This document shows positions 1-64,000 of a stretch of DNA of 64,000 nucleotides, in pieces (within the stretch, counting starts at the first letter, position 1; each line of letters opens with the position of its first letter). A model generated the notes under the pieces. That model had not been told where the DNA came from. It saw nothing but the letters and a program-made list of their open reading frames with translations, and searched no databases. Where the stretch lies: the NCBI RefSeq assembly GCF_002564005.1, contig NZ_PDJG01000001.1, positions 372,001 to 436,000 of the forward strand, read 5' to 3'. This DNA is from Sanguibacter antarcticus. Lineage in GTDB: Bacteria; Actinomycetota; Actinomycetes; Actinomycetales; Cellulomonadaceae. The position numbers were made by a program, and so were the translations under genes.

Positions 1-378
1 GTCCGGCCGACGTGCCTGAGCTACCGGTGGTCGCTCCCGAACAAGCTCTTCGAGTCCATCCACGGCGGCCTGCCCATCGTTGCAGCAGACCTGCCGGACA
101 CCCGTCAGATCGTCGAGGAGCACGGTGTCGGCGAGGTCTTCGAGTCGTCGCACCCTCTCGTCATGGCCCAGACGATCCTTCGCGTCATCGACGATCCGGA
201 GCGCTACCGGGCCGCGTCGCGCCACGCCGCGACCCAGCTCACCTGGGAGGGGGAGAGCGTCCACCTCCTCGAGGTCTACCGTCGAGCGCTCGGCGACCCG
301 TGGAACGATGCGCTGGCCGACCTCGAACCGGTCGACGAACCGCAGGCCACCCGCCACGCGGACAAGATCGCCAGCTGA
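1..378 (+). CDS. Glycosyltransferase, C-terminal part (5' end outside window)
   Basis: The frame is open from the first base and ends at TGA 376-378, giving the last 125 residues. The segment SLPNKLFESIHGGLPIVAAD followed by an acidic IVEEHGVGEVF stretch is the typical C-terminal donor-binding half of a GT-B (GT4-like) glycosyltransferase. The same PNKLFE...IV.EH pattern recurs in the next two genes, so this is probably a third related copy. Its stop overlaps the ATG of the next gene (TGATG), implying translational coupling. Sugar specificity cannot be read from this fragment. Confidence 0.8.
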   Translation, partial: VRPTCLSYRWSLPNKLFESIHGGLPIVAADLPDTRQIVEEHGVGEVFESSHPLVMAQTILRVIDDPERYRAASRHAATQLTWEGESVHLLEVYRRALGDPWNDALADLEPVDEPQATRHADKIAS

Positions 379-1559
379 TGGGAGAGCGCCCGAGCGTCGT
401 CGTCCTGTCGTTCTCGCCGATCGCGCGTGACCCGCGCGTCCTGCGCCAGGTCCAGCTGCTCTCGACGGTCGCTGACGTCACCACGTGCGGCTACGGGCCG
501 TCGCCGGAGGGCGTGGTCCGTCACGTCCAGGTCCCTGACACGTTGGCACCGTGGCGCACCGGCAGGGCCGGGCGGGTCCTCGGCCCGGCGCTCTTGGCGC
601 TGCGACGTCACCGCCGGCTCTACTTCGGTTCTCCCCGGATCGCCTTCGTCCTCGATGCGCTCCCGCCCGGGTCGATGGACGTCGTCGTCGCGAACGACGC
701 CCTCGCGGCGCCGCTCGCCCTCGCCCTCGAGCCTCGCGCGGGAGTGCACAGCGACCTCCACGAGTACGCTCCCCGCCAGGGCGAGGACCGCCTCCTGTGG
801 AGGCTTCTCGTCGCTCCGCTCATGACGTGGGCGTGCCGGTCGGTACGACACGTCGCCTCGGTGACGACCGTGGCGCAGGGGATCGCCGAGGAGTACGAGC
901 GCGAGCTCGGCTTCACGCCCCGCGTGGTGCCCAACGCCGCGGCATACCGGCCCGACCTCGTCCCGACAGCGGTGGGCAGCCCCGTCCGGCTCGTCCACAT
1001 CGGCATCGCCGGGCGCGCCCGACGCCTCGAGACGATGATCGATGCAGCGGGCCTCGTCGAGTCGAGGAGCCCGGGGACGCTGACGCTCGACCTCGTGCTC
1101 GCGCCCGGCGACCCCACCTACATCACCGAGCTCGCTGAGCGCGCGCAGGCCGTCGGCGGCTCGGTCCGTGTGCTCCCGCCCGTGCCGTTCGACGAGATCG
1201 TCCCCGTCCTCACGCGCTACGACGTCGGCGTCTTCGTGTGCCCGCCGACGACCTTCAACCTCCTGCACGCCTTGCCGAACAAGCTCTTCGAGTTCGTCCA
1301 GGCTCGGCTCGCGGTCGTCGTAGGGCCCTCGCCGGAGATGGCCCGTATCGTCACCGAGCACGCGCTCGGTCTCGTGGCCGACGGGTTCACCGTCGAGGAC
1401 ACGGAACGCGCGCTCGCTGCGCTCCGACCCGAGACGGTCACCGCGTTCAAGGCCGCGAGCCACGTCGCAGCCGAGGTGCTGAGCGCCGAGCGGCTCTCAG
1501 CGCCGTGGCTCGATGCGGTGGAGAATCTTGTGGGACGACCATCGGGGGAGAACGCATGA
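378..1559 (+). CDS. GT-B (GT4-like) glycosyltransferase, 393 aa
   Basis: A predicted cytoplasmic glycosyltransferase of the surface-glycan locus. The N-terminal half opens with VVVLSFSPIARDPRVLRQV, the acceptor-side Rossmann start common in GT4-like enzymes. The C-terminal half has LPNKLFEFVQARLAVVVGPS and a following EMARIV helix, the usual nucleotide-sugar side. The reading frame is open further upstream, but the ATG at 378 is chosen because it overlaps the preceding stop and fits the family N-terminus. It overlaps the next start by 4 bp (ATGA). It is clearly paralogous to the following gene. Donor and acceptor are unknown. Confidence 0.85.
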   Translation: MGERPSVVVLSFSPIARDPRVLRQVQLLSTVADVTTCGYGPSPEGVVRHVQVPDTLAPWRTGRAGRVLGPALLALRRHRRLYFGSPRIAFVLDALPPGSMDVVVANDALAAPLALALEPRAGVHSDLHEYAPRQGEDRLLWRLLVAPLMTWACRSVRHVASVTTVAQGIAEEYERELGFTPRVVPNAAAYRPDLVPTAVGSPVRLVHIGIAGRARRLETMIDAAGLVESRSPGTLTLDLVLAPGDPTYITELAERAQAVGGSVRVLPPVPFDEIVPVLTRYDVGVFVCPPTTFNLLHALPNKLFEFVQARLAVVVGPSPEMARIVTEHALGLVADGFTVEDTERALAALRPETVTAFKAASHVAAEVLSAERLSAPWLDAVENLVGRPSGENA

Positions 1560-2773
1560 GCACCACGAGCACGCCCACCTCACCAGGGGAGACCGGAGCG
1601 GTCCGTCGTCCTCGGATCCTGTGCGTCTCGCTCTCGCCGATCCATTCCGACGCCCGGGTGCTGCGACAGGTGAGCGTCCTGGCTGGTCGCGGTCACGTGA
1701 CGACCGTCGGCTTCGGGCCGACCCCTCACGGCTCGGACGAGCACCTGCGCATCCCCGACGGCGCGGCCACGCTCCCGCAGACCCCGCGGGGTGTGGCCCT
1801 CCTCGCGCTGCGCCGTCACGAGGCGGCGGAGCTCTCGGCTCCTGCGGTCCGGTACGCCCTCGAGGTCCTCGCCGGGCAGCGCTTCGACCTGGTCGTCGCG
1901 AACGACGCCCGTGTCCTCGGGCTCGCGCACGCGGTCGCGGCACGCTCGGACGCGCCGGTGTGGGCGGACATGCACGAGTGGGCACCCGAGGAGCGCACGC
2001 ACGTGCGGTCGTGGCGGCTGCTCGTGGCTCCGTTCATGACGCACCTGTGCCGTACGTACCTGCCGAGGAGCGCGGCCGTGACCACGGTGTGCAACTCGAT
2101 CGCAGAGCTCTACGGTCAGCACTTCGGCGTCACCGCCGAGGTGATGCGGAACTCGTCTCCGTACCTCGACCTGCGCCCGAGCCCTGTCGCGGCAGACGCC
2201 GTGAGGCTCGTGCACAGCGGTGCCGCGATCCATGGCCGCAGCCTCGAGACGATGATCGACGCGACGCGCGAGCTCGGCTCGAGGTACACCCTCGATCTCT
2301 ACCTCCTCCCCGGAGGCGACGGCGGCAGGTATCTCCGGGAGCTCAAGGACCGGGCGGCGGACTGCAGCCGCGTGCGCTTCCGCGATCCCGTCGCTCCGGG
2401 CGACCTGCCTGCGACGCTCAACGCGTACGACGTGGGTGTCTTCTGGATCCCACCGACGCACACCAACGCCCGGTACACCCTGCCGAACAAGTTTTTCGAC
2501 TACGTCCAGGCGCGTCTCGCGATCGCTGTCGGGCCCAGCATCGAGATGGCCCGCCTCGTCGAGCGCTACCGGCTCGGCGTGGTGAGCGACGGGTTCGACG
2601 TCGCTGCGTGCGTCGCGTCGTTGAGCACCCTCGACGCGGCCGCGATCCGAGGCGCTAAGGCAGCCGCCGACGTCGCGAGCAGCGAGCTGTCCTTCGAGAC
2701 GGACGCGCTCGTGGGTGACCGGATCGTCGCGCGCCTGCTCGCTGCCTCGTCGCCGGCTCCAGGCATCGGGTGA
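1556..2773 (+). CDS. GT-B (GT4-like) glycosyltransferase, 405 aa, paralogue of the preceding gene
   Basis: Shares the same order of motifs as its upstream neighbour: ILCVSLSPIHSDARVLRQV near residue 20, LVVANDARVLGLAHAV, an ADMHEWAPEE segment around residue 140, TLPNKFFDYVQARLAIAVGP, and an IEMARLV helix. ATG 1556 overlaps the previous TGA, so the two genes are probably co-translated. The paralogy suggests they act on successive sugars or on related acceptors. No membrane segments are evident, so it is likely a cytoplasmic enzyme extending the lipid-linked chain. Substrate is not inferable. Confidence 0.85.
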   Translation: MSTTSTPTSPGETGAVRRPRILCVSLSPIHSDARVLRQVSVLAGRGHVTTVGFGPTPHGSDEHLRIPDGAATLPQTPRGVALLALRRHEAAELSAPAVRYALEVLAGQRFDLVVANDARVLGLAHAVAARSDAPVWADMHEWAPEERTHVRSWRLLVAPFMTHLCRTYLPRSAAVTTVCNSIAELYGQHFGVTAEVMRNSSPYLDLRPSPVAADAVRLVHSGAAIHGRSLETMIDATRELGSRYTLDLYLLPGGDGGRYLRELKDRAADCSRVRFRDPVAPGDLPATLNAYDVGVFWIPPTHTNARYTLPNKFFDYVQARLAIAVGPSIEMARLVERYRLGVVSDGFDVAACVASLSTLDAAAIRGAKAAADVASSELSFETDALVGDRIVARLLAASSPAPGIG

Positions 2774-2832
2774 CACTGCCCTAGAGTGGGTGCAGCTTCG
2801 CATCCCCCCAGACCTGATGAACAGAGGTTGTC

Positions 2833-4137
2833 GTGCGCATCGCCGTAGTCGCTCTCGGGAAGATCGGCCTCCCCCTCGCCGTCCAGTTCGCTGACCAGGG
2901 CCACGACGTGGTCGGCGTCGACGTCAACGCATCGGTCGTCGACCTCGTCAACGCCGGGACGGAGCCCTTCCCCGGAGAGGCCCATCTCGCGGAGAAGCTC
3001 GCAGCGCTCGTCCCTGCGGGGAGGCTGCGTGCCACCACGGACTACGCGGACGCGATCCCGGGCGCCGACGCTGTCGTGCTCGTCGTGCCCCTGTTCGTCG
3101 ACGAGGAGACGGCAGCACCCGACTTCGGGTGGATGGACGCCGCGACGACCTCGCTCGCTGCGCACCTCACCCCGGGGACGCTCGTCTCCTACGAGACGAC
3201 ACTTCCTGTCGGGGTCACCCGAAGCCGGTGGAAGCCGATGCTCGAGCAGGGGTCAGGGCTCGTCGAGGGCACGGACTTCCACCTCGTCTTCTCCCCCGAG
3301 CGGGTCCTCACCGGTCGCGTCTTCGCGGACCTGCGCAAGTACCCGAAGCTCATCGGTGCGCTCAGCGACGCGGGCGCGCGCCGCGCTCGCGACTTCTACG
3401 AGGCCGTCCTGGAGTTCGACGAGCGACCCGACCTGCCTCGTCCGAACGGTGTCTGGGACCTCGGCTCCGCGGAGGCCGCCGAGATGGCGAAGCTCGCGGA
3501 GACCACGTACCGCGACGTGAACATCGGCCTCGCCAACCAGTTCGGGGCGTTCGCCGAGAAGGTCGGCATCGACGTCTACGCGGTCATCGACGCCTGCAAC
3601 TCTCAGCCGTACAGCCACATCCACCGGCCGGGGATCGCCGTCGGCGGCCACTGCATCCCTGTCTACCCGCGCCTCTACCTCTCGGTGGACCCGGACGCGT
3701 CGATCGTCCGGGAGGCCCGCGCCGTCAACGCGGCCGTGCCTGAGCGCGTCGTGGCGCAGGCCGAGTCGCTCCTCGGGTCGCTCGACGGGCTGCGCGTCGT
3801 CGTGCTCGGTGCTGCCTACCGTGGGGGAGTGAAGGAGACAGCGTTCTCCGGTGTCTTCACGACGGTCGAGGCGTTGCGTGCGCGCGGCGCGCGCGTCGTC
3901 GTGCACGACCCCATGTACACGGACGCCGAGCTCGAGGGTCTCGGGTTCGCTGCCTACCACTATGGCGAGAGCGCCGACGTCGCCATCGTCCAGGCCGACC
4001 ACGGCGAGTACCGGACGATCACCCAGACCGAGGTGCCGGGGCTGCGCCTGCTCGTCGACGGACGCCGGGTCACCGACCCAGCTGTGTGGGCAGGGGTCCC
4101 GCGCGTGGTCGTCGGGGACGGGACCCCAGCACGCTGA
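2833..4137 (+). CDS. Nucleotide-sugar dehydrogenase, WecC/VipA type
   Basis: A 434-residue NAD-dependent enzyme that oxidises the C6 hydroxyl of a UDP-sugar, probably an N-acetylhexosamine, to the uronic acid. The N-terminal Rossmann start IAVVALGKIGLPLAVQF is present. The catalytic cysteine lies in VGGHCIPVYP, and the C-terminal domain has the VVVLGAAYRGGVKE motif. It starts at GTG 2833; no ATG fits the conserved N-terminus. It is distinct from the Ugd-type enzyme at 42.4 kb, so two different acidic sugars may be made. The GGHCIPVYP context favours the N-acetylated-sugar subfamily over UDP-glucose, but that is family inference. Confidence 0.85.
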   Translation: MRIAVVALGKIGLPLAVQFADQGHDVVGVDVNASVVDLVNAGTEPFPGEAHLAEKLAALVPAGRLRATTDYADAIPGADAVVLVVPLFVDEETAAPDFGWMDAATTSLAAHLTPGTLVSYETTLPVGVTRSRWKPMLEQGSGLVEGTDFHLVFSPERVLTGRVFADLRKYPKLIGALSDAGARRARDFYEAVLEFDERPDLPRPNGVWDLGSAEAAEMAKLAETTYRDVNIGLANQFGAFAEKVGIDVYAVIDACNSQPYSHIHRPGIAVGGHCIPVYPRLYLSVDPDASIVREARAVNAAVPERVVAQAESLLGSLDGLRVVVLGAAYRGGVKETAFSGVFTTVEALRARGARVVVHDPMYTDAELEGLGFAAYHYGESADVAIVQADHGEYRTITQTEVPGLRLLVDGRRVTDPAVWAGVPRVVVGDGTPAR

Positions 4138-6176
4138 AGGCCGTTCCCGGCCCCCGTTCGACCGCCTTCCGGGCCGACATCGAGGGCCTGCGCGCGGTCG
4201 CGATCGTCACCGTGCTCGCCTTCCACTCCGGGCTCACGTACGCCAGCGGTGGTTTCGTCGGAGTCGACGTCTTCTTCGTGCTGTCGGGGTACCTCATCAC
4301 GTCGTTGCTGCTCCGCGAGATCGATCTCACGGGACGGCTCTCGTTGCGCCGGTTCTACCTCAGGCGAGCGCGACGGCTCCTTCCCGCGACGGCGGTCGTC
4401 CTCGTCTTCTCTGCGGTCGTCGTCGTGCTCTGGACGCCGACGACGCAGGGGAGGGTCTTCGGCCTCGACATCCTTGCGGCGACCTTCTACGTCATCAACT
4501 GGCGGCTCGCCGACCGGTCTGTCGACTACCTCGCTGAGGGCGTCGGCGCGAGCCCGGTCCAGCACTTCTGGTCGCTCGCGGTCGAGGAGCAGTTCTACAT
4601 CGTCTGGCCTCTCCTCGTCGTCCTCTCTCTCGTCCTGCTCCGGGCTCGCGGAGGTGCAGGAGCGCTGGGGCGGTCCAGGGTGTCTCCGACGGCTGTCCGC
4701 ACGACGCTCGCCGTGGTGGTGGTCGGCGTCGGTGGAGCGTCGTTGGTCTGGTGCGTGGCGACCTCGGGGCAAACGGACCCGTCGACCTACTTCACGACGA
4801 CGACCCGGCTCTGGGAGCTGGCGGTCGGCGCGACGGTCGCGGTGCTCGCGTCGCGTCTCCCGGCTCTGTCTGCCCGGGCCGCGTCTGTGCTCGGGTGGTC
4901 TGGCCTGCTCGCGATCTGCGCGGCCGCGCTGCTCTTCTCGACGAGCACACCGTGGCCTGGTCCGGCGACCCTCGTGCCCACGCTGGGGACCGCGGCGGTC
5001 GTCGTCTCAGGCCTCGGGGGACGTGAGCACAGCGTGTCGCGGCTGCTTTCCGCACGCGTGCTCGTGTGGCTCGGTGGCCTCTCGTACTCGATCTACCTCT
5101 GGCACTGGCCTGTGCTCGTCGCCGCTGAAGGGATGCTCGGCAGGACTCTCCACCCGGTCGAGGGGATCGTCGCTGTCCTCGTCTCGATCGTCCCGGCCTG
5201 GGCGACGCACCGGTTCGTCGAGAACCCGATCCGCTTTTCGAGCAGGTTCTCGGGTGACCGGGCGGCTCGTCGCGTCGTCGCCGTGTGCGTCGCGGCCGGC
5301 GTCCTAGCCGGCGTGGCCGCGTCGAGCCCGTGGGCACGCACGACCGACGCGCTCGACGGGATCACCCCGCTGCCGGCCGACGCGACCGCAGACGTGCCCG
5401 AGTCGTATGCGCAGGGCTGTCAGGTGGACGCCGCCTCCGTTGAGGTCGTCACCTGCGACTACGGCGATGTGACGTCGGACGTGGTCGTGGTGCTCGCTGG
5501 CGACTCCAAGGCGCTCCAGTGGCAGCCGGCGCTCGCCGAGCTCGCGGTCGAATGGTCGTGGCACCTCGTCACGATGACGAAGAGCGGGTGTGCGCTCTCG
5601 GGCGGGATCCAGCCGTTCAACGACGAGGAGCCGTACCTGGCCTGCGTCCGGTGGAACGATGCTGCGCTCGAGCAGGTGGCGGCGCTCTCACCTGATGTGG
5701 TGATCACCTCGCAGTACGCGAACACCGCCTATGCACTGGAGACCAGCCCGCTCGGTTCGGCGACGGGCGCCCAGATGCAGGACGACCTCACGCGCCTCTG
5801 GGGTGGGCTCACCGCGCAGGGGATCCAGGTGGTCGCGCTCCTCGACACTCCGACGCCGCCGTTCGAGGTGTACGAGTGCGTCGCTGAGCACCCTGATGCG
5901 CTCTCTCGGTGCTCGTTCGACCCTGTCTTGCCAGAGCGCGAGAATGCGTCGGTGCTCCAGCGCGCTGCTGCAGCTGCGGTTCCCGGGGTTGAGGTGGCTG
6001 ACCTGACGCCCTGGATCTGCCCGGAGGGGTGGTGCCCTGCGGTGCTGGGGGACGTCCTCACCTACCGTCAGGGGTCGCACCTGACCAAGACGTTCGTCGA
6101 GACCCTCGTCCCTCCGCTGCGCGACGTGCTCGTCCCGGTGGTCGCCGCGACAGGGGCCGTCGGCGCTGACGGCTGA
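4086..6176 (+). CDS. Acyltransferase 3 / SGNH membrane protein (OafA-like O-acyltransferase)
   Basis: Probably transfers acyl (often acetyl) groups to the exported glycan. Residues about 25-400 form a polytopic acyltransferase-3 domain with FRADIEGLRAVAIV, the catalytic-type histidine in LAFHSG, and VDVFFVLSGYLIT. The C-terminal region from about residue 460 is an SGNH hydrolase-like ectodomain with VVVLAGDSKALQW and a late histidine in YRQGSHLTK. The usual DxxH aspartate appears to be Gln. The start is uncertain: GTG 4086 overlaps the dehydrogenase by 52 bp, CTG 4134 would nearly abut it, and the conserved domain begins near 4170. Confidence 0.88.
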   Translation: MGRGPARGRRGRDPSTLKAVPGPRSTAFRADIEGLRAVAIVTVLAFHSGLTYASGGFVGVDVFFVLSGYLITSLLLREIDLTGRLSLRRFYLRRARRLLPATAVVLVFSAVVVVLWTPTTQGRVFGLDILAATFYVINWRLADRSVDYLAEGVGASPVQHFWSLAVEEQFYIVWPLLVVLSLVLLRARGGAGALGRSRVSPTAVRTTLAVVVVGVGGASLVWCVATSGQTDPSTYFTTTTRLWELAVGATVAVLASRLPALSARAASVLGWSGLLAICAAALLFSTSTPWPGPATLVPTLGTAAVVVSGLGGREHSVSRLLSARVLVWLGGLSYSIYLWHWPVLVAAEGMLGRTLHPVEGIVAVLVSIVPAWATHRFVENPIRFSSRFSGDRAARRVVAVCVAAGVLAGVAASSPWARTTDALDGITPLPADATADVPESYAQGCQVDAASVEVVTCDYGDVTSDVVVVLAGDSKALQWQPALAELAVEWSWHLVTMTKSGCALSGGIQPFNDEEPYLACVRWNDAALEQVAALSPDVVITSQYANTAYALETSPLGSATGAQMQDDLTRLWGGLTAQGIQVVALLDTPTPPFEVYECVAEHPDALSRCSFDPVLPERENASVLQRAAAAAVPGVEVADLTPWICPEGWCPAVLGDVLTYRQGSHLTKTFVETLVPPLRDVLVPVVAATGAVGADG

Positions 6177-6186
6177 GGCGCTCGGA

Positions 6187-6221
6187 GCGGGGTGGGCCGG
6201 GCGATGCCTGGGCCACCCCGC
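6187..6221. terminator. Hairpin between convergent acyltransferase and rmlB genes
   Basis: GCGGGGTGG (6187-6195) pairs with CCACCCCGC (6213-6221), with a few extra pairings inside. It lies between two convergent stops and is a plausible bidirectional terminator, though no long T tract follows. Confidence 0.5.
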
Positions 6222-6242
6222 GGTTGGTGCGGTGGGTGCTGC

Positions 6243-8431
<2,189 letters not shown>

Positions 8432-8433
8432 CG

Positions 8434-9996
8434 ATGACCGAGGCACCGTTCTTCTCTGTCGTCACCCCTGTCTACAACCCACCGGTCGACGTTCTCATCG
8501 AGATGATCCAGTCTGTCCGCGAGCAGAGCTTCCAAGACTGGGAGCTCATCCTCGTCGACGACGTCTCTCCCGATCCACAGGTGCGCGAGGTGCTTCGTCG
8601 GGCGGCTGCTGAGGACTCTCGGCTCGTTGTCATCGAGCGCGAGGTGAACGGCCACATCGTCAAGGCCTCGAATGATGGGATCGAGCGGGCTCGTGGGCAG
8701 TTTGTGGTGCTCGTCGACCACGACGATCTGCTCGAACCGCATGCATTCCGGGTGATGGTGGAAGCCATCCAGGCCCACCCAGAGGTGGACTATCTCTACT
8801 CGGACGAAGACAAGCTCGACGACAAGGGCAACTTCTACGACGCGTTCCGCAAACCAGACTGGTCTCCGGAACGGTTGCGGGGGCAGATGTACACCAGCCA
8901 CCTCTCCGTCCTGAGGACCTCGGTCGTCAAGGCTGTCGGTGCATTCCATGAGGGCTTTGACGGGTCGCAGGATCATGACCTCGTCCTCCGTGTGACCGAA
9001 CAGGCTCGTGAGGTCGTTCATGTCCCCGAGGTGCTGTACCACTGGCGGGTCGTCCCCGGGTCTGCGGCCGGTGATCCTGACGCCAAGCCGTATGCGTGGA
9101 TCGCTGGGCGCAAAGCGGTTCAGGCGCACATCGATCGCGTGGGCATCCGCGGCGAAGTGAGCTTTGGCCGCGGCACAGGTACCTATCGCATCGACCGGCA
9201 CCTGGATGAGGACGTCTTGCTGAGCGTGGTCATTCCTACCAGGGGTGGAGAAGGACTCGTGTGGGGCGAGCGCCGGTGCTTCGTGGTCGATGCCGTGCGA
9301 TCTGTCGTAGAGCGAGGAGGCCACGACAACGTCGAGGTGGTCGTCGTCTACGACACCAGTACTCCAGCCCACGTTCTCGAAGAGCTTCGTGGACTCGGGG
9401 TCCGACGGCTCACCCTGGTCGAGTACGCGAAGCCGTTCAATTTCAGCGAGAAGTGCAATATCGGCGTCGCAGCGTCCTTCGGTTCAGTGGTCCTGTTGCT
9501 CAACGACGACATCGAGATCAGCTCTCCGGGGTTTCTCCCACAGCTCGCCGCCCCACTCTTCGAGAGCGGTGTCGGGGCGACCGGTGCTCGACTGCTCTTC
9601 CCGGACAACACGATCCAGCACGCCGGGCTCGTCTTCTATGGCAACGACTACGCTCACGCCTTCCACCGGGTTCCAGGAGACGACTACGGGCCTTTTACGG
9701 CGCTCACCGTCAACCGTGAGGTCTCAGCGTTGACGGGGGCTTGCCTGGCCATGCTCCGGACAACGTACGACCATGTCGGCGGCATGGCCGAGTCGTTGCC
9801 CGTGAACTACAACGACGTGGACCTCTCGTTCAAGATTCGACGAGAGGGGCTTCGCCTGGTGTGGCTCAACGAGCCAACCGCCTATCACTTCGAGTCTCAG
9901 ACGCGAGTAGCCGTGGTGCATCCGTGGGAGCACGAGATCATGAAGCGACGCTGGTTCGGTCCTGACGACGATGCTTACCTGCCTGAAGTCCGATGA
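8434..9996 (+). CDS. Glycosyltransferase with two GT2 domains (RgpF-like arrangement), 520 aa
   Basis: Two GT-A/GT2 modules occur in tandem. Domain 1 (about 5-240) has SVVTPVYNPP, ILVDDVSPD and the catalytic-type LVDHDDLLEP. Domain 2 (about 265-510) has LSVVIPTRGG, VVVVYDTSTP, LLLNDDIEI and a late VNYNDVDLSFK. Tandem GT2 enzymes of this kind are common in rhamnan or O-antigen synthesis, often adding alternating linkages. ATG 8434 is chosen since it follows the upstream stop by 2 nt; a GTG at 8368 would overlap it. It overlaps the next gene by 4 bp. It probably extends the rhamnose-containing chain. Confidence 0.87.
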   Translation: MTEAPFFSVVTPVYNPPVDVLIEMIQSVREQSFQDWELILVDDVSPDPQVREVLRRAAAEDSRLVVIEREVNGHIVKASNDGIERARGQFVVLVDHDDLLEPHAFRVMVEAIQAHPEVDYLYSDEDKLDDKGNFYDAFRKPDWSPERLRGQMYTSHLSVLRTSVVKAVGAFHEGFDGSQDHDLVLRVTEQAREVVHVPEVLYHWRVVPGSAAGDPDAKPYAWIAGRKAVQAHIDRVGIRGEVSFGRGTGTYRIDRHLDEDVLLSVVIPTRGGEGLVWGERRCFVVDAVRSVVERGGHDNVEVVVVYDTSTPAHVLEELRGLGVRRLTLVEYAKPFNFSEKCNIGVAASFGSVVLLLNDDIEISSPGFLPQLAAPLFESGVGATGARLLFPDNTIQHAGLVFYGNDYAHAFHRVPGDDYGPFTALTVNREVSALTGACLAMLRTTYDHVGGMAESLPVNYNDVDLSFKIRREGLRLVWLNEPTAYHFESQTRVAVVHPWEHEIMKRRWFGPDDDAYLPEVR

Positions 9997-12830
9997 CCTC
10001 TGCTACACCCGGTGAGAACGGTCTCGTCGCGTCTCCTGAAGTCCCATCTGGAACCACGGGTCCGGTTCGGCCTGAGCGTGTGAGGCGCCGGCCGTCGCTG
10101 GCGAGCATCGTCTCGTGGACGGCACTCGTGCTCTTCACGCTGCTCAGTGTCGGGCCGCCGCTCGTCGGCAACGGTGTCTTCATCGGCACCGACCTGATGG
10201 CTTCGCTCCCACCGTGGAAGAGCGATACGCAATCGGTCGAGGTTCGAGAGAACCTCTGGATAAGTGACACGATCGACTCGGGCATGCCGCAGTCTGAGCT
10301 GCTCGTCTCCTCTGCCAAGGAGGGATTCTTCGCACAGTGGAACCCCTATCAGGCTGGCGGGGTCGAGATAGGCGGCTTGCCGAATTCGGGAATGTTCTCG
10401 CCGCTCTCCATCCCTCGATGGGTGCTCCCACTGAGCTACGCCAATGCCGTCATCAAGGTTCTCGAGATCGTCACGATCACAATCGGCATGGCCCTCCTGC
10501 TCCGTCGGTTCAGGATTCCGTCCGCAGCATGGCCCATCGCGTCCGTCATCTATGCGTCGAGCGGATTTCTCGTCGCATGGACCAACTGGCAGCACACACG
10601 CGTCGCTGCGCTCATCCCCTTGCTCTTCTGGGCAGTCGATCGAGCCGTTGTCGGGCGGCGGCCACGGAGTGCCATTCCGGTGGGGCTGGTCGTCGGTGCG
10701 ATGCTCCTCGGAGGGTTTCCTGCTGTGACTGCCTACGCCTTGTATGGGGCGGGCGCATTCGCCGTGGTCAGGACGCTGGTCGGCCACCGGCCGTGGAAGG
10801 ATCGGATCTGCTCGCTCGTGATCGCGATCACGGGAGTAGTCTTAGGGTTCCTCCTCGCTGCTTGGCAGATGGTCCCCTTCCTCTACAACGCGACCACCGT
10901 GATCGACTTTGATTCACGCGCGCAGAATTCTGATAGCCATCTGTCTCTGGCGGACCTGGCGACGTCGCTTGTCCCCAGTATTCTCGGCGGGTCAGGCAAC
11001 CGCGACCAATGGAGTCCGGACCTTAACCCAGTTGAGAACTTCTCATACCTTGGTGTAGGTGCGCTAGTGCTCGTAGGGGCCGCGATTCTCTCGCGACCGC
11101 GCGACAAGCCGGAGAAGATTCTCTTCTGGTTCTTCGGGGGCGCAGCCTTGCTCAGTCTCTTGCTGGTGTACGTGGGTGGACCCTTGCTTGGCCTCGTCCA
11201 GCACCTCCCGATCTTCTCGAACAACCTCATCGGTCGTTTGCGAGTCATGACTGGCTTCTTCGTCGCGGTCCTCGCTGCCTATGGTTACGGTCGGATCGTA
11301 TCGGGATCGGCAAGCGTGCCGGCTTTCTGGGCTGGACCGCTCGCTGCTCGCGGCACGGCCGCGATTCGATGGATGACAGTCCTCGTCCTCGCGATAGCCG
11401 CTAGCGTCGTGGTGCGCCGAACACTCTTTCTGGTCCCAGCTGAAGCGATCGACGACGTCCGACGATCGACGGTGCAGATCGGTGCACTTGGAGTCCTGTT
11501 GGCGCTTGCTGTGCTGGCCGCACTCTTCGTGCGTTCGGCACGGGTCGTCGTAGGTGTGCTCGCGCCGATCGTCGTCGTCATACCGGCTCTGGCGGTAACC
11601 ACGACGTGGTGGGCACGTTCGGCCTCGGACACGTTCTACCCGGTGACGGGTGCCCACACGTTCCTTGAGGAGAATCTCGACGGCAACAGGTACACACCCG
11701 TCGGTCAGACGGCGCTGCCGGGAACCAATACCTTCTACAAGCTACGGACTCTAGGTGGCCATGCGTTCCACTCTCCGGAGTGGAAGGAACTCATCATCGC
11801 CGCCGATCCGAGCGCTTTCCTCAGCACCACCTACTCCTCTATCTCACAGGAAAATCTCGCGTCGACGGTTGAGTCGCCGATCTTGGACCGGCTCGCGGTC
11901 GACTACGTGGTCGCGGACCCGAACTCTGAGATCCTTGGGGCCGTGGACGCTGGCGCTGCCCCGGAGAGTCAGGCAACGCTAGACCGCGATGCTCCGCTAC
12001 AAGGATCTGTCGAATCCGGTCCGTTGCGGGGAGTGCTGCTCAAGTCCATCACCCAGGACCGCGAGGATCTCGACGGATCGACGCTGCAGGTCAGAGTGGT
12101 AGCCGAGGCGGACGGTGCTGTTCTCGCCGAGAACGAGACGTGGGCCGTGCACCTGAGTCCGAACCAGTGGGTCGCCTTGGCGGGAGACCAGATCCCAGCC
12201 TCCATGCGTTGGCGGATCGAGGTGACGGTCGATGATCTGGACGCGACCGGGACCGTCGGTGTCGACGCTGGCGGTGCGCTAGCGATCGATGTGGTCCGCC
12301 CCGTGGACGACGCGGTACGTGTCGTCCACACCGGCGACGCCACGATCTACGAGCGCACAGGTGCGCTCGACAGGGTGCGCTGGGCTTCGGAAGCGACGGT
12401 GATCGAGGACGAGGACGCACGTCTTCGCGCTATGGCCTCGGGTACGTACGAAGCTTCCGTCGTCATCCTGGAGGATGAGGCAGATGCGTCGACCGGCACG
12501 GGGGGCGAAGCCGTAGTCACGGAGATTGAGAATGATACGAACCACGTCGAAGCGATGGTCGATGCGAAGGGCCCTGGGTGGGTCGTTGTCGCAGATTCGC
12601 TCCAGCGCGGTGGCTGGACGGCTACCGTCGACGGGAAAGATACTGACCTGCTACCCGCCGATCACGCGGCTGTCGCGATCCCTGTCGACGAGGGCGTGCA
12701 CACGGTGCTTCTGTCCTACGAAACACCAGGACTACGGACGGGCGTGATAGTCACTGGGACGACGATCATGACCCTCGTGATATGTGGTCTGATTGCCGGG
12801 GTGGAGAGGAGGCGGCGTCGCTCAGTCTGA
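9993..12830 (+). CDS. YfhO-family polytopic membrane protein, 945 aa
   Basis: Begins with a short cytoplasmic tail, one membrane span near residues 45-65, and an extracytoplasmic FIGTDLMASLPPWKS segment. It then has about ten further spans, and from about residue 540 a large ectodomain ending in WTATVDGKDTDLLPADHAAV and a last TM helix. This is the architecture of YfhO, a GT-C-like protein known in Firmicutes for glycosylating teichoic acids using polyprenyl-phosphate sugars. ATG 9993 overlaps the previous stop. Codon choice is less GC-biased than its neighbours and includes a TTA leucine codon at 10842. Function here is inferred. Confidence 0.8.
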   Translation: MTSATPGENGLVASPEVPSGTTGPVRPERVRRRPSLASIVSWTALVLFTLLSVGPPLVGNGVFIGTDLMASLPPWKSDTQSVEVRENLWISDTIDSGMPQSELLVSSAKEGFFAQWNPYQAGGVEIGGLPNSGMFSPLSIPRWVLPLSYANAVIKVLEIVTITIGMALLLRRFRIPSAAWPIASVIYASSGFLVAWTNWQHTRVAALIPLLFWAVDRAVVGRRPRSAIPVGLVVGAMLLGGFPAVTAYALYGAGAFAVVRTLVGHRPWKDRICSLVIAITGVVLGFLLAAWQMVPFLYNATTVIDFDSRAQNSDSHLSLADLATSLVPSILGGSGNRDQWSPDLNPVENFSYLGVGALVLVGAAILSRPRDKPEKILFWFFGGAALLSLLLVYVGGPLLGLVQHLPIFSNNLIGRLRVMTGFFVAVLAAYGYGRIVSGSASVPAFWAGPLAARGTAAIRWMTVLVLAIAASVVVRRTLFLVPAEAIDDVRRSTVQIGALGVLLALAVLAALFVRSARVVVGVLAPIVVVIPALAVTTTWWARSASDTFYPVTGAHTFLEENLDGNRYTPVGQTALPGTNTFYKLRTLGGHAFHSPEWKELIIAADPSAFLSTTYSSISQENLASTVESPILDRLAVDYVVADPNSEILGAVDAGAAPESQATLDRDAPLQGSVESGPLRGVLLKSITQDREDLDGSTLQVRVVAEADGAVLAENETWAVHLSPNQWVALAGDQIPASMRWRIEVTVDDLDATGTVGVDAGGALAIDVVRPVDDAVRVVHTGDATIYERTGALDRVRWASEATVIEDEDARLRAMASGTYEASVVILEDEADASTGTGGEAVVTEIENDTNHVEAMVDAKGPGWVVVADSLQRGGWTATVDGKDTDLLPADHAAVAIPVDEGVHTVLLSYETPGLRTGVIVTGTTIMTLVICGLIAGVERRRRRSV

Positions 12831-12860
12831 GGCGACACCGCAGGTCACCTGAGCGACCGT

Positions 12861-14237
12861 CTAGCCAAGACTGACCGCCATCGTGGTTGCTACGAGGCCG
12901 ATAGTGGTCATGACCCATACAGGTCGAACCCATTGGCGTTCTTCGAGAACGAGGCTTCCACAGACGATGAGCAACGCCACGAGACTGAGGCTGTACCGAG
13001 ACGTGATGCTGGGAAAGTAGTAGGTCCCGTCGGTGATCAGGTAGACCTGCAGCTGCACCGCCAGCGGTAGGCCGAGCATGCCGATGACCGTTGCGGCCGG
13101 GACGAACCAGCGTTCGTCAGAGGTCGTAAATATGACTAGGCATATGAACACGGAAGCGAGCAGCAGAGGGCTCAGCAGCTCAACCCACGGGATATTCGCC
13201 GAGACAAGAATATTGCCGGGTGCGTGCCCATAGGTCAGTCCTCGTATCCCGTCGAATGCAGTCTCGAGCCATTCGCCGACAGGCGTTCCGCGAATCTCGA
13301 GAGTGCTCTCGCCACTCACTGGACTCACCCAACCGTCGACCTTGGTCGCAGAGCGATACATCGACCACGAGGCATGGACGGCGACTGTCGTTGCCAAGAT
13401 CGCCAACGACACCGGAAGCGTTTGCCGTAGCCCCGGCCAGCGGTTCGAGCCGCGGTTGAGCAGGGACGCAAGGATGATCGCTACAGCTACCCCCAGGAGA
13501 GGTATGGCGTTGAGGATCTTGGTGCTCACAAGGAACGTCGTCAGCAGCACAGGTAGCACCACGCCGAAGCGGTGGTTGCGCAGAACCCTGGCGGCAAGAA
13601 ACGCCGCTGCCGCACCAGCGAGCGTCGCTGTTGCATCGTTGTTGAGCGATGCTGACACCTGAAAGGTCATGTGGAGCGTCACGGGAACTATGGCGATCGG
13701 AGCAGCGATGGTCCACCGCACTCCCCAGGCGCGGAGTGCTGCGTAGAGAACGATCATGCCAGCGGCCAACCAGAGGAGCCCTGTGAATCGAGCCGCGGTG
13801 ACGAAGTCGTCAACGGGTGAGACCGCGAGGATGAACCGTGCGAGGTACCCGCTGATGAGATAGAACGTCGGCGGATGCATGAGGTAGTTCTCGCCCCGAG
13901 CGGGATACTCGGAGCTCGGCGCGCCGGAGCCGCAGTCAGGGAGAGTGGCATTCGCCTGACCGTGGCACGACCACGCGTCGAGCATCGTCGGCGAGATCGG
14001 CGAGCCTGGAAAGGGCAGCTCACCCGAGCTGGCTTTCCACGCATAGTCCAGATGGACGGCCTCGTCGTATGGAGACAGCTGGGGCTCGCGCAGGATCTGG
14101 ACGAGCCCGATGAGCAGGCTGATCAGGACATAGGCCGCGCAGGTCAACGTCGTCCGGAGTGCGCCATCAGCTCGAAGCCACGCCCAGGATTCGTGGGCGG
14201 TGGATACGAGTTCTTCTCTGGCGCTCAACCGTGACAC
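12861..14237 (-). CDS. DUF2142-like polytopic membrane protein, 458 aa
   Basis: A multi-pass protein with an N-terminal TM helix (about 32-50), then an extracytoplasmic loop starting SPYDEAVHLDYAW (acidic/His residues D58, E59, H62, D64), and about nine more hydrophobic segments. The same SPxDExxHxD motif appears in the protein at 31.8 kb. GT-C glycosyltransferases keep catalytic acids in this first loop, so a lipid-linked-sugar transferase role is plausible. GTG 14237 has GGAG 5 nt upstream and lies beyond the ATPase stop; ATG 14291 is the alternative. Rare ATA and CTA codons near 13130-13145 suggest a different origin. Probably co-transcribed with wzm/wzt. Confidence 0.7.
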   Translation of the reverse strand: MSRLSAREELVSTAHESWAWLRADGALRTTLTCAAYVLISLLIGLVQILREPQLSPYDEAVHLDYAWKASSGELPFPGSPISPTMLDAWSCHGQANATLPDCGSGAPSSEYPARGENYLMHPPTFYLISGYLARFILAVSPVDDFVTAARFTGLLWLAAGMIVLYAALRAWGVRWTIAAPIAIVPVTLHMTFQVSASLNNDATATLAGAAAAFLAARVLRNHRFGVVLPVLLTTFLVSTKILNAIPLLGVAVAIILASLLNRGSNRWPGLRQTLPVSLAILATTVAVHASWSMYRSATKVDGWVSPVSGESTLEIRGTPVGEWLETAFDGIRGLTYGHAPGNILVSANIPWVELLSPLLLASVFICLVIFTTSDERWFVPAATVIGMLGLPLAVQLQVYLITDGTYYFPSITSRYSLSLVALLIVCGSLVLEERQWVRPVWVMTTIGLVATTMAVSLG

Positions 14238-14268
14238 GGGTCTCCATTCAACTGCATGAACTGAGGTG

Positions 14269-15465
14269 TCAGAGGACGGCGAACTGTGCATCCACATGAA
14301 CGACGCCGAGCGACCGTCCATCACCGTCGATGCTGAACTGGCCTGCCTCAGGCACCCTGTGGATCTCTTGCCCGCTGGCTGTCGTGAGGCCGACCTGGAC
14401 AGAATACTCACCCTCGCCGAGCTGGAGCGAGTCCAGGTGAACCTGGAACCGGCTCACTCCGTCGACCGTGATGCCCGTGGCACCGAGCAACATGGACGAC
14501 GTCGAGTAGATGGAGGTGCCGAGGGGAGTCGCGATCCCGATCTCGACGATGACGTCCGAGAGGTGCGCGTCCGTCTCGATCTGCATGGTCACGTACAGCC
14601 CCTCGCTGCGCGCCAGGACGGGGCGGCCTGACTGACCGGAGTCGGACTGGAGCGCGATACCGGTGAACCGTGCGCGGCCGACCCGTGTCTCCGACGACTC
14701 GGCTTCGTGGGCTCGGTCGCGTTCTTCCTGGCGTGCTTCTTCGAAGTCGGCGCGCAGGGACCGGAGGGCGACGCGGGGCAGGTCGTCGGTGACGATCCTG
14801 CCCTTCTCGAGGACGATGGCCCGGTCGCAGAACTCCGCGACCTGGTCGAGCCCGTGGGTGACGAGGACGATCGTCCGTCCTTCGGACTGGAACTCGCGGA
14901 TTCGCTCGAGGCACTTGCGCTGGAACGGCTCGTCGCCGACGGCGAGCACCTCGTCGACGAGAAGGATGTCCGGGTCGACATGGACGGCGACCGCGAAGGC
15001 GAGGCGGACGTACATGCCTGACGAGTAGAACTTGACCTGGGTGTCGATGAACTGCTCGATGCCCGAGAAGTTGACGATCGCGTCGAAGTGCTTGTCGGTC
15101 TGGGTCCGTGAGAGCCCGAGGATGGAGGCGTTGAGGTAGACGTTCTCCCGTCCCGTGAGGTCGGGGTGGAACCCGGCGCCGAGCTCGAGCAGCGCAGCGA
15201 GGCGTCCACGGATCTTCACGGAGCCGGTGTCCGGCTGGAGGATCCCCCCGATCATCTTGAGCAGGGTGCTCTTCCCCGAGCCGTTCGGGCCGATGAGGCC
15301 CACGGTCGTCCCTGACGCGATCTCCAGGCTGATGTCCTGGAGCGCCCAGAAGTCTTCGCGGTGCGCGCGCGAGCGACCGAAGTTCACGACGCGCTCTTTG
15401 AGCGACTTCTCCTTGCGGATGACGAAGTGCTTCGAGAGGTTCTCGACTTGTACGACGGTGGTCAT
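14269..15465 (-). CDS. wzt: Polysaccharide ABC exporter, ATP-binding subunit
   Basis: Energises export of a lipid-linked glycan across the membrane. The nucleotide-binding domain covers about residues 1-235, with Walker A GPNGSGKST, an LLVDEVLAVGD Walker B region, SSGMYVRLAFAVA in place of the canonical signature, and an H-loop VTHGLDQV. This is typical of Wzt/TagH/RfbE. Residues about 255-398 form a separate beta-rich C-terminal domain that in Wzt proteins binds the glycan's modified non-reducing end. Its ATG overlaps the permease stop by ATGA. The pairing with a capping-type methyltransferase gene at 7.4 kb suggests recognition of a methylated terminus. Confidence 0.93.
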   Translation of the reverse strand: MTTVVQVENLSKHFVIRKEKSLKERVVNFGRSRAHREDFWALQDISLEIASGTTVGLIGPNGSGKSTLLKMIGGILQPDTGSVKIRGRLAALLELGAGFHPDLTGRENVYLNASILGLSRTQTDKHFDAIVNFSGIEQFIDTQVKFYSSGMYVRLAFAVAVHVDPDILLVDEVLAVGDEPFQRKCLERIREFQSEGRTIVLVTHGLDQVAEFCDRAIVLEKGRIVTDDLPRVALRSLRADFEEARQEERDRAHEAESSETRVGRARFTGIALQSDSGQSGRPVLARSEGLYVTMQIETDAHLSDVIVEIGIATPLGTSIYSTSSMLLGATGITVDGVSRFQVHLDSLQLGEGEYSVQVGLTTASGQEIHRVPEAGQFSIDGDGRSLGVVHVDAQFAVL

Positions 15466-16370
15466 CACAGCTCCTGAGCGAAGTTGGCCTGCAGGCGGGC
15501 GAAGACCCGTTGGCACAGCCAGAGCAGGAGGACGCCGACGATGATCGCGATCCCCATGCGGGTGTACATGTCGTCGGGGAACGGCTTGGCGTCACCCGAG
15601 ACCCAGAAGGTCTTCTGGAACCCGAGGACCGCGAGGGTGATCGGGTTCGCGAGGTAGAGCTCGTGGAGCATGGTGCTCTTCACCTCGTCGGCGAACAGCT
15701 CCCAGGAGTAGACGACCGGCGAGACCCAGAAGAAGATCATGACGAAGATCTCGACGAGGTACTGGATGTCTCGCAGATAGACGTTCCACGCGCTGAGGAG
15801 GAGAGCGAGCGCCGTGCCGTAGAGCACGATGATCATCGTCGCGAGCACGAAGTATCCCCACCGGGTCCCGGTCGGGAAGTGCCCCAGGGCGACCGTGGCG
15901 AGGATGAGGATGACGAGCTGGATCCCGAAGTTGAAGAGAGCCGACCCGATCGCGCTGAGCGGGAAGATCTCGCGCGGGAGATAGACCTTCTTGACGAGCC
16001 CGGAGTTCGCGACGACGGAGCCGGTGCCCGCAGAGAGGGCCTCGGCAAAGAAGTTCCACGCAGTCAGGCCGGCGTAGATGAAGATCGCGAAGTCGGGGAT
16101 GTTGCGCGCCGCACCCATGAACTTGCCGAGGGCGATGTAGTAGATGAGGAGCATCGCGAGAGGGCGCATGAGCGTCCAGACGAAGCCGAGCGCGCTGTCT
16201 TTGTAGCGGGCCTTGAGCTCGCGCCGGATGAGCATGTCGAGCAGCTCGCGCTGCCCGAGGATGTCGGTGATCGAGGACCAGGTCCCGGACGCGAACCCGA
16301 GGCGCGGACCTGCGGTCCGCAGGGGCTGGGCTTCGAGCGCTGCGGCGCGGTCCTGCTGCGTGCTTGTCAT
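15465..16370 (-). CDS. wzm: Polysaccharide ABC exporter, permease subunit
   Basis: A 301-residue ABC-2 type permease with six predicted membrane spans and the family N-terminal segment LLDMLIRRELKARYKDSALG. VWTLMRPLAMLLIYYIALGK and a late NPITLAVLGFQKTFW match the Wzm/TagG/RfbA family. It forms the channel for the Wzt ATPase encoded immediately downstream (4-bp overlap). ATG 16370 has a GAAGGA ribosome site; the longer frame to 16424 lacks one. It is transcribed divergently from the large GT gene, and the spacer holds an inverted repeat next to a -10-like TATTGT. Confidence 0.95.
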   Translation of the reverse strand: MTSTQQDRAAALEAQPLRTAGPRLGFASGTWSSITDILGQRELLDMLIRRELKARYKDSALGFVWTLMRPLAMLLIYYIALGKFMGAARNIPDFAIFIYAGLTAWNFFAEALSAGTGSVVANSGLVKKVYLPREIFPLSAIGSALFNFGIQLVILILATVALGHFPTGTRWGYFVLATMIIVLYGTALALLLSAWNVYLRDIQYLVEIFVMIFFWVSPVVYSWELFADEVKSTMLHELYLANPITLAVLGFQKTFWVSGDAKPFPDDMYTRMGIAIIVGVLLLWLCQRVFARLQANFAQEL

Positions 16371-16422
16371 GGTGTCCTTCGCTATCGGCGTGGTCCCCGC
16401 ACAGGCGGAGGCAGCGAGAGTC

Positions 16423-16428
16423 ACAATA
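16423..16428 (-). promoter_or_regulatory. Candidate -10 element for wzm-wzt
   Basis: TATTGT on the minus strand, 53 nt before the wzm ATG and directly beside the 8-bp inverted repeat. No good -35 seen. Confidence 0.35.
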
Positions 16429-16452
16429 CACAGAGTGGGGTGAGACTCTGTG
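16429..16452. promoter_or_regulatory. Inverted repeat, possible operator between divergent promoters
   Basis: CACAGAGT (16429-16436) and ACTCTGTG (16445-16452) are perfect 8-bp arms with an 8-bp spacer. It sits between the -10-like elements of wzm (minus) and the large GT gene (plus, TACGAT 16462-16467), where a repressor could control both. It could alternatively be an RNA hairpin in neither transcript. Confidence 0.4.
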
Positions 16453-16461
16453 CCACCCGGC

Positions 16462-16467
16462 TACGAT
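16462..16467 (+). promoter_or_regulatory. Candidate -10 element for the GT2-GT4 gene
   Basis: TACGAT, about 62 nt before the GTG start at 16529. It is one of the few AT-richer stretches in this intergenic region; the -35 is not obvious. Confidence 0.35.
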
Positions 16468-16528
16468 AAAACGTCTGCCAGCCGAGCAGCTCCCGCGCTC
16501 GCTCCGACCTCGACATCCTGGAGGATGC

Positions 16529-19048
16529 GTGTCATCGAAAACACAGCCGCTCGCTGAGCCGAAGGGCGGCCTCCAGCCAGGGCTCGTCTCCGTGATCCTC
16601 GTGAATTACAAGGGCGCAGACGACACGATCACGTGCTTGAAGTACTTCGACGAGATCGACTGGCCGCGGGACCTGTTCGAGCTGATCGTCATCGACAACG
16701 ACTCCCAGGACGGCAGCGTCGAGAAGATCCGCGCCGCCGTACCGGACGCGATCGTCGTGGACTCCGGAGCGAACACAGGCTTCGCCGGCGGGTGCAACCT
16801 CGGTGTCGCTCATTCCAAGGGCGAGTACGTCGCCTTCATCAACAACGACGCGCGCCCGGCGGCAGGCTGGATCCGCGCCGCCGTCGAGGCGTTCGAGTCG
16901 GACAAGACCATCGGTGCGGTCGCGAGCAAGGTGCTCGACTGGAACGGCGAGCTCATCGACTACGCCGACGGTTCGCTCACCTGGTACGGCATGGGCTACA
17001 AGCGCGAGGCAGAGCGGCCCGACGCCCCAGAGTTCGACATCCCGAAGGACGTCCTCTTCGGAACCGGCGCCGCCATGTTCGTCCGTGGTGCGCTCTACCG
17101 GTCCGTGGGGGGCTTCGACGAGCGGTTCTTCATGTTCTACGAAGACGTCGACCTCGGCTGGCGCCTGAACATCCTCGGGCACCGCATGCGGTACGTGCCG
17201 ACCTCGCTGGCTTACCACAAGCACCACGTGACGATGAAGAAGTTTGGCAACTTCCGCGAGACGTACCTCCTCGAGCGCAACGCGCTCATGTCGATGTACA
17301 AGAACCTCGACGACGAGTCGCTCGCGAAGGCGCTCCCGGCGGCGATGGCGCTCTCCGTCCGTCGCTCGCTCGCCCGGACGGGAACCGACGCGACGACGCT
17401 CGACCTCGAGCGCTCGCCCGGCGGAGACGACGTCGGCACTCTCGAGATCGACAAGATGGCGCTCACCGGCCCGTACGCGATCGACTACTTCACCGACAAC
17501 CTCGACACCCTGATCGAGTCGCGGGCCCAGATCCAGGCAGAGCGTCGCCGCTCCGACCGCGAGGTCTTCCCGCTGTTCCGGCACGCGATCGAGGCCGCCT
17601 ACGCGATCGAGGGCTACAACAGCGCTCACGACGTGCTCATCAAGGCGTTCGGTATCGCCGAGCACTTCACGTCGCGAAGCAGGATCCTTGTCGTCACGGG
17701 GGAGCCGCTCCTCGAACGGATGGCCGGCCCGGCCATCCGCGCCTGGGAGATCGCGACGGCGCTCTCGGGCGAGCACGACGTCCGTCTGCTCTCCACCGCG
17801 GGCGTCCGCGTCACGAGCGACGACTTCGACGTGGTCTACCAGGTCGGGCCCAAGCTCCAGAAAGAGACCGACTGGGCCGACATCATCATCTTCCAGGGAT
17901 TCCTCCTGGAGGGTGCGCCGTGGCTCAAGGACAGCACCAAGATCCTCGTCGCCGACGTCTACGACCCCATGCACCTCGAGCAGCTGGAGCAGGCGAAGGA
18001 CCTCGGCGAGGCCGGGCGCGCCCGCTCGATCCGCGAGACGAGCCGGGTGCTCAACGAGCAGCTCAAGCGTGCTGACTTCGTCTTGTGCGCCTCGGACAAG
18101 CAGCGGGACTTCTGGCTCGGCCAGATGGCGGGTCAGGGACGCGTCAACGCGCTCGTCTACGACGAGGACGAGAGCCTCGACGCCCTCATCAGCGTGGTGC
18201 CGTTCGGTATCGCCGACGAGGACCCTGTCCAGGCGACGCACGCCATCAAGGGCGTGGTCCCGGGCATCGGCGTCGACGACAAGGTGATCATCTGGGGTGG
18301 CGGCGTCTACAACTGGTTCGACCCGTTGACGCTCATCCGCGCCGTGGACCGGATCCGTGTGCGCCACCCTGAGGTCAAGCTGTACTTCATGGGCCTCAAG
18401 CACCCGAACCCCGGGGTCCCCGACATGAAGATCGCCTGGGAGACGCAGCAGCTCGCGGCCTCGCTCGGTCTCACGGACAAGCACGTGTTCTTCAACACCG
18501 GCTGGGTCCCGTACGCCGAGCGTGCGAACTACCTCCTCGACGCGGACCTCGGGGTCTCGACCCACTTCCACCACGTCGAGACGGCCTTCAGCTTCCGGAC
18601 GCGGATCCTCGACTACCTGTGGGCGAACCTGCCGACGGTCGCGACGAGCGGAGACACGTTCGGCACGCTCATCGCCACGTACAACCTCGGCCGGGTGGTC
18701 CCGCCCGAGGACGCCGACGCGCTCGAGGCAGCGCTCGAGGAGATGCTCTTCGACGAGGCCGCCATCGCCGACGTCCGTTCGGCAGTCAAGGTGTTCGCGG
18801 AGGACTACCGCTGGGCGAACGTGCTCTTGCCGCTCGTCGAGTTTTGCCGGTTCCCGCGCCGGGCACCAGACCTCGCTGCGGCGTTCGGGAAGGACGAGCG
18901 CGTCGCGCACCCGCACCCGAAGGAGCAGTGGAGCCTGTCGCGCGACGTCAAGCTCGTCAAGGGGTATCTCGCAGCAGGTGGTCCGGTCGAGCTCTCGCGC
19001 CGCGCGGGCGGACGGCTCAAGCGTCTGGTCCGGGGCACCCCGGGCTGA
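16529..19048 (+). CDS. Bifunctional GT2-GT4 glycosyltransferase, 839 aa
   Basis: The N-terminal module (about 15-330) is GT2, with VSVILVNYKGADDTITCLK, LIVIDNDSQDGS, GFAGGCNLG, FINNDARPAAG and a YEDVDLGWR acceptor motif. The C-terminal module (about 400-800) is GT-B: ILVVTGEPLLERMAGPAIRA, DKVIIWGGGVYNWFDPLTL, YFMGLKHPNPG and late FSFRTRILDYLWANLPTVAT. Fusion suggests two consecutive transfers by one protein. The start is GTG 16529 with GGAGG 4 nt upstream; a longer frame to 16364 would run through the promoter and is rejected. Predicted cytoplasmic. Sugars are unknown. Confidence 0.88.
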   Translation: MSSKTQPLAEPKGGLQPGLVSVILVNYKGADDTITCLKYFDEIDWPRDLFELIVIDNDSQDGSVEKIRAAVPDAIVVDSGANTGFAGGCNLGVAHSKGEYVAFINNDARPAAGWIRAAVEAFESDKTIGAVASKVLDWNGELIDYADGSLTWYGMGYKREAERPDAPEFDIPKDVLFGTGAAMFVRGALYRSVGGFDERFFMFYEDVDLGWRLNILGHRMRYVPTSLAYHKHHVTMKKFGNFRETYLLERNALMSMYKNLDDESLAKALPAAMALSVRRSLARTGTDATTLDLERSPGGDDVGTLEIDKMALTGPYAIDYFTDNLDTLIESRAQIQAERRRSDREVFPLFRHAIEAAYAIEGYNSAHDVLIKAFGIAEHFTSRSRILVVTGEPLLERMAGPAIRAWEIATALSGEHDVRLLSTAGVRVTSDDFDVVYQVGPKLQKETDWADIIIFQGFLLEGAPWLKDSTKILVADVYDPMHLEQLEQAKDLGEAGRARSIRETSRVLNEQLKRADFVLCASDKQRDFWLGQMAGQGRVNALVYDEDESLDALISVVPFGIADEDPVQATHAIKGVVPGIGVDDKVIIWGGGVYNWFDPLTLIRAVDRIRVRHPEVKLYFMGLKHPNPGVPDMKIAWETQQLAASLGLTDKHVFFNTGWVPYAERANYLLDADLGVSTHFHHVETAFSFRTRILDYLWANLPTVATSGDTFGTLIATYNLGRVVPPEDADALEAALEEMLFDEAAIADVRSAVKVFAEDYRWANVLLPLVEFCRFPRRAPDLAAAFGKDERVAHPHPKEQWSLSRDVKLVKGYLAAGGPVELSRRAGGRLKRLVRGTPG

Positions 19049-19068
19049 CCCGGAGCGCGAGGTCTGAC

Positions 19069-19099
19069 GCGGGGTTCACGGAGCAGTCGTGAGCCCCGC
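19069..19099. terminator. Hairpin at convergent GT gene ends
   Basis: GCGGGGTTCAC (19069-19079) pairs with GTGAGCCCCGC (19089-19099) with one G-T pair. It overlaps the last codons of the minus-strand GT2 gene. Confidence 0.4.
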
Positions 19100-20056
19100 G
19101 CGGTAGACCGCACGGCGCTGCTGCCGGCTGGTCCCCGCCCACCCGTCACGTCGGTGGCGCAGCGTGGCCGGCAGAAGCCGGAGGAAGTCCCGGAGCGCGC
19201 GACGACGAGCGTCCAGCGAGGCCGTCGGCTCTGTGCGCGCGACCGTGTGACGCACCAGCGCGAGCGTCTGGCGTGCCCACGAGCGAGCAGTGACCCCTGC
19301 CGGTGCGTGCCGCGCGTACACCAGGAGGGAGTTCCGGGTGTTGTAGTAGCGAAACAGGGGGCTGGAGGCGTCGGAGCTCGCTGCGTGCTCGTGGTGGGCC
19401 ACAGCCGTCGACACGTGATGGATCGACCATCCGCCGGCCTGCATCCGCCACGACAGGTCGGTGTCCTCGTAATACAGGAAGAGCGTCGGGTCGAACGATC
19501 CGACGTCGGTGAGCGTCGCGGCGCGCAGCAGTGCGGCTCCGCCGCAGAACCCGAAGACCTCGACCGCCGCGACCGTCTCCTCGGCCGGTCGCTCCCAGTC
19601 GCGGTCGGTCGCTCCACCGGTGCGGGTCAGGACGTTCCCCGTGGAGTTGACGAGCGTCCTGCCGCTCGCATCGGGCTCGGTCAGCAGGATGCGTGCCGTC
19701 GCAGCTCCCACCCGCGCGTGCTCGGGCGCCTCGAGGTGCTCGACGAGGAGGCGGACAGCGTCTGGTGCAAAGGTCGCGTCGTTGTTGAGCAGCGCTGCAT
19801 AGGGTGCGTCGAGATCGGCGAGGCCGGCGGACACCCCGCCGGCGAAGCCGAGGTTCGTCGGCATCGACCTCACCGCGACGGTCGGGTAGCTCTCTGCAAG
19901 GAGCGCGAGCGAGCCGTCGGTCGAGGCGTTGTCGACGACGAGCACGTGGAGCTCACCTGGCCCGAGGTCTTGTGCGAGGAGCGAGTCCAGGCAGGGGCGC
20001 AGCAGGTGGGCGCCGTTCCAGTTGACGACGACGGCGCGGACCAGCGGGCCGGTCAT
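19076..20056 (-). CDS. GT2 glycosyltransferase (rhamnosyltransferase-like), 326 aa
   Basis: A single GT-A domain of the WbbL/RfbF type: VRAVVVNWNGAHLL at the N-terminus, VLVVDNASTDGS, GFAGGVSAGL, ALLNNDATFAPD and a FLYYEDTDLSWRM catalytic-base motif near residue 195. The C-terminal ~80 residues are Arg-rich and probably membrane-peripheral. Its ATG overlaps the stop of the upstream GT4 gene by 4 bp, so the two enzymes are made together. Many GT2 members of this subgroup transfer rhamnose, which would fit the rml genes, but specificity is inference. Confidence 0.87.
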   Translation of the reverse strand: MTGPLVRAVVVNWNGAHLLRPCLDSLLAQDLGPGELHVLVVDNASTDGSLALLAESYPTVAVRSMPTNLGFAGGVSAGLADLDAPYAALLNNDATFAPDAVRLLVEHLEAPEHARVGAATARILLTEPDASGRTLVNSTGNVLTRTGGATDRDWERPAEETVAAVEVFGFCGGAALLRAATLTDVGSFDPTLFLYYEDTDLSWRMQAGGWSIHHVSTAVAHHEHAASSDASSPLFRYYNTRNSLLVYARHAPAGVTARSWARQTLALVRHTVARTEPTASLDARRRALRDFLRLLPATLRHRRDGWAGTSRQQRRAVYRAGLTTAP

Positions 20057-21219
20057 CGCTGTGCTCCACGCTGGTGGGCTGAGCTGATCGCTGCGCGATA
20101 GGCCTCGACGTGCGCCTCAGCGCTCCGACGCCACGTCGATGCTGAGGCGACCGCTCGGCCGGCGGCGCTCAGCGCGTCGTGCTGCTCTCCGGCGGCGCGG
20201 ACGAGCGCTGCCGCGATCTGCGCGGGGTCGTGGGGATCGACGAGGAGAGCCGCGCCGTCGCTGATCTCTTCCATCGACGTTCCCTGCGAGGTGACGACCG
20301 GTGTCCCGTGCACCATGGCCTCGAGCACGGGCATGCCGAACCCTTCCCAGAGCGAGGGGAAGCAGAAGACCCGGGCGGCGGCGTAGGCATGCTGGAGGTC
20401 GTCTGTGCTCAGCCGGCCGAGGACGTGGAGCCGGTCTGGGGGGAGTGCGTCGACGGCGCGTCGCACATCCTCGGAGGTCTCGCCCCACCCTTGTGGCCCG
20501 ACGAGCACGAGGTCGAGGTCTGAACCGTCGGCGAGGAGGAGCCGGAAGGCGTCGAGCAGCGCAGGCAGGTTCTTCCGCGGCTCCAGGGTGCCGCACCACA
20601 GGACGAAGTCTCGTTCGAGCCCGTGCGATCGGGCGAACGCTGCCGAGCCCGCTGCATCGAGGGCGTGCTGCTCGGTGCCGTGCGGGATCACGTGGATCCG
20701 TCCCGGATCGATCCCGGCGTCCGTGCAGTCTGACCGCGTGGTCTCGGACGGCACGACGACGACGTCGGCGTCGTGCCGCACGATGTTCAGGGAGCGGCGG
20801 AAGAACTGGACCCCCCGCGGTGTGAAGTGCTCAGGGTTCCTGAGGAAGGCGACGTCGTGGACGGTCACGACGAGCGGGGCGTTGCGCGGGGGGACCGCCC
20901 ACGTGGTCGCGTGGACGACGTCGTACCGGCGCCCGGACCGGCGCATCGCGGCCGTGCGCGGCGCCTGCGGTCGACGCAGACGGCTCCACGACTCGTAGAG
21001 GAGCGCGCGGGGGAGCCGGGACGACGCGAGGTCGACCGGCAGCGGGCCGGCGCTGCCGGACGATGCGTGCCGCGCTGTCACCCCGGTCACCTGCACCCCA
21101 GAGGCTGCTGCGAGCTCGGCGGCGAGCGCCCGGATGTAGGTCCCGGAACCTCCCGGGACCGGCTGCCAGAGCTGTTCGGTCGTCAGTGCAACATGGAGCT
21201 CTTCATCCGAGGGGATCAC
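20053..21219 (-). CDS. GT4 glycosyltransferase, 388 aa
   Basis: A classical GT-B retaining glycosyltransferase. The N-terminal domain has a glycine-rich VPGGSGTYIRALAAEL loop and VVHATTWAVPP. The C-terminal domain has FVLWCGTLEPRKNLPALLDA, LVLVGPQGWGE, and the donor-site motif FPSLWEGFGMPVLEAMVHGT. This subgroup often includes mannosyl- and rhamnosyltransferases. It starts at GTG 21219; a -10-like TAGGCT ends 6 nt before that codon, suggesting a leaderless mRNA. It is first gene of a two-gene operon with the GT2 at 19.1 kb and divergent from the 21.3 kb operon. Confidence 0.9.
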   Translation of the reverse strand: MIPSDEELHVALTTEQLWQPVPGGSGTYIRALAAELAAASGVQVTGVTARHASSGSAGPLPVDLASSRLPRALLYESWSRLRRPQAPRTAAMRRSGRRYDVVHATTWAVPPRNAPLVVTVHDVAFLRNPEHFTPRGVQFFRRSLNIVRHDADVVVVPSETTRSDCTDAGIDPGRIHVIPHGTEQHALDAAGSAAFARSHGLERDFVLWCGTLEPRKNLPALLDAFRLLLADGSDLDLVLVGPQGWGETSEDVRRAVDALPPDRLHVLGRLSTDDLQHAYAAARVFCFPSLWEGFGMPVLEAMVHGTPVVTSQGTSMEEISDGAALLVDPHDPAQIAAALVRAAGEQHDALSAAGRAVASASTWRRSAEAHVEAYRAAISSAHQRGAQR

Positions 21220-21225
21220 CTGGAC

Positions 21226-21231
21226 AGCCTA
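21226..21231 (-). promoter_or_regulatory. -10-like element giving a leaderless start at 21219
   Basis: TAGGCT on the minus strand, then 6 nt, then GTG. The same hexamer and spacing precede manB (51659-51664). Confidence 0.45.
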
Positions 21232-21269
21232 GCGAGCAGCGGCGTCGTCGCCTGATCGGCGGTCCCGCT

Positions 21270-21275
21270 AGCATG
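21270..21275 (+). promoter_or_regulatory. Candidate -10 element for the 21.3-25.6 kb operon
   Basis: TAGCAT about 30 nt before the ATG at 21306. No clear -35. Confidence 0.35.
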
Positions 21276-21305
21276 GTGCAGTATCCCCGCCGACATGAGA
21301 GTGCC

Positions 21306-22358
21306 ATGAAACTGTTTGTGCAAGTTCCCTGCCTCAACGAGGAAGACACGCTGCTGTCGGTCCTCGAGACGATCCCGACGGAGATCGACGGCATCGACGA
21401 GATCGAGATCCTCATCATCGACGATGGATCGAGCGACCGGACGGTCGAGGTCGCGCGGGAGTTCGGCGTGGTGCACTTCGTCCGGCACACCCGGAACATG
21501 GGGCTGGCACGCTCCTTCAGGGACGGTGTCGACTACGCCCTGCGGAACGGGGCCGACATCGTCGTGAACACGGACGGCGACAACCAGTACCCCCAGCAGA
21601 GCATCGGCGCGCTCGTGCAGCCGCTGCTCGCCGGCGAGGCGGACATCGCCATCGGTGACAGGCAGACCGCGACGATCGCGCACTTCTCGCCGTTCAAGCG
21701 GGTCATGCAGCGCGTGGGGAGCGCCGTGGTCAACAAGGCGGCAGAGACGGCGCTGCCTGACGCAGCGAGCGGGTTCCGCGCCTACTCGCGCGCATCGCTC
21801 GTCCGCCTGAACGTGGTGACGCAGTTCAGCTACTGCATGGAGACGATCATCCAGGCAGGGAACAAGCGCCTGCGGATCGCGAGCGTCCCGATCACGACGA
21901 ACGCCAAGACCCGCGAGTCCCGGCTCTTCAAGAACATCGGGCAGCACATGGTGAAGTCGGCCTCGGCGATCAGCCGCAGCTACATCATGTTCAAGCCCTA
22001 CATGGTGTTCCTCACGCTCGGCGTCGTGTTCGGCCTCTTCGCGCTCGTGCCGTTCGTCCGGTTCCTCGTCTTCTGGTTCCAGGGTGACACCGAGGGGCAC
22101 ATACAGTCGCTCGTCTTCGGGACCGGCATGCTCGTCGGTTCGCTCCTCTCGTTCGCCCTGCTCGTCATCGCGGACCTCCAGCGGACGAACCGTGTTCTCC
22201 TGGAAGACACGCTCGAGCGCGTGAAGGAGATCCAGTACGGTCGCGACGACGTCGCGCCGCGCGAGCCGGTGGGTGCAGCGTCCCTGCCCGCCGAGCAGCT
22301 CGAACCAAAAGACATCAGCCGTTCGACGGCACCCAGAATCGCCCAACCTCTCGGATGA
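21306..22358 (+). CDS. GT2 polyprenyl-phosphate sugar synthase-like membrane protein, 350 aa
   Basis: Residues 1-230 are a DPM1/CsbB-like GT2 domain: LFVQVPCLNEEDTLL, ILIIDDGSSDRT, the DxD-type VVNTDGDNQYP and DAASGFRAYSR. Two membrane helices follow at about 232-290, then a charged cytoplasmic tail. Such enzymes make undecaprenyl-phosphate-linked sugars that are flipped and used by GT-C transferases outside the cell. It heads a set with a nitroreductase-like gene, a UPF0104 membrane protein and a pyruvyl transferase. ATG 21306 is chosen because the conserved domain begins at once; the upstream extension is promoter sequence. The sugar is unknown. Confidence 0.85.
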   Translation: MKLFVQVPCLNEEDTLLSVLETIPTEIDGIDEIEILIIDDGSSDRTVEVAREFGVVHFVRHTRNMGLARSFRDGVDYALRNGADIVVNTDGDNQYPQQSIGALVQPLLAGEADIAIGDRQTATIAHFSPFKRVMQRVGSAVVNKAAETALPDAASGFRAYSRASLVRLNVVTQFSYCMETIIQAGNKRLRIASVPITTNAKTRESRLFKNIGQHMVKSASAISRSYIMFKPYMVFLTLGVVFGLFALVPFVRFLVFWFQGDTEGHIQSLVFGTGMLVGSLLSFALLVIADLQRTNRVLLEDTLERVKEIQYGRDDVAPREPVGAASLPAEQLEPKDISRSTAPRIAQPLG

Positions 22359-22368
22359 AGGACCTCGC

Positions 22369-23454
22369 GTGATCAAGAAGCTCAAGAACATCGCCAAGAA
22401 CCTCTTGGCGATCCCAGCCGTGCGCACGACGTACGAGGGGGCGAACCGCGCAGTGCTCGCTGTCGGCGGCAGCACGCGTGCCGGCGCGACCGGGTACTCG
22501 GTGCTCGGGTTCGGGACGTTCAACCGCGAGCAGTACGCGGTGCTCTCGGGTCGGCGCTCGTACTACCGCAACCTCTCCCAGGAGCGGGTGACGCACGTCG
22601 AGCTCCGTCGCAACGTCCACCGGCTGGAGAAGGGGATCCTCATGCAGCCGCGGAGGAGCTCGTTCGCCGGTGACTACATCCTCGAGACCGTCCACTTCTA
22701 CAGCGTGGCTGTGAGGTCGGGGTCCGGACCAACGATCGACGCTGCCGAGCTCCAGTGGGCGCAAGACGTGCTCCGTGAGTACTTCGCCATCGTCGACGAC
22801 TCGAGCCCCGCGGTCCGCAAGGCCCGCGAGCAGTTCGAGGCGCTCGACCACCTGTCGGAGCCGGGGAACGCCAAGCCCTACGCCCACAGCTCGATCAAGC
22901 GCAGCGACATCGACTTCGACCAGATGCTCCTGCTGGCGCAGCAGCGGCGCTCCGTCCGCTGGTTCTCCCCGCGTCGGGTGGAGCGGGAGAAGATCGACCG
23001 GGCGCTCGAGATCGGACGCCAGTCGCCGACGGCCTGCAACCGGTTGCCGTACGAGTTCCGGATCTTCGACGATCCCGCGATGGTGCAGAAGGTCGCAGGC
23101 ATCCCGTTCGGTGCTGCTGGCTACAGCCACCAGATCCCGACGATCGTCGTCGTCGTCGGACGGCTCGATTCGTACTTCTCCCCGCGTGACCGTCACGCCA
23201 TCTACGTGGACGCTTCCCTCGCGAGCATGGGGTTCATCTACGGGCTCGAGGCTCAGGGCCTCAGCTCGAGCATCATCAACTGGCCCGACTTCGAGCCGCT
23301 CGAGCAGAAGATGTCCAAGACCCTCCACCTCGCTCCTCACGAGCGGGTCGTCATGCTCATGGCCGTCGGCTACGCCGACCCGGACAGCCTCGTCGCGTAC
23401 TCCCAGAAGAAGGACCTCGACGTCCTCCGCAGGTACAACGTCCTTGAGCCGTAA
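22369..23454 (+). CDS. Nitroreductase-family protein with N-terminal extension, 361 aa
   Basis: The C-terminal half (about 185-361) is nitroreductase-like and should bind FMN: LAQQRRSVRWFSPRRVER, SPTACNRLPYEFRIFDD, and ASLASMGFIYGLEAQGL. The first ~180 residues are not part of the core fold; they contain HVELRRNVHRLEKGILMQP and an ETVHFYSVAV segment and a hydrophobic N-terminus that could touch the membrane. Embedded among glycan genes it may reduce a sugar or a lipid carrier, or be a redox partner in pyruvylation; the reaction is unknown. It starts at GTG 22369 after an 10-nt gap. Confidence 0.75.
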   Translation: MIKKLKNIAKNLLAIPAVRTTYEGANRAVLAVGGSTRAGATGYSVLGFGTFNREQYAVLSGRRSYYRNLSQERVTHVELRRNVHRLEKGILMQPRRSSFAGDYILETVHFYSVAVRSGSGPTIDAAELQWAQDVLREYFAIVDDSSPAVRKAREQFEALDHLSEPGNAKPYAHSSIKRSDIDFDQMLLLAQQRRSVRWFSPRRVEREKIDRALEIGRQSPTACNRLPYEFRIFDDPAMVQKVAGIPFGAAGYSHQIPTIVVVVGRLDSYFSPRDRHAIYVDASLASMGFIYGLEAQGLSSSIINWPDFEPLEQKMSKTLHLAPHERVVMLMAVGYADPDSLVAYSQKKDLDVLRRYNVLEP

Positions 23455-24388
23455 GCGCATCCTGCGGCTCGGCGCGACGCTCCTCGTCGTCGGGCTCGTC
23501 GCCTACCTCTTCGGGCGTGGCCTCGCGGACAACTGGGACGCCGCACGCGAGATCGACCTGTCCGTCAACGGGCTGAGCCTTCTCGCCGTGGTTCTCCTCG
23601 CCGCGTCGGTCGTCTCGTCCGGCCTGCTCTGGGGGTCGATGACCTCTGAGCTCGGCAACGTCCACATCGGACGAGCCGAGGCCGTGCGGGTGCACTGCGC
23701 GTCCTGGCTGCTCAAGTACGTCCCGGGCCAGGTCGGTTCTGTGGCCAACAAGATCCTGTGGGGCTCTGGTCGCGGAGTGTCCAAGACGCTCGTCGTCATC
23801 ACGTTCGTCTACGAGAACGTCTTCCTGCTGCTCGCGTCGACGATCCCGACCGTGGTGGTGCTCGTCCTCGACACGGGCGTCATCGGGGGAGACAGCCTCA
23901 CCGCGGTGCTTCCCGCGCTGCTCGCTCTCGTGCCGTTGCTCCTCGTGATGGACCGCCGCATCTTCCGCTGGGCGATCAACCTCGTCGGGCGACGCGCCCT
24001 GAAGAAGGACGTCCCGCCCGAGTACTTCCTGGGACCTCGGGCTGCTGCGAAGTTCCAGCTCCAGTTCGTCGTTCCTCGGATCCTCAACGCCGCCGGCTTC
24101 ATCGCGGTGGCTGAGTCGTTCCTCACGATCGAGACGAGCGAGTGGCTCGCGCTGGGCTGCATCTACGTCCTCGCGGGCGCCGTCGGCATCCTTGCGGTGC
24201 TGGTCCCGAGCGGGATCGGCGTCCGCGAGTCGGTGATCGTCCTGCTCGCCTCGAGATATATGCCTGTCGAGCAGGCGATCGTTCTGTCGCTCGTCGCACG
24301 TCTGTACTCCACCGTCGCGGACGCTGCGGTAGCTGCGATCTACGGCACCTTGAAGTTCCGCGAATCGAAGAAGGGGCGTTCGGAATGA
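23444..24388 (+). CDS. UPF0104 / lysylphosphatidylglycerol-synthase-TM-like membrane protein, 314 aa
   Basis: An integral membrane protein with about eight spans. It resembles the flippase-like UPF0104 family: an early ILRLGATLLVVGLVAYLFG helix, the motif LLKYVPGQVGSVANKILWG (PG.V loop), and the late VLVPSGIGVRESVIVLLAS, both hallmarks of the family. Such proteins are thought to move lipids or lipid-linked sugars. TTG 23444 lies inside the 3' end of the nitroreductase gene (11-bp overlap) and gives the natural N-terminus. It could flip the product of the 21.3 kb GT2 enzyme; that is inference. Confidence 0.82.
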   Translation: MSRKRILRLGATLLVVGLVAYLFGRGLADNWDAAREIDLSVNGLSLLAVVLLAASVVSSGLLWGSMTSELGNVHIGRAEAVRVHCASWLLKYVPGQVGSVANKILWGSGRGVSKTLVVITFVYENVFLLLASTIPTVVVLVLDTGVIGGDSLTAVLPALLALVPLLLVMDRRIFRWAINLVGRRALKKDVPPEYFLGPRAAAKFQLQFVVPRILNAAGFIAVAESFLTIETSEWLALGCIYVLAGAVGILAVLVPSGIGVRESVIVLLASRYMPVEQAIVLSLVARLYSTVADAAVAAIYGTLKFRESKKGRSE

Positions 24389-25617
24389 AGTACGCAATCA
24401 TCGGGTCAGCACTCGCCGGCAACAAGGGGGCTGCGGCGATGCTGGAGAGCGCTGTGCAGCAGCTTTCTGAGAGAGACGCTGACGCGCGCGTGACGCTCTT
24501 GAGCATGTACCCGCGGTCTGACGCGGCTCAGAACGAGTACTCGAACCTCACGGTGCTCGATGCGTCTCCGCTGCGTCTCGGTGTGCTCATCAACTCGGCG
24601 GCGCTGGCCTACCGCCTGCTCCCGCCGGCCCGCGCTGCGATCGCGGCCCGCGTCCCTGAGGTCGCGGCGCTCGCCTCCGCGGACGTCTTGCTCGACCAGG
24701 GCGGGATCACGTTCGTGGACGGTCGCGGCAAGTTCCTCATCTACAACGTCGCGTCTGTCCTTCCTGCGTTGTTCGTGGGGACCCCGGTGGTCAAGTGCGC
24801 TCAGGCTCTCGGGCCGTTCAAGACGTTCCTGAACAGCACGGCGGCCAAGGCGATCTTGCCGCGCATGGCGGCCATCGTCTCGCGCGGTGCGGTCAGCCAG
24901 GAGCACCTCGAGGGCCTGGGGCTGAAGAACACGACGGCGGGCGCGGACCTCGCGTTCACGCTCGACGTCACCGAGCGGGACATCGCTGCGGCGCGTTCCG
25001 CGGTCGACGTCACCTTCTTCGACGGCAACGACGTCATCGGCATCTCACCGAGCGCGGTCTTGCGCAAGTCGGCCGAAGCGAAGGGTGGCAACTACGTCGC
25101 GGAGGTCCAGCGCATGGTGGACTACTTCACCGGGGTGCTGGGCAAGAAGGTCTTCCTCGTCGCGCACAGCGCGCGTGCAAACACGGACAAGGCGCACAAC
25201 AACGACCTGCCGTTGTGCCGGGAGATCTATGCCGGCGTCGAGCGCAAGGACATGGTCCTGTTCCCGGACGCAGAGCTGAGCTCGCAGTCGCTGCGCTACC
25301 TCATCGGGCGGTGCGACCTGTTCGTGGCCTCGCGCTTCCACGCGATGGTCTCGTCGCTCGCGATGCAGGTGCCGACGCTCGTCATCGGGTGGAGCCACAA
25401 GTACCGCGAGGTGCTCGACATGTTCGGGCTCGCCCAGTGGGCGATGGGGCACGACGTCTATACGGATGACGCGTTCCAGGCGAAGTTCGCCGAGCTCGCT
25501 GCGACCAAGACCGACGTGCGAGCAACCCTCGCCGAAGCGTTCCCGCGGGTCCGCGCCACGGCCCTCGAGCAGGTTGACGTGATCCTCCGCGTGGCCTCCG
25601 GGGCACGCAAGGCCTGA
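24385..25617 (+). CDS. Polysaccharide pyruvyl transferase family protein, 410 aa
   Basis: Members of this family (WcaK, CsaB, PvgA) move the enolpyruvyl group from PEP to sugars to form a pyruvate ketal on the exported or growing glycan. Seen here are AIIGSALAGNKGAAAMLESA at the N-terminus, VLLDQGGITFVDGRGKF, the family FVASRFHAMVSSLAMQVPT near residue 315, and VIGWSHKYREVL. ATG 24385 overlaps the upstream stop by 4 bp. Pyruvylated wall polymers can be ligands for S-layer-type proteins; no SLH domain occurs in the window. It is the last gene of this operon, followed by a strong hairpin. Confidence 0.9.
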   Translation: MKYAIIGSALAGNKGAAAMLESAVQQLSERDADARVTLLSMYPRSDAAQNEYSNLTVLDASPLRLGVLINSAALAYRLLPPARAAIAARVPEVAALASADVLLDQGGITFVDGRGKFLIYNVASVLPALFVGTPVVKCAQALGPFKTFLNSTAAKAILPRMAAIVSRGAVSQEHLEGLGLKNTTAGADLAFTLDVTERDIAAARSAVDVTFFDGNDVIGISPSAVLRKSAEAKGGNYVAEVQRMVDYFTGVLGKKVFLVAHSARANTDKAHNNDLPLCREIYAGVERKDMVLFPDAELSSQSLRYLIGRCDLFVASRFHAMVSSLAMQVPTLVIGWSHKYREVLDMFGLAQWAMGHDVYTDDAFQAKFAELAATKTDVRATLAEAFPRVRATALEQVDVILRVASGARKA

Positions 25618-25646
25618 CGCAGCTCGCGTCCTTCGTGACGAGCGAC

Positions 25647-25687
25647 GACTGAGGCGGTGCCCCGCAGGTGGGGGCACCGCCTCAGTC
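25647..25687. terminator. Perfect 17-bp bidirectional hairpin
   Basis: GACTGAGGCGGTGCCCC (25647-25663) pairs perfectly with 25671-25687 around a 7-nt loop. It separates the pyruvyl transferase and secreted-protein genes, which converge. Confidence 0.8.
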
Positions 25688-25717
25688 GTGTGCTCTACGC
25701 CAGGACTGCTGGTCCGG

Positions 25718-28117
25718 TCAGGAGACCGTGACTGTCTCGCATCCAAGAGTTGGATTGCCTGTGCCTCGCGGTGAGCCGATGACGTAGAGGCACACCTGGG
25801 CAGTCCCCTTCGATGCAGCGAACGTCTTGGAGAAGCCGTGGTTCGCCCCGACGCCGTAGGCCTTGTCGACGTCGGTACGGCTCGCGTCGGCCTTGACCGA
25901 TCCGACGAGCGAGCTGCCGACGTAGACGTGCACGTCGACGGCGCTCGTGGTGTCGAGGTCGAACGCCCAGCCACGCACGCTCACGGTTCCGGACCCGGTC
26001 GTGATCGAGTCGACGACGCCCGTAGCGGCCGTGTTCGGCACCTCGACGTCGTTGCAGCCCAGCTCAACGACGTCCCGCGTGTCAGGGTCGCGGGCCAGGA
26101 CGCACGCCTGGTGGTCTCCCTGGCTGACGGGTGCCGTGAGCGTGAACCCGGTGGTCCCGGCGCCAGCAACCTCAGTGGTCGTCTGGACTGCCGACTGGGT
26201 GACCCCGTCGACCTGCAGCCAGACGTCGACCTTCGCCGTCGTGTCGAAGTCCGACGCCCACCCGACGACCTTGAGCGACGAACCCTGCGCGGCCGTGCCG
26301 CCACCGCCGACCATGGCAGGGACGCCCTCGGCGGAGGACACCGCACCCGTCGGCAGAGAGTTCGCGACGGTCACCGTCCGGCAGCCCAGGTACGGGTTTG
26401 CGCCACGCGACGTATCGATCGCGTAGAAGCAGACCGAGTGGTCACCGCGTGTGACGGGGATCGTGGCGTCGAAGCCGTGGCTGCTCCCGACGCCATAGGC
26501 ACGCGCGACGTCGGACCGCGGGCTGTTCGCCGTGATGATGCTCGTGCGCTTCCCGTCGACGTAGACGTGCACGGAGACGGCGTCAGACGAGTCGGGGTCG
26601 AACACCCACCCGCGGACCTTCACGGATCCCGGCGCCGGAGAGGTCACAGCGTCGATGTTCCCCTTCGGCGGCAGGTTCGTGACAGTCACCGTCTTGCACC
26701 CGATGAGCGGGTTGCCGCCGCTCGGGACGTTGATCGCGTATGCGCACACGGTGTGCTTGCCGTCGCTCGCGGGAACCGTTGCCGAGAACCCGTGGTTCGA
26801 GCTCACGCCGTACGCCCGGCCGACGTCTGAGCGTGACGACGACGCCTTGACCGACTTCACCGACTTCCCGTCGACGTACATGTGGACGTCGATCGCTTCC
26901 GAGGTGTCGGGGTCGAACGCCCATCCGCGGACCGCGATACCGCCCGGGGTCCCGGTCGCGGAGTCGAGCGTGCCCTTCGGGGTCAGGTTCGTCACCGACA
27001 CGGTCGTGCACCCGAGACTCGAGTTCCCCGACGTCGAGTCGAGCGCGTACGCGCACACCGTGTGGGTGCCGGTCGACGTCGTGATCGTCGTATCAAATCC
27101 GTGGGCGTTCCCCAGGCCGTACACGGCACCGACGTCCGGCCGGCTCGTGGACGCCTTCGTCGCGCGGACCGCGACGCCGTCCACGTAGACGTGGACGTTG
27201 ATGGAGGCCGTGGTGTCAGGGTCGAGCGCCCACCCCCGGACCGAGACGGTCCCGGTGCCCGCGTCTGACGTGACGGAGTCGATGACACCGACAGGAGTGC
27301 GGTTCACCGGCCCGCCGAACCATGCCGAGAAGTAGAGGTGGAAGTTGCGGTTCCCGTACGAGGAGCACGAGTCGCCGCTCCCGTAGCCGGCGGCGAGCGC
27401 TGCGGCGTTCGGACGGTACGGGGTGTAGTTGTAGAGGCTGGCGGTCGCCTGGTTCTCGATGTACACGCCCGACGTGCCGCACGCCGTGTTCGGGTGGTAC
27501 TGCACGGTGTTGGTGCGGCTGGCCCGGTAGGAGTAGCTCGTCGGGTTGGCTGCGTACCGCTTGAGCTGCTTGGCTGCGGAGTACACCTGGTTGGCGAAGC
27601 CCGCATAGGTCGGGTCGCACCAGCCGCCGACGTTGTCGGGGCACCCGAAGCCGAGTGCGCGCGAGTACGTGTACGAGGTCTTGCCAGCCGTCGAGGTGAT
27701 GAGGCCCTGCTCCTTCTGGAGCGTGACGAGCAGCACCTGAGGGTTGATACCGCAGGCGACCGACACCTTGTAGATGATCGAGGCAGCAGACTCGTTCGAG
27801 GCGCCGGCGTACGAGCGCGGGCACAGCGAGTCCGCGGTGCGGCTCGGCGTCGTCTCGCGGTAGCTCTTGATGCACGTGCTCCCGGACGCAGGGGAGCAGT
27901 ACGCGCCCTTGGCATCGAGGAACGTCTGGACCGACGACGAGCTCATCGTGCCCGTGTCGTACATCACCGCGTCGCTGATGATGTAGCCAGGGTCGAAGTC
28001 CGTGACCGCAGCGCTGTGCGCAACAGGCGCGACGAGGAGCTGGAACCCGGCGAGGACGCCGGCACAGAGTGCCAGGGCGAGCGAGACGCCGATCGGGCGT
28101 CGGGCACTCAAGATCAC
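25718..28117 (-). CDS. Secreted lysozyme-like protein with five ~100-residue repeats, 799 aa
   Basis: An N-terminal signal peptide (about 1-36, ending AHSA) is followed by a Cys-rich domain (about 36-265) with INPQVLLVTLQKEQGL and LGFGCPDNVGGWCD. That region resembles a lysozyme or glucosaminidase fold with a possible catalytic Glu in QKEQ. Five repeats follow (about 272-799) with the pattern VRGWAxDPDT...VHVYVDG...SRSDV...AYG...HGF...HTVCAYA...GC.TV; the fourth is diverged. The same repeat occurs in the divergent amidase. Two cysteines per repeat likely form a disulfide. It overlaps its upstream gene by 4 bp. It is probably a wall-binding muralytic enzyme; activity is inferred only. Confidence 0.75.
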   Translation of the reverse strand: MILSARRPIGVSLALALCAGVLAGFQLLVAPVAHSAAVTDFDPGYIISDAVMYDTGTMSSSSVQTFLDAKGAYCSPASGSTCIKSYRETTPSRTADSLCPRSYAGASNESAASIIYKVSVACGINPQVLLVTLQKEQGLITSTAGKTSYTYSRALGFGCPDNVGGWCDPTYAGFANQVYSAAKQLKRYAANPTSYSYRASRTNTVQYHPNTACGTSGVYIENQATASLYNYTPYRPNAAALAAGYGSGDSCSSYGNRNFHLYFSAWFGGPVNRTPVGVIDSVTSDAGTGTVSVRGWALDPDTTASINVHVYVDGVAVRATKASTSRPDVGAVYGLGNAHGFDTTITTSTGTHTVCAYALDSTSGNSSLGCTTVSVTNLTPKGTLDSATGTPGGIAVRGWAFDPDTSEAIDVHMYVDGKSVKSVKASSSRSDVGRAYGVSSNHGFSATVPASDGKHTVCAYAINVPSGGNPLIGCKTVTVTNLPPKGNIDAVTSPAPGSVKVRGWVFDPDSSDAVSVHVYVDGKRTSIITANSPRSDVARAYGVGSSHGFDATIPVTRGDHSVCFYAIDTSRGANPYLGCRTVTVANSLPTGAVSSAEGVPAMVGGGGTAAQGSSLKVVGWASDFDTTAKVDVWLQVDGVTQSAVQTTTEVAGAGTTGFTLTAPVSQGDHQACVLARDPDTRDVVELGCNDVEVPNTAATGVVDSITTGSGTVSVRGWAFDLDTTSAVDVHVYVGSSLVGSVKADASRTDVDKAYGVGANHGFSKTFAASKGTAQVCLYVIGSPRGTGNPTLGCETVTVS
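25721..27300 (-). repeat. Array of five ~100-residue protein repeats
   Basis: In coding frame the repeats begin about every 300-325 bp and share GWAxDPDT, VHVYVDG, AYG...HGF and a VCxYA...GC Cys pair. Repeat 4 (about 26020-26345) is diverged and lacks the VHVYVDG form. Confidence 0.8.
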
Positions 28118-28707
28118 GGAACTACCACCTCAACAGGGTCTGACTTGCCGGAAGACGCGGCCGAGCTATAGGTAACGACAGCCGTCCAGGTACCAGTCGA
28201 CAGCTCGGCCCCGGGAATGAGGAATCCACCGCAGCTCATCGTGCTCACGTCGACGAGCGCATCGAGGGTCGCTGTCCGGACCGTGCTGCCGGACGTCAGG
28301 GTGAGGGTGCAGGTCCCAGCCGACTCGATGGTCGCGGCGTACGCACCGACCTCGACGCCGTTGGTCTCCGGCGCCCAGCTGGCATAGGTCGTCACTACGT
28401 TGACCGTGCCGCCCGGCGGCTTCGTGGGCTGTGCCGTGGGCTCGGTGTCAGGGCCGTTCGTGACAGCCGGCTCGCTCGGCTCGGGCGGCGCGGTCTCGGT
28501 CGGGCTCGTCGTCGCGGGGTCGGTGCCTGCGGGCGGCGACGGCTCGTCGGTCGCGGTCTCTGACGGGTCCGACGTCGACGGGTCGGCTGCAGCCGAGGTG
28601 GAGCTCGTCGAGAACGGCCACCAGCCGGCTGTGCGCGCGAGGACCGCCCCGGCTCCGAGCAGGACGACGACGACAAGGGTCACGATGATCGCTTTACGGT
28701 GGCGCAT
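28114..28707 (-). CDS. Membrane-anchored extracytoplasmic protein, 197 aa
   Basis: A basic start MRHRKAI and a single TM helix (about 6-25, IIVTLVVVVLLGAGAVL) anchor the protein. A Pro/Ser/Thr/Glu-rich linker (about 35-100) follows, typical of wall-spanning segments. The C-terminal ~95 residues form a compact extracellular domain with two cysteines, likely beta-rich. The stop overlaps the start of the repeat-protein gene (ATGA), so the two are co-expressed and may act together at the wall. No family was recognised and the function is unknown. ATG 28707 is taken because the upstream frame lies in the divergent promoter. Confidence 0.7.
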   Translation of the reverse strand: MRHRKAIIVTLVVVVLLGAGAVLARTAGWWPFSTSSTSAAADPSTSDPSETATDEPSPPAGTDPATTSPTETAPPEPSEPAVTNGPDTEPTAQPTKPPGGTVNVVTTYASWAPETNGVEVGAYAATIESAGTCTLTLTSGSTVRTATLDALVDVSTMSCGGFLIPGAELSTGTWTAVVTYSSAASSGKSDPVEVVVP

Positions 28708-28823
28708 GGTCCTCGATCTGAGAGATTCGACGGGTACAGCGGCGACCGTACCAACGCTTCGTGGCAAGAACGTGGAGGCAAGAACCACCCGCGCGCCGCC
28801 GTCTTCCCGGCGGTTCTCGGGGC

Positions 28824-28829
28824 TAGCCT
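28824..28829 (+). promoter_or_regulatory. -10-like TAGCCT upstream of the amidase
   Basis: Ends 7 nt before ATG 28837, which could make that codon a leaderless start. ATG 28852 downstream instead has a GGGGGGA ribosome site, so the choice of start is open. Confidence 0.35.
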
Positions 28830-28851
28830 GAGCCGCATGGGGGGAAAATCT

Positions 28852-31677
28852 ATGCGCGCAGTGACCGGTTCTGTGACATCTGTGGTGCTCGTCTGGGGGT
28901 TGCTCGCGACGGCGCCGAGCGTCGCGGCGGCGAGTCCGGCCGTCGTCTCGGACGTGGCCCAAGACACGTCGTCCGAGGTAGACGTCGTCGAGCTCGACCT
29001 CACGGGGATCGATCCGGGGGCCTCCGCGGAGATCACCGAGGCAGACGAGGTGCTGCCTGACACTGTCGCACCAGGTGTCGACCCGGACACGGTTCCGGGG
29101 CTCGAGGTCGAGGATCCGCTGGGCGCGTTGCCCGACACCGCCACGACCGACGTCCTCACCGAGCAGATGACGGTCGACCCGTTCAGCGTCATGGGGATCT
29201 CCTGGGACCTCGACCTGGGGCTCGAGGACGTCGTGGTCCAGTACCGGACGTTCCGTGAGGGGGCATGGACCGACTGGGGCTGGGTAGCACCGGCCGAGCC
29301 GTACATCGACGAGGCCGCCGGTGACGAGCCGTCCACGAGAGGCGCGACCGACGCGATCTTCGTCCCCGACTCGACCGGGGTCCAGCTCATCGTGTCCTCG
29401 ACCGCCGGGACGGCCCAGAACGTCAAGGTCGTCCTCATCGACCCAGGTGCAGGGCCGAGCGGCGACGAGGCGAGCACCAGCTCGGGGACGCCGACGCCCG
29501 CTCCGGTTCCCACCGCGGCAGACGTCGCGACAGACGAGCCCGCGGAGTCCGCGGACGACGCCGCCACGGCGACCACGCCTCCGACCGACGAGGCCGCCAC
29601 CGAGTCTCCTGAGCCGTTCGAGACTCCTGAGCCGGCCGAGACGCAGGAGCCGAGCGCTCCCGCGGAGGAGACCACCGCTCCGGGTGTTCCGGTGGAGGAA
29701 CCGGCCACGGTCGTCTCGCCCACCAGCGTGAGCGTCGACGGCCCCGTCGTCGGCGAACAGTCGTCGTCAGCAATCACGGTGCCTGCCGCCTACATGCCGA
29801 ACCTCGTGCTCCCGGCGGCGACGATGGCCCAGCCCGCGATCGTCACCCGAGCGCAGTGGGGCGCGCCTGCGCCCGTGTGCTCCGGCGGCTACGGGTCGTC
29901 GACGCTGGCCGCCGCGGTGCACCACACCGCATCGTCCAACTCCTACACAGCCGCTCAGGTGCCTGGCCTGCTGCGAGGCATCGCCGAGTACCACACGCGC
30001 CCAGAGGCGTCCGGTGGCCGTGGCTGGTGCGACGTGGGCTACAACTTCCTCGTCGACAAGTTCGGGACCATCTACGAGGGCCGCGCCGGCGGGATCGACC
30101 AGCCCGTGCTCGGCATCCACACCGGGGGATTCAACTCGCGTGTCATCGGCGTCTCGGCCATCGGCAACTATCAGGACGCCTCGGTCAGCGCGGCGATGGC
30201 CGAGGCGATCAGCCAGGTCATCGCGTGGAAGTTCGCCCAGCACCGCATCATGGCCAACACGTCCGTGACGCTCGTGTCAGGCGGTGGAGCGTCGAAGTAC
30301 CCGGAAGGGACCTCGGTCACCTTCAGCACGATCTTCGGTCACCGCGACGCCCAGCTGACGTCGTGCCCCGGGCAGTACCTCTACGCCCTCCTCGGCGACA
30401 TTCGCAACCGGGTCGCCCAGCTCTCGAACGCCGTGGTGGCCGAGTCCCCGCAGGGGGCGTGGGACCTCGCACAAGGCGGCGGCAGCAGCGTCCGGGTCGC
30501 CGGATGGGCGACCGACCCGAGCACCTCGGGTGCGGTCCTGGTCCAGGTGCTCATCGACGGCACCCTCACACGGAGCTTCGCCGCTGACAAGGTGCGCTCG
30601 GACGTCGGGGCGCACAGCTACGACACGAGCGTCACGATGTCCGCCGGGTCGCACACGGTCTGCGTGCGCTACATCAACCAGGGTGGTGGGTCGGACGTCC
30701 ACATGGGCTGCCGGACCATCACGGCTCTGCCGTCCAACCCCGTCGGCGTCATCGACGGGACGAGCGTCACAGCCAGCTCGATCACCGTGCGCGGCTGGGC
30801 GCGCGACCCTGACTCGACGAGCCCGATCACGGTGCACGTGTACGTCGACGGCAAGGCGGTCGCTGCGGAACGGGCGGACGAGCCGCGTGCCGACGTCCAG
30901 GCCTCGGCCCCCGACGAGGCCGGGCCCAACCACGGCTTCCAGCGGACCGTCTCGGCGAACGGTGGCAAACACACCGTGTGCGTCTACGGGATCAACGTCG
31001 GGGCCGGGGCAAACACCAAGATCGGCTGCAAGGACGTCGTCGTACCGAACAAGATCCCTGTCGGCGTCATCGACGAGGCGACCGCCGTGGGCACAGACAG
31101 CATCTCGGTCCGCGGATGGGCGTTCGACCCGGACACCTCGAACCCGATCACAGTTCACGTGTACGTCGACGGCAAGTTTGCGGGCATCGTCGCAGCGGAC
31201 GACAACCGGTCCGACGTCGGGCGGGCGTACGGCAACGGCAGCGCGCACGGTTTCAGCACGGTCGTCCCGGCCACAGCGGGGACGCACACGGTGTGCGCGT
31301 ACGCGATCGACTCCCAGGGCGGCGGGAACCCGCGGTTCGACTGCACGAGCGTCACCGTGCGCAACGCGGCACCGATCGGCGTGATCGACCAGGTCACCGG
31401 CGGGTCGGGGACGGTCCGCGTCCGTGGTTGGGCGCTCGACCCCGACACCACGGCGTCCATCTCCGTGCACGTCTACGTCGATGGGAAGGCCGTCCGCTCG
31501 GTCCGTGCGTCCGCGAGCAGATCAGACATCGCTCGCGCCTATGGGCTCGGTGCCCTCCACGGCTTCGACACCGCGGTGCCGGTGAGCGCGGGGACGCACC
31601 AGGTCTGTGTCTATGCGATCAACGCGACCGCGGGCTCCAACCCGCACCTCGGCTGTCGGACGGCCACCGTGTCCTGA
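28852..31677 (+). CDS. Secreted N-acetylmuramoyl-L-alanine amidase (PGRP type) with C-terminal repeats, 941 aa
   Basis: Cleaves the MurNAc-L-Ala bond of peptidoglycan outside the cell. A signal peptide lies at about 1-27. Residues about 40-200 are a conserved actinobacterial N-terminal domain, and an acidic Pro/Thr/Glu linker runs to about 320. The amidase_2/PGRP domain spans about 329-525, with RAQWGAP, the zinc histidine in AVHHTASS, and FGHRDAQLTSCPG. Four ~100-residue repeats follow (first diverged), matching those of the divergent secreted protein. ATG 28852 has a strong GGGGGGA site; ATG 28837 (MGGKS...) could be a leaderless start. Likely remodels the wall where the glycan is attached. 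Confidence 0.92.
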   Translation: MRAVTGSVTSVVLVWGLLATAPSVAAASPAVVSDVAQDTSSEVDVVELDLTGIDPGASAEITEADEVLPDTVAPGVDPDTVPGLEVEDPLGALPDTATTDVLTEQMTVDPFSVMGISWDLDLGLEDVVVQYRTFREGAWTDWGWVAPAEPYIDEAAGDEPSTRGATDAIFVPDSTGVQLIVSSTAGTAQNVKVVLIDPGAGPSGDEASTSSGTPTPAPVPTAADVATDEPAESADDAATATTPPTDEAATESPEPFETPEPAETQEPSAPAEETTAPGVPVEEPATVVSPTSVSVDGPVVGEQSSSAITVPAAYMPNLVLPAATMAQPAIVTRAQWGAPAPVCSGGYGSSTLAAAVHHTASSNSYTAAQVPGLLRGIAEYHTRPEASGGRGWCDVGYNFLVDKFGTIYEGRAGGIDQPVLGIHTGGFNSRVIGVSAIGNYQDASVSAAMAEAISQVIAWKFAQHRIMANTSVTLVSGGGASKYPEGTSVTFSTIFGHRDAQLTSCPGQYLYALLGDIRNRVAQLSNAVVAESPQGAWDLAQGGGSSVRVAGWATDPSTSGAVLVQVLIDGTLTRSFAADKVRSDVGAHSYDTSVTMSAGSHTVCVRYINQGGGSDVHMGCRTITALPSNPVGVIDGTSVTASSITVRGWARDPDSTSPITVHVYVDGKAVAAERADEPRADVQASAPDEAGPNHGFQRTVSANGGKHTVCVYGINVGAGANTKIGCKDVVVPNKIPVGVIDEATAVGTDSISVRGWAFDPDTSNPITVHVYVDGKFAGIVAADDNRSDVGRAYGNGSAHGFSTVVPATAGTHTVCAYAIDSQGGGNPRFDCTSVTVRNAAPIGVIDQVTGGSGTVRVRGWALDPDTTASISVHVYVDGKAVRSVRASASRSDIARAYGLGALHGFDTAVPVSAGTHQVCVYAINATAGSNPHLGCRTATVS
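30430..31674 (+). repeat. Array of four ~100-residue protein repeats in the amidase
   Basis: Same repeat type as 25721-27300. The last copy is nearly identical in motif to the first one there (VRGWALDPDTTAS with VHVYVDG), suggesting recent exchange between the divergent genes. Confidence 0.8.
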
Positions 31678-31691
31678 TCGACGTGCGGTCT

Positions 31692-31726
31692 GTCCCGGTC
31701 GCTCTGCTCCGCAGGGCGACCGGGAC
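31692..31726 (+). terminator. Nested hairpin after the amidase gene
   Basis: GTCCCGGTCGC (31692-31702) pairs with GCGACCGGGAC (31716-31726), and an inner CTGC/GCAG pair lies in the loop. It follows the amidase stop by 14 nt. Confidence 0.6.
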
Positions 31727-31825
31727 GGGCAGCAATTGCCGATAAGGTAGACGGCGCGGCCGTCGACGGCATCTCCGCACAGCCGCCCACCTCACTGAGC
31801 CTGACGTAGAGAGAGCACCCTGTTC

Positions 31826-33223
31826 ATGTCGGAAGACGCTCCCAGCCCTGCAGCGCCCGCACCCCGGTCTCGTCCGTCACTGGCGACCGTTGCGCGTCGG
31901 ACCATCGGGAGCAGATGGATCGCGCCGCTCGTCCTCGTGCTCGTGTCCTTCGTGACGGTCACTGTCCACGTCGAGTCCTTCACGACGATCAGCCCCGTCG
32001 ACGAGCTGACCCACATCGACTCGCTGTTCCATGCACCCGTCCCGGTGCACAGCGGCGAGAAGATCGGTGAGGACGCGCTGCGCGAGCAGGCCTGCCGCGG
32101 GCTCGACGGCTACCCCAGCCCGTCGTGCACCACCCCGGGTGACCTCGACCCCGAGGACTTCCAAGAAGACGGCTTCAACACGGGCGCGGTGTACACACCG
32201 CTGTACTACTCCGTGACCAAGCTCCTGGCGGTCCCGCTCCAGCTGGTCACCGGGACGGAGAGCCTCGTCACCGCTGCGCGTCTCGTCGGCGCGGTCTGGC
32301 TCGCCGCAGGGCTCCTGCTCACGTACTCGGTGGGTCGGCGGCTCGGTGCTGCCCGTGCGTCCTTGACGAGCATCCTCGTGCTGGTCGCGATGACACCCTC
32401 GATCCTCTTCCCGAGCGCCACGGTCTCACCAGACGCGACCGGCCTCGTCGCCGGGGCAGCGATCGTCTGGGCGGCGTTGGTGTGGGAAGACGCGCCGCGC
32501 CGACGATGGTGGGTGCCGGTGCTCGTCGCGGTGCTCGTCGCAGCGCTCAAGACGGTCAACATCCTGGCGATCTTCATGATCGCGTGCTACATCCTCATCC
32601 GGCTGGCGAGCAGCTGGAACGCGCAGCGACGCGGGACGGACATGGACGGTCAGCTGCCTGAAGACCGTCGTCGCCCGATGCTCGTCGGTGCGATCGCCGT
32701 CGGAGCAGGGGTGTTCGCCACGCTCCTGGGATGGTCTGCCTACGTCTCCGCCAGCACGGTCGCCTCGACCGTGGATGTTCCGATGAACGAGCGCACAGCG
32801 ACAGCGAGCCTCACCGGATGGCAGCTGCTGGTCTCCTTCGGGCAGTTCCTCGACCCGCTCGAACCGTCGGGCAACGTCACCATCACCGAGGCGGTCGGGT
32901 TCGTCGACCAGCGGCTCGTGGGGATGCTCCTGCTCGCTGCGGTCGTCGGCGGAGCGTTCTTCGCGCTCGGGAGCCCGCGGCTGCGCGCCCTCGGCCAGGC
33001 GATGTTCATCGCCGGCGCGATCGGCGGGCCGCTCATGACAGTCTTCATCTTCGTCCTGCACGGCTCGTACATCGCCATCCCGGGCCGCTACGCGATCACG
33101 CTCGTCCCCGCAGCCGTGGTGCTCGCTGCAACGTTCGTCCGGCCGCGCTGGGCGCAGGTCGTCCTGGCGCTCGGAGCGCTGGCCGTCTGGCTGGTCACGC
33201 TCCGTACCCTGTTGACACGATGA
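31826..33223 (+). CDS. DUF2142-like polytopic membrane protein, 465 aa
   Basis: Multi-pass protein with about eleven hydrophobic helices. The first helix (about 32-48) is followed by an extracytoplasmic loop containing SPVDELTHIDSLF (D59, E60, H63, D65). The same pattern occurs in the 12.9-14.2 kb protein, and AARLVGAVWLAAGLLL also aligns with it. This is consistent with a GT-C-like fold in which loop acids catalyse sugar transfer from a lipid donor. It overlaps the next gene by 4 bp (ATGA), so it is co-made with the flippase-GT fusion. A candidate promoter TAAGGT lies at 31743-31748. No enzymatic role is proven. Confidence 0.7.
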   Translation: MSEDAPSPAAPAPRSRPSLATVARRTIGSRWIAPLVLVLVSFVTVTVHVESFTTISPVDELTHIDSLFHAPVPVHSGEKIGEDALREQACRGLDGYPSPSCTTPGDLDPEDFQEDGFNTGAVYTPLYYSVTKLLAVPLQLVTGTESLVTAARLVGAVWLAAGLLLTYSVGRRLGAARASLTSILVLVAMTPSILFPSATVSPDATGLVAGAAIVWAALVWEDAPRRRWWVPVLVAVLVAALKTVNILAIFMIACYILIRLASSWNAQRRGTDMDGQLPEDRRRPMLVGAIAVGAGVFATLLGWSAYVSASTVASTVDVPMNERTATASLTGWQLLVSFGQFLDPLEPSGNVTITEAVGFVDQRLVGMLLLAAVVGGAFFALGSPRLRALGQAMFIAGAIGGPLMTVFIFVLHGSYIAIPGRYAITLVPAAVVLAATFVRPRWAQVVLALGALAVWLVTLRTLLTR

Positions 33224-35400
33224 CGACTGAACCTTCTCGCACGCCGACGATCGGTGGGAGCGACGCCACCCGTATCGCGGTGGCCTCGGCCATCGGTGCG
33301 GTCACCAACCTCGTCATCCTGACCGTCGCCGCCCGGGTGCTGCTGCCGGTCGAGAACAACACGGCGTTCGTCACCTTCTGGTCCACGCTCTTCGCCTTCT
33401 TCGGCGTCATGACCGGGTTCTCCATCGAGGCGACGCGCGCCGTCTCGGCAGCGACGTCGTCCGAGGACCGCACCTCGGTGCCCACGACCGGCGCCGGCCG
33501 ACCACCCCGGGTGATGGCCGTCGGGGTGGGGATCGCGTGCGTCGTCGGTCTCCTGGTCGGCGTGACCATCCCCGTCTGGTCGCCGGCGATCTTCACCATG
33601 CACCCCTGGGCGCTCGGCGGGCTCGTCGTCCTGGGCGTCACCGGCAACGCCCTCCACGCCGCGACCGTCGGGTCGCTGGCCGGCTCACGGATCTGGCGGC
33701 CCTACTCCTCGCTCATCGGGTTCGAGTCGCTGGTCCGGCTGACGCTCGTCCTCGTGTGCGCCTTCATGGGGCTGGGCGTCCTCGGCTTCGCTGCTGCGGC
33801 GGCTGCCGCGGCCTTCACATGGGCTGGCTTCGTGGCGACGTCGAGCCAGGTCCGCCACGCTGTCGGTGTGCGGGTCGACTCGACGCTCCCGCTCTTCCTG
33901 CGCCGCGTCACCTCGTCAGGCGTCGCATCCGGTGCGAGCGCGCTGCTCGTGGTCGGGTTCCCCGTGCTGCTCTCGCTGACGACGCCAGACGCCGAGATGG
34001 CGCTCGCGGCCCCGGTCCTCATGGCGATCACGCTCACCCGCGCCCCGCTCATGATCCCGCTCAACGCCTACCAGGGGGTGGCGGTCACCCACTTCGTCGC
34101 GCACCGTGATCAGGGGCTGCGTGCCATGCTCCCGGCAGCTCGCCTGGTCGTGCTCGTCGGGGTGGTCGGTGCGGTCCTCGCTCTGCTCGTCGGACCGCAG
34201 ATCATGGCCCTCGTCTTCGGTTCTGCGTACCGGGTGCCCGGCCTCGTCCTGGCTGGCCTCACGCTGGCCGTGATCCTTCTCGCGCTGCTGACGCTCACCG
34301 GAGCGTTGTGCCAGGCGCTGACGATGCACGGTCCGTTCGTCGCGGGCTGGGTGACGGCCGTCCTCGTGTCCGTGGCGACACTGCTGGTGCCAGCGTCGCT
34401 CGAGGCCCGATCCGTCCTTGCGCTGGCAGCGGGACCTGTCGCGGGGCTGATCGTCCACCTCACGGCTCTGCGTCGGGCCGCGCTGCTCGAGGTGGCAGCG
34501 AACCCGAGCGCGGTGGAGCAGAGCGTCGTGGACCAGAGCATCGTGGAGCAGGCTGTGGTGGAGCAGAGCGTGCTGCCCGACGCGGTCGCTGTGGCAGACG
34601 GTGGGCTCCCGGTGCCGCGTGTGAGCGTCTGCATCGCCACGTACAACGGTGAGCGCTTCGTCGACGAGCAGCTCCGCTCGATCCTCGATCAGCTCGCGCC
34701 CTCGGACGAGGTGGTCGTCGTCGACGACGCGTCGACCGACACGACCGTCGCGGTGGTCCAGGCGATCGCCGACCCGCGCGTCCGTCTTGTTCCCGCCGAC
34801 CGCAACCGGGGCTACGTGGCCACCTTCGAGGCTGCTCTCGCGATGGCGACGGGTGAGCATGTGCTGCTGTCCGACCAGGACGACGTGTGGGTGCCAGGCC
34901 GCGTGCAGCTCATGGTCGACGCGCTGGTGGACGTCGACGTGGTCGCGACGAACCTCGGGACGCTCGGCGGCCCGGAGTCGATCAGGGGACCGTACGGACA
35001 GGCGGACTGGCACCTGCGGGCTGCGGACTCACGCCACCCGGGTCGCAACATCCTCGGGACCCTCGCGGGCAACCGTCCGTACTACGGCTGTGCGATGGGT
35101 GTGCGTCGCTCGGCGCTTGCGCGGGTGCTTCCCTTCCCGTCGTATCTCGACGAGTCGCACGACCTGTGGATCGCGCTCTACGGAAACGTCTTCGGCAGCA
35201 TCCAGCACGTCGAGGCGCGGTCGCTCCTGCGACGCTTCCACGAGGACAACGCGAGCCCGAACAGGCCACGCGGCCCGCTCGCCGTGGTCCGGTCGCGAGC
35301 GATGCTCGTCCGGGTGGTCGTGGATCTCGTCGGTCGGCGCTTCCGCAGCGCCGCTCAGGAGCGTCGGTCTCGCAAGAACCGCCGCGCGAGCCGCCAGTAG
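33220..35400 (+). CDS. Polysaccharide flippase-like membrane domain fused to a GT2 domain, 726 aa
   Basis: Residues about 20-430 are hydrophobic with about 12 predicted spans, resembling Wzx/PST flippases (starting GAVTNLVILTVAARVLLP, then FWSTLFAFFGVMTGFSIEA). A linker with four 15-bp repeats (VEQSV-type) follows. Residues about 466-690 are a GT2 domain: VSVCIATYNGERFVDEQL, VVVVDDASTDTTV and LLSDQDDVWVPGR, typical of rhamnosyltransferases such as RgpB. ATG 33220 overlaps the previous stop, and the reading frame is continuous across the fusion. Such a fusion could couple the last cytoplasmic transfer to flipping. It overlaps the convergent GT2 gene by 46 bp. Confidence 0.8.
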   Translation: MTTEPSRTPTIGGSDATRIAVASAIGAVTNLVILTVAARVLLPVENNTAFVTFWSTLFAFFGVMTGFSIEATRAVSAATSSEDRTSVPTTGAGRPPRVMAVGVGIACVVGLLVGVTIPVWSPAIFTMHPWALGGLVVLGVTGNALHAATVGSLAGSRIWRPYSSLIGFESLVRLTLVLVCAFMGLGVLGFAAAAAAAAFTWAGFVATSSQVRHAVGVRVDSTLPLFLRRVTSSGVASGASALLVVGFPVLLSLTTPDAEMALAAPVLMAITLTRAPLMIPLNAYQGVAVTHFVAHRDQGLRAMLPAARLVVLVGVVGAVLALLVGPQIMALVFGSAYRVPGLVLAGLTLAVILLALLTLTGALCQALTMHGPFVAGWVTAVLVSVATLLVPASLEARSVLALAAGPVAGLIVHLTALRRAALLEVAANPSAVEQSVVDQSIVEQAVVEQSVLPDAVAVADGGLPVPRVSVCIATYNGERFVDEQLRSILDQLAPSDEVVVVDDASTDTTVAVVQAIADPRVRLVPADRNRGYVATFEAALAMATGEHVLLSDQDDVWVPGRVQLMVDALVDVDVVATNLGTLGGPESIRGPYGQADWHLRAADSRHPGRNILGTLAGNRPYYGCAMGVRRSALARVLPFPSYLDESHDLWIALYGNVFGSIQHVEARSLLRRFHEDNASPNRPRGPLAVVRSRAMLVRVVVDLVGRRFRSAAQERRSRKNRRASRQ
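34513..34572 (+). repeat. Four tandem 15-bp coding repeats
   Basis: Repeats begin at 34513, 34528, 34543 and 34558, encoding VEQSV, VDQSI, VEQAV and VEQSV. They form the linker between the membrane and GT2 domains; copy number could vary by slippage without frameshift. Confidence 0.9.
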
Positions 35401-36389
35401 GCCCGCAGCACAGACTCCAGCGGCGCGGCCGCCGGCGGGAGCGGCGTCTGTGCGGGGTCGAACGTGTCGGTGAGCATCGAGACCAGACGCGCGTCCGGGA
35501 CGGTGCGTGTGGACTGGACGAGCCGCCTGCGCTCGCGCACCCAGGCCTGGTGGGTGAGGATCCACCGCCAGCCGCGGACCTTCTCCCGACCCCAGCCCTG
35601 GACGCAGGCCACGACGAGGATCGCGATCTCGAACGCGAGCAGCGGCAGCCCGAGCAGCACGAGGGTCCGTGCCTCGTGGACCGTGAGCAGCAGGAGCAGC
35701 CGGTTGCGCTCGACGAGGTACATCTTCAGCGGGCTGCGCGAGAACTCGTAGTGGTGCAGCGCGCGCGCGTCGGCGAGCACCTCGACGCGCAGACCGCGCT
35801 GCCAGCAGCGCCAGCTGAGCTCCATGTCCTCGACGTACGCGAAGAGCTCCTCGGGGAACCCGCCGAGGTCCTCCCACGTCGAGCGGCGGACCGCCAGGCA
35901 GGCGCCGCTCGCGGAGGCGACGGCTCGGTCGCCGGTGATGCTCGCGGCGGGACGGTCCATGTCGCCTGCCCAGCTCAGTCCCAGCACGTGCAGAGGGTTG
36001 CCGGCGGAGTTGATGAGATCGGGGGAGTCTGCGAGGAGGATCGTCGCGCCGGCGACGCCCACGCCGTGATCGTCCAGGTGCTCGGCGAGGAGCCGGAGGG
36101 CCTGTGCTTCGACGATGGCGTCGCTGTTCACGAGGGCGAGGACCTCGGAGCGCACCGTGGCTGCACCGAGGTTGACGCCGCCCGTGAAACCGAGGTTCCG
36201 GCCTGGTTCGAGGAGGGTCACCCGTGGGTCGTGCGGGACACGTGCGAGGGCCTCCGGGGCGGCCCCGTTGTCGACGAGCACGAGCTCGACCTCGACGCCG
36301 TCGGACGCCAGGACTGCGGCGACTGCTTCTGCCAAGAACTCTTCGGCCCCGTAGGCGAGCATGACCACCGAGATGCTGCGTGGAGTCAC
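35355..36389 (-). CDS. GT2 glycosyltransferase (rhamnosyltransferase-like), 344 aa
   Basis: A GT-A enzyme with ISVVMLAYGAEEFLAEAVAA, LVLVDNGAAPEA, GFTGGVNLGAAT, ALVNSDAIVE and FAYVEDMELSWRCWQ. After the catalytic domain it has a hydrophobic segment near residue 240 (LVLLGLPLLAFEIAILVVA), so it is probably membrane-tethered. It starts at GTG 36389, overlapping the DUF2304 stop by 4 bp. It is the third gene of an operon with a polyprenyl-phosphate GT2 and a DUF2304 protein. Its 3' end overlaps the convergent fusion gene by 46 bp. The sugar is unknown; many in this subgroup are rhamnosyltransferases. Confidence 0.85.
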   Translation of the reverse strand: MTPRSISVVMLAYGAEEFLAEAVAAVLASDGVEVELVLVDNGAAPEALARVPHDPRVTLLEPGRNLGFTGGVNLGAATVRSEVLALVNSDAIVEAQALRLLAEHLDDHGVGVAGATILLADSPDLINSAGNPLHVLGLSWAGDMDRPAASITGDRAVASASGACLAVRRSTWEDLGGFPEELFAYVEDMELSWRCWQRGLRVEVLADARALHHYEFSRSPLKMYLVERNRLLLLLTVHEARTLVLLGLPLLAFEIAILVVACVQGWGREKVRGWRWILTHQAWVRERRRLVQSTRTVPDARLVSMLTDTFDPAQTPLPPAAAPLESVLRAYWRLARRFLRDRRS

Positions 36390-36757
36390 TCGCCGTCACC
36401 TGGGTGCGGGACCATCACTGCAGCGAGCTGCTCGACGTCGTAGCGCAGCAGGGCGACCTCCTCGGTGAGGGTCCGGCTCTCCTCCTCGAGCTCGGTGATC
36501 TCGACGCTCAGCTGGATGCTGACACCGAGGAGCACGAGGAGGGCGAGAGCGAACAGGAGGTTGGAGGGCGTCTCGACGCCTACGGTGCGGGCGATGTCGC
36601 CGACGACCCCGGGGAAGGCACCGAGGATGCAGACCGTGACAGAGACGACGATCCACATCAGCGCGTACTTCTCGCGCATCCGTTGACGGCGCAGCAGGAC
36701 GACGAGGAAGAACACGAGGCCGATGCAGCAGGCCAGTGCGAAGTAGTAGCCGCTCAC
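36386..36757 (-). CDS. DUF2304 family small membrane protein (GacJ-like), 123 aa
   Basis: Two or three membrane helices (YYFALACCIGLVFFLVVLL; LMWIVVSVTVCILGAFPG; LLFALALLVLLGVSIQL) are followed by a short C-terminal coiled coil rich in Glu/Leu (about 85-115). DUF2304 proteins are often adjacent to polyprenyl-phosphate GT2 genes. In group A Streptococcus the DUF2304 protein GacJ stimulates the GT2 enzyme GacI; here the partner overlaps immediately upstream. GTG 36757 overlaps the GT2 stop (GTGA). The stimulatory role is inferred from that family. Gene order GT2-DUF2304 is preserved. Confidence 0.8.
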   Translation of the reverse strand: MSGYYFALACCIGLVFFLVVLLRRQRMREKYALMWIVVSVTVCILGAFPGVVGDIARTVGVETPSNLLFALALLVLLGVSIQLSVEITELEEESRTLTEEVALLRYDVEQLAAVMVPHPGDGE

Positions 36758-37494
36758 AAGGTGACCCCTTCCGCAGCTCGGCGTGGTCTGGACAGAGCGA
36801 TGGCGAGGGCGAAGACCGCCTGGGAGAGGAAGAGCGCAGCCTTGAACGGGTTGTGCGATGCGGTCCCGCCTGCACGTGGACGCATATGGACCGGGACCTG
36901 GCGGACGACCAGTCCCGCACGAGACGCGATGACGAGCGCTTCGATGGTGTCGCCGAGGTACTCGGCGGGGTAGTCGGCCGCGAACACCGCGATGGCCCGT
37001 CGGTCGCAGGCCTTGAACCCCGAGGTCGTGTCGGTCAGGCGAGTCTTCGTGACCAGCGAGAGCGTGCTCGAGAGAACCCGCATGGCCCACCGGCGCGGCC
37101 CGCGAACCTTGTAGACGCCCTCGCCGGCGAAGCGTGCCCCGATGACGACGTTGGCGCCTTCGGTCTGCAGCGCGGCGACGATCTGCTCCACGTCGGCCGG
37201 GTCGTGCTGACCGTCGGCGTCGAGCTGGATCGCGACGTCGTAGCCGGCGCGTGCGGCAAACTTGTAGCCCGCCCGCATGGCGCCACCGACACCGAGATTG
37301 AGGGGGAGGTCGAGGACCTTCGTCCGGCCTCGCCGGGCGACCGTCGCTGTGCGGTCCGTCGACCCGTCGTTGACGACGAGGAAGTCCGCGTCCGGGAGCG
37401 CTGCGTGCAGCTCGTCGAGCACTCCAGGGAGCGCTTCCTCCTCGTTCCATGCTGGAAGAATGACCAAAACTTGTGTCCCCCCGGCGACTGTCAC
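36754..37494 (-). CDS. GT2 polyprenyl-phosphate sugar synthase-like (GacI-like), 246 aa
   Basis: A compact DPM1-type GT2: VLVILPAWNEEEALPGVL, FLVVNDGSTDRTA, the catalytic-type IQLDADGQHDPAD and RLTDTTSGFKACDRRA. A C-terminal hydrophobic stretch (about 215-235) may tether it to the membrane, but there are no tandem TM helices as in GacI itself. It probably makes an undecaprenyl-phosphate sugar used for side-chain decoration outside. GTG 37494 lies 8 nt after a TAAGAT, so the mRNA may be leaderless. It overlaps the DUF2304 gene downstream. Sugar identity is unknown. Confidence 0.85.
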   Translation of the reverse strand: MTVAGGTQVLVILPAWNEEEALPGVLDELHAALPDADFLVVNDGSTDRTATVARRGRTKVLDLPLNLGVGGAMRAGYKFAARAGYDVAIQLDADGQHDPADVEQIVAALQTEGANVVIGARFAGEGVYKVRGPRRWAMRVLSSTLSLVTKTRLTDTTSGFKACDRRAIAVFAADYPAEYLGDTIEALVIASRAGLVVRQVPVHMRPRAGGTASHNPFKAALFLSQAVFALAIALSRPRRAAEGVTL

Positions 37495-37502
37495 AACGCG
37501 TA

Positions 37503-37508
37503 ATCTTA
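37503..37508 (-). promoter_or_regulatory. -10-like TAAGAT for the 36.4-37.5 kb operon
   Basis: On the minus strand, 8 nt before GTG 37494. No convincing -35 at 16-18 bp. Confidence 0.4.
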
Positions 37509-37610
37509 CCCTTTCGTGCCTCGTTGATCGTCCAGACGCGGCCGGACACAGTGCATCTCTCGGAACTGCCGCCAGGTGTTACCAGACCGTCATCCAGGAA
37601 GTTGAGACCC

Positions 37611-38735
37611 ATGCGTGTGCTGCTCGATGCCACCGCTGTTCCCGCCGACCGGGGGGGCGTAGGACGGTATGTCGACGACCTCGTGCCTGAGCTCGTCCGG
37701 GCGGGCGTCGACCTCGTCATGGCGGTCCAGCGCCGTGACGTCGAGCACTACCGGGAGCTCGTGCCGCTCGCCACGATCGTCGCTGCGCCAGGCGCCACCG
37801 AGCGGCGGGCGGCGCGCCTGGTCTGGGAGCAGGTCGGTCTCCCGGCCCTGGTGCGGTCTGTGCGCCCGGACGTCCTGCACTGCCCGCACTACACGCTCCC
37901 GCTCGTCGCTGGTGTGCCCGTGGTGGTGACGCTCCACGACGCGACGTTCTTCACGACACCCGAGCTGCACCTGCGGTCGAAGGCCGTCTTCTTCCGTGCC
38001 GCGACGCGCATGGCTGTGCGACGCGCGCGGACCGTCGTGGTCCCGTCGCGCGCCACCCGGGACGAGGTCGTCCGGGAGGCGGACGCGGATCCCGCCCGCT
38101 TCGTCGTCGCACACCACGGTGTCGACCACGAGAGGTTCCACGCGACGTCGCCGGACGAGCAGGCGCGGGTACGCACGACCCTCGGCATCGGCGACGCGGA
38201 CTACGTCGGCTTCCTCGGCACCCTGGAGCCGAGGAAGAACGTCCCCGCGCTCGTGCGCGCGTGGGTGAGGGCGTGCGACGGGCGCGACGCGCCACCAGCG
38301 CTGGTCCTTGCCGGCGGACGCGGATGGGACACCCAGATCGACGCGACGATCGAGTCGGTTCCCCCGCGGCTGACGGTGCGACGGGTCGGATATCTTCCGC
38401 TCGACGACCTACCTGGGTTCCTCGGCGGCGCCCAGGTCCTCGCGTACCCCAGCCTCGGAGAGGGGTTCGGCCTCCCGGTGCTCGAGGCGATGGCGTGCGG
38501 CGCTGCGGTGCTCACGACCCGTGAGCTCTCGCTCCCGGAGGTGGGCGGCGACGCGGTCGCCTACTGCGGGACCGACGAGGATTCGATCGCCCACGAGCTG
38601 GGCGAGCTCCTCGACGACTCCGAGCGGCGCGCCGACCTCGCGCGCGCGGCCGTCGTCCGCGCTGAGCAGTTCACCTGGGCAGAGGCTGCCCGCGCGCACG
38701 TCGAGGCATACGAGCGGGCGGTGCGCCGGGCCTGA
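37611..38735 (+). CDS. GT4 glycosyltransferase, 374 aa
   Basis: Retaining GT-B enzyme. The N-terminal domain starts MRVLLDATAVPADRGGVGRY, with a glycine-rich loop, and contains PDVLHCPHYTLPL. The C-terminal domain has YVGFLGTLEPRKNVPALVRA, LAGGRGWDTQ and the donor motif YPSLGEGFGLPVLEAMACGA. It is closest in motif to mannosyl- or rhamnosyltransferases of glycan loci. ATG 37611 is chosen as the start of the conserved domain; upstream sequence is the divergent promoter region. A hairpin overlaps its stop and separates it from convergent rmlC. Confidence 0.9.
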   Translation: MRVLLDATAVPADRGGVGRYVDDLVPELVRAGVDLVMAVQRRDVEHYRELVPLATIVAAPGATERRAARLVWEQVGLPALVRSVRPDVLHCPHYTLPLVAGVPVVVTLHDATFFTTPELHLRSKAVFFRAATRMAVRRARTVVVPSRATRDEVVREADADPARFVVAHHGVDHERFHATSPDEQARVRTTLGIGDADYVGFLGTLEPRKNVPALVRAWVRACDGRDAPPALVLAGGRGWDTQIDATIESVPPRLTVRRVGYLPLDDLPGFLGGAQVLAYPSLGEGFGLPVLEAMACGAAVLTTRELSLPEVGGDAVAYCGTDEDSIAHELGELLDDSERRADLARAAVVRAEQFTWAEAARAHVEAYERAVRRA

Positions 38736-38751
38736 GGTGCAGGCCCGGCGC
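38723..38751. terminator. 12-bp hairpin between GT4 and rmlC
   Basis: GCGCCGGGCCTG (38723-38734) pairs perfectly with CAGGCCCGGCGC (38740-38751). It includes the GT4 stop codon and would serve both convergent transcripts. Confidence 0.65.
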
Positions 38752-38760
38752 GCCCGCGGG

Positions 38761-39381
38761 TCAGCGGTTGCGAAGAGACGCGAGGTGCGCGTCGACCTGC
38801 TCGAGCGTCGGCAGGAGGCTGCTCGCGACAGCCTCGGAGAGGCTCGGAGCCGCGACGTCCTTGTCGGAGAGCAGCGGGGCGAGCGGCGAGCCGTCGCGGG
38901 CGGTCGTCGGCCACTCGATGCCGACCTCGGGATCGAGCGGGTGGATCCCGTGCTCGCGTCCCGGCGAGTAGCCGGTCGAGCACAGGTACATCACCGTCGA
39001 GTCGTCCTCGAGCGCCATGAACGCGTGACCGAGTCCCTCGCCGAGGTAGATCGCACGACGGTCGGTGTCGTCGAGCAGCACCGAGTCCCACTGCCCGAAG
39101 GTGGGCGAGCCGACGCGGACGTCCACGACGACGTCGAGCACCGCGCCCTTGGCGCAGGTGACGTACTTGGCCTGCCCCGGAGGGGTGTCGGCGAAGTGGA
39201 TGCCCCGGAGAACGCCGGCAGACGACACGGAGCAGTTCGCCTGCTGGAGGTCGAGGGGGTGCCCGAGCGCCTCCTCGAACTTCTCCGCCTTGAACCACTC
39301 GAGGAACACGCCTCGCGGGTCTCCGAACTGCTTCGGCGTGATCTCCCACGCCCCGGGGACGGACAGCTCGCGATACTCCAC
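38761..39381 (-). CDS. rmlC: dTDP-4-dehydrorhamnose 3,5-epimerase
   Basis: Third step of dTDP-L-rhamnose synthesis: double epimerisation of dTDP-4-keto-6-deoxyglucose. The 206-residue cupin has the family motif GVLRGIHFADTPPGQAKYV with the active-site histidine, GAVLDVVVDVRVGSPTFG, and YLGEGLGHAFMALED. The start is GTG 39381, preceded by an AAGGAG site; the frame extends further upstream but beyond the RBS. It is divergent from rmlD with overlapping -10-like elements, so the two may be co-regulated. Length is slightly above the usual 180-200. Confidence 0.96.
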   Translation of the reverse strand: MEYRELSVPGAWEITPKQFGDPRGVFLEWFKAEKFEEALGHPLDLQQANCSVSSAGVLRGIHFADTPPGQAKYVTCAKGAVLDVVVDVRVGSPTFGQWDSVLLDDTDRRAIYLGEGLGHAFMALEDDSTVMYLCSTGYSPGREHGIHPLDPEVGIEWPTTARDGSPLAPLLSDKDVAAPSLSEAVASSLLPTLEQVDAHLASLRNR

Positions 39382-39439
39382 GTCGGCAACTCCTTCTGTT
39401 GACAGCAGGGAGGGGCAGGAGGCCACCGTCCCGGGGGCA

Positions 39440-39462
39440 ATGCTAGTGCGGTCTACTACAGT
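39440..39462. promoter_or_regulatory. Divergent -10-like elements of rmlC and rmlD
   Basis: TAGCAT on the minus strand (39445-39440) faces TACAGT on the plus strand (39457-39462). Together they define a compact divergent promoter. Confidence 0.4.
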
Positions 39463-39515
39463 TGGGCGCGCGACGGGGGGCACAGCAGCCGCCCCGCACA
39501 GACTGAAGGAGACTT

Positions 39516-40367
39516 GTGCGCTGGTTGGTGGTGGGTGCGAACGGCATGCTCGGTCAGGATCTCGTCCGGCTGGTCGGTGACCGTGGGTACGACGTGCGTG
39601 GTGTCGACCGCACGGAGGTCGACATCACGGACCCGGCGAGCGCCGCGGCAGGCGTCGCGGGCTTCGACGTCGTGGTGAACTGCGCGGCCTGGACGGCCGT
39701 CGACGATGCCGAGACGCAGGAGGGTGCAGCCTTCGCGGTCAACGCCGTCGGTGCGCAGAACCTCGCGCGTGCGGCCAAGGCTGCGGGTGCGCGTCTGGTG
39801 CAGGTCTCGACCGACTACGTCTTCGCGGGCGATGCGCAGGAGCCGTATCGCGAGGACGCGCCGCTCGCGCCGAAGTCGGCCTACGGCCGGACCAAGGGTG
39901 CAGGCGAGTGGGCTGTCCGTGCGGAGACCGACGACTACCTGGTGGTGCGCACGGCCTGGCTGTACGGGGCGCAGGGCGCATGCTTCCCGAAGACGATGGT
40001 CAGGCTGCTCGCTGACCGCGACTCGTTGACGGTCGTCGCCGACCAGGTGGGGCAGCCCACGTGGACGGTCGACCTCGGGGACCTCATCGTCCGCCTGGTC
40101 GAGGCGAAGGCGCCCTCGGGCACCTACCACGGCACGTCGTCCGGGCAGACCTCGTGGTACGGCTTCGCGCAGGCGTCGGTCGTGTCCGCGGGGCACGCAG
40201 CAGAAGCGATCCAGCCGACGACGAGCGCGGAGTTCGTCCGCCCTGCGCCGCGTCCCGCCTACTCGGTCCTCGGTCACGAGGCGCTGCGGGCGATCGGCGT
40301 CGAGCCGATCGGCGACTGGGCAGAGCGGTGGGACGCTGCGGCGCCGACCGTGCTCTCGCTCGGCTAG
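39516..40367 (+). CDS. rmlD: dTDP-4-dehydrorhamnose reductase
   Basis: Final step to dTDP-L-rhamnose: NADPH-dependent reduction of the 4-keto group. The 283-residue SDR has VVGANGMLGQDLV at the N-terminus, the catalytic-type SAYGRTKGAGEW (Tyr and Lys), VQVSTDYVFAG and a WLYGAQG segment. It starts at GTG 39516 with an upstream AAGGAG. It is convergent with rmlA. In mycobacteria rmlD sits beside wbbL; here rmlA lies between them. Confidence 0.96.
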   Translation: MRWLVVGANGMLGQDLVRLVGDRGYDVRGVDRTEVDITDPASAAAGVAGFDVVVNCAAWTAVDDAETQEGAAFAVNAVGAQNLARAAKAAGARLVQVSTDYVFAGDAQEPYREDAPLAPKSAYGRTKGAGEWAVRAETDDYLVVRTAWLYGAQGACFPKTMVRLLADRDSLTVVADQVGQPTWTVDLGDLIVRLVEAKAPSGTYHGTSSGQTSWYGFAQASVVSAGHAAEAIQPTTSAEFVRPAPRPAYSVLGHEALRAIGVEPIGDWAERWDAAAPTVLSLG

Positions 40368-40378
40368 AAGAACGGTTC

Positions 40379-40420
40379 CGCTGGGGGTGCCAGACGCTAC
40401 GGCGTCCGCCACCCCCAGCG
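40379..40420. terminator. Hairpin between convergent rmlD and rmlA
   Basis: CGCTGGGGGTG (40379-40389) pairs with CACCCCCAGCG (40410-40420), and an inner GACGC/GCGTC hairpin lies at 40393-40406. Confidence 0.65.
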
Positions 40421-40423
40421 TCG

Positions 40424-41293
40424 TCAGCGCTCGGTCTCGAGCAGCCCGAGGAGGTACGTGCCGTAGCCGGACTTCACGAGGGTCTCGGCGCGGGCGCGGA
40501 GCTCGTCGTCGGAGAGGAAGCCCTGACGCCAGGCGAGCTCCTCAGGTGCGCCGACCTTGAGGCCCTGCCGGTGCTCGATGGTCTTGACGTAGTCCGACGC
40601 CTCGACGAGCGAGTCGAACGTCCCGGTGTCGAGCCATGCCGTGCCACGAGGGAGGACCTCGACCTGCAGGCGTCCTTGCTCGAGGTAGACCCGGTTCACG
40701 TCGGTGATCTCGTACTCGCCGCGCGCTGAGGGCTTGAGGTCGCGTGCGATGGCGACGACGTCGTTGTCGTAGAAGTACAGGCCGGGAACCGCGAAGTTGC
40801 TCTTGGGCTCGGTCGGCTTCTCCTCGAGGGAGAGCGCGATCCCGTTCTCGTCGAACTCGACGACACCGTAGGCGGTCGGGTCAGCGACGCGGTAGGCGAA
40901 GACGGCGCCACCCTCGATGTCGCTGAACCGCGAGAGCTTGGCACCGAGGCCGGGCCCGTAGAAGATGTTGTCGCCGAGGACGAGCGCGACGCTCTCGTCA
41001 CCGATGAAGTCGGCGCCCAGCACGAATGCCTGCGCGAGCCCGTTCGGCTCGGCCTGCACCGTGTACTGGATGGAGATGCCGAACTGGCTGCCGTCGCCCA
41101 GGAGCCGGTGGAACTGCTCGGCGTCGTGCGGCGTCGTGATGATGAGGACGTCGCGGATGCCCGCAGCGATGAGGGTCGAGAGCGGGTAGTAGATCATCGG
41201 CTTGTCGTAGACCGGGACGAGCTGCTTGCTCACGCCAAGGGTGATCGGGTGGAGACGAGTGCCGGACCCGCCGGCCAAGATGATTCCGCGCAT
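40424..41293 (-). CDS. rmlA: Glucose-1-phosphate thymidylyltransferase
   Basis: First step of dTDP-L-rhamnose synthesis: glucose-1-phosphate plus dTTP to dTDP-glucose. The 289-residue protein has the nucleotide-binding [20 protein letters not shown] start, the [16 protein letters not shown] segment, and [12 protein letters not shown]. Length matches the classical RmlA family (about 290). ATG 41293 is fixed by the motif. A small GCCCCA/TGGGGC palindrome (41307-41321) lies in the leader. Convergent with rmlD. Confidence 0.97.
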
Positions 41294-41327
41294 GGGACAA
41301 CAGTGTGCCCCACTTTGGGGCGCAGGC

Positions 41328-42221
41328 CTAAGCGGGAGGCGTCGCTGCGGAGCGGGACTGACGGACCTCGTGACGTTCGCGGACAGCGAGCCCGCCGCTG
41401 ATCGCGGCACGCAGCGGCCACAGGTACCACTGGTGGTAGCGCCGGTGGAGATACGTGCGAGCGCTCGTGTGGTGCGCGCGGATCATCCTCTCGGGCTTGG
41501 CCTTCCACGAGACGCCCTGGACGTGGGTGATGCGGACCTCGGGCACGTAGAGGTTGATCCAGCCGGCGTCACGGAGGCGCTCGCCCAGGTCGAGGTCCTC
41601 GAAGAACATGAAGAACGTCTCGTCGAAACCGCCGACGTCGGAGAGTGCATCCCTGCGCAGCAGCAGGCAAGCCCCTGACAACCATCCGGCTGGGCGGGCG
41701 GTGAGGCTCGAGTCTTCTTGCGCCTGCTTGTAGCCGACGGTCCACGGGTTCCCCCGCCAGACCCGCCCGAGGACAGCGTGGCCGAGTCCTTGCCGCAGCG
41801 ACGGGACGGCGCGCGCCGAGGGGTAGACGGTGCCGTCGACGTTGAGCAGGGTGGGGCCGAGCGAGCCAGCCTCGGGGTGGAGGTCGCCGACCGCCACGAG
41901 GGCGTCGAGCGAACCGGGAGACCAGACGAGGTCCGGGTTGGCGACGACAGCCCAGGGTGAGCTGCTCGTGCGCAGGCCGACGTTCGCGGCGGCGCCGTAC
42001 CCGACGTTCCCGCCACCGTCGAGGACCACACCGCCGTGCATGGCGGCGACCGCGTCGGCACGCTCGCTCGGGTCGCCGTTGTTGACGATGACGAGATCGA
42101 CCGGACGGTCGGTCGCCGTCGCGAGAGACGTGCCGAAGGCCTCGAGCTCGGGTCCGGGATTGAAGACGACACAGACGACGAGGACGGGTGCCAGCGGGTC
42201 CGCTGCAGGAGATGTGCTCAT
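41328..42221 (-). CDS. wbbL: N-acetylglucosaminyl-diphospho-polyprenol L-rhamnosyltransferase
   Basis: Adds the first rhamnose to polyprenyl-PP-GlcNAc, the linkage unit for a wall polysaccharide. Among all GTs in this window it most closely follows mycobacterial Wbb[39 protein letters not shown], a [10 protein letters not shown] segment, [15 protein letters not shown] and [14 protein letters not shown]. It is 297 aa, near the mycobacterial length of about 300. ATG 42221 follows a -10-like TAGTCT by 9 nt, suggesting a leaderless transcript. Neighbourhood (rml genes, TIGR03089, whiB, manB) also matches mycobacteria, supporting the call. Confidence 0.9.
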
Positions 42222-42230
42222 GGTCCGCTC

Positions 42231-42236
42231 AGACTA
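42231..42236 (-). promoter_or_regulatory. -10-like TAGTCT for wbbL
   Basis: Minus strand, 9 nt before the wbbL ATG; consistent with a leaderless start. Confidence 0.45.
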
Positions 42237-42327
42237 GTCGGGTTGGCGCAGGTGCTCTTCACCCGGTGCGGTCGTGGGCGTGACCAGCCGCTTCGCGTCG
42301 TTGCTCTGGGGGACGCCTCGCGTTGGG

Positions 42328-42333
42328 TAGTGT
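42328..42333 (+). promoter_or_regulatory. Candidate -10 element for ugd
   Basis: TAGTGT within GGGTAGTGTG, the same decamer as at 7332-7341. It lies 29 nt before GTG 42363, leaving room for an AGAGGA ribosome site. Confidence 0.4.
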
Positions 42334-42362
42334 GATCGAACCGTGGTCGAGAGGAAAAAACT

Positions 42363-43676
42363 GTGCGTATGTCAGTGATCGGTTGTGGCTATCTCGGTGC
42401 TGTCCATGCTGCGTGCATGGTGACTCTGGGGCACGAGGTGGTGGGGGTCGACGTGGACGCCCGGAAGATCGAGGCGCTCTCGCGGGGCGAGGCGCCCTTC
42501 TTCGAACCAGAGCTCGCTGATCTCTTGGCGCAGGCGCTCGCGACGGGACGGCTGACGTTCTCCACCGACGTCGCGGCCGTCAGCGGCGCGCGCGTGCACT
42601 TCGTCTGCGTGGGGACGCCGCAGAAGCGCGACAGCCTGGCAGCGGACCTCACGTACGTCGACGCCGCGGTCACGGCGCTCCTTCCGCACCTGGGCGACGG
42701 CGACCTGGTGGTCGGCAAGTCGACGGTGCCGGTGGGCACCGCCGGTCGGCTCGCCGCGCAGGTCGAGGACGCTGTCCCGGGCGCGACGCTCGCCTGGAAC
42801 CCGGAGTTCCTCCGCGAGGGGTACGCCGTGAAGGACACGCTCACCCCGGACCGCTTCGTCTACGGGGTCCCGGCGGGAGAGAGCGGGGCGCGCGTCCAGG
42901 CGCTGCTCGACGAGGTCTACGCGACCGCGCTCGCAGCCGGGACACCGCGCATCGTCACGGACTACGCGACCGCGGAGCTCGTGAAGGTGGCCGCCAACTC
43001 GTTCTTGGCCACGAAGATCTCCTTCATCAACGCGATGGCCGAGCTCTGCGAGGTGACGGGCGCGGACGTCACACAGCTGGCGGACGCGATCGGCCACGAC
43101 GAGCGGATCGGTCGACGGTTCCTCAACGCCGGCCTCGGGTTCGGTGGCGGGTGCCTGCCGAAGGACATCCGGGCGTTCATGGCGCGGGCGGGCGAGCTCG
43201 GCGCGGACCAGGCCGTCTCGTTCCTGCACGAGGTCGACGCGATCAACGCGCGGCGCCGGGCCCGGATGGTCGACCTGGCGCTCGAGGTGAGCGGGGGCAG
43301 CGTCGATGGTGTGTCGATCGCCGTCCTCGGGGTGACGTTCAAGCCGAACAGCGACGACGTGCGCGACTCTCCGGCGCTCGACGTCGCGGCGAGGCTCGCC
43401 GTCCTCGGGGCCCATGTCCGGGTGACCGACCCGGAAGGCATGGAGAACGCACGCGCACGGCACCCGGAGCTCGACTACGTGCAGACGGTGGACGAGGCGG
43501 TCACCGGAGCGGACGCAGTCCTCCTGCTCACCGAGTGGAAGCAGTACCGAGACCTCGACCCCGAGCAGGTCGGGGCCCTGGTCGGGACGCGCGCCGTGCT
43601 CGACGGCCGCAACGCTCTCGTGCCGGAGGCGTGGCGCGAGGCAGGGTGGACGTACCGGGCCCTCGGGCGCCCCTGA
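42363..43676 (+). CDS. ugd: UDP-glucose 6-dehydrogenase
   Basis: Oxidises UDP-glucose to UDP-glucuronate with two NAD+. The N-terminal Rossmann start MRMSVIGCGYLGAVHAACM, VHFVCVGTPQ, GKSTVPVGTA, WNPEFLREGYAV and the catalytic cysteine in LGFGGGCLPKDI are all present. The C-terminal UDP-binding domain has IAVLGVTFKPNSDDVRDSP. It starts at GTG 42363. It is divergent from wbbL. The product may be used for acidic residues of the same polymer or for xylose/galacturonate synthesis; no such downstream enzyme is visible here. Confidence 0.95.
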   Translation: MRMSVIGCGYLGAVHAACMVTLGHEVVGVDVDARKIEALSRGEAPFFEPELADLLAQALATGRLTFSTDVAAVSGARVHFVCVGTPQKRDSLAADLTYVDAAVTALLPHLGDGDLVVGKSTVPVGTAGRLAAQVEDAVPGATLAWNPEFLREGYAVKDTLTPDRFVYGVPAGESGARVQALLDEVYATALAAGTPRIVTDYATAELVKVAANSFLATKISFINAMAELCEVTGADVTQLADAIGHDERIGRRFLNAGLGFGGGCLPKDIRAFMARAGELGADQAVSFLHEVDAINARRRARMVDLALEVSGGSVDGVSIAVLGVTFKPNSDDVRDSPALDVAARLAVLGAHVRVTDPEGMENARARHPELDYVQTVDEAVTGADAVLLLTEWKQYRDLDPEQVGALVGTRAVLDGRNALVPEAWREAGWTYRALGRP

Positions 43677-43700
43677 CCCCTCTGACGATCGTGGCCTGAC

Positions 43701-43730
43701 GCGCCGCCCGCCCGACAGGGCGGGCGGCGC
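43701..43730. terminator. Perfect 13-bp bidirectional hairpin
   Basis: GCGCCGCCCGCCC (43701-43713), loop GACA, then GGGCGGGCGGCGC (43718-43730). It separates convergent ugd and the TIGR03089 gene. Confidence 0.75.
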
Positions 43731-43760
43731 TGTGCGTGGGGCGCTGTCAGTCTGTCTCGG

Positions 43761-44579
43761 TCACGCGTGCGTGATGCGTTCTGTCGCGACGAGGCGTGCC
43801 AGCCGGTCAGGGTCGGCGTCGATCGCGCGCGCGGTGTCCTGAGCGAGCACCACGACGGATCCGTCGGCGCTCCACGTGCGCAGGCTCGTCCGCAGCAGCG
43901 CAGCGGTCCCGATCGCGCCGTCGGTCGTTCGGACGAGGGATCGAGCCGGTGTCGGTCCGGCCTCGTCCCCGTGCGGCGCAGCGTCGCTCTCGAGGGTGTC
44001 CTCGAGAGCCCAGGGGAGCAGGTCTGCGTGGGTGACGTGCAGGGCCGAGCCGTCGGCACGCGGTGCGGTCAGCGCGGCGGACCCGGGGTCCGTGGGGGTG
44101 ACGTACCCGAGCGTGTCGGCGTACGTCATGACGGCAGAGGCCGCGTCGATCGCTCCTGCGGGCAGGTCGCCGTCGTACCGGCGGGCGAGCGCCGGCAAGG
44201 ACACGACGACGAGGTCTCCACGGGCCGGCCGTCGGCCGTCGGGCCCGAGCCAGGCTCCAGGGGTCGCGGTCACGACGACGTCGGCCGGACGCTCGCTCGA
44301 CGTGCCCTGCCCGTCGACGACGTCTACCTCGGCGCCCGCCTGCCATGCCGAGAGCGCCCACACGAGGGTGCGCCAGTGGGGAGGGAGGTCGAGTGCGACG
44401 ACCGTGCCCGGCTCGGCGTCCAGCTCCTCGGCGAGCAGGTTCGTCGTCTTGGACACCCAGTTGGCGAGGACGGCGCCGGAGAGCTCGATCCGCTCTCCGT
44501 CGGGCCCGTACCAGGTGAGTCGGGGACGCCCCGGGTCGGCGGTGAGTGTGCGCAGGATGTCGTGAATCGTTGCAGGCAT
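43761..44579 (-). CDS. TIGR03089 family protein
   Basis: A 272-residue cytoplasmic protein resembling the N-terminal part of an acyl-CoA synthetase/AMP-binding enzyme but too short to be one. LSGAVLANWVSKTTNLLAEE and VALDLPPHWRTLVWALSAWQ are the recognisable parts. The family is restricted to actinobacteria and lies near the wall-rhamnose genes in mycobacteria; its role is unknown. Immediately upstream, TACGCT ends 6 nt before the ATG (44586-44591), suggesting a leaderless mRNA. A direct repeat GCGTAGACAC occurs twice within 44588-44608. Confidence 0.85.
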   Translation of the reverse strand: MPATIHDILRTLTADPGRPRLTWYGPDGERIELSGAVLANWVSKTTNLLAEELDAEPGTVVALDLPPHWRTLVWALSAWQAGAEVDVVDGQGTSSERPADVVVTATPGAWLGPDGRRPARGDLVVVSLPALARRYDGDLPAGAIDAASAVMTYADTLGYVTPTDPGSAALTAPRADGSALHVTHADLLPWALEDTLESDAAPHGDEAGPTPARSLVRTTDGAIGTAALLRTSLRTWSADGSVVVLAQDTARAIDADPDRLARLVATERITHA

Positions 44580-44585
44580 GAGGTC

Positions 44586-44591
44586 AGCGTA
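44586..44591 (-). promoter_or_regulatory. -10-like TACGCT for TIGR03089 gene
   Basis: Minus strand, 6 nt before the ATG. A 10-bp direct repeat (GCGTAGACAC) covers it and the adjacent upstream DNA. Confidence 0.4.
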
Positions 44592-44674
44592 GACACTGCG
44601 TAGACACCCGGTGGAGATCGGGACCGTTCGGCAGTTTTCACCCGCTCAGAGGGGATTAAATAGCACAAGCCCGC

Positions 44675-44703
44675 TTGACTCGTGAAGATGACACGCGTGT
44701 AAT
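44675..44703 (+). promoter_or_regulatory. Sigma-70-like promoter for whiB
   Basis: TTGACT (44675-44680) and TGTAAT (44698-44703) are 17 bp apart, the best classical promoter in the window. The whiB ATG lies about 120 nt downstream, leaving a long leader. Confidence 0.6.
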
Positions 44704-44763
44704 TTCAGGTGTCGGTTGCGGACGTGAACCAGTGCAGAAGTTGTGCAGGTCAGTGAAGATCCG

Positions 44764-44780
44764 GACGCCCGTCGGGCGTC
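44764..44780 (+). other. Hairpin in the whiB leader
   Basis: GACGCCC/GGGCGTC arms (44764-44770, 44774-44780) with a 3-nt loop. It has no T tract, so it may stabilise or regulate the leader and not terminate it. Confidence 0.4.
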
Positions 44781-44830
44781 GAGCTGGTGTGAGACGCAAT
44801 ATCTTCTAACGGCACAGAACGGGGAACGAC

Positions 44831-45166
44831 ATGTGGAACTTGCTCGACGAAGACGGGGCATTTCCGTCGGATGCGGGACGTTCAGTCGAGGTCCCCGAGA
44901 CGGGCGCGACGATCCTCCCGCTGTTCGGCACGACGGATGACGACGAGACGATGGGCTGGCAGGAGCGCTCGCTCTGCGCCCAGACCGACCCTGAAGCGTT
45001 CTTCCCTGAGAAGGGCGGCTCCACCCGCGAGGCGAAGAAGGTCTGCGTCAGCTGCGAGGTCCGCGTCGAGTGCCTCGAGTACGCCCTCGAGCACGACGAG
45101 CGGTTCGGCATCTGGGGCGGCCTCTCCGAGCGCGAGCGTCGCAAGCTCAAGCGTCGCGCGATCTGA
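44831..45166 (+). CDS. whiB: WhiB-family iron-sulfur transcription factor (WhiB2-like)
   Basis: A small regulator that binds a 4Fe-4S cluster through four cysteines, C49, C72, C75 and C81, in the CXnCxxCxxxxxC arrangement. The G(V/I)WGG turn (GIWGG, residues 93-97) and a basic C-terminus (RERRKLKRRAI) that contacts DNA follow. Members of this group regulate cell division and wall genes in actinobacteria, and its position beside wbbL, manB and DUF3499 matches mycobacterial whiB2. At 111 residues it is longer than mycobacterial WhiB2 (89). It follows a good promoter and a long leader. Confidence 0.95.
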   Translation: MWNLLDEDGAFPSDAGRSVEVPETGATILPLFGTTDDDETMGWQERSLCAQTDPEAFFPEKGGSTREAKKVCVSCEVRVECLEYALEHDERFGIWGGLSERERRKLKRRAI

Positions 45167-45243
45167 GCCTTTCGTCCGCTGTTCCCGGCGGCGACTCGCC
45201 CTGCATGTCCGCATGGCAGCGATCGCGCACCCGGTGATGCACT

Positions 45244-48200
45244 ATGGACGACGGTATGACTTCCTCTGACCTGACCCCTGCCGCGCACCCGCTCGCTGAG
45301 CGCACCCGCGCCGCGTTCGTGACCGCGATCCTCGTGACCCGTGGCTCGACGCCGTACCTGTCGCACTCCCTCGATGCCGTCTTCGCCTCGACGGTCGAGC
45401 CTGCCGGGGTGGTGGTCGTCGACGTGTCGACCGACTCCTCGGCGACGCTCTCCGCGGAGGTGGCGGACCGCGTGACTCTCGTCCGCGCGCCGGGAGCCCG
45501 AACCTTCGGTGCAGCGATCACCGACGCGCTCGACGTCGTGGGCAGGTCGGCGACGACCCCGTGGATGTGGTTGCTCCACGACGACTCCGCCCCCGAGCCG
45601 CAGGCCCTGCACCACCTCGTCCGCGCGCTCGAGCACACCTCGTCTGTCGCGATCGCCGGGTCCAAGCAGGTCCGGTGGCACGCGCCCGACGAGCTCGTCG
45701 AGGTCGGGTACACGGTCTCCCGCAGCGGCCGCCGCATGACGGGCGTCGAGCCAGGAGAGCTCGACCAGGGCCAGCACGACTCGCGCGAGGACGTGCTCGC
45801 CGTCGGCCTCGCCGGTGCGCTCGTGCGTCGCAGCGTCTGGGACGACCTCGGTGGCACGGACCCGGTGTACGGCAGCTTCGGCGACGGTCTCGACCTGTGC
45901 AGGCGCGCGCGCCTGGCCGGTCACCGGGTCGTCGTCGTCCCGCGCGCGATCGTGCTGCACGCGCAGGCAGGCCTCTCCGGGCTGCGCGACGCGGTGCCGA
46001 CCGATGACGACGCTCCTGACGCGCTGCCTGCCGCCGAGGACCAGACGGACGCGGTCGATCCGACGTTCGGTGCACGGCTGCGCTCGCAGCTGTACTTTCT
46101 CGGGACGAGCATCCGCGTCTGGCTCCTCCCGTTCTTCCTCGTCGGCTCCGTCCTGGCGGGCCCGGTCCGGGCCCTGTACCGGATCGCGGTCAAGCAGCCC
46201 GGTCACGCCGTCGACGAGCTGTGGAGCCCGCTGTGGCTGCTGGCCCGGACCGGGAAGATCATCGGTGCCCGACGCTCGGCGGCCGCGACCTCTGTCGCTC
46301 CCCGGAGCCTGCTGGTCCCGCTCATGGCGACCACGCGGGACGTGCTCGAGGGGCACCGTGACCGGCGTCTCGCGCTGGCGGCGCTGCGCAAGGCGGCGCA
46401 CGCGCCGAACGAGCTCGACCGTGCCGAGATCAGGTCGGCTGCCCGGCACCGCGCTGCCGGGCTGGGCGGCGTGCTCCTCGTCGCGCTCGTCGTGACGGTC
46501 CTCGCGCTCGGTCCGGTCCTCAGGACGCTCGTCGACGGGGGACGGATCGTCGGCGGTGCGCTGCTCCCCGCCAGCGGTGGGTTCGCCGACCTCTGGCAGG
46601 CGATCACCGGCGGGTGGATCCGCGACGGGCTCGGGGCGTCCGCACCTGCCGACCCGCTGCTCACCGCGCTCGCCCCGGCGACGATCCTGGCCCGCGGAGA
46701 TCTTCAACTGGCCGTGAACGTGCTGCTCGTGTCGATGCTCGTGCTCGCGGGCGCAGGCGCCTGGTTCGCCGCGGGCGCAGCGACCCGCTCTGTTCCCATC
46801 CGTCTCTGGGCAGGCCTCGTGTGGGTCGCGGCACCGGCGCTGCTCGTCGGTCTGGGAGACGGGCGCCTCGGCGCGGTGCTCGCCCACGCGACGCTCCCGT
46901 GGTTCGCGCTGTCGCTCGCACGGGCGCTGGGGATCCAGGCCACCGACTCGTGGGGCGTGCTGCGGATGCGGTCCGCCGAGCGCACCGAGCAACGGGTGCG
47001 CGAGAAGACGCAGGAACGGCTCGCGCAGCGGGCTGAGGCCCGCGGCGCCTCAGGCATCCCCGTGGGCCGGGTGAGCCTGCGGTCCCAACCGGCAGGACCC
47101 GTGCGTCCGCACGGTTCGGTCGCCGCGCTCGGTGCAGCGGGTCTGACCTTCGCGATCGTCGTCGCGGGCGCACCCGTCCTCCTCCTTCCTGGCCTCGTGG
47201 CGATGCTCGTGGTCCTCGTCGTGGCGCCGCGCCACCGCCGTTACGTGCTGTTCGTCCCGCTGCCTGCGCTCGTCATCGTCGGGCCGCTCCTCGTGCGCAC
47301 CGCCGCCACCTGGTCGAGCGGGGGCTGGCGCATCCTCTTCGGCGACCCAGGGCTGCCGCTCGCCTCCGACGCAGCAGAGCCCTGGCAGCAGCTCTTCGCC
47401 CTCCCGGCGGTCCCGTCGTCGTTCTTCACCGCAGACGGAGCGTGGGGTGTCGTCGGCGAGATCGCGCCCTACGCGCTCGGGGCGACCGTGCTCGTCACAG
47501 CGCTCGTCGGTCTCGCCCGGAGCGGAGCGCGGGGCGCCGCGGCCCGTGTCTTGTGGTGCATCGTCCCGCTCGGTCTCGCCACCGCGGTGCTCTCTGCTGC
47601 GATCGTCGTCGACGGCGGCACCACCTCGGCCGTGACCGGGTGGTCCGGGCCCGGGTCCTCACTCCTGCTGCTCGCCCTGCTCGGTGCAGGAGCCCTGGGG
47701 ATCGACGGGCTCGCCGCGAAGGCGATGACGCACACGTTCGGGTGGCGCCAGCTCGGGATCGGCCTGCTCGCCCTGGTCATCGGGCTCGTCCCGCTGGCCG
47801 GCCTCGCTGCCTGGGGCGGCGCCTCGCGGAGCGACGACTCACCCGTCGCCCTGCAGTCGCTCGACCGTGCGATCGTGCCGGCCGTCGGCCAACAGCTGCA
47901 GACGTCGGGACGCCAGGCGCGGGTGCTCGTCCTCGAGACCGCGGACGACGGGTCGATCGCCTATCAGCTTCTTCACGAGGACGGACCACAGCTCACCGAC
48001 TCCTCGACGGTCGTCAACGTGACGCACCTGGCCGGTCATGCCGACCCCGCAGCAGAGCTCGTCGCGGCGGTCTCCTCCGGCGTCGAGGGCGACCAGGCGG
48101 GTGCGCTCGCGGAGCTCGGCGTCGGAGCGGTCCTGGTGCCGCCGTCCGACCAGCTCGCCCGCGCGCAGCTCGTCGGCCGGATCGACACCGTGGTCGGGCT

Positions 48201-48633
48201 CCAGCGGATCACCGAGAACGAGTCCGGGACGATCTGGCGCGTCATGCCCGTCGACGCGGTCACCGAGGCCGTCCAGCCTGCCTGGGCGCGGATCTACTCA
48301 CCTGATCCTGACGGCGCGCTCGTCGTAGAGCAGGCGGTCGAGGCCGGTCGGCTCTCGGTCGACACGACGGTGGCGCCCGGCGAACCGGACCGCGTCCTCG
48401 TCCTGGCCGAGAACGCCGCACCCGGCTGGACGGCCCGGCTCGACGGGGTGCCGCTGCGCTCGCTCGAAGACGGTGCGCGCCAGGCCTTCGCGCTCGGAGG
48501 CGAGGGCGGGCATCTCGTCGTCGGCTACGAGCGTGCGAGCCGGACACCGTGGATCGTCCTGCAGGGCGTCGTCCTCGTCGTGTTCGCACTGCTCGCCCTG
48601 CCTGTGAGACGACGACGTGGAGGTGGGCGATGA
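45244..48633 (+). CDS. GT2 domain fused to a large polytopic membrane region with YfhO-like ectodomain, 1129 aa
   Basis: Residues about 20-260 are GT2-like (AILVTRGSTPYLSHSLDAV, MWLLHDDSAPEPQA, GDGLDLCRRARLAG). About ten membrane helices follow from residue 285 on, with cytoplasmic Arg/Glu-rich loops. After a last extracytoplasmic region comes a C-terminal segment (GWTARLDGVPLRSLEDG) and a final TM helix, the same ending as the YfhO-type protein at 10-12.8 kb. It may combine a sugar-lipid synthase with a GT-C-like transferase in one chain. ATG 45244 or 45256 could be the start. The next gene overlaps by ATGA. It is usually found beside whiB and DUF5719 in actinobacteria. Confidence 0.85.
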   Translation: MDDGMTSSDLTPAAHPLAERTRAAFVTAILVTRGSTPYLSHSLDAVFASTVEPAGVVVVDVSTDSSATLSAEVADRVTLVRAPGARTFGAAITDALDVVGRSATTPWMWLLHDDSAPEPQALHHLVRALEHTSSVAIAGSKQVRWHAPDELVEVGYTVSRSGRRMTGVEPGELDQGQHDSREDVLAVGLAGALVRRSVWDDLGGTDPVYGSFGDGLDLCRRARLAGHRVVVVPRAIVLHAQAGLSGLRDAVPTDDDAPDALPAAEDQTDAVDPTFGARLRSQLYFLGTSIRVWLLPFFLVGSVLAGPVRALYRIAVKQPGHAVDELWSPLWLLARTGKIIGARRSAAATSVAPRSLLVPLMATTRDVLEGHRDRRLALAALRKAAHAPNELDRAEIRSAARHRAAGLGGVLLVALVVTVLALGPVLRTLVDGGRIVGGALLPASGGFADLWQAITGGWIRDGLGASAPADPLLTALAPATILARGDLQLAVNVLLVSMLVLAGAGAWFAAGAATRSVPIRLWAGLVWVAAPALLVGLGDGRLGAVLAHATLPWFALSLARALGIQATDSWGVLRMRSAERTEQRVREKTQERLAQRAEARGASGIPVGRVSLRSQPAGPVRPHGSVAALGAAGLTFAIVVAGAPVLLLPGLVAMLVVLVVAPRHRRYVLFVPLPALVIVGPLLVRTAATWSSGGWRILFGDPGLPLASDAAEPWQQLFALPAVPSSFFTADGAWGVVGEIAPYALGATVLVTALVGLARSGARGAAARVLWCIVPLGLATAVLSAAIVVDGGTTSAVTGWSGPGSSLLLLALLGAGALGIDGLAAKAMTHTFGWRQLGIGLLALVIGLVPLAGLAAWGGASRSDDSPVALQSLDRAIVPAVGQQLQTSGRQARVLVLETADDGSIAYQLLHEDGPQLTDSSTVVNVTHLAGHADPAAELVAAVSSGVEGDQAGALAELGVGAVLVPPSDQLARAQLVGRIDTVVGLQRITENESGTIWRVMPVDAVTEAVQPAWARIYSPDPDGALVVEQAVEAGRLSVDTTVAPGEPDRVLVLAENAAPGWTARLDGVPLRSLEDGARQAFALGGEGGHLVVGYERASRTPWIVLQGVVLVVFALLALPVRRRRGGGR

Positions 48634-50438
48634 AGGCCCGATCGACCAGCAAACGCCCCGCAGCGTCCACCCGAGGTGCAGCGGTGCGCCGCGTCGCGTC
48701 CATCGTCCTCGTCCTCGGCGTGACCGCGGCGGTGACCGTCCTCAGCACGGACCTCGTGACCCACGACGCGGCAGCAGCCGAGACGGGGACGACGGTCGCG
48801 CTCGGCGCACGCTCGACCACCCTCGTGTGCCCGGGTCCGGTCGCGCTCTCCGACCCCGGCTCGACGAACGACGAAGGCTTCAGCCCGACTCCCGTCGAGA
48901 CGCAGACGTCGCTGCGCACGACAGTCCTGGGCGACGGTGTCTCAGCAGCGCTCACCCCCTTCTCCGGCGCTGACGACGAGAGCGTTGCAGCGGTGCAGAC
49001 CGTCGACGGCGCGCAGCCCAGCGCCCAGGGGTCGATCGACGAGCTCGACGAGGCCCTCGTCCTCAAGACGTCCACGGACACCGACGCGGCGGCTTCCGAC
49101 GGGGCGCCACAGCTCGTCGCGGCGAGCGTGGCGTCGGCCACCGCCGCAGGCGACCTCCAGGGAGTCGCTGCAGCCGGGTGCCAGACCCCGGGCATCAGCC
49201 AGTGGCTCGTCGGCGGGAGCACCGACCTCGGGACCAGCGCGCGACTCGTCCTGCAGAACCCGAGCCGCACGGCCGCGACCGTGACCATCACCCTGTGGGG
49301 GGCTGGTGGCGAGCTCGATCTCGCCGGGCCCGCCACCTACCTCGTGCCCCCCTCGAGCCAGGTCTCCACCCTGCTCGAGGGGCTCGCAGCGGAGCAGCGG
49401 CGGATCGCGGTGCACGTGACCTCCACGGGTGCGCTCGTCACGGCGTACCTCCAGCACAACGTCCTCGACGGGCTGACACCCCGCGGTGTCGACTTCGTCG
49501 TCCCCGGAGACGAGCCTGCCACCGCTCAGACGCTCGTCGGCCTCGAGGTCGAGGCCTCGGACGTCACCGACGCAGGCGTCGGCTCGCTGCGCCTTCTCGT
49601 GCCGGGGGACGCAGCCGGAACCGCCGCGATCCGAGTCCTCGGCGCCGACGGTCAGCACATCCTGCGCGGGGCCGAGACCGTCGACCTCGTGCCCGGAGAG
49701 GTCACCGACGTCTCGCTCGCAGGGCTGCCTGCCGGACGCTACAGCGTCGTGGTGCAGTCGGACGTGCCGGTCGTCGCCGGGGCGCAGACCGTGCGGACCG
49801 GTACCGCCGACCCCGATCAGCGTCTCGTGGGGACGCCCCAGGACCGCGCCTGGGTTCCCGCGCGGCACGCCGACACGCACGAGACGAGAGTCGTCGCTCT
49901 CCCGGTGCGCACCACGGGCGTCCTGGTCCTCACAGCGCTGCCCGAGGGGCTCGACGGCGACGACCCCTTCGCGGCGGACGTCCCCATCGTCTACGCGGCC
50001 GACGACGACCTGCCGCCCGACGAGGACGCGACCCCTGGTGACGACGCGACGCCTGACGACGACGCGACCCCCGACGATCCCACGGATCCGGCGACCAGCG
50101 CGTCCGCAGACTCGTGGGACCCTGTCCGGCGCGGCGAGATCCGTCTCTACGGCGCTGACGGTCAGCTCCTCGCCACGAAGCCAGTCGAGCTCGCGGCCGG
50201 CCAGACGATGGCCGTGGACCTGTCCGACGTCGCCGACGGCGAGGTCGTCGCAGCAGCAGCGGTCGTCCCCGACGACCCGGCGGACGGCGAGACGCCGTAC
50301 ACCCTCGACTGGTCGGTCCTCGTCTCGGCGACCGGGGTCTCCGGTGCTACCGCGGTGATCCTGCCGGCGCGGCCGGACAGCGGCGGCTCCGAGGTCCTCG
50401 TCCTGCGGTCGCCGACCGTCGGGCTCCCGACCGGCTGA
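48630..50438 (+). CDS. DUF5719 family secreted protein, 602 aa
   Basis: A basic N-terminus and one hydrophobic helix (about 20-45, RVASIVLVLGVTAAVTVLS) export or anchor the protein; the rest is extracytoplasmic and beta-rich. Repeated segments such as ARLVLQNPSRTAATVTITLW and STLLEGLAAEQRRIAVHVTS are typical DUF5719. A low-complexity acidic stretch with DDATP repeats (about residues 470-488) interrupts it. DUF5719 proteins are encoded next to the large GT2 membrane protein in actinobacteria; here they overlap by 4 bp, so a functional complex is likely. Function unknown. Confidence 0.85.
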   Translation: MKARSTSKRPAASTRGAAVRRVASIVLVLGVTAAVTVLSTDLVTHDAAAAETGTTVALGARSTTLVCPGPVALSDPGSTNDEGFSPTPVETQTSLRTTVLGDGVSAALTPFSGADDESVAAVQTVDGAQPSAQGSIDELDEALVLKTSTDTDAAASDGAPQLVAASVASATAAGDLQGVAAAGCQTPGISQWLVGGSTDLGTSARLVLQNPSRTAATVTITLWGAGGELDLAGPATYLVPPSSQVSTLLEGLAAEQRRIAVHVTSTGALVTAYLQHNVLDGLTPRGVDFVVPGDEPATAQTLVGLEVEASDVTDAGVGSLRLLVPGDAAGTAAIRVLGADGQHILRGAETVDLVPGEVTDVSLAGLPAGRYSVVVQSDVPVVAGAQTVRTGTADPDQRLVGTPQDRAWVPARHADTHETRVVALPVRTTGVLVLTALPEGLDGDDPFAADVPIVYAADDDLPPDEDATPGDDATPDDDATPDDPTDPATSASADSWDPVRRGEIRLYGADGQLLATKPVELAAGQTMAVDLSDVADGEVVAAAAVVPDDPADGETPYTLDWSVLVSATGVSGATAVILPARPDSGGSEVLVLRSPTVGLPTG

Positions 50439-50467
50439 CCCGTCGAGCGCCTCTCGGCGCCCGGCCC

Positions 50468-50944
50468 TCAGCCGTGGTCGCGGAACTGCGGGTCGATCTC
50501 TTCCGGAGACCGCGAGAGCAGGTGCGCCACCTGCTCCACGACGACGTCGCGCACGAGCTCGGCGAGGTCGTCTGCGTCGAACGCACGGCTCTCGACCGGA
50601 CGCCGGTAGACGAGCACCCGGCCAGGCTGGCCGGACTCGGCGGGGAAGTACCGTCCCATCGGCACCCCGCCGTGCTCCCACGGCGAAGGATCAGACGGCG
50701 GGACGTCCTCGACAGCGAACTCTGTCCCCGCCAGCTCCCGGCCCCACGACTTCTCGAGGCGCTCGACGACGGCGAGGACATGCTCGTCGAACCGTTCGGC
50801 GCGGGTGCGATAGGCCGGGAGGTTCGTCGGGAGGAAGGGACCTCGCAGGCCGCGGCTGCGCCGGTCTCGGCGGCTGCGGCGCACCGGCGCGCGCGCGGAC
50901 GGCCCGAGAGCGCCGGGCCCGGTCGGGGTGAGTGACTCGTCCAT
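50468..50944 (-). CDS. Metallopeptidase-family (zincin-like) protein lacking the HExxH motif, 158 aa
   Basis: Matches the actinobacterial metallopeptidase family found near whiB2/manB (the Rv3259 type) by context and by FDEHVLAVVERLEKSWGREL and FLPTNLPAYRTRAERFDE. The expected catalytic HExxH position reads VVVEQVAHLLSRS, in which the two zinc histidines are not present at the right spacing, so it is probably not an active protease. The N-terminal ~40 residues are Arg-rich. TAGAGT ends 7 nt before ATG 50944, so it may be leaderless; DUF3499 is divergent. Confidence 0.75.
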   Translation of the reverse strand: MDESLTPTGPGALGPSARAPVRRSRRDRRSRGLRGPFLPTNLPAYRTRAERFDEHVLAVVERLEKSWGRELAGTEFAVEDVPPSDPSPWEHGGVPMGRYFPAESGQPGRVLVYRRPVESRAFDADDLAELVRDVVVEQVAHLLSRSPEEIDPQFRDHG

Positions 50945-50951
50945 GGTCCGA

Positions 50952-51008
50952 ACTCTAGCCGCGCACCCGGCGTGGGAGTACAGCGATCCTTGCCACGGGC
51001 GGTACCGT
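50952..51008. promoter_or_regulatory. Divergent leaderless-type -10 elements
   Basis: TAGAGT on the minus strand (50957-50952) ends 7 nt from ATG 50944. TACCGT on the plus strand (51003-51008) ends 8 nt from GTG 51017. Both suggest mRNAs starting at the start codon. Confidence 0.45.
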
Positions 51009-51016
51009 CATCTCTT

Positions 51017-51373
51017 GTGAGATCAGTCCGTCAGTGCTCCCGAACCGCTTGCGCGCGTGCCGCAGTGGCCACACTCACCTATGTGTACTCGGACTCGACC
51101 GCTGTCCTCGGCCCGCTGGCGTACATGGCTGAGCCGCACAGCTACGACCTGTGCGAGATCCACTCCGACCGTCTGACGGCCCCGCGGGGCTGGGAGGTCG
51201 TGCGTCTGACACCCGCGTTCGCCGAAGCGGGACCGACCCCAGACGACCTCGTCGCGCTCGCCGACGCCGTGCGCGAGGCTGGCCGACCGAAGCACCTCAG
51301 CGACCCTGAGCCCGTCCAGCACGGTGAGGTCGCCCGGCGCGGGCACCTGCGCATCCTCAAGGGAGACGGCTGA
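51017..51373 (+). CDS. DUF3499 family protein, 118 aa
   Basis: A small actinobacterial protein with CSRTAC near the N-terminus (C7, C12), a conserved ATLTYVYSDSTAVLGPLA segment and CEIHSDRL (C46, H49), which together could bind one metal ion. DUF3499 is conserved beside whiB2 and manB in mycobacteria and streptomycetes but its role is unknown. It starts at GTG 51017, 8 nt after a -10-like TACCGT, so translation is probably leaderless. The next gene begins 4 nt after the stop. Confidence 0.92.
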   Translation: MRSVRQCSRTACARAAVATLTYVYSDSTAVLGPLAYMAEPHSYDLCEIHSDRLTAPRGWEVVRLTPAFAEAGPTPDDLVALADAVREAGRPKHLSDPEPVQHGEVARRGHLRILKGDG

Positions 51374-51376
51374 GGC

Positions 51377-51661
51377 ATGGCAGGCCCCAGCAAGCCTGCG
51401 AGACGACGGCGCGCCGAGCCCGCACCTGACGTACCTCTCGGCTCGCTGAGCCAGCCACGCCCGGACGTGACCGGGCCACAGACGTGTCCCGCGTGCGGGT
51501 CTGCGTCGCTGACCAGGCTGTCTCTGCCGAACGCGGCAGGTGCAGCTGCGATCTTCGTCTCCTGCCACGACTGTGAGCGTTCCGGGTGGTTCGCGTCCGA
51601 CGACGGTCGAGAGCTGTCTCGCGGCGAGGTCCTCGGGCAAGAAGGGCACGACGGACAGTAG
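51377..51661 (+). CDS. Small zinc-ribbon protein, 94 aa
   Basis: Contains CPAC (C37, C40) and CHDC (C63, C66) pairs 23 residues apart, a zinc-ribbon layout. The rest is Pro/Ser/Asp-rich, and a SGWFASDDGRELSR segment follows the second pair. ATG 51377 is 4 nt after the DUF3499 stop, suggesting co-expression. I do not recognise a specific family. It could be a structural or regulatory partner for DUF3499 or ManB. Confidence 0.65.
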   Translation: MAGPSKPARRRRAEPAPDVPLGSLSQPRPDVTGPQTCPACGSASLTRLSLPNAAGAAAIFVSCHDCERSGWFASDDGRELSRGEVLGQEGHDGQ

Positions 51662-51664
51662 GCT
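51659..51664 (+). promoter_or_regulatory. -10-like TAGGCT for manB
   Basis: Followed by 6 nt and then ATG 51671, identical in sequence and spacing to the element at 21226-21231. It overlaps the end of the zinc-ribbon gene. Confidence 0.45.
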
Positions 51665-51670
51665 CGGTGC

Positions 51671-53230
51671 ATGGAACCGACCTCTTCTGACGTCACGAGC
51701 GCCACGCCCGCGTCCCCCTGGGACCTCTCGGCACTCATCAAGTCCTACGACGTGCGTGGCATCGTCCCCGAGCCCTTCAGCCCCGCGGTCGCCGAGGCGA
51801 TCGGCGCCGCGTTCGCGACCGTCGTGGTCATCCCCGACGCGGGCGACGCGGCCGACGCGACACCTCCTGGTCTCGACGGCCCCGGCGCTGATGCGTCCAC
51901 CGTCTCCACGGGGCGCCCCCGTGTCGTCATCGGCCACGACATGCGCGAGTCGGGTCCCGAGCTCGTCGGTGCGTTCGCCCGCGGGCTGACCACCGCTGGC
52001 ATCGACGTCGTCCTCATCGGGCTGTGCTCCACCGACGGCCTCTACTACGCGTCGGGCGCGCTCGGTGTTCCGGGCGCGATGTTCACGGCCAGCCACAACC
52101 CGGCCGAGTACAACGGCATCAAGCTCTGCCGCAGCGCAGCACGCCCGGTGGGCCAAGACACCGGCCTCGCCCGGGTGCGCGAGCTCGCCGAGCAGTACCT
52201 CACCTACGGCCTCCCCGGTCCGGCGACCCAGCTCGGCCAGCTCACCGAGCGATCGATGCTCGCCGACTACGCCGCGTTCCTGCGGGGTCTCGTCGACATC
52301 TCCGGCATCCGACCGCTCAAGGTGGTCGTCGACGCAGGCAACGGGATGGGCGGCTACACCGTCCCCGCAGTCCTGGGCACCGGCGCCGGGCTGCCGGAGC
52401 TCCCGCTCGAGATCGTCCCGCTCTACTTCGAGCTCGACGGCTCCTTCCCCAACCACGAGGCCAACCCGCTCGAGCCGGCGAACCTCGTCGACCTCCAGGC
52501 TGCTGTCGTCGAGCACGGCGCAGACATCGGCATCGCGTTCGACGGCGACGCGGACCGCTGCTTCGTCATCGACGAGCGCGGCGAGCCGGTGAGCCCGTCA
52601 GCGATCACGGCGCTCGTCGGCCTGCGAGAGGTCGCCCGCGAGCAGGCCGCCGGCCGGACACCGACGATCATCCACAACCTCATCACGTCGGCTGCTGTCC
52701 CGGACCTCATGCGTGCCGCAGGCGCACGTGTCGTCCGGACCCGCGTGGGCCACTCGTTCATCAAGGCGCAGATGGCCGAGCACGACGCGGTCTTCGGTGG
52801 CGAGCACAGCGCGCACTACTACTTCCGTGACTTCTTCTTCGCGGACACCGGCATGCTCGCTGCGCTCCACGTGCTCGCGGCCCTCGGAGAGCAGCCGCAC
52901 CCGCTCTCGGGGCTCGCCGAGGTCTACGAGCCGTACACGTCCAGCGGTGAGCTGAACTCTCGCGTCGACGACGTTCCCGCTGCGCGCGCACGTGTCGTCG
53001 AGGCCTATGTGGAGAAGCAGGGCGCCGGTCCGGTCACTGTCGACGAGCTCGACGGCCTGACGATCTCCCACTGGGACTCCACCCCGCAGTGGTGGTTCAA
53101 CCTGCGCGCCTCGAACACCGAGCCGCTCCTGCGGCTCAACGTCGAGGCCGCGGACGAGGACATCATGGTCAAGGTGCGCGACGACGTGCTCGCCCTCGTC
53201 CGTGCAGCGGACGCGGAGAACAACGCGTGA
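51671..53230 (+). CDS. manB: Phosphomannomutase/phosphoglucomutase
   Basis: Interconverts mannose-6-phosphate and mannose-1-phosphate (and often glucose analogues), supplying GDP-mannose or the glucose-1-phosphate used by RmlA. The 519-residue protein has the catalytic serine motif GAMFTASHNPAEYNGIK, the metal site IAFDGDADRCF, sugar-binding GGEHSAHYYFRDFF, and a phosphate-binding RASNTEPLLRLNVEA near the end. ATG 51671 may be leaderless. It overlaps the Trm112-like gene (GTGA). Its place next to whiB and DUF3499 is conserved among actinobacteria. Confidence 0.95.
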   Translation: MEPTSSDVTSATPASPWDLSALIKSYDVRGIVPEPFSPAVAEAIGAAFATVVVIPDAGDAADATPPGLDGPGADASTVSTGRPRVVIGHDMRESGPELVGAFARGLTTAGIDVVLIGLCSTDGLYYASGALGVPGAMFTASHNPAEYNGIKLCRSAARPVGQDTGLARVRELAEQYLTYGLPGPATQLGQLTERSMLADYAAFLRGLVDISGIRPLKVVVDAGNGMGGYTVPAVLGTGAGLPELPLEIVPLYFELDGSFPNHEANPLEPANLVDLQAAVVEHGADIGIAFDGDADRCFVIDERGEPVSPSAITALVGLREVAREQAAGRTPTIIHNLITSAAVPDLMRAAGARVVRTRVGHSFIKAQMAEHDAVFGGEHSAHYYFRDFFFADTGMLAALHVLAALGEQPHPLSGLAEVYEPYTSSGELNSRVDDVPAARARVVEAYVEKQGAGPVTVDELDGLTISHWDSTPQWWFNLRASNTEPLLRLNVEAADEDIMVKVRDDVLALVRAADAENNA

Positions 53231-53451
53231 GCGCCGCGACGGCCGCCGGTGGCCCTCTTCACGCGATCGACCCGTGGGTCCGGGCGATCCTGCGCTGCCC
53301 GGCGACGGGCGCCGAGCTCGTGGACGGATGGGGCCCGAACGGTGAGGCCGAGCTGCACTCCACTGCCGAGCAGGGCGCGCTCGCGTACCCTGTCCGCGAC
53401 GGCATCCCGGTCCTCCTCGTCGACGACGCACGGGTGCTGTCGAGTCTCTGA
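53227..53451 (+). CDS. Trm112-like protein (UPF0434), 74 aa
   Basis: A short protein with the UPF0434/Trm112 pattern: a leading helix, ILRCPATGAELVDG near residue 24, and a late ALAYPVRDGIPVLLVDDAR. Only one cysteine is left where zinc-binding homologues have several. GTG 53227 overlaps the manB stop by 4 bp. Family members often sit between manB and a SIS-domain gene; that partner is absent here. Trm112-type proteins activate methyltransferases in other organisms, but no specific partner can be assigned. Confidence 0.85.
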   Translation: MSAATAAGGPLHAIDPWVRAILRCPATGAELVDGWGPNGEAELHSTAEQGALAYPVRDGIPVLLVDDARVLSSL

Positions 53452-53454
53452 CGA

Positions 53455-53475
53455 CCGAGCGGCACCTCCGCTCGG
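53455..53475 (+). terminator. 8-bp hairpin with T-rich tail
   Basis: CCGAGCGG (53455-53462) pairs with CCGCTCGG (53468-53475), then a TCTCTCTTCT run. It could end the manB operon before the transporter gene. Confidence 0.5.
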
Positions 53476-53507
53476 CTCGATCTCTCTTCTGCAGACCTGG
53501 AGCACGC

Positions 53508-54434
53508 ATGTCAGCCCACGGTGGGTCCAAGGCGATCGTCGCCGCTCTCGTAGCGAACCTCGGGATCGCGGTCACGAAGTTCATCGCGTATCTGCTCACG
53601 CACTCGTCATCGATGCTCGCCGAGGCGGTCCACTCGCTGGCTGACTCCGGCAACCAGGCGCTCTTGCTGCTGGGGGGCAGGCGCGCTCGGCGCGAGGCAG
53701 ACGACCGGCACCCGTTCGGCTACGGCCGCGAGCGGTACATCTACGCGTTCATCGTCTCGATCGTCCTGTTCAGCGTCGGTGGTCTCTTCGCCCTCTACGA
53801 GGCGTACCACAAGTGGTCGGACCCGCACGGGATCGAGTCCTGGCACTGGGTTCCCGTCGTCGTGCTCGTCGCTGCCATCGGTATGGAGGGCTTCTCCTTC
53901 CGCACCGCGGTCGTGGAGGCCAACCTCGTGCGCGGCAAGCAGTCGTGGGTGCAGTTCGTGCGGACCGCCAAGGCGCCCGAGCTGCCGGTGGTGCTCCTCG
54001 AGGACTTCGGTGCGCTCATCGGGCTGGTCCTCGCCCTCGGCGGCGTGAGCCTGACCCTCGTGACCGGTGACGGGCGCTGGGACGCGGCCGGGACGGGCTG
54101 CATCGGCGTGCTGCTCGTCATCATCGCGATCGTGCTCGCTCTCGAGACGAAGTCTCTCCTGCTGGGGGAGTCGGCGACCAAGGTTCAGGTCGCGGCCATC
54201 GAGGCGGCGCTCGTCGGGCCGGGCGTGCCGTCCGTCATCCACCTCAAGACCCTGCACCTCGGCCCTGAGGAGCTGCTCGTGGCCGCGAAGATCGAGGTTG
54301 ACGTCCGTGAGGGCGCGGGCCAGATCGCGGACGCGATCGACGAGGCCGAGGCACGGGTGCGGTCTGCTGTGCCGATCGCCAAGCGCATCTACCTCGAGCC
54401 GGACCTCCGGGACGCGGTCGCTCCGACCATCTGA
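53508..54434 (+). CDS. Cation diffusion facilitator family transporter, 308 aa
   Basis: An inner-membrane metal/H+ antiporter with about six TM helices. Helix 2 contains AEAVHSLADSGNQALLLLG, with the HxxxD metal pair, and DDRHPFGYGRERYIYAF is the family loop. The C-terminal cytoplasmic domain is ferredoxin-like. The metal (Zn, Mn or Co) is not evident. A CDF gene of this type sits between manB and ahcY in streptomycetes, so its place here fits an ancestral order. It starts at ATG 53508. Confidence 0.9.
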   Translation: MSAHGGSKAIVAALVANLGIAVTKFIAYLLTHSSSMLAEAVHSLADSGNQALLLLGGRRARREADDRHPFGYGRERYIYAFIVSIVLFSVGGLFALYEAYHKWSDPHGIESWHWVPVVVLVAAIGMEGFSFRTAVVEANLVRGKQSWVQFVRTAKAPELPVVLLEDFGALIGLVLALGGVSLTLVTGDGRWDAAGTGCIGVLLVIIAIVLALETKSLLLGESATKVQVAAIEAALVGPGVPSVIHLKTLHLGPEELLVAAKIEVDVREGAGQIADAIDEAEARVRSAVPIAKRIYLEPDLRDAVAPTI

Positions 54435-54460
54435 TCCGCCCGTGCGACGCCTCAGACACC

Positions 54461-54498
54461 GCTGGCCGGGTCCCTCCATGAAGAGGGACCCGGCCAGC
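54461..54498. terminator. Perfect 16-bp bidirectional hairpin
   Basis: GCTGGCCGGGTCCCTC (54461-54476) pairs with 54483-54498 over a 6-nt loop, between the convergent CDF and betaine-binding genes. Confidence 0.8.
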
Positions 54499-54521
54499 GA
54501 TGCTCGTTCAGGTGCGTGACG

Positions 54522-55475
54522 TCAGGAGGCGTCTGCGGCAGCCTTGAGGTCGTCGACGAACGTGGGGTTCGCGTCGAGCCACTCGGTGACGGAACCTTCG
54601 TTGTCGTTGCCCTCGTTCTCGTTGAACATGATGTTCTCGAGCGAGAAGAGCTGCTCGTCGGTCAGCGTGAAGGCGCCGATCCACGATGCGAGCGTCGGGT
54701 AGTCCTCGGCGAAGCCGGTGCGGCCGACCGAGTTGATCTCCTCAGCCTCGCCCATGGCGCCCTCGGGGTCTTCGAGGTCGCGGATCGGGAAGGCGTCGTA
54801 CGCCCAGTGCGGTGCCCACAGCGTGACGGCGACGTTCTCGCCGGCGTCCGTGGCGCCCTTGAGCTCGGCGAGCATCGCCGGCGTAGAGGAGACGACGAAG
54901 TCCATGTCCTCGAGGCCGTACGCCGGGATGGCGACGTCCTCCGTGATGCCGGTGAGGCCCGCGCCGGCCTCGATGCCGACGAGGCGGTTGTCGAACGCGT
55001 CAGCGTTCGCGGCCAGCTCGTCGAGCGAGGTGATGGGGGCGTCCTCGTTGACAGCGATGGTCAGCTTGGCCTCGGTGTACCAGGCACCGAGCTGCTCCAT
55101 GTCGTCGCCGTACTCGTCGAGGTAGTCCTTGTGCGTGTTCGGCAGCCACATGTCGAAGTTCACGTCGAAGTCGCCGCCGGTGAGGCCGGTGTAGACGATG
55201 CCGGCGTCAGCCTCGGTGGCCTCGACGGTGTAGCCCTCGTCCTCCAAGATCGACTTGAAGAGGTACGAGACGGCGATGCCCTCGTCCCATCCGGAGTGGA
55301 CTCCGATGGTGACGTCCTGGAGGTCACCGTTCTCGACGGTCGCTGCGGTGTCGGCATCCGTGGAGTCGGAGGAGTCGGACGAGCAGGCCGCGAGGGCGAG
55401 CGTCAGGGCGACACCCGTGACGAGGGCCACGGAGCGGCGGGTGGTGCGGGAAAGGTGTGCGGTGCGGTTGAACAT
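54522..55475 (-). CDS. opuAC: Glycine betaine/proline ABC transporter, substrate-binding lipoprotein
   Basis: Binds osmoprotectants outside the membrane. It has a lipoprotein signal with lipobox LALAAC (Cys31), then an OpuAC-type binding fold beginning TIGVHSGWDEGIAVSYLFK. FDMWLPNTHKDYLD and WAPHWAYDAF carry Trp/Tyr residues of the quaternary-amine cage. It is third in an ATPase-permease-binding protein operon. ATG 55475 fits the signal peptide. The 317-residue length is normal. A glycine betaine/choline-type substrate is most likely. Confidence 0.9.
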   Translation of the reverse strand: MFNRTAHLSRTTRRSVALVTGVALTLALAACSSDSSDSTDADTAATVENGDLQDVTIGVHSGWDEGIAVSYLFKSILEDEGYTVEATEADAGIVYTGLTGGDFDVNFDMWLPNTHKDYLDEYGDDMEQLGAWYTEAKLTIAVNEDAPITSLDELAANADAFDNRLVGIEAGAGLTGITEDVAIPAYGLEDMDFVVSSTPAMLAELKGATDAGENVAVTLWAPHWAYDAFPIRDLEDPEGAMGEAEEINSVGRTGFAEDYPTLASWIGAFTLTDEQLFSLENIMFNENEGNDNEGSVTEWLDANPTFVDDLKAAADAS

Positions 55476-55545
55476 CTGTTCCTTCCTGAGGGCGTCGGCC
55501 CGGATGGCCGACCACCGTGGGGGTGGAGGGGTGGTGCAGGAACCG

Positions 55546-56442
55546 TCAGGCCGACGCGATGGCGAGGGCCTTGGAGACGGGAGACTTTGCCGCGAGCGCT
55601 GACGTGACGCGGTCGAGGAAGATGGCGAGGATGACGACGGCGATGCCGGCCTCGAAGCCGAGGGCGATGTCGACGCGAGCCAGTGCCGCGACGACGTCGC
55701 CACCGAGGCCACGGGCGCCGACGAGGCCGGAGATGACCACCATCGAGAGGGACAGCATGATGACCTGGTTGATGCCGGCCATGATCGTCGGCATCGCCAG
55801 CGGGAGCTGGATCTGGCGCAGGATGCGTCCCTGGGTGGCGCCGAACGCGTGACCTGCTTCGACGACCTCCTTGTCGACCTGCCGGATGCCGAGCTCGGTG
55901 AAGCGGACGCCGGGGGCGAGCGCGAAGACGATGGTCGCGACGATGCCGGGAACCACGCCGGTGCGGAAGATGACGACGGTGGGGATGAGGTAGACGAACG
56001 CGGGCATCGTCTGCATGAAGTCGAGGATGGGTCGTAGCGTCTTGGAGACGTTGTCGTTGCGTGCCGCCCAGATGCCGAGCGGGATGCCGATGACGAGCGC
56101 GATGGTGCTCGCGAGCAGGACGAGGGACAGGGTGTCCATCGCGTTCTCCCACTGGTTGACAGCGGCGATGACGACGAACCCGGCGAGCGCGACGGTGGCG
56201 AGCTTCCATCCGTGCGCGAAGAAGGCGAGCGCGGCGAGGACGACGGCGACGATCCAGAACGGGGGTGCGCTGAGGACGAGGTCGAGGGCGTCGTAGGCAC
56301 CGACGAGGACGGTCTTGATCTGGTCGAACACGATGTCGAACGTCGTGGTCATCCAGTCGATGAACGTCTCGACGGCGTCGCCGAGCTCGACACGGGGGAT
56401 CCCGGTGCCGCTGGCGGCGGCTACCACGGTGGAGAGGCTCAT
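55546..56442 (-). CDS. opuAB: Glycine betaine/proline ABC transporter, permease
   Basis: A 298-residue BPD-type permease with about seven helices and the EAA-like loop EAGHAFGATQGRILRQIQLP. FMQTMPAFVYLIPTVVIF and INQVIMLSLSMVVISGLVG are typical of OpuAB/ProW. Its ATG overlaps the ATPase stop (ATGA). About 70 bp separates it from the binding-protein gene. An extended N-terminus (~60 residues) precedes the first strongly hydrophobic helix, as in ProW. Confidence 0.93.
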   Translation of the reverse strand: MSLSTVVAAASGTGIPRVELGDAVETFIDWMTTTFDIVFDQIKTVLVGAYDALDLVLSAPPFWIVAVVLAALAFFAHGWKLATVALAGFVVIAAVNQWENAMDTLSLVLLASTIALVIGIPLGIWAARNDNVSKTLRPILDFMQTMPAFVYLIPTVVIFRTGVVPGIVATIVFALAPGVRFTELGIRQVDKEVVEAGHAFGATQGRILRQIQLPLAMPTIMAGINQVIMLSLSMVVISGLVGARGLGGDVVAALARVDIALGFEAGIAVVILAIFLDRVTSALAAKSPVSKALAIASA

Positions 56443-57833
56443 GACTGTGCTCCCTGGGTCGAGGTGGCGGCGGCGTCGGACGGGGCGGCCGCGTCGTTGT
56501 CGGTGCTGTCGCTCCCCGCATCTGGGTCGTCGTCGCTCGGTGGGATGTCGGTGCTCGGCGGGACCATCGCTTCGAGGAGTGCGACGCGGGGGACTGCTCC
56601 GACGAGGCGGCCGGTGCTGTCGGTGACCGGCACCGGGAGCGTCGACTCGGCGGAGGGCGCGAAGATCTCGGCGAGCGAGGTGTCTTCGAGCACCGCGGTG
56701 ACGACGTCGCCGTGCACGAGGCTCTCGAGGCTGGTGACGCCGTTGCGCTGGGCGGTGACGAGCTCGTGGTCGTAGACGACACCGCGCAGCATGCGGCTGC
56801 GGTCGATGACGTACGCAGCGGAGACCTGGGCCTCGCGCATGGTGTGCAGGGCCAGGCGCGGCCCGCTGTTGAGCGGGACGACGGCGGCGGGGCGGCGCAT
56901 GACGGACGCGGCGGTGAGGACGCGTGTCCGGTCGACGTCGGCGACGAACTGCGCGACGTACTCGTTGGCCGGGTCGGAGAGGATCTCTTCGCTCGTGCCG
57001 ATCTGGACGATGCGTCCGTCACGCATGACGGCGATGCGGTCGCCGAGGAACATCGCTTCGTTGAGGTCGTGGGTGATGAACACGATCGTCTTGCCGAGCT
57101 TGTTCTGGATCTCGACGAGCTGTTCCTGCATCTCGCGGCGGATGAGCGGGTCCAGAGCCGAGAAGGCCTCGTCCATGAGGAGGATGTCGGTGTCTGATGC
57201 GAGCGCGCGGGCGAGGCCGACGCGCTGGCGCATGCCACCGGAGAGCTCGGAGGGCAGGCGCTGCTCCCAGCCGCCCAGCCCGACGAGCTCGAGGGCCGTC
57301 ATCGCCTTGGCGGTGCGCTCGTCGCGCGCCATGCCCTGGATCTCCAGGGGGTAGGCAGCGTTGTCGAGGACGGTGCGGTGAGGAAGGAGCGCATAGTGCT
57401 GGAAGACCATGCTCACGTTGCGCTGCCGGATGGTGCGGAGCTCTTTGCCGGAGGCCTTCGCGAGGTCGACCCCACCGATGCGGACGCTGCCGGCGGTGGG
57501 CTTCCACAGGCCGTTGAGCATTCGGATGAGGGTGGACTTCCCGGACCCGGAGAGCCCCATGACGACGAAGATCTCGCCTGCGGCGACGGTGAACGACGTG
57601 TCGATGACGGCCGCGGTCCCGTGGGACCGGACCTCGCTGCGGTCAGCGCCGGCGCGGAGGGCCTTGACGGCTTCCTGCGGGCGGCGGCCGAAGACCTTGT
57701 AGACGTTCTCGACCTCGACGACGTTCGCGCGGTCAGCATCCGCGGAGGTCGCTGTGAGGTCGTCTGCGGTGTCGTCTGCGGTGTCGTCGGGCTGCGAGCC
57801 AGGAATCGAGGTGTCGTTGCGTTCGGGGGGCAT
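56439..57833 (-). CDS. opuAA: Glycine betaine/proline ABC transporter, ATP-binding subunit with CBS domains
   Basis: Energises uptake. Walker A GLSGSGKST lies at about residues 93-101, the signature LSGGMRQRVGLARAL at about 200, and DILLMDEAFSALDP is the Walker B region. The C-terminal third has CBS-like repeats, which in OpuA sense ionic strength and gate transport, followed by a long acidic low-complexity tail. The N-terminus (first ~35 residues) is also acidic with a DDTADDTADD repeat. First gene of the operon, divergent from ahcY across the window's longest spacer. Confidence 0.92.
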   Translation of the reverse strand: MPPERNDTSIPGSQPDDTADDTADDLTATSADADRANVVEVENVYKVFGRRPQEAVKALRAGADRSEVRSHGTAAVIDTSFTVAAGEIFVVMGLSGSGKSTLIRMLNGLWKPTAGSVRIGGVDLAKASGKELRTIRQRNVSMVFQHYALLPHRTVLDNAAYPLEIQGMARDERTAKAMTALELVGLGGWEQRLPSELSGGMRQRVGLARALASDTDILLMDEAFSALDPLIRREMQEQLVEIQNKLGKTIVFITHDLNEAMFLGDRIAVMRDGRIVQIGTSEEILSDPANEYVAQFVADVDRTRVLTAASVMRRPAAVVPLNSGPRLALHTMREAQVSAAYVIDRSRMLRGVVYDHELVTAQRNGVTSLESLVHGDVVTAVLEDTSLAEIFAPSAESTLPVPVTDSTGRLVGAVPRVALLEAMVPPSTDIPPSDDDPDAGSDSTDNDAAAPSDAAATSTQGAQS

Positions 57834-58299
57834 GCACGTCTCCGTTCAGTTGCCCCTCTCGGGGGCGTTCGCCGTTGATCACGGCTGCTGACCCGCACGT
57901 GGCGGGGCCGGCTGCAAGGACCCGCGCACGCTCTGGTGCGGCGGGGACCAGGATGTCGCGCTCCGTGCTGAACGTGAGCGAGCGGCGGTCGTGAGGCGCG
58001 CAGCCAAGCTGTTCGTCGGAGGTCGGACAGGCCGGTCAGGGCTGTTCGGTCTTCTCCACCATGCCTCATTCATGGCGAGTTGGCGACTAAATGGGCCTCC
58101 GAGGTCGGAAACCGAGTCCGATTCTTTACCGAACTGGGTCGACATGACCAGCAATGGAGTGCTTTCGCCAGCAATTCGGTGTCGTTCGTCACAAGGGGGG
58201 GGCGGACGAGATTTAGGGCCTGGGCCTGCGCAGGCCTCGAAGATCGAGGGTGCACCCGAGTAGTCTGGAACGGACCCGTCACAGCGATCTCGGAGCACC
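57834..58299. other. 466-bp intergenic region between opuAA and ahcY
   Basis: No convincing gene. It contains an AT-richer patch (about 58050-58150), a CCATG-7-CATGG inverted repeat at 58059-58075, and near ahcY a GGCCTG/CAGGCC inverted repeat at 58217-58236. A -10-like TAGTCT (58261-58266) lies 33 nt before the ahcY ATG. I looked for an S-adenosylhomocysteine riboswitch and did not recognise its core. Confidence 0.5.
58261..58266 (+). promoter_or_regulatory. Candidate -10 element for ahcY
   Basis: TAGTCT, 33 nt before the ATG, leaving room for the CGGAGC ribosome site just upstream of the start. Confidence 0.4.
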
Positions 58300-59811
58300 A
58301 TGTCAGCGCAGAGCACGCACGCCTTCAGTGAAGTTCCCGGCAAGTACAAGGTCCGCGACCTCTCTCTCGCGGAGTCCGGCCGGCACCAGATCCGCCTGGC
58401 CGAGCACGAGATGCCGGGCCTCATGGCTCTGCGCGCCGAGTACGGCGAGAGCCAGCCGCTCGCAGGAGCGCGCATCGCGGGCTCTCTGCACATGACGGTC
58501 CAGACTGCCGTCCTCATCGAGACGCTCACGGCGCTGGGCGCCGAGGTCCGTTGGGCGTCGTGCAACATCTTCTCGACGCAGGACGAGGCCGCGGCCGCGA
58601 TCGTGGTCGGCCCTGACGGGACGCCGGACGACCCTCGCGGCGTCCCGGTCTTCGCGTGGAAGGGCGAGACCCTCGAGGAGTACTGGGAGTGCGCCGAGCA
58701 GATCCTCGTCTGGCCGGCCGGTGACGACGACGACGCCGAGTACCGCGGCCCGAACCTCATCCTCGACGACGGCGGCGACGCCACGCTCCTCGTCCACCAA
58801 GGTGTCGCGTACGAGCGGGTGGGCTCGGTCCCCGCGGACACACGTCCGGGCGAGCCTGACCACTCGGACGAGAACAACGTGGTGCGCGGGCTCCTGCGCC
58901 GGGTCCTCCAGGAGGACCCGCTGCGCTGGTCCGTCGTCGCTGAGAACATCCTCGGCGTGACCGAGGAGACGACGACGGGCGTGCACCGCCTCTACCAGCT
59001 CGCCGACGCCGGTCACCTGCTCTTCCCGGCGATCAACGTCAACGACTCCGTGACCAAGAGCAAGTTCGACAACAAGTACGGCATCCGCCACTCCCTCCCG
59101 GACGGCATCAACCGTGCGACCGACGTCCTCATGGGCGGAAAGATCGCCTTCGTCGCTGGCTACGGTGACGTCGGCAAGGGCGCAGCCGAGGCTTTCCGCG
59201 GCCAGGGCGCGCGCGTCATCGTCTCGGAGATCGACCCCATCTGTGCGCTGCAGGCTGCGATGGACGGCTACCAGGTCGCCCGCATCGAGGACGTCCTCGG
59301 CGAGGCCGACTTCTTCATCACGACGACGGGCAACCGGGACGTCGTCACGGCGGAGCACCTCGTCGGCATGAAGAACAAGGCGATCGTCGGCAACATCGGA
59401 CACTTCGACAACGAGATCGACATGGCTGGCCTCGCGGCGGTCCCGGGCATCACCCGCACGGAGATCAAGCCCCAGGTCCACGAGTGGACCTTCGAGTCCG
59501 GCACGTCGATCATCGTCCTGTCCGAGGGACGCCTGCTCAACCTCGGCAACGCGACGGGCCACCCGTCCTTCGTCATGAGCAACTCGTTCTCCAACCAGGT
59601 GATCGGCCAGATCGAGCTCTTCACCAAGGACGGGACGGACGAGGAGTACCCCACGGCCGTGCACCGTCTGCCGAAGATCCTCGACGAGAAGGTGGCGCGC
59701 CTGCACCTCGACGCGCTCGGCGTCCGCCTCACGGACCTGAGCAAGGACCAGGCGGAGTATCTCGGTATCGACGCCGCCGGCCCGTACAAGGCGGAGCACT
59801 ACCGCTACTGA
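58300..59811 (+). CDS. ahcY: Adenosylhomocysteinase
   Basis: NAD-dependent hydrolysis of S-adenosylhomocysteine to adenosine and homocysteine, clearing the inhibitor of methyltransferases. The 503 residues include the long insertion usual in actinobacterial enzymes. Substrate-site motifs include [21 protein letters not shown]-type [16 protein letters not shown], and the NAD-binding [18 protein letters not shown], plus the C-terminal lysine/tyrosine segment [13 protein letters not shown] 58300 has GGAG 5 nt upstream. It ends in a strong hairpin before the kinase gene. Confidence 0.97.
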
Positions 59812-59821
59812 GACCAGGCAC

Positions 59822-59854
59822 GGTGGGTGGTCCGGCTCAGCCGGGCCACCCACC
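59822..59854 (+). terminator. 15-bp hairpin after ahcY
   Basis: GGTGGGTGGTCCGGC (59822-59836) pairs with GCCGGGCCACCCACC (59840-59854) with one G-T pair and a 3-nt loop. Confidence 0.65.
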
Positions 59855-59883
59855 GGCGGGCGCACGGGAGCGACGGTCCGAGG

Positions 59884-61353
59884 ATGAGCATCATGAAGCG
59901 AACACCCGGCGCTGCACCAGCAGAGCTCCAGGAGCAGCAGGAGACGCTCCGGCCTCTGTTGTCCGTCCAAGGGCAGATGACCGTCCGGCGTGCCGAAGAG
60001 ATCTTGCGCGAGTGGTCTGTCGAAGAGGTCCCGCCTCTCGAACGCGTCGGGTTCTGGTCGGCTCCTTTCGCTGCACGCACCTGGCGCGAGCTCGGGTACC
60101 TCACCATCGTCCTCGTCCTGTCGCCCCTCATGTTCGCCTATGTCGTCGTCGCGATCTCGCTGTCGGCCGCGCTGCTCTTCACGATCTTCGGCTGGATGGC
60201 CGTGCTCGGGGTGATGGTCATCGGTGCCCGTGGACCCGGTGGGGTCTCTCGTGGGCTGGCGCGCGGCACGCTGCGTGCACGGATCGCCACGCCACGCCCC
60301 TTCCGGCGCCAGGCGGGCTTCTGGCCCGGCGTGCGGGCCATGCTCTCGGACGGCCCCGGCTGGCGGGCGCTCGCGCACATGACGCTCGAGCTCCCGCTGA
60401 CCGTCGCGTCGTTCGTCATCAGCTGGACGTTCCTCGCCGCGTCGCTCGGTGCGATGACCCACTGGTTCTGGGGGAGGTACCTCCCGGAGCAGCGTGCGTC
60501 CGACGGGACCGCGCACCGCGGAGTCCAGCTGAGCGCCGACTTCTTCGTCGACACCCCGCCCCGCTATGTGGCGTTCGCGATCGTCGGCCTGCTCTTCCTC
60601 TTCGTGTGGGCGGCGGTCAACCAAGGGCTCGTCCACGTCCACCGGCTCCTCGCCCAGAGCCTGCTCGGCCTCACGAAGGCGAGCGCCCGCGTCATCGCGC
60701 TCGAGCACGCGAGAGGTCACGCCGTCGAGGACGCTGACGCGACGCTGCGTCGCATCGAGCGTGATCTGCACGACGGGACGCAGGCGCGGCTCGTGGCTGT
60801 CGCGATGCAGCTGGGGGAGGCGCGCGACCACCTCCGTGGTGGGAACGGGTCGCCCGAGCTGAGCGATCTCATCGAGTCGGCGCACGCCTCGACGAAGGAC
60901 GCTCTCGTCGAGCTCCGCGAGATCGCCCGCGGGATCCACCCGCCCGCGCTCGAGAACGGCCTGGCGGTGGCTCTCGAGACGCTCGCCGCCCGCAGCCCGC
61001 TGCCCACGGTCGTCGAGGTCGACCTGCCGGCCGACCCGAGGCTGCGTCCGGCGAAGGTCATCGAGACCATCACGTACTTCTGCGTGAGCGAGCTCCTCAC
61101 GAACGCGATCAAGCACGCGCACGCGACCGGGCTGCACGTCCTCGTCGAGGAGATCGAGGGCTCGCTGCACCTGCGTGTCCGTGACGACGGCGTCGGGGGT
61201 GCGGTGGTGCTCGTACCGGACGCGGAGGGGCACCACAGCGGTCTCGCAGGTCTCTCAGAGCGCGTCCGCTCGGTCGACGGTACGTTCACCCTCTCCAGTC
61301 CGACGGGCGGGCCGACCGTCGTGACGATCCGCCTCCCGCTCCACATGTCCTGA
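59884..61353 (+). CDS. NarL-type sensor histidine kinase, 489 aa
   Basis: Membrane-bound kinase partner of the regulator just downstream. An N-terminal region of about 270 residues has four or five hydrophobic helices (sensor-like domain, PF13796 type). It is followed by HisKA_3 with the phosphorylatable histidine in LRRIERDLHDGTQARLVAV, and an HATPase domain with ELLTNAIKHAHAT and VRDDGVGG. ATG 59884 or 59893 is the start; the latter has GAGGA 9 nt upstream. The stop is 10 nt before the regulator. The signal is unknown. Confidence 0.92.
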   Translation: MSIMKRTPGAAPAELQEQQETLRPLLSVQGQMTVRRAEEILREWSVEEVPPLERVGFWSAPFAARTWRELGYLTIVLVLSPLMFAYVVVAISLSAALLFTIFGWMAVLGVMVIGARGPGGVSRGLARGTLRARIATPRPFRRQAGFWPGVRAMLSDGPGWRALAHMTLELPLTVASFVISWTFLAASLGAMTHWFWGRYLPEQRASDGTAHRGVQLSADFFVDTPPRYVAFAIVGLLFLFVWAAVNQGLVHVHRLLAQSLLGLTKASARVIALEHARGHAVEDADATLRRIERDLHDGTQARLVAVAMQLGEARDHLRGGNGSPELSDLIESAHASTKDALVELREIARGIHPPALENGLAVALETLAARSPLPTVVEVDLPADPRLRPAKVIETITYFCVSELLTNAIKHAHATGLHVLVEEIEGSLHLRVRDDGVGGAVVLVPDAEGHHSGLAGLSERVRSVDGTFTLSSPTGGPTVVTIRLPLHMS

Positions 61354-61363
61354 AAGGTCTGCC

Positions 61364-62020
61364 GTGCGCATCCTCATCGCCGAAGACTCCGCCATCCTTC
61401 GTGACGGGCTCGTGGCGCTCCTCACCCGTCGAGGCCACGAGGTCGTGGGAGCCGTCGGCGACGGCGCCCAGCTCGTGTCGGCTCTCGCCGCGCTCCCGCC
61501 CGGGTCCCGTCCGGACGTCGTCGTCATCGACATCCGGATGCCGCCGACGTTCACGGACGAGGGGCTGCAGGCGGCCCTGGAGATCCGTGCGCTCGACGCT
61601 TCGCAGGGCGTGCTGCTCTTCTCCCAGTACGTCGAGACGAGGTTTGCCACGCAGCTGCTCGCGGGCGACTCTCGCGGGGTCGGCTACCTGCTCAAAGACC
61701 GGGTGGCCGACGTGTCGGACTTCATCGACGCGCTGGAGCGGATCGCGGCAGGGCACACGGTCCTCGACCCCGAGGTCGTCAACCAGCTCATGCGGAGCCC
61801 GAACCACGACGACGGGATCAGCCGGCTCACGCCGCGCGAGCGGGAGGTGCTCGAGATCATGGCCGAGGGACGCTCGAACACGGCGATCGCCGAACAGCTC
61901 GTGCTCTCCTACGGAGCTGTCGAGAAGAACGTCTCGTCGATCTTCTCCAAGCTCGACCTGCCGATCGACGCCGGAGACCACCGGCGCGTGCTGGCGGTCC
62001 TCAAGCTGCTCCAGGCCTGA
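61364..62020 (+). CDS. NarL/FixJ-family response regulator, 218 aa
   Basis: Receiver domain (1-125) with the acidic pair E7/D8, the phosphoacceptor Asp56 in VVVIDIRMPP, and a conserved GYLLKDRVAD lysine. A C-terminal LuxR-type helix-turn-helix follows (SRLTPREREVLEIMAEG, NTAIAEQLVLSYGAVEKNV). Located directly downstream of its kinase. It starts at GTG 61364. Target genes are not evident from the sequence. Confidence 0.95.
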   Translation: MRILIAEDSAILRDGLVALLTRRGHEVVGAVGDGAQLVSALAALPPGSRPDVVVIDIRMPPTFTDEGLQAALEIRALDASQGVLLFSQYVETRFATQLLAGDSRGVGYLLKDRVADVSDFIDALERIAAGHTVLDPEVVNQLMRSPNHDDGISRLTPREREVLEIMAEGRSNTAIAEQLVLSYGAVEKNVSSIFSKLDLPIDAGDHRRVLAVLKLLQA

Positions 62021-62054
62021 CCCGCGCGCCCGCCGCCGTCACGACGGGAGGCGG

Positions 62055-62921
62055 TCAGGAGGGGCGCAGACGGTCGGCGACGGCCTCGAGGACAGTCTCG
62101 TCGCCCGCGTAGATGCCCTCGGCCCGGGGCCAGTGGACGACGACGTCCGTGAACCCGAGGTCCTCGGCTCGCCCGACCTGGTCCCAGAAGCGCTCGGCGG
62201 ACGTCAGCGAGTACGACTGCGAGTCGAGGTTGAGGTAGCGCGGCGTGCTGGCGGGCCGCCCGGCCTCGGCCAGCGCGTCGGTGAACCGGGCGGAGAGGCG
62301 GGCGACCGAGCCCCACCAGTCGTCCAGCGTGTCCTGCCCTTCTGCGCCGGTGGTGACCCACGCGTCCCCGCGACGGACCGCGACGGACATCGAGCGCGGT
62401 GCGTTGGCTGCGACGAGGAACGGCATGCGCGGCTGCTGCACGCAGCCGGGGATCGTCCGCGCCCCGTCGGCGCCGAAGTACGTTCCCGTCCGTGACGTCA
62501 CGGGCTGCGTGAGGAGCTCGTCGAGCATGCTGACGAACTCGTCCAGGCGGTCGACCCGCGCCCCGGGGGTGAGCGGTGGTTGCCCGAGGACGGCCGCGTC
62601 GACGCCCAGGCCGCCGGCACCGACACCCAGGAGCATCCGGCCCTCGCTCATGTCGTCCAGCGTCATGAGCTCCTTCGCGAACGGCACAGGGTGCCGGAAG
62701 TTCGGCGACGCGACCCACGTCCCCAGCCGGATGGTGCTCGTCACGAGAGCGGCGCCCGCGAGCGTCGGCACGGTGGCGAACCACGGCTCGTCCGCGAGCG
62801 AGCGCCACGCGAGATGGTCATACGTCCACGCGTGGTCGAACCCGTACTCCTCCGCCCGGCGCCAGAGCCCAGCGGCCTGGCTCCATCGGTGCTGGGGGAG
62901 GATGACGATGCCGATGCGCAC
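62055..62921 (-). CDS. LLM-class (luciferase-like) oxidoreductase, probably F420- or FMN-dependent, 288 aa
   Basis: A bacterial-luciferase-fold enzyme: RIGIVILPQHRWSQAAGLWR, FDHAWTYDHLAWRS, SEGRMLLGVGAGGLGVDAA and FLVAANAPRSMSVAVRRGDA, all typical of F420-dependent LLM oxidoreductases. The substrate is unknown. It starts at GTG 62921 and lies 11 nt after the RDD gene stop, so they may be co-transcribed. F420 use is the common case in actinobacteria but not proven here. Confidence 0.88.
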   Translation of the reverse strand: MRIGIVILPQHRWSQAAGLWRRAEEYGFDHAWTYDHLAWRSLADEPWFATVPTLAGAALVTSTIRLGTWVASPNFRHPVPFAKELMTLDDMSEGRMLLGVGAGGLGVDAAVLGQPPLTPGARVDRLDEFVSMLDELLTQPVTSRTGTYFGADGARTIPGCVQQPRMPFLVAANAPRSMSVAVRRGDAWVTTGAEGQDTLDDWWGSVARLSARFTDALAEAGRPASTPRYLNLDSQSYSLTSAERFWDQVGRAEDLGFTDVVVHWPRAEGIYAGDETVLEAVADRLRPS

Positions 62922-62932
62922 GGTGGTGCCTC

Positions 62933-63751
62933 TCAGGTGGTGGGGTCGGGGATGGAGTAAGGGAGCCGCTGGACCGTCTCGGCCTGCTCTGCGGCGAGCT
63001 CCTGGGCACGACGGGCGACACGCCACTCCCGGTCACGACGCTCGTGCAGGACCGCCATGAGGAACGCCTCGGGGTGAGTTCCCGCAGGCGGGGGCGGCGC
63101 GACGAAGCGCTCGACCTGCGCCGCGAGCTCGTTGCCGACCCGCACCCGAGACGTGGGGTGCAGGTTCTGCGTCCGGGCGAGGAACTGGCGGCACGCGAGG
63201 GCGAGACCGTCCGGGAGCCGTCGCATGTCGGAGCTCGCGGCCCAGGGGGCGAGACCCTGCGGCATGACGACGGTCGCGACGTTGACGCGCCCACCACGGA
63301 TCCGGATGGCGTAGGTCCCGGCGAGCATGTCTCCGATGCGCTTGCCGCGGGTGTTCGTGAGCGAGGCGATGAGGGCGACAGAGCCGAGGGTGAACCACAG
63401 CTCTCCGACACCGACGAGCGCACGGACGAACGCGTGCCGCAGCCGCACCGGGCCGCCGTCGTCCCGGACCACCCGGATGCCGGCCGCGAGCTTGCCGAGG
63501 GACCTCCCGCGAGAGAGCGTCTCGACGGTGGTCGGCACGACGACCATCACGAGGACGATCGTCACGATGCGCACAGCGGGCGTGAACGCGCCGTCAGCGA
63601 TCTCCAGGGCCCCGGTCGTGGCCCAGAGCAGCCCGAGGAGGACCACCACCTGGACGGCGATGTCGAGCGCGGAAGCGAGCATGCGGGTCGCGAAGGAAGC
63701 AGGCCGGGCGTCGAGCACCACACCTTCGCCGATGACGATGCCGTCGTCCAC
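62933..63751 (-). CDS. RDD family membrane protein, 272 aa
   Basis: Contains two to four TM helices and the RDD motif region: RMLASALDIAVQVVVLLGLLW, SRGRSLGKLAAGIRVVRDDG and RGKRIGDMLAGTYAIR. The C-terminal ~100 residues are soluble and extend beyond the usual RDD domain. GTG 63751 has a GAAGGAG site. It is divergent from the SpoIIM-family gene; in many actinobacteria RDD, SpoIIM, DUF58 and MoxR genes cluster, and function as a membrane stress or sporulation-like module is only a guess. Confidence 0.9.
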   Translation of the reverse strand: MDDGIVIGEGVVLDARPASFATRMLASALDIAVQVVVLLGLLWATTGALEIADGAFTPAVRIVTIVLVMVVVPTTVETLSRGRSLGKLAAGIRVVRDDGGPVRLRHAFVRALVGVGELWFTLGSVALIASLTNTRGKRIGDMLAGTYAIRIRGGRVNVATVVMPQGLAPWAASSDMRRLPDGLALACRQFLARTQNLHPTSRVRVGNELAAQVERFVAPPPPAGTHPEAFLMAVLHERRDREWRVARRAQELAAEQAETVQRLPYSIPDPTT

Positions 63752-63813
63752 CGTCGGTCTCCTTCTCGCGTGGCCACTGCGGGTCGGTGGCGTTCTATGG
63801 CAGGGTATCGGTC

Positions 63814-64000
63814 GTGGACCTCGACGCCTTCTCCGACGTGCACTCTGGGGAGTGGTCGCGTCTCGATGCCCTGAGCCGGCGACGCAGGCTCACCGGCGCG
63901 GAGGCCGACGAGCTGGTCCGCCTCTACCAGACGGTCGCGACGCACCTGTCGATGATCCGGTCGAGCGCACCCGACCCCGTGCTCGTCTCACGGCTGTCCG
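63814..64000 (+). CDS. SpoIIM-family (stage II sporulation protein M) membrane protein, 5' part
   Basis: The start and first 62 residues are in the window; the gene runs off the end. VDLDAFSDVHSGEWSRLDAL and ELVRLYQTVATHLSMIRSS match the N-terminus of the SpoIIM-like family found beside RDD genes in actinobacteria. It starts at GTG 63814, about 60 bp from the divergent RDD start. The name comes from Bacillus; no sporulation role is implied. Confidence 0.8.
   Translation, partial: MDLDAFSDVHSGEWSRLDALSRRRRLTGAEADELVRLYQTVATHLSMIRSSAPDPVLVSRLS

Follow-up and report, generated by a model that had tools for sequence, protein, structure and literature searches.

Two neighbouring genes of a polysaccharide locus of Sanguibacter antarcticus code for a predicted lysozyme-like protein (A) and a peptidoglycan recognition protein (PGRP) amidase (B) that end in tails built of the same repeat. 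Among relatives the tail type on such pairs varies (the repeat of the window, LGFP, DUF4214 and others), and the two tails of a same-locus pair usually match all the same, which suggests that the two enzymes cooperate at a single site of the cell wall. The window, i.e. the whole stretch of 64,000 nucleotides that was analysed, comprises bases 372001-436000 of a single-contig 3.52-Mb genome. Its relevant features, in window positions, are the following.

14269..16424, minus strand: genes of the glycan ABC exporter Wzt + Wzm, same locus (PF14524, PF00005, PF01061)
25718..28117, minus strand: A, predicted secreted lysozyme-like protein of 799 aa with a GTG start (ORF; identical database copy P0001)
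27293..28012, minus strand: N-terminal domain of A, residues 36-275, predicted lysozyme/GH73-like fold (AF2 model and fold matches)
26987..27298, minus strand: A repeat 1
26675..26986, minus strand: A repeat 2, structure predicted (pLDDT 97.4, seven strands)
26357..26674, minus strand: A repeat 3
26036..26356, minus strand: A repeat 4, diverged (shares 31-36% identity with A repeats 1-3 and 5)
25721..26035, minus strand: A repeat 5
28114..28707, minus strand: U, 197 aa, its stop overlapping the GTG start of A
28708..28851: divergent gap between U and B, 144 bp
28852..31677, plus strand: B, predicted secreted PGRP amidase of 941 aa (longer ORF from 28699; database protein P0190, 941 aa)
29914..30375, plus strand: PGRP/Amidase_2 domain of B (PF01510, E 1.5e-15; PGRPs of the PDB, best E 3.3e-18)
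30433..30732, plus strand: B repeat 1, diverged
30733..31053, plus strand: B repeat 2
31054..31365, plus strand: B repeat 3
31366..31674, plus strand: B repeat 4, 64% identity to A repeat 1

The preliminary description had placed five repeats on A and four on B, in the midst of a glycan locus. Both statements are confirmed, the latter by flanking genes for Wzm, Wzt, GT2/GT4, nucleotide-sugar and pyruvyl-transferase proteins. It had also called A and B divergent; they do lie on opposite strands, but gene U between them had been missed, and because U separates A from B, the divergent gap is that between U and B. A is composed of a signal-like N-terminus (recognized by eye), a 240-residue domain and the five repeats (residues 274-799), and B of a linker region, the PGRP domain and the four repeats (ORF residues 579-992). 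The ORF of B spans 28699-31677, and the 941-aa database copy agrees with an ATG start at 28852. An immediate neighbour of A is a gene for a polysaccharide pyruvyl transferase (PF04230; 24373-25617, plus strand). The window has no tRNA, and none of the Rfam families reaches its gathering score in it.

The N-terminal domain of A matches nothing over cut-off in Pfam or NCBIfam, and glycosidase families are absent among its Pfam/NCBIfam matches at E ≤ 1, a search limited by the HMMER filters, which discard most matches above 0.1. The reading had been staked beforehand on this domain having a muralytic-type fold, and its AlphaFold2 model (pLDDT 95.2) suggests a lysozyme/GH73-like fold. Foldseek ranks GH73 autolysins, LytB, a goose lysozyme, a lytic transglycosylase and a phage tail tip among its first ten matches, with no other kind of protein there, and the 50 VIA matches listed are nearly all wall- or chitin-cutting enzymes, with weak scores in both searches; structure 6u0o, the SagB-SpdC complex, is among the VIA matches listed. 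In GH73 enzymes and lytic transglycosylases the catalytic Glu is located at the end of a helix. The candidate catalytic acid of A, Glu136 (model residue 101), lies at the end of helix 91-102 and is kept by 320 of the 323 relatives of the domain, as are other polar residues. A would be a glycosidase with Glu136 as its acid. The domain occurs once in the genome and has relatives in 5325 database proteins at E ≤ 0.001; the best named ones are from Sanguibacter, including the loci of S. suaedae and S. gelidistatuariae. P0022 and P0044 are distant relatives of A in which the candidate Glu is replaced, and P0022 has two N-terminal domains.

For B, the Amidase_2 family (PF01510) is matched at residues 406-559 with 58.1 bits for a cut-off of 26 (E 1.5e-15). 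The zinc ligands of T7 lysozyme and catalytic PGRPs are His, His and Cys. The sequence of B holds the motifs HHT, GHRD and SCPG, its amidase residues are kept, and its Cys occupies the position of a Ser in PGRP-1, a non-catalytic PGRP. Judged from sequence, B is a PGRP amidase that retains the zinc Cys.

The repeat has ~104 residues with two cysteines and is a predicted beta-sandwich; structure prediction of a single repeat, which the preliminary description had proposed, gave for A repeat 2 the confident seven-stranded model listed above. Any two of the nine repeats in A and B share 27-64% identity, A4 and B1 being the most diverged, with nine invariant columns (G, V, G, W, D, V, G, C and C), and the best A-to-B BLASTP match has an E value of 4e-93. 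On the tails of A and B, none of the families in Pfam or NCBIfam passes its cut-off, and we dropped the idea that they consist of a repeat catalogued there; PF17957, which we take to be an Ig-like family, is annotated in the database on some relatives.

A secreted S8 protease (subtilase) of the same genome carries three copies of the repeat 2 Mb from the glycan locus (C1:2407136-2409748, equivalent to L008:7137-9749), and on account of this third carrier exclusivity to the glycan locus was rejected. Elsewhere, based on heads read by eye, the repeat is found on S1-like proteases in G067 and G147 and on an S8-like protease adjoining A in G086, and other database carriers have GH25, SpoIID or deacetylase domains (precomputed Pfam). 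Directly downstream of its A-type gene, Cellulomonas cellasea encodes an S8-like protease that carries the repeat (L156:5071-7056, equivalent to L028:12056-14041). The repeat is present in 31 of 150 genomes of the window's family; 25 of the 31 belong to the 50 A-positive genomes and 6 to the 100 A-negative ones. In 24 of the 25 A-positive carriers it is on the A-type protein itself; in G029, the gene runs off the contig. Being found on several exported enzymes, mostly in A-positive strains, the repeat looks like a surface address for exported enzymes of strains with such a locus. The preliminary description had named the polymer of the locus as a possible ligand. The enrichment in A-positive genomes ties the repeat to such loci; the S8 and S1 protease carriers and the six A-negative genomes with the repeat speak against locus specificity. 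The tails may bind the polymer of the window's own locus, and A and B may act where it is attached, as the description also suggested.

U starts with a hydrophobic segment, followed by a Pro/Thr-rich stalk and a two-Cys domain of ~100 aa; the putative membrane segment and the Ig-like character of the domain were read by eye. Its stop and the GTG start of A overlap by four bases (GTGA), an arrangement by which the two genes, going by their sequence, are translationally coupled. In the family of the window, the U profile has matches in 40 of 150 genomes, one in each, that is in 40 of 50 A-positive genomes and in 0 of 100 A-negative ones. By coordinates, U adjoins A in 38 of these 40; the exceptions are G085 (same contig, ~20 kb off) and G027 (other contig). 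By the adjacency rule, U lies upstream of 44 of 82 A-type ORFs of the named loci described below, 34 of 48 of the window's family (f1) and 32 of 33 of a second family, that of G509 (f43). Another six U matches fall within these loci without satisfying the rule, among them the last f43 case (L186). Most A-type loci of Microbacteriaceae have no U match, which may reflect divergence or absence.

We also considered origins outside wall biology. PHROGs has no match for U, the N-terminal domain of A or a single repeat, and B matches endolysin/amidase families there with its amidase part only, on which grounds a phage-lysis origin was rejected. A role in anti-phage defence was likewise rejected, as PADLOC returned nothing for A and B and, for U, a single match over residues 3-102 (E 3.6e-4, 18 bits) that we put down to low complexity.

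Using the N-terminal domain profile of A, we took the best 80 of 442 confirmed loci as 'named loci'; 21 of them are shorter than 20 kb and were left out of the locus count, for which 59 named loci of at least 20 kb were used. As controls we took 20-kb stretches that lie ~1 Mb away from an A-type gene; they come from 20 genomes of the two families, among them that of the window, rather than from the genomes behind the named loci. At least one counted glycan family was found in 54 of 59 named loci and in 1 of 20 controls, a count that omits Wzt-like, nitroreductase-like and MP_31826-like matches; the Wzt-like ABC ATPases were left out because they are matched in 5 of 20 controls. Three or more glycan families were present in 49/59 named loci versus 0/20 controls, and Wzm in 33/59 versus 0/20. 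The A-type gene occurs in 50 of the 150 genomes of the window's family, and in 31 of these 50 a Wzm gene starts within 20 kb of it. Wzm is found anywhere in the genome in 38 of 50 A-positive and in 42 of 100 A-negative genomes. Based on these counts, A-type genes belong to polysaccharide loci but are dispensable for them. A pyruvyl-transferase relative is the best call in just 1 of 59 named loci, and a pyruvylated glycan as the general tail ligand was dropped for this reason. The named loci overlap with the genome (G) sets in at least L009, L010, L011, L015, L016, L017, L018, L019, L023, L028 and L031. A class-wide draw, in which 27 of 393 genomes (own included) have an A-type gene, was used only for choosing the second family. 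In that draw, nine genomes of f5 (G230, G250, G323, G332, G341, G414, G459, G487 and G514) have two or three A-type matches each, unlike f1 and f43, where the A-type gene is single-copy.

We then compared the tails of A-type proteins and PGRPs in genomes from which both genes were retrieved, a match being a BLASTP E value < 1e-6. PGRP matches occur in 41 of 50 f1 and 34 of 68 f43 A-positive genomes, some of which have no A-type/PGRP pair in one stretch. The limit of 10.5 kb for 'near' pairs was fixed after part of the tails had already been read. In f1, tails are homologous in 16 of 17 pairs up to that limit, and in 2 of 19 same-genome pairs that are farther apart. When A-type proteins were given the PGRP of another genome, tails matched in 36 of 113 swaps within the genus and in 194 of 1219 swaps with another genus; 20,000 partner shuffles yielded a mean of 6.7 and a maximum of 15 matches, never reaching 16. 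The closest PGRP tail is that of the own partner in 7 of the 17 pairs and another one in 10, the window's own partner ranking fourth. Since the own partner is often not the closest, what matches is the tail type, and the exact sequence only sometimes.

In f43, 23 of 24 pairs up to 10.5 kb match, as do 4 of 5 pairs at 11.7-13.1 kb and 2 of 7 pairs not in one stretch. The background is high in this family: swapped partners match in 213 of 300 cases within a genus and in 503 of 852 across genera, and the frequency with which shuffles reach 23 matches, the number observed, is 0.00055. Over both families, 43 of 47 same-locus pairs match, a number that includes G121, an unmatched pair at 10.7 kb, just outside the f1 near set. 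G019 (L116), of the same genus, was excluded from the pair counts, its A-type gene being split between two frames. To control for relatedness, we shuffled partners within genera in 20,000 rounds; matches averaged 33.8 and never exceeded 42. The informative genera, with own versus swapped partners, are g20 (5/6 vs 16/30), g9 (3/3 vs 1/6), g10 (3/3 vs 0/6), g153 (8/9 vs 28/72) and g152 (1/2 vs 1/2). Genera g148, g145 and g1 are uninformative because all their swaps match too, and g8, g17, g19 and g155 because they have one pair each.

Within g153, four pairs have the window's repeat on both members and four have LGFP motifs on both; in f43, LGFP stands for a motif count, with Pfam confirmation only in L088. 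DUF4214 is present on both members in G148 and, by sequence likeness, in G063. Of the 80 named loci, 15 have a PGRP gene on the stretch; all 15 pairs are matched, partly as judged by eye (L052, L086), the tails of L086 having no Pfam match and the two proteins of L018 having just one repeat in common. Some pairs have near-identical tails (100% over 208 aa in G148, 94% over 199 aa in G063, 88% in G598 and 86% in G509), so that the history of the pairs must include some copying of tails from one gene to the other. The earlier proposal that both proteins bind one ligand and act together gains support from the matching of tails of varying types, from the predicted fold of A and from the amidase residues of B.

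On these grounds, we consider it an even bet that U, A and B are a wall-opening set dedicated to the polysaccharide locus. A, as a lysozyme-superfamily glycosidase, would cut the glycan strands of peptidoglycan and B, as a zinc PGRP amidase, its stem peptides; U would hold or position A at the membrane, like tails would keep A and B at one wall address, and the wall would be opened or trimmed where the exported polymer of the locus passes through or is joined. The computed supports for this set are the predicted fold of A with its conserved Glu, the family of B, the U-A coupling, the locus association and the matched tails; catalysis by A, the contact between U and A, the tail ligand and the step served are what we infer. 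More tentatively, actinobacterial polysaccharide loci might in general bear a dedicated, hitherto undescribed wall-opening machine of membrane protein U and A, often with B, whose exchangeable C-terminal tag has to be the same on both enzymes and follows the surface polymer of the strain.

A and B might instead be ordinary autolysins for cell separation and turnover that use an abundant polymer as a handle, without any role in making or attaching it, their genes residing in the locus because a tail has to change along with its ligand. The proteases with the repeat, which have no evident role in polymer assembly, would fit such a view, as would heads that stay constant while the tail type changes and the 65 of 80 named loci without a PGRP gene on the stretch. 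Nevertheless, the coupling and strict co-occurrence of U and A suggest a dedicated device, and an A-type match is absent from 100 of the 150 family genomes, which thus divide without A, so that we find this explanation unlikely. It is rather improbable that the matched tails are a mere by-product of neighbourhood, with tail DNA exchanged between the two genes or travelling jointly and no selection for a common ligand. The near-identical tails of G148, G063, G598 and G509 look as after recent copying, and the low match rate of distant f1 pairs agrees with this, but the heads are unrelated, and spreading of a new tail type would thus need domain replacement in several lineages. Moreover, matched pairs at 11.7-13.1 kb lie on opposite strands (G615, G617, G614), and in most near f1 pairs the own partner does not have the closest tail. 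Lastly, the N-terminal domain of A could have turned the fold to binding or scaffolding and be devoid of glycosidase activity, B alone doing the cutting. The lack of Pfam or NCBIfam matches over cut-off and of any PHROGs match for the domain, its weak fold scores and the replacement of the candidate Glu in 3 of 323 relatives would agree with this; the position of that Glu at a helix end and its conservation in all other relatives, along with other polar residues, make it quite improbable.

The dedicated wall-opening set that we favour has partial counterparts in known systems. In the accessible part of PMC3987819, the mycobacterial Ami3 (Rv3811) is described as an Amidase_2 protein. PGRP amidases such as Ami3 resemble B in the catalytic domain; B differs by its repeat tail and its lysozyme-like neighbour with the same tail. 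Rv3811, we assume, adjoins arabinogalactan genes. The GH73 enzymes AtlE, LytB and SagB resemble the N-terminal domain of A in its predicted fold, and according to the part of PMC10581084 available to us, SagB is scaffolded by the membrane protein SpdC for glycan-strand cutting. U might do the same for A, although it is unlike SpdC, a CAAX-protease homologue, and A differs from GH73 glucosaminidases in having no sequence-profile match and in being tied to glycan loci. The nearest described idea is that of CslZ and LpmP of Streptomyces coelicolor, two wall-acting enzymes proposed, in the portion of PMC9040799 at hand, to provide a peptidoglycan passage for the apical glycan, with cslZ divergent within a glycan gene cluster. 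They are a GH6 glucanase and an LPMO, whereas A and B are a lysozyme-like protein and a PGRP amidase, and that portion makes no mention of shared tails. LGFP (PF08310; a repeat treated in PMC2447325, available in part), DUF4214 (PF13946) and others, which replace the window's repeat on both pair members in other lineages, are sequence families different from it. Our literature search, with most subscription papers outside it, returned no description of the pair, of matched tails, of U or of the A N-terminal domain family. In kind, the components are known; no description turned up in that search of their combination, of matched tails or of the two families.

To our knowledge, it is poorly understood how large glycopolymers cross the thick wall that many actinobacteria have and become linked to it. 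The gene set is predicted to tie glycan loci to two different wall-cutting activities, and it adds two protein families, U and the A N-terminal domain, that are in no library searched. Tag swapping across species is a natural experiment, in which one would predict from the tags the pairs that have a common target.
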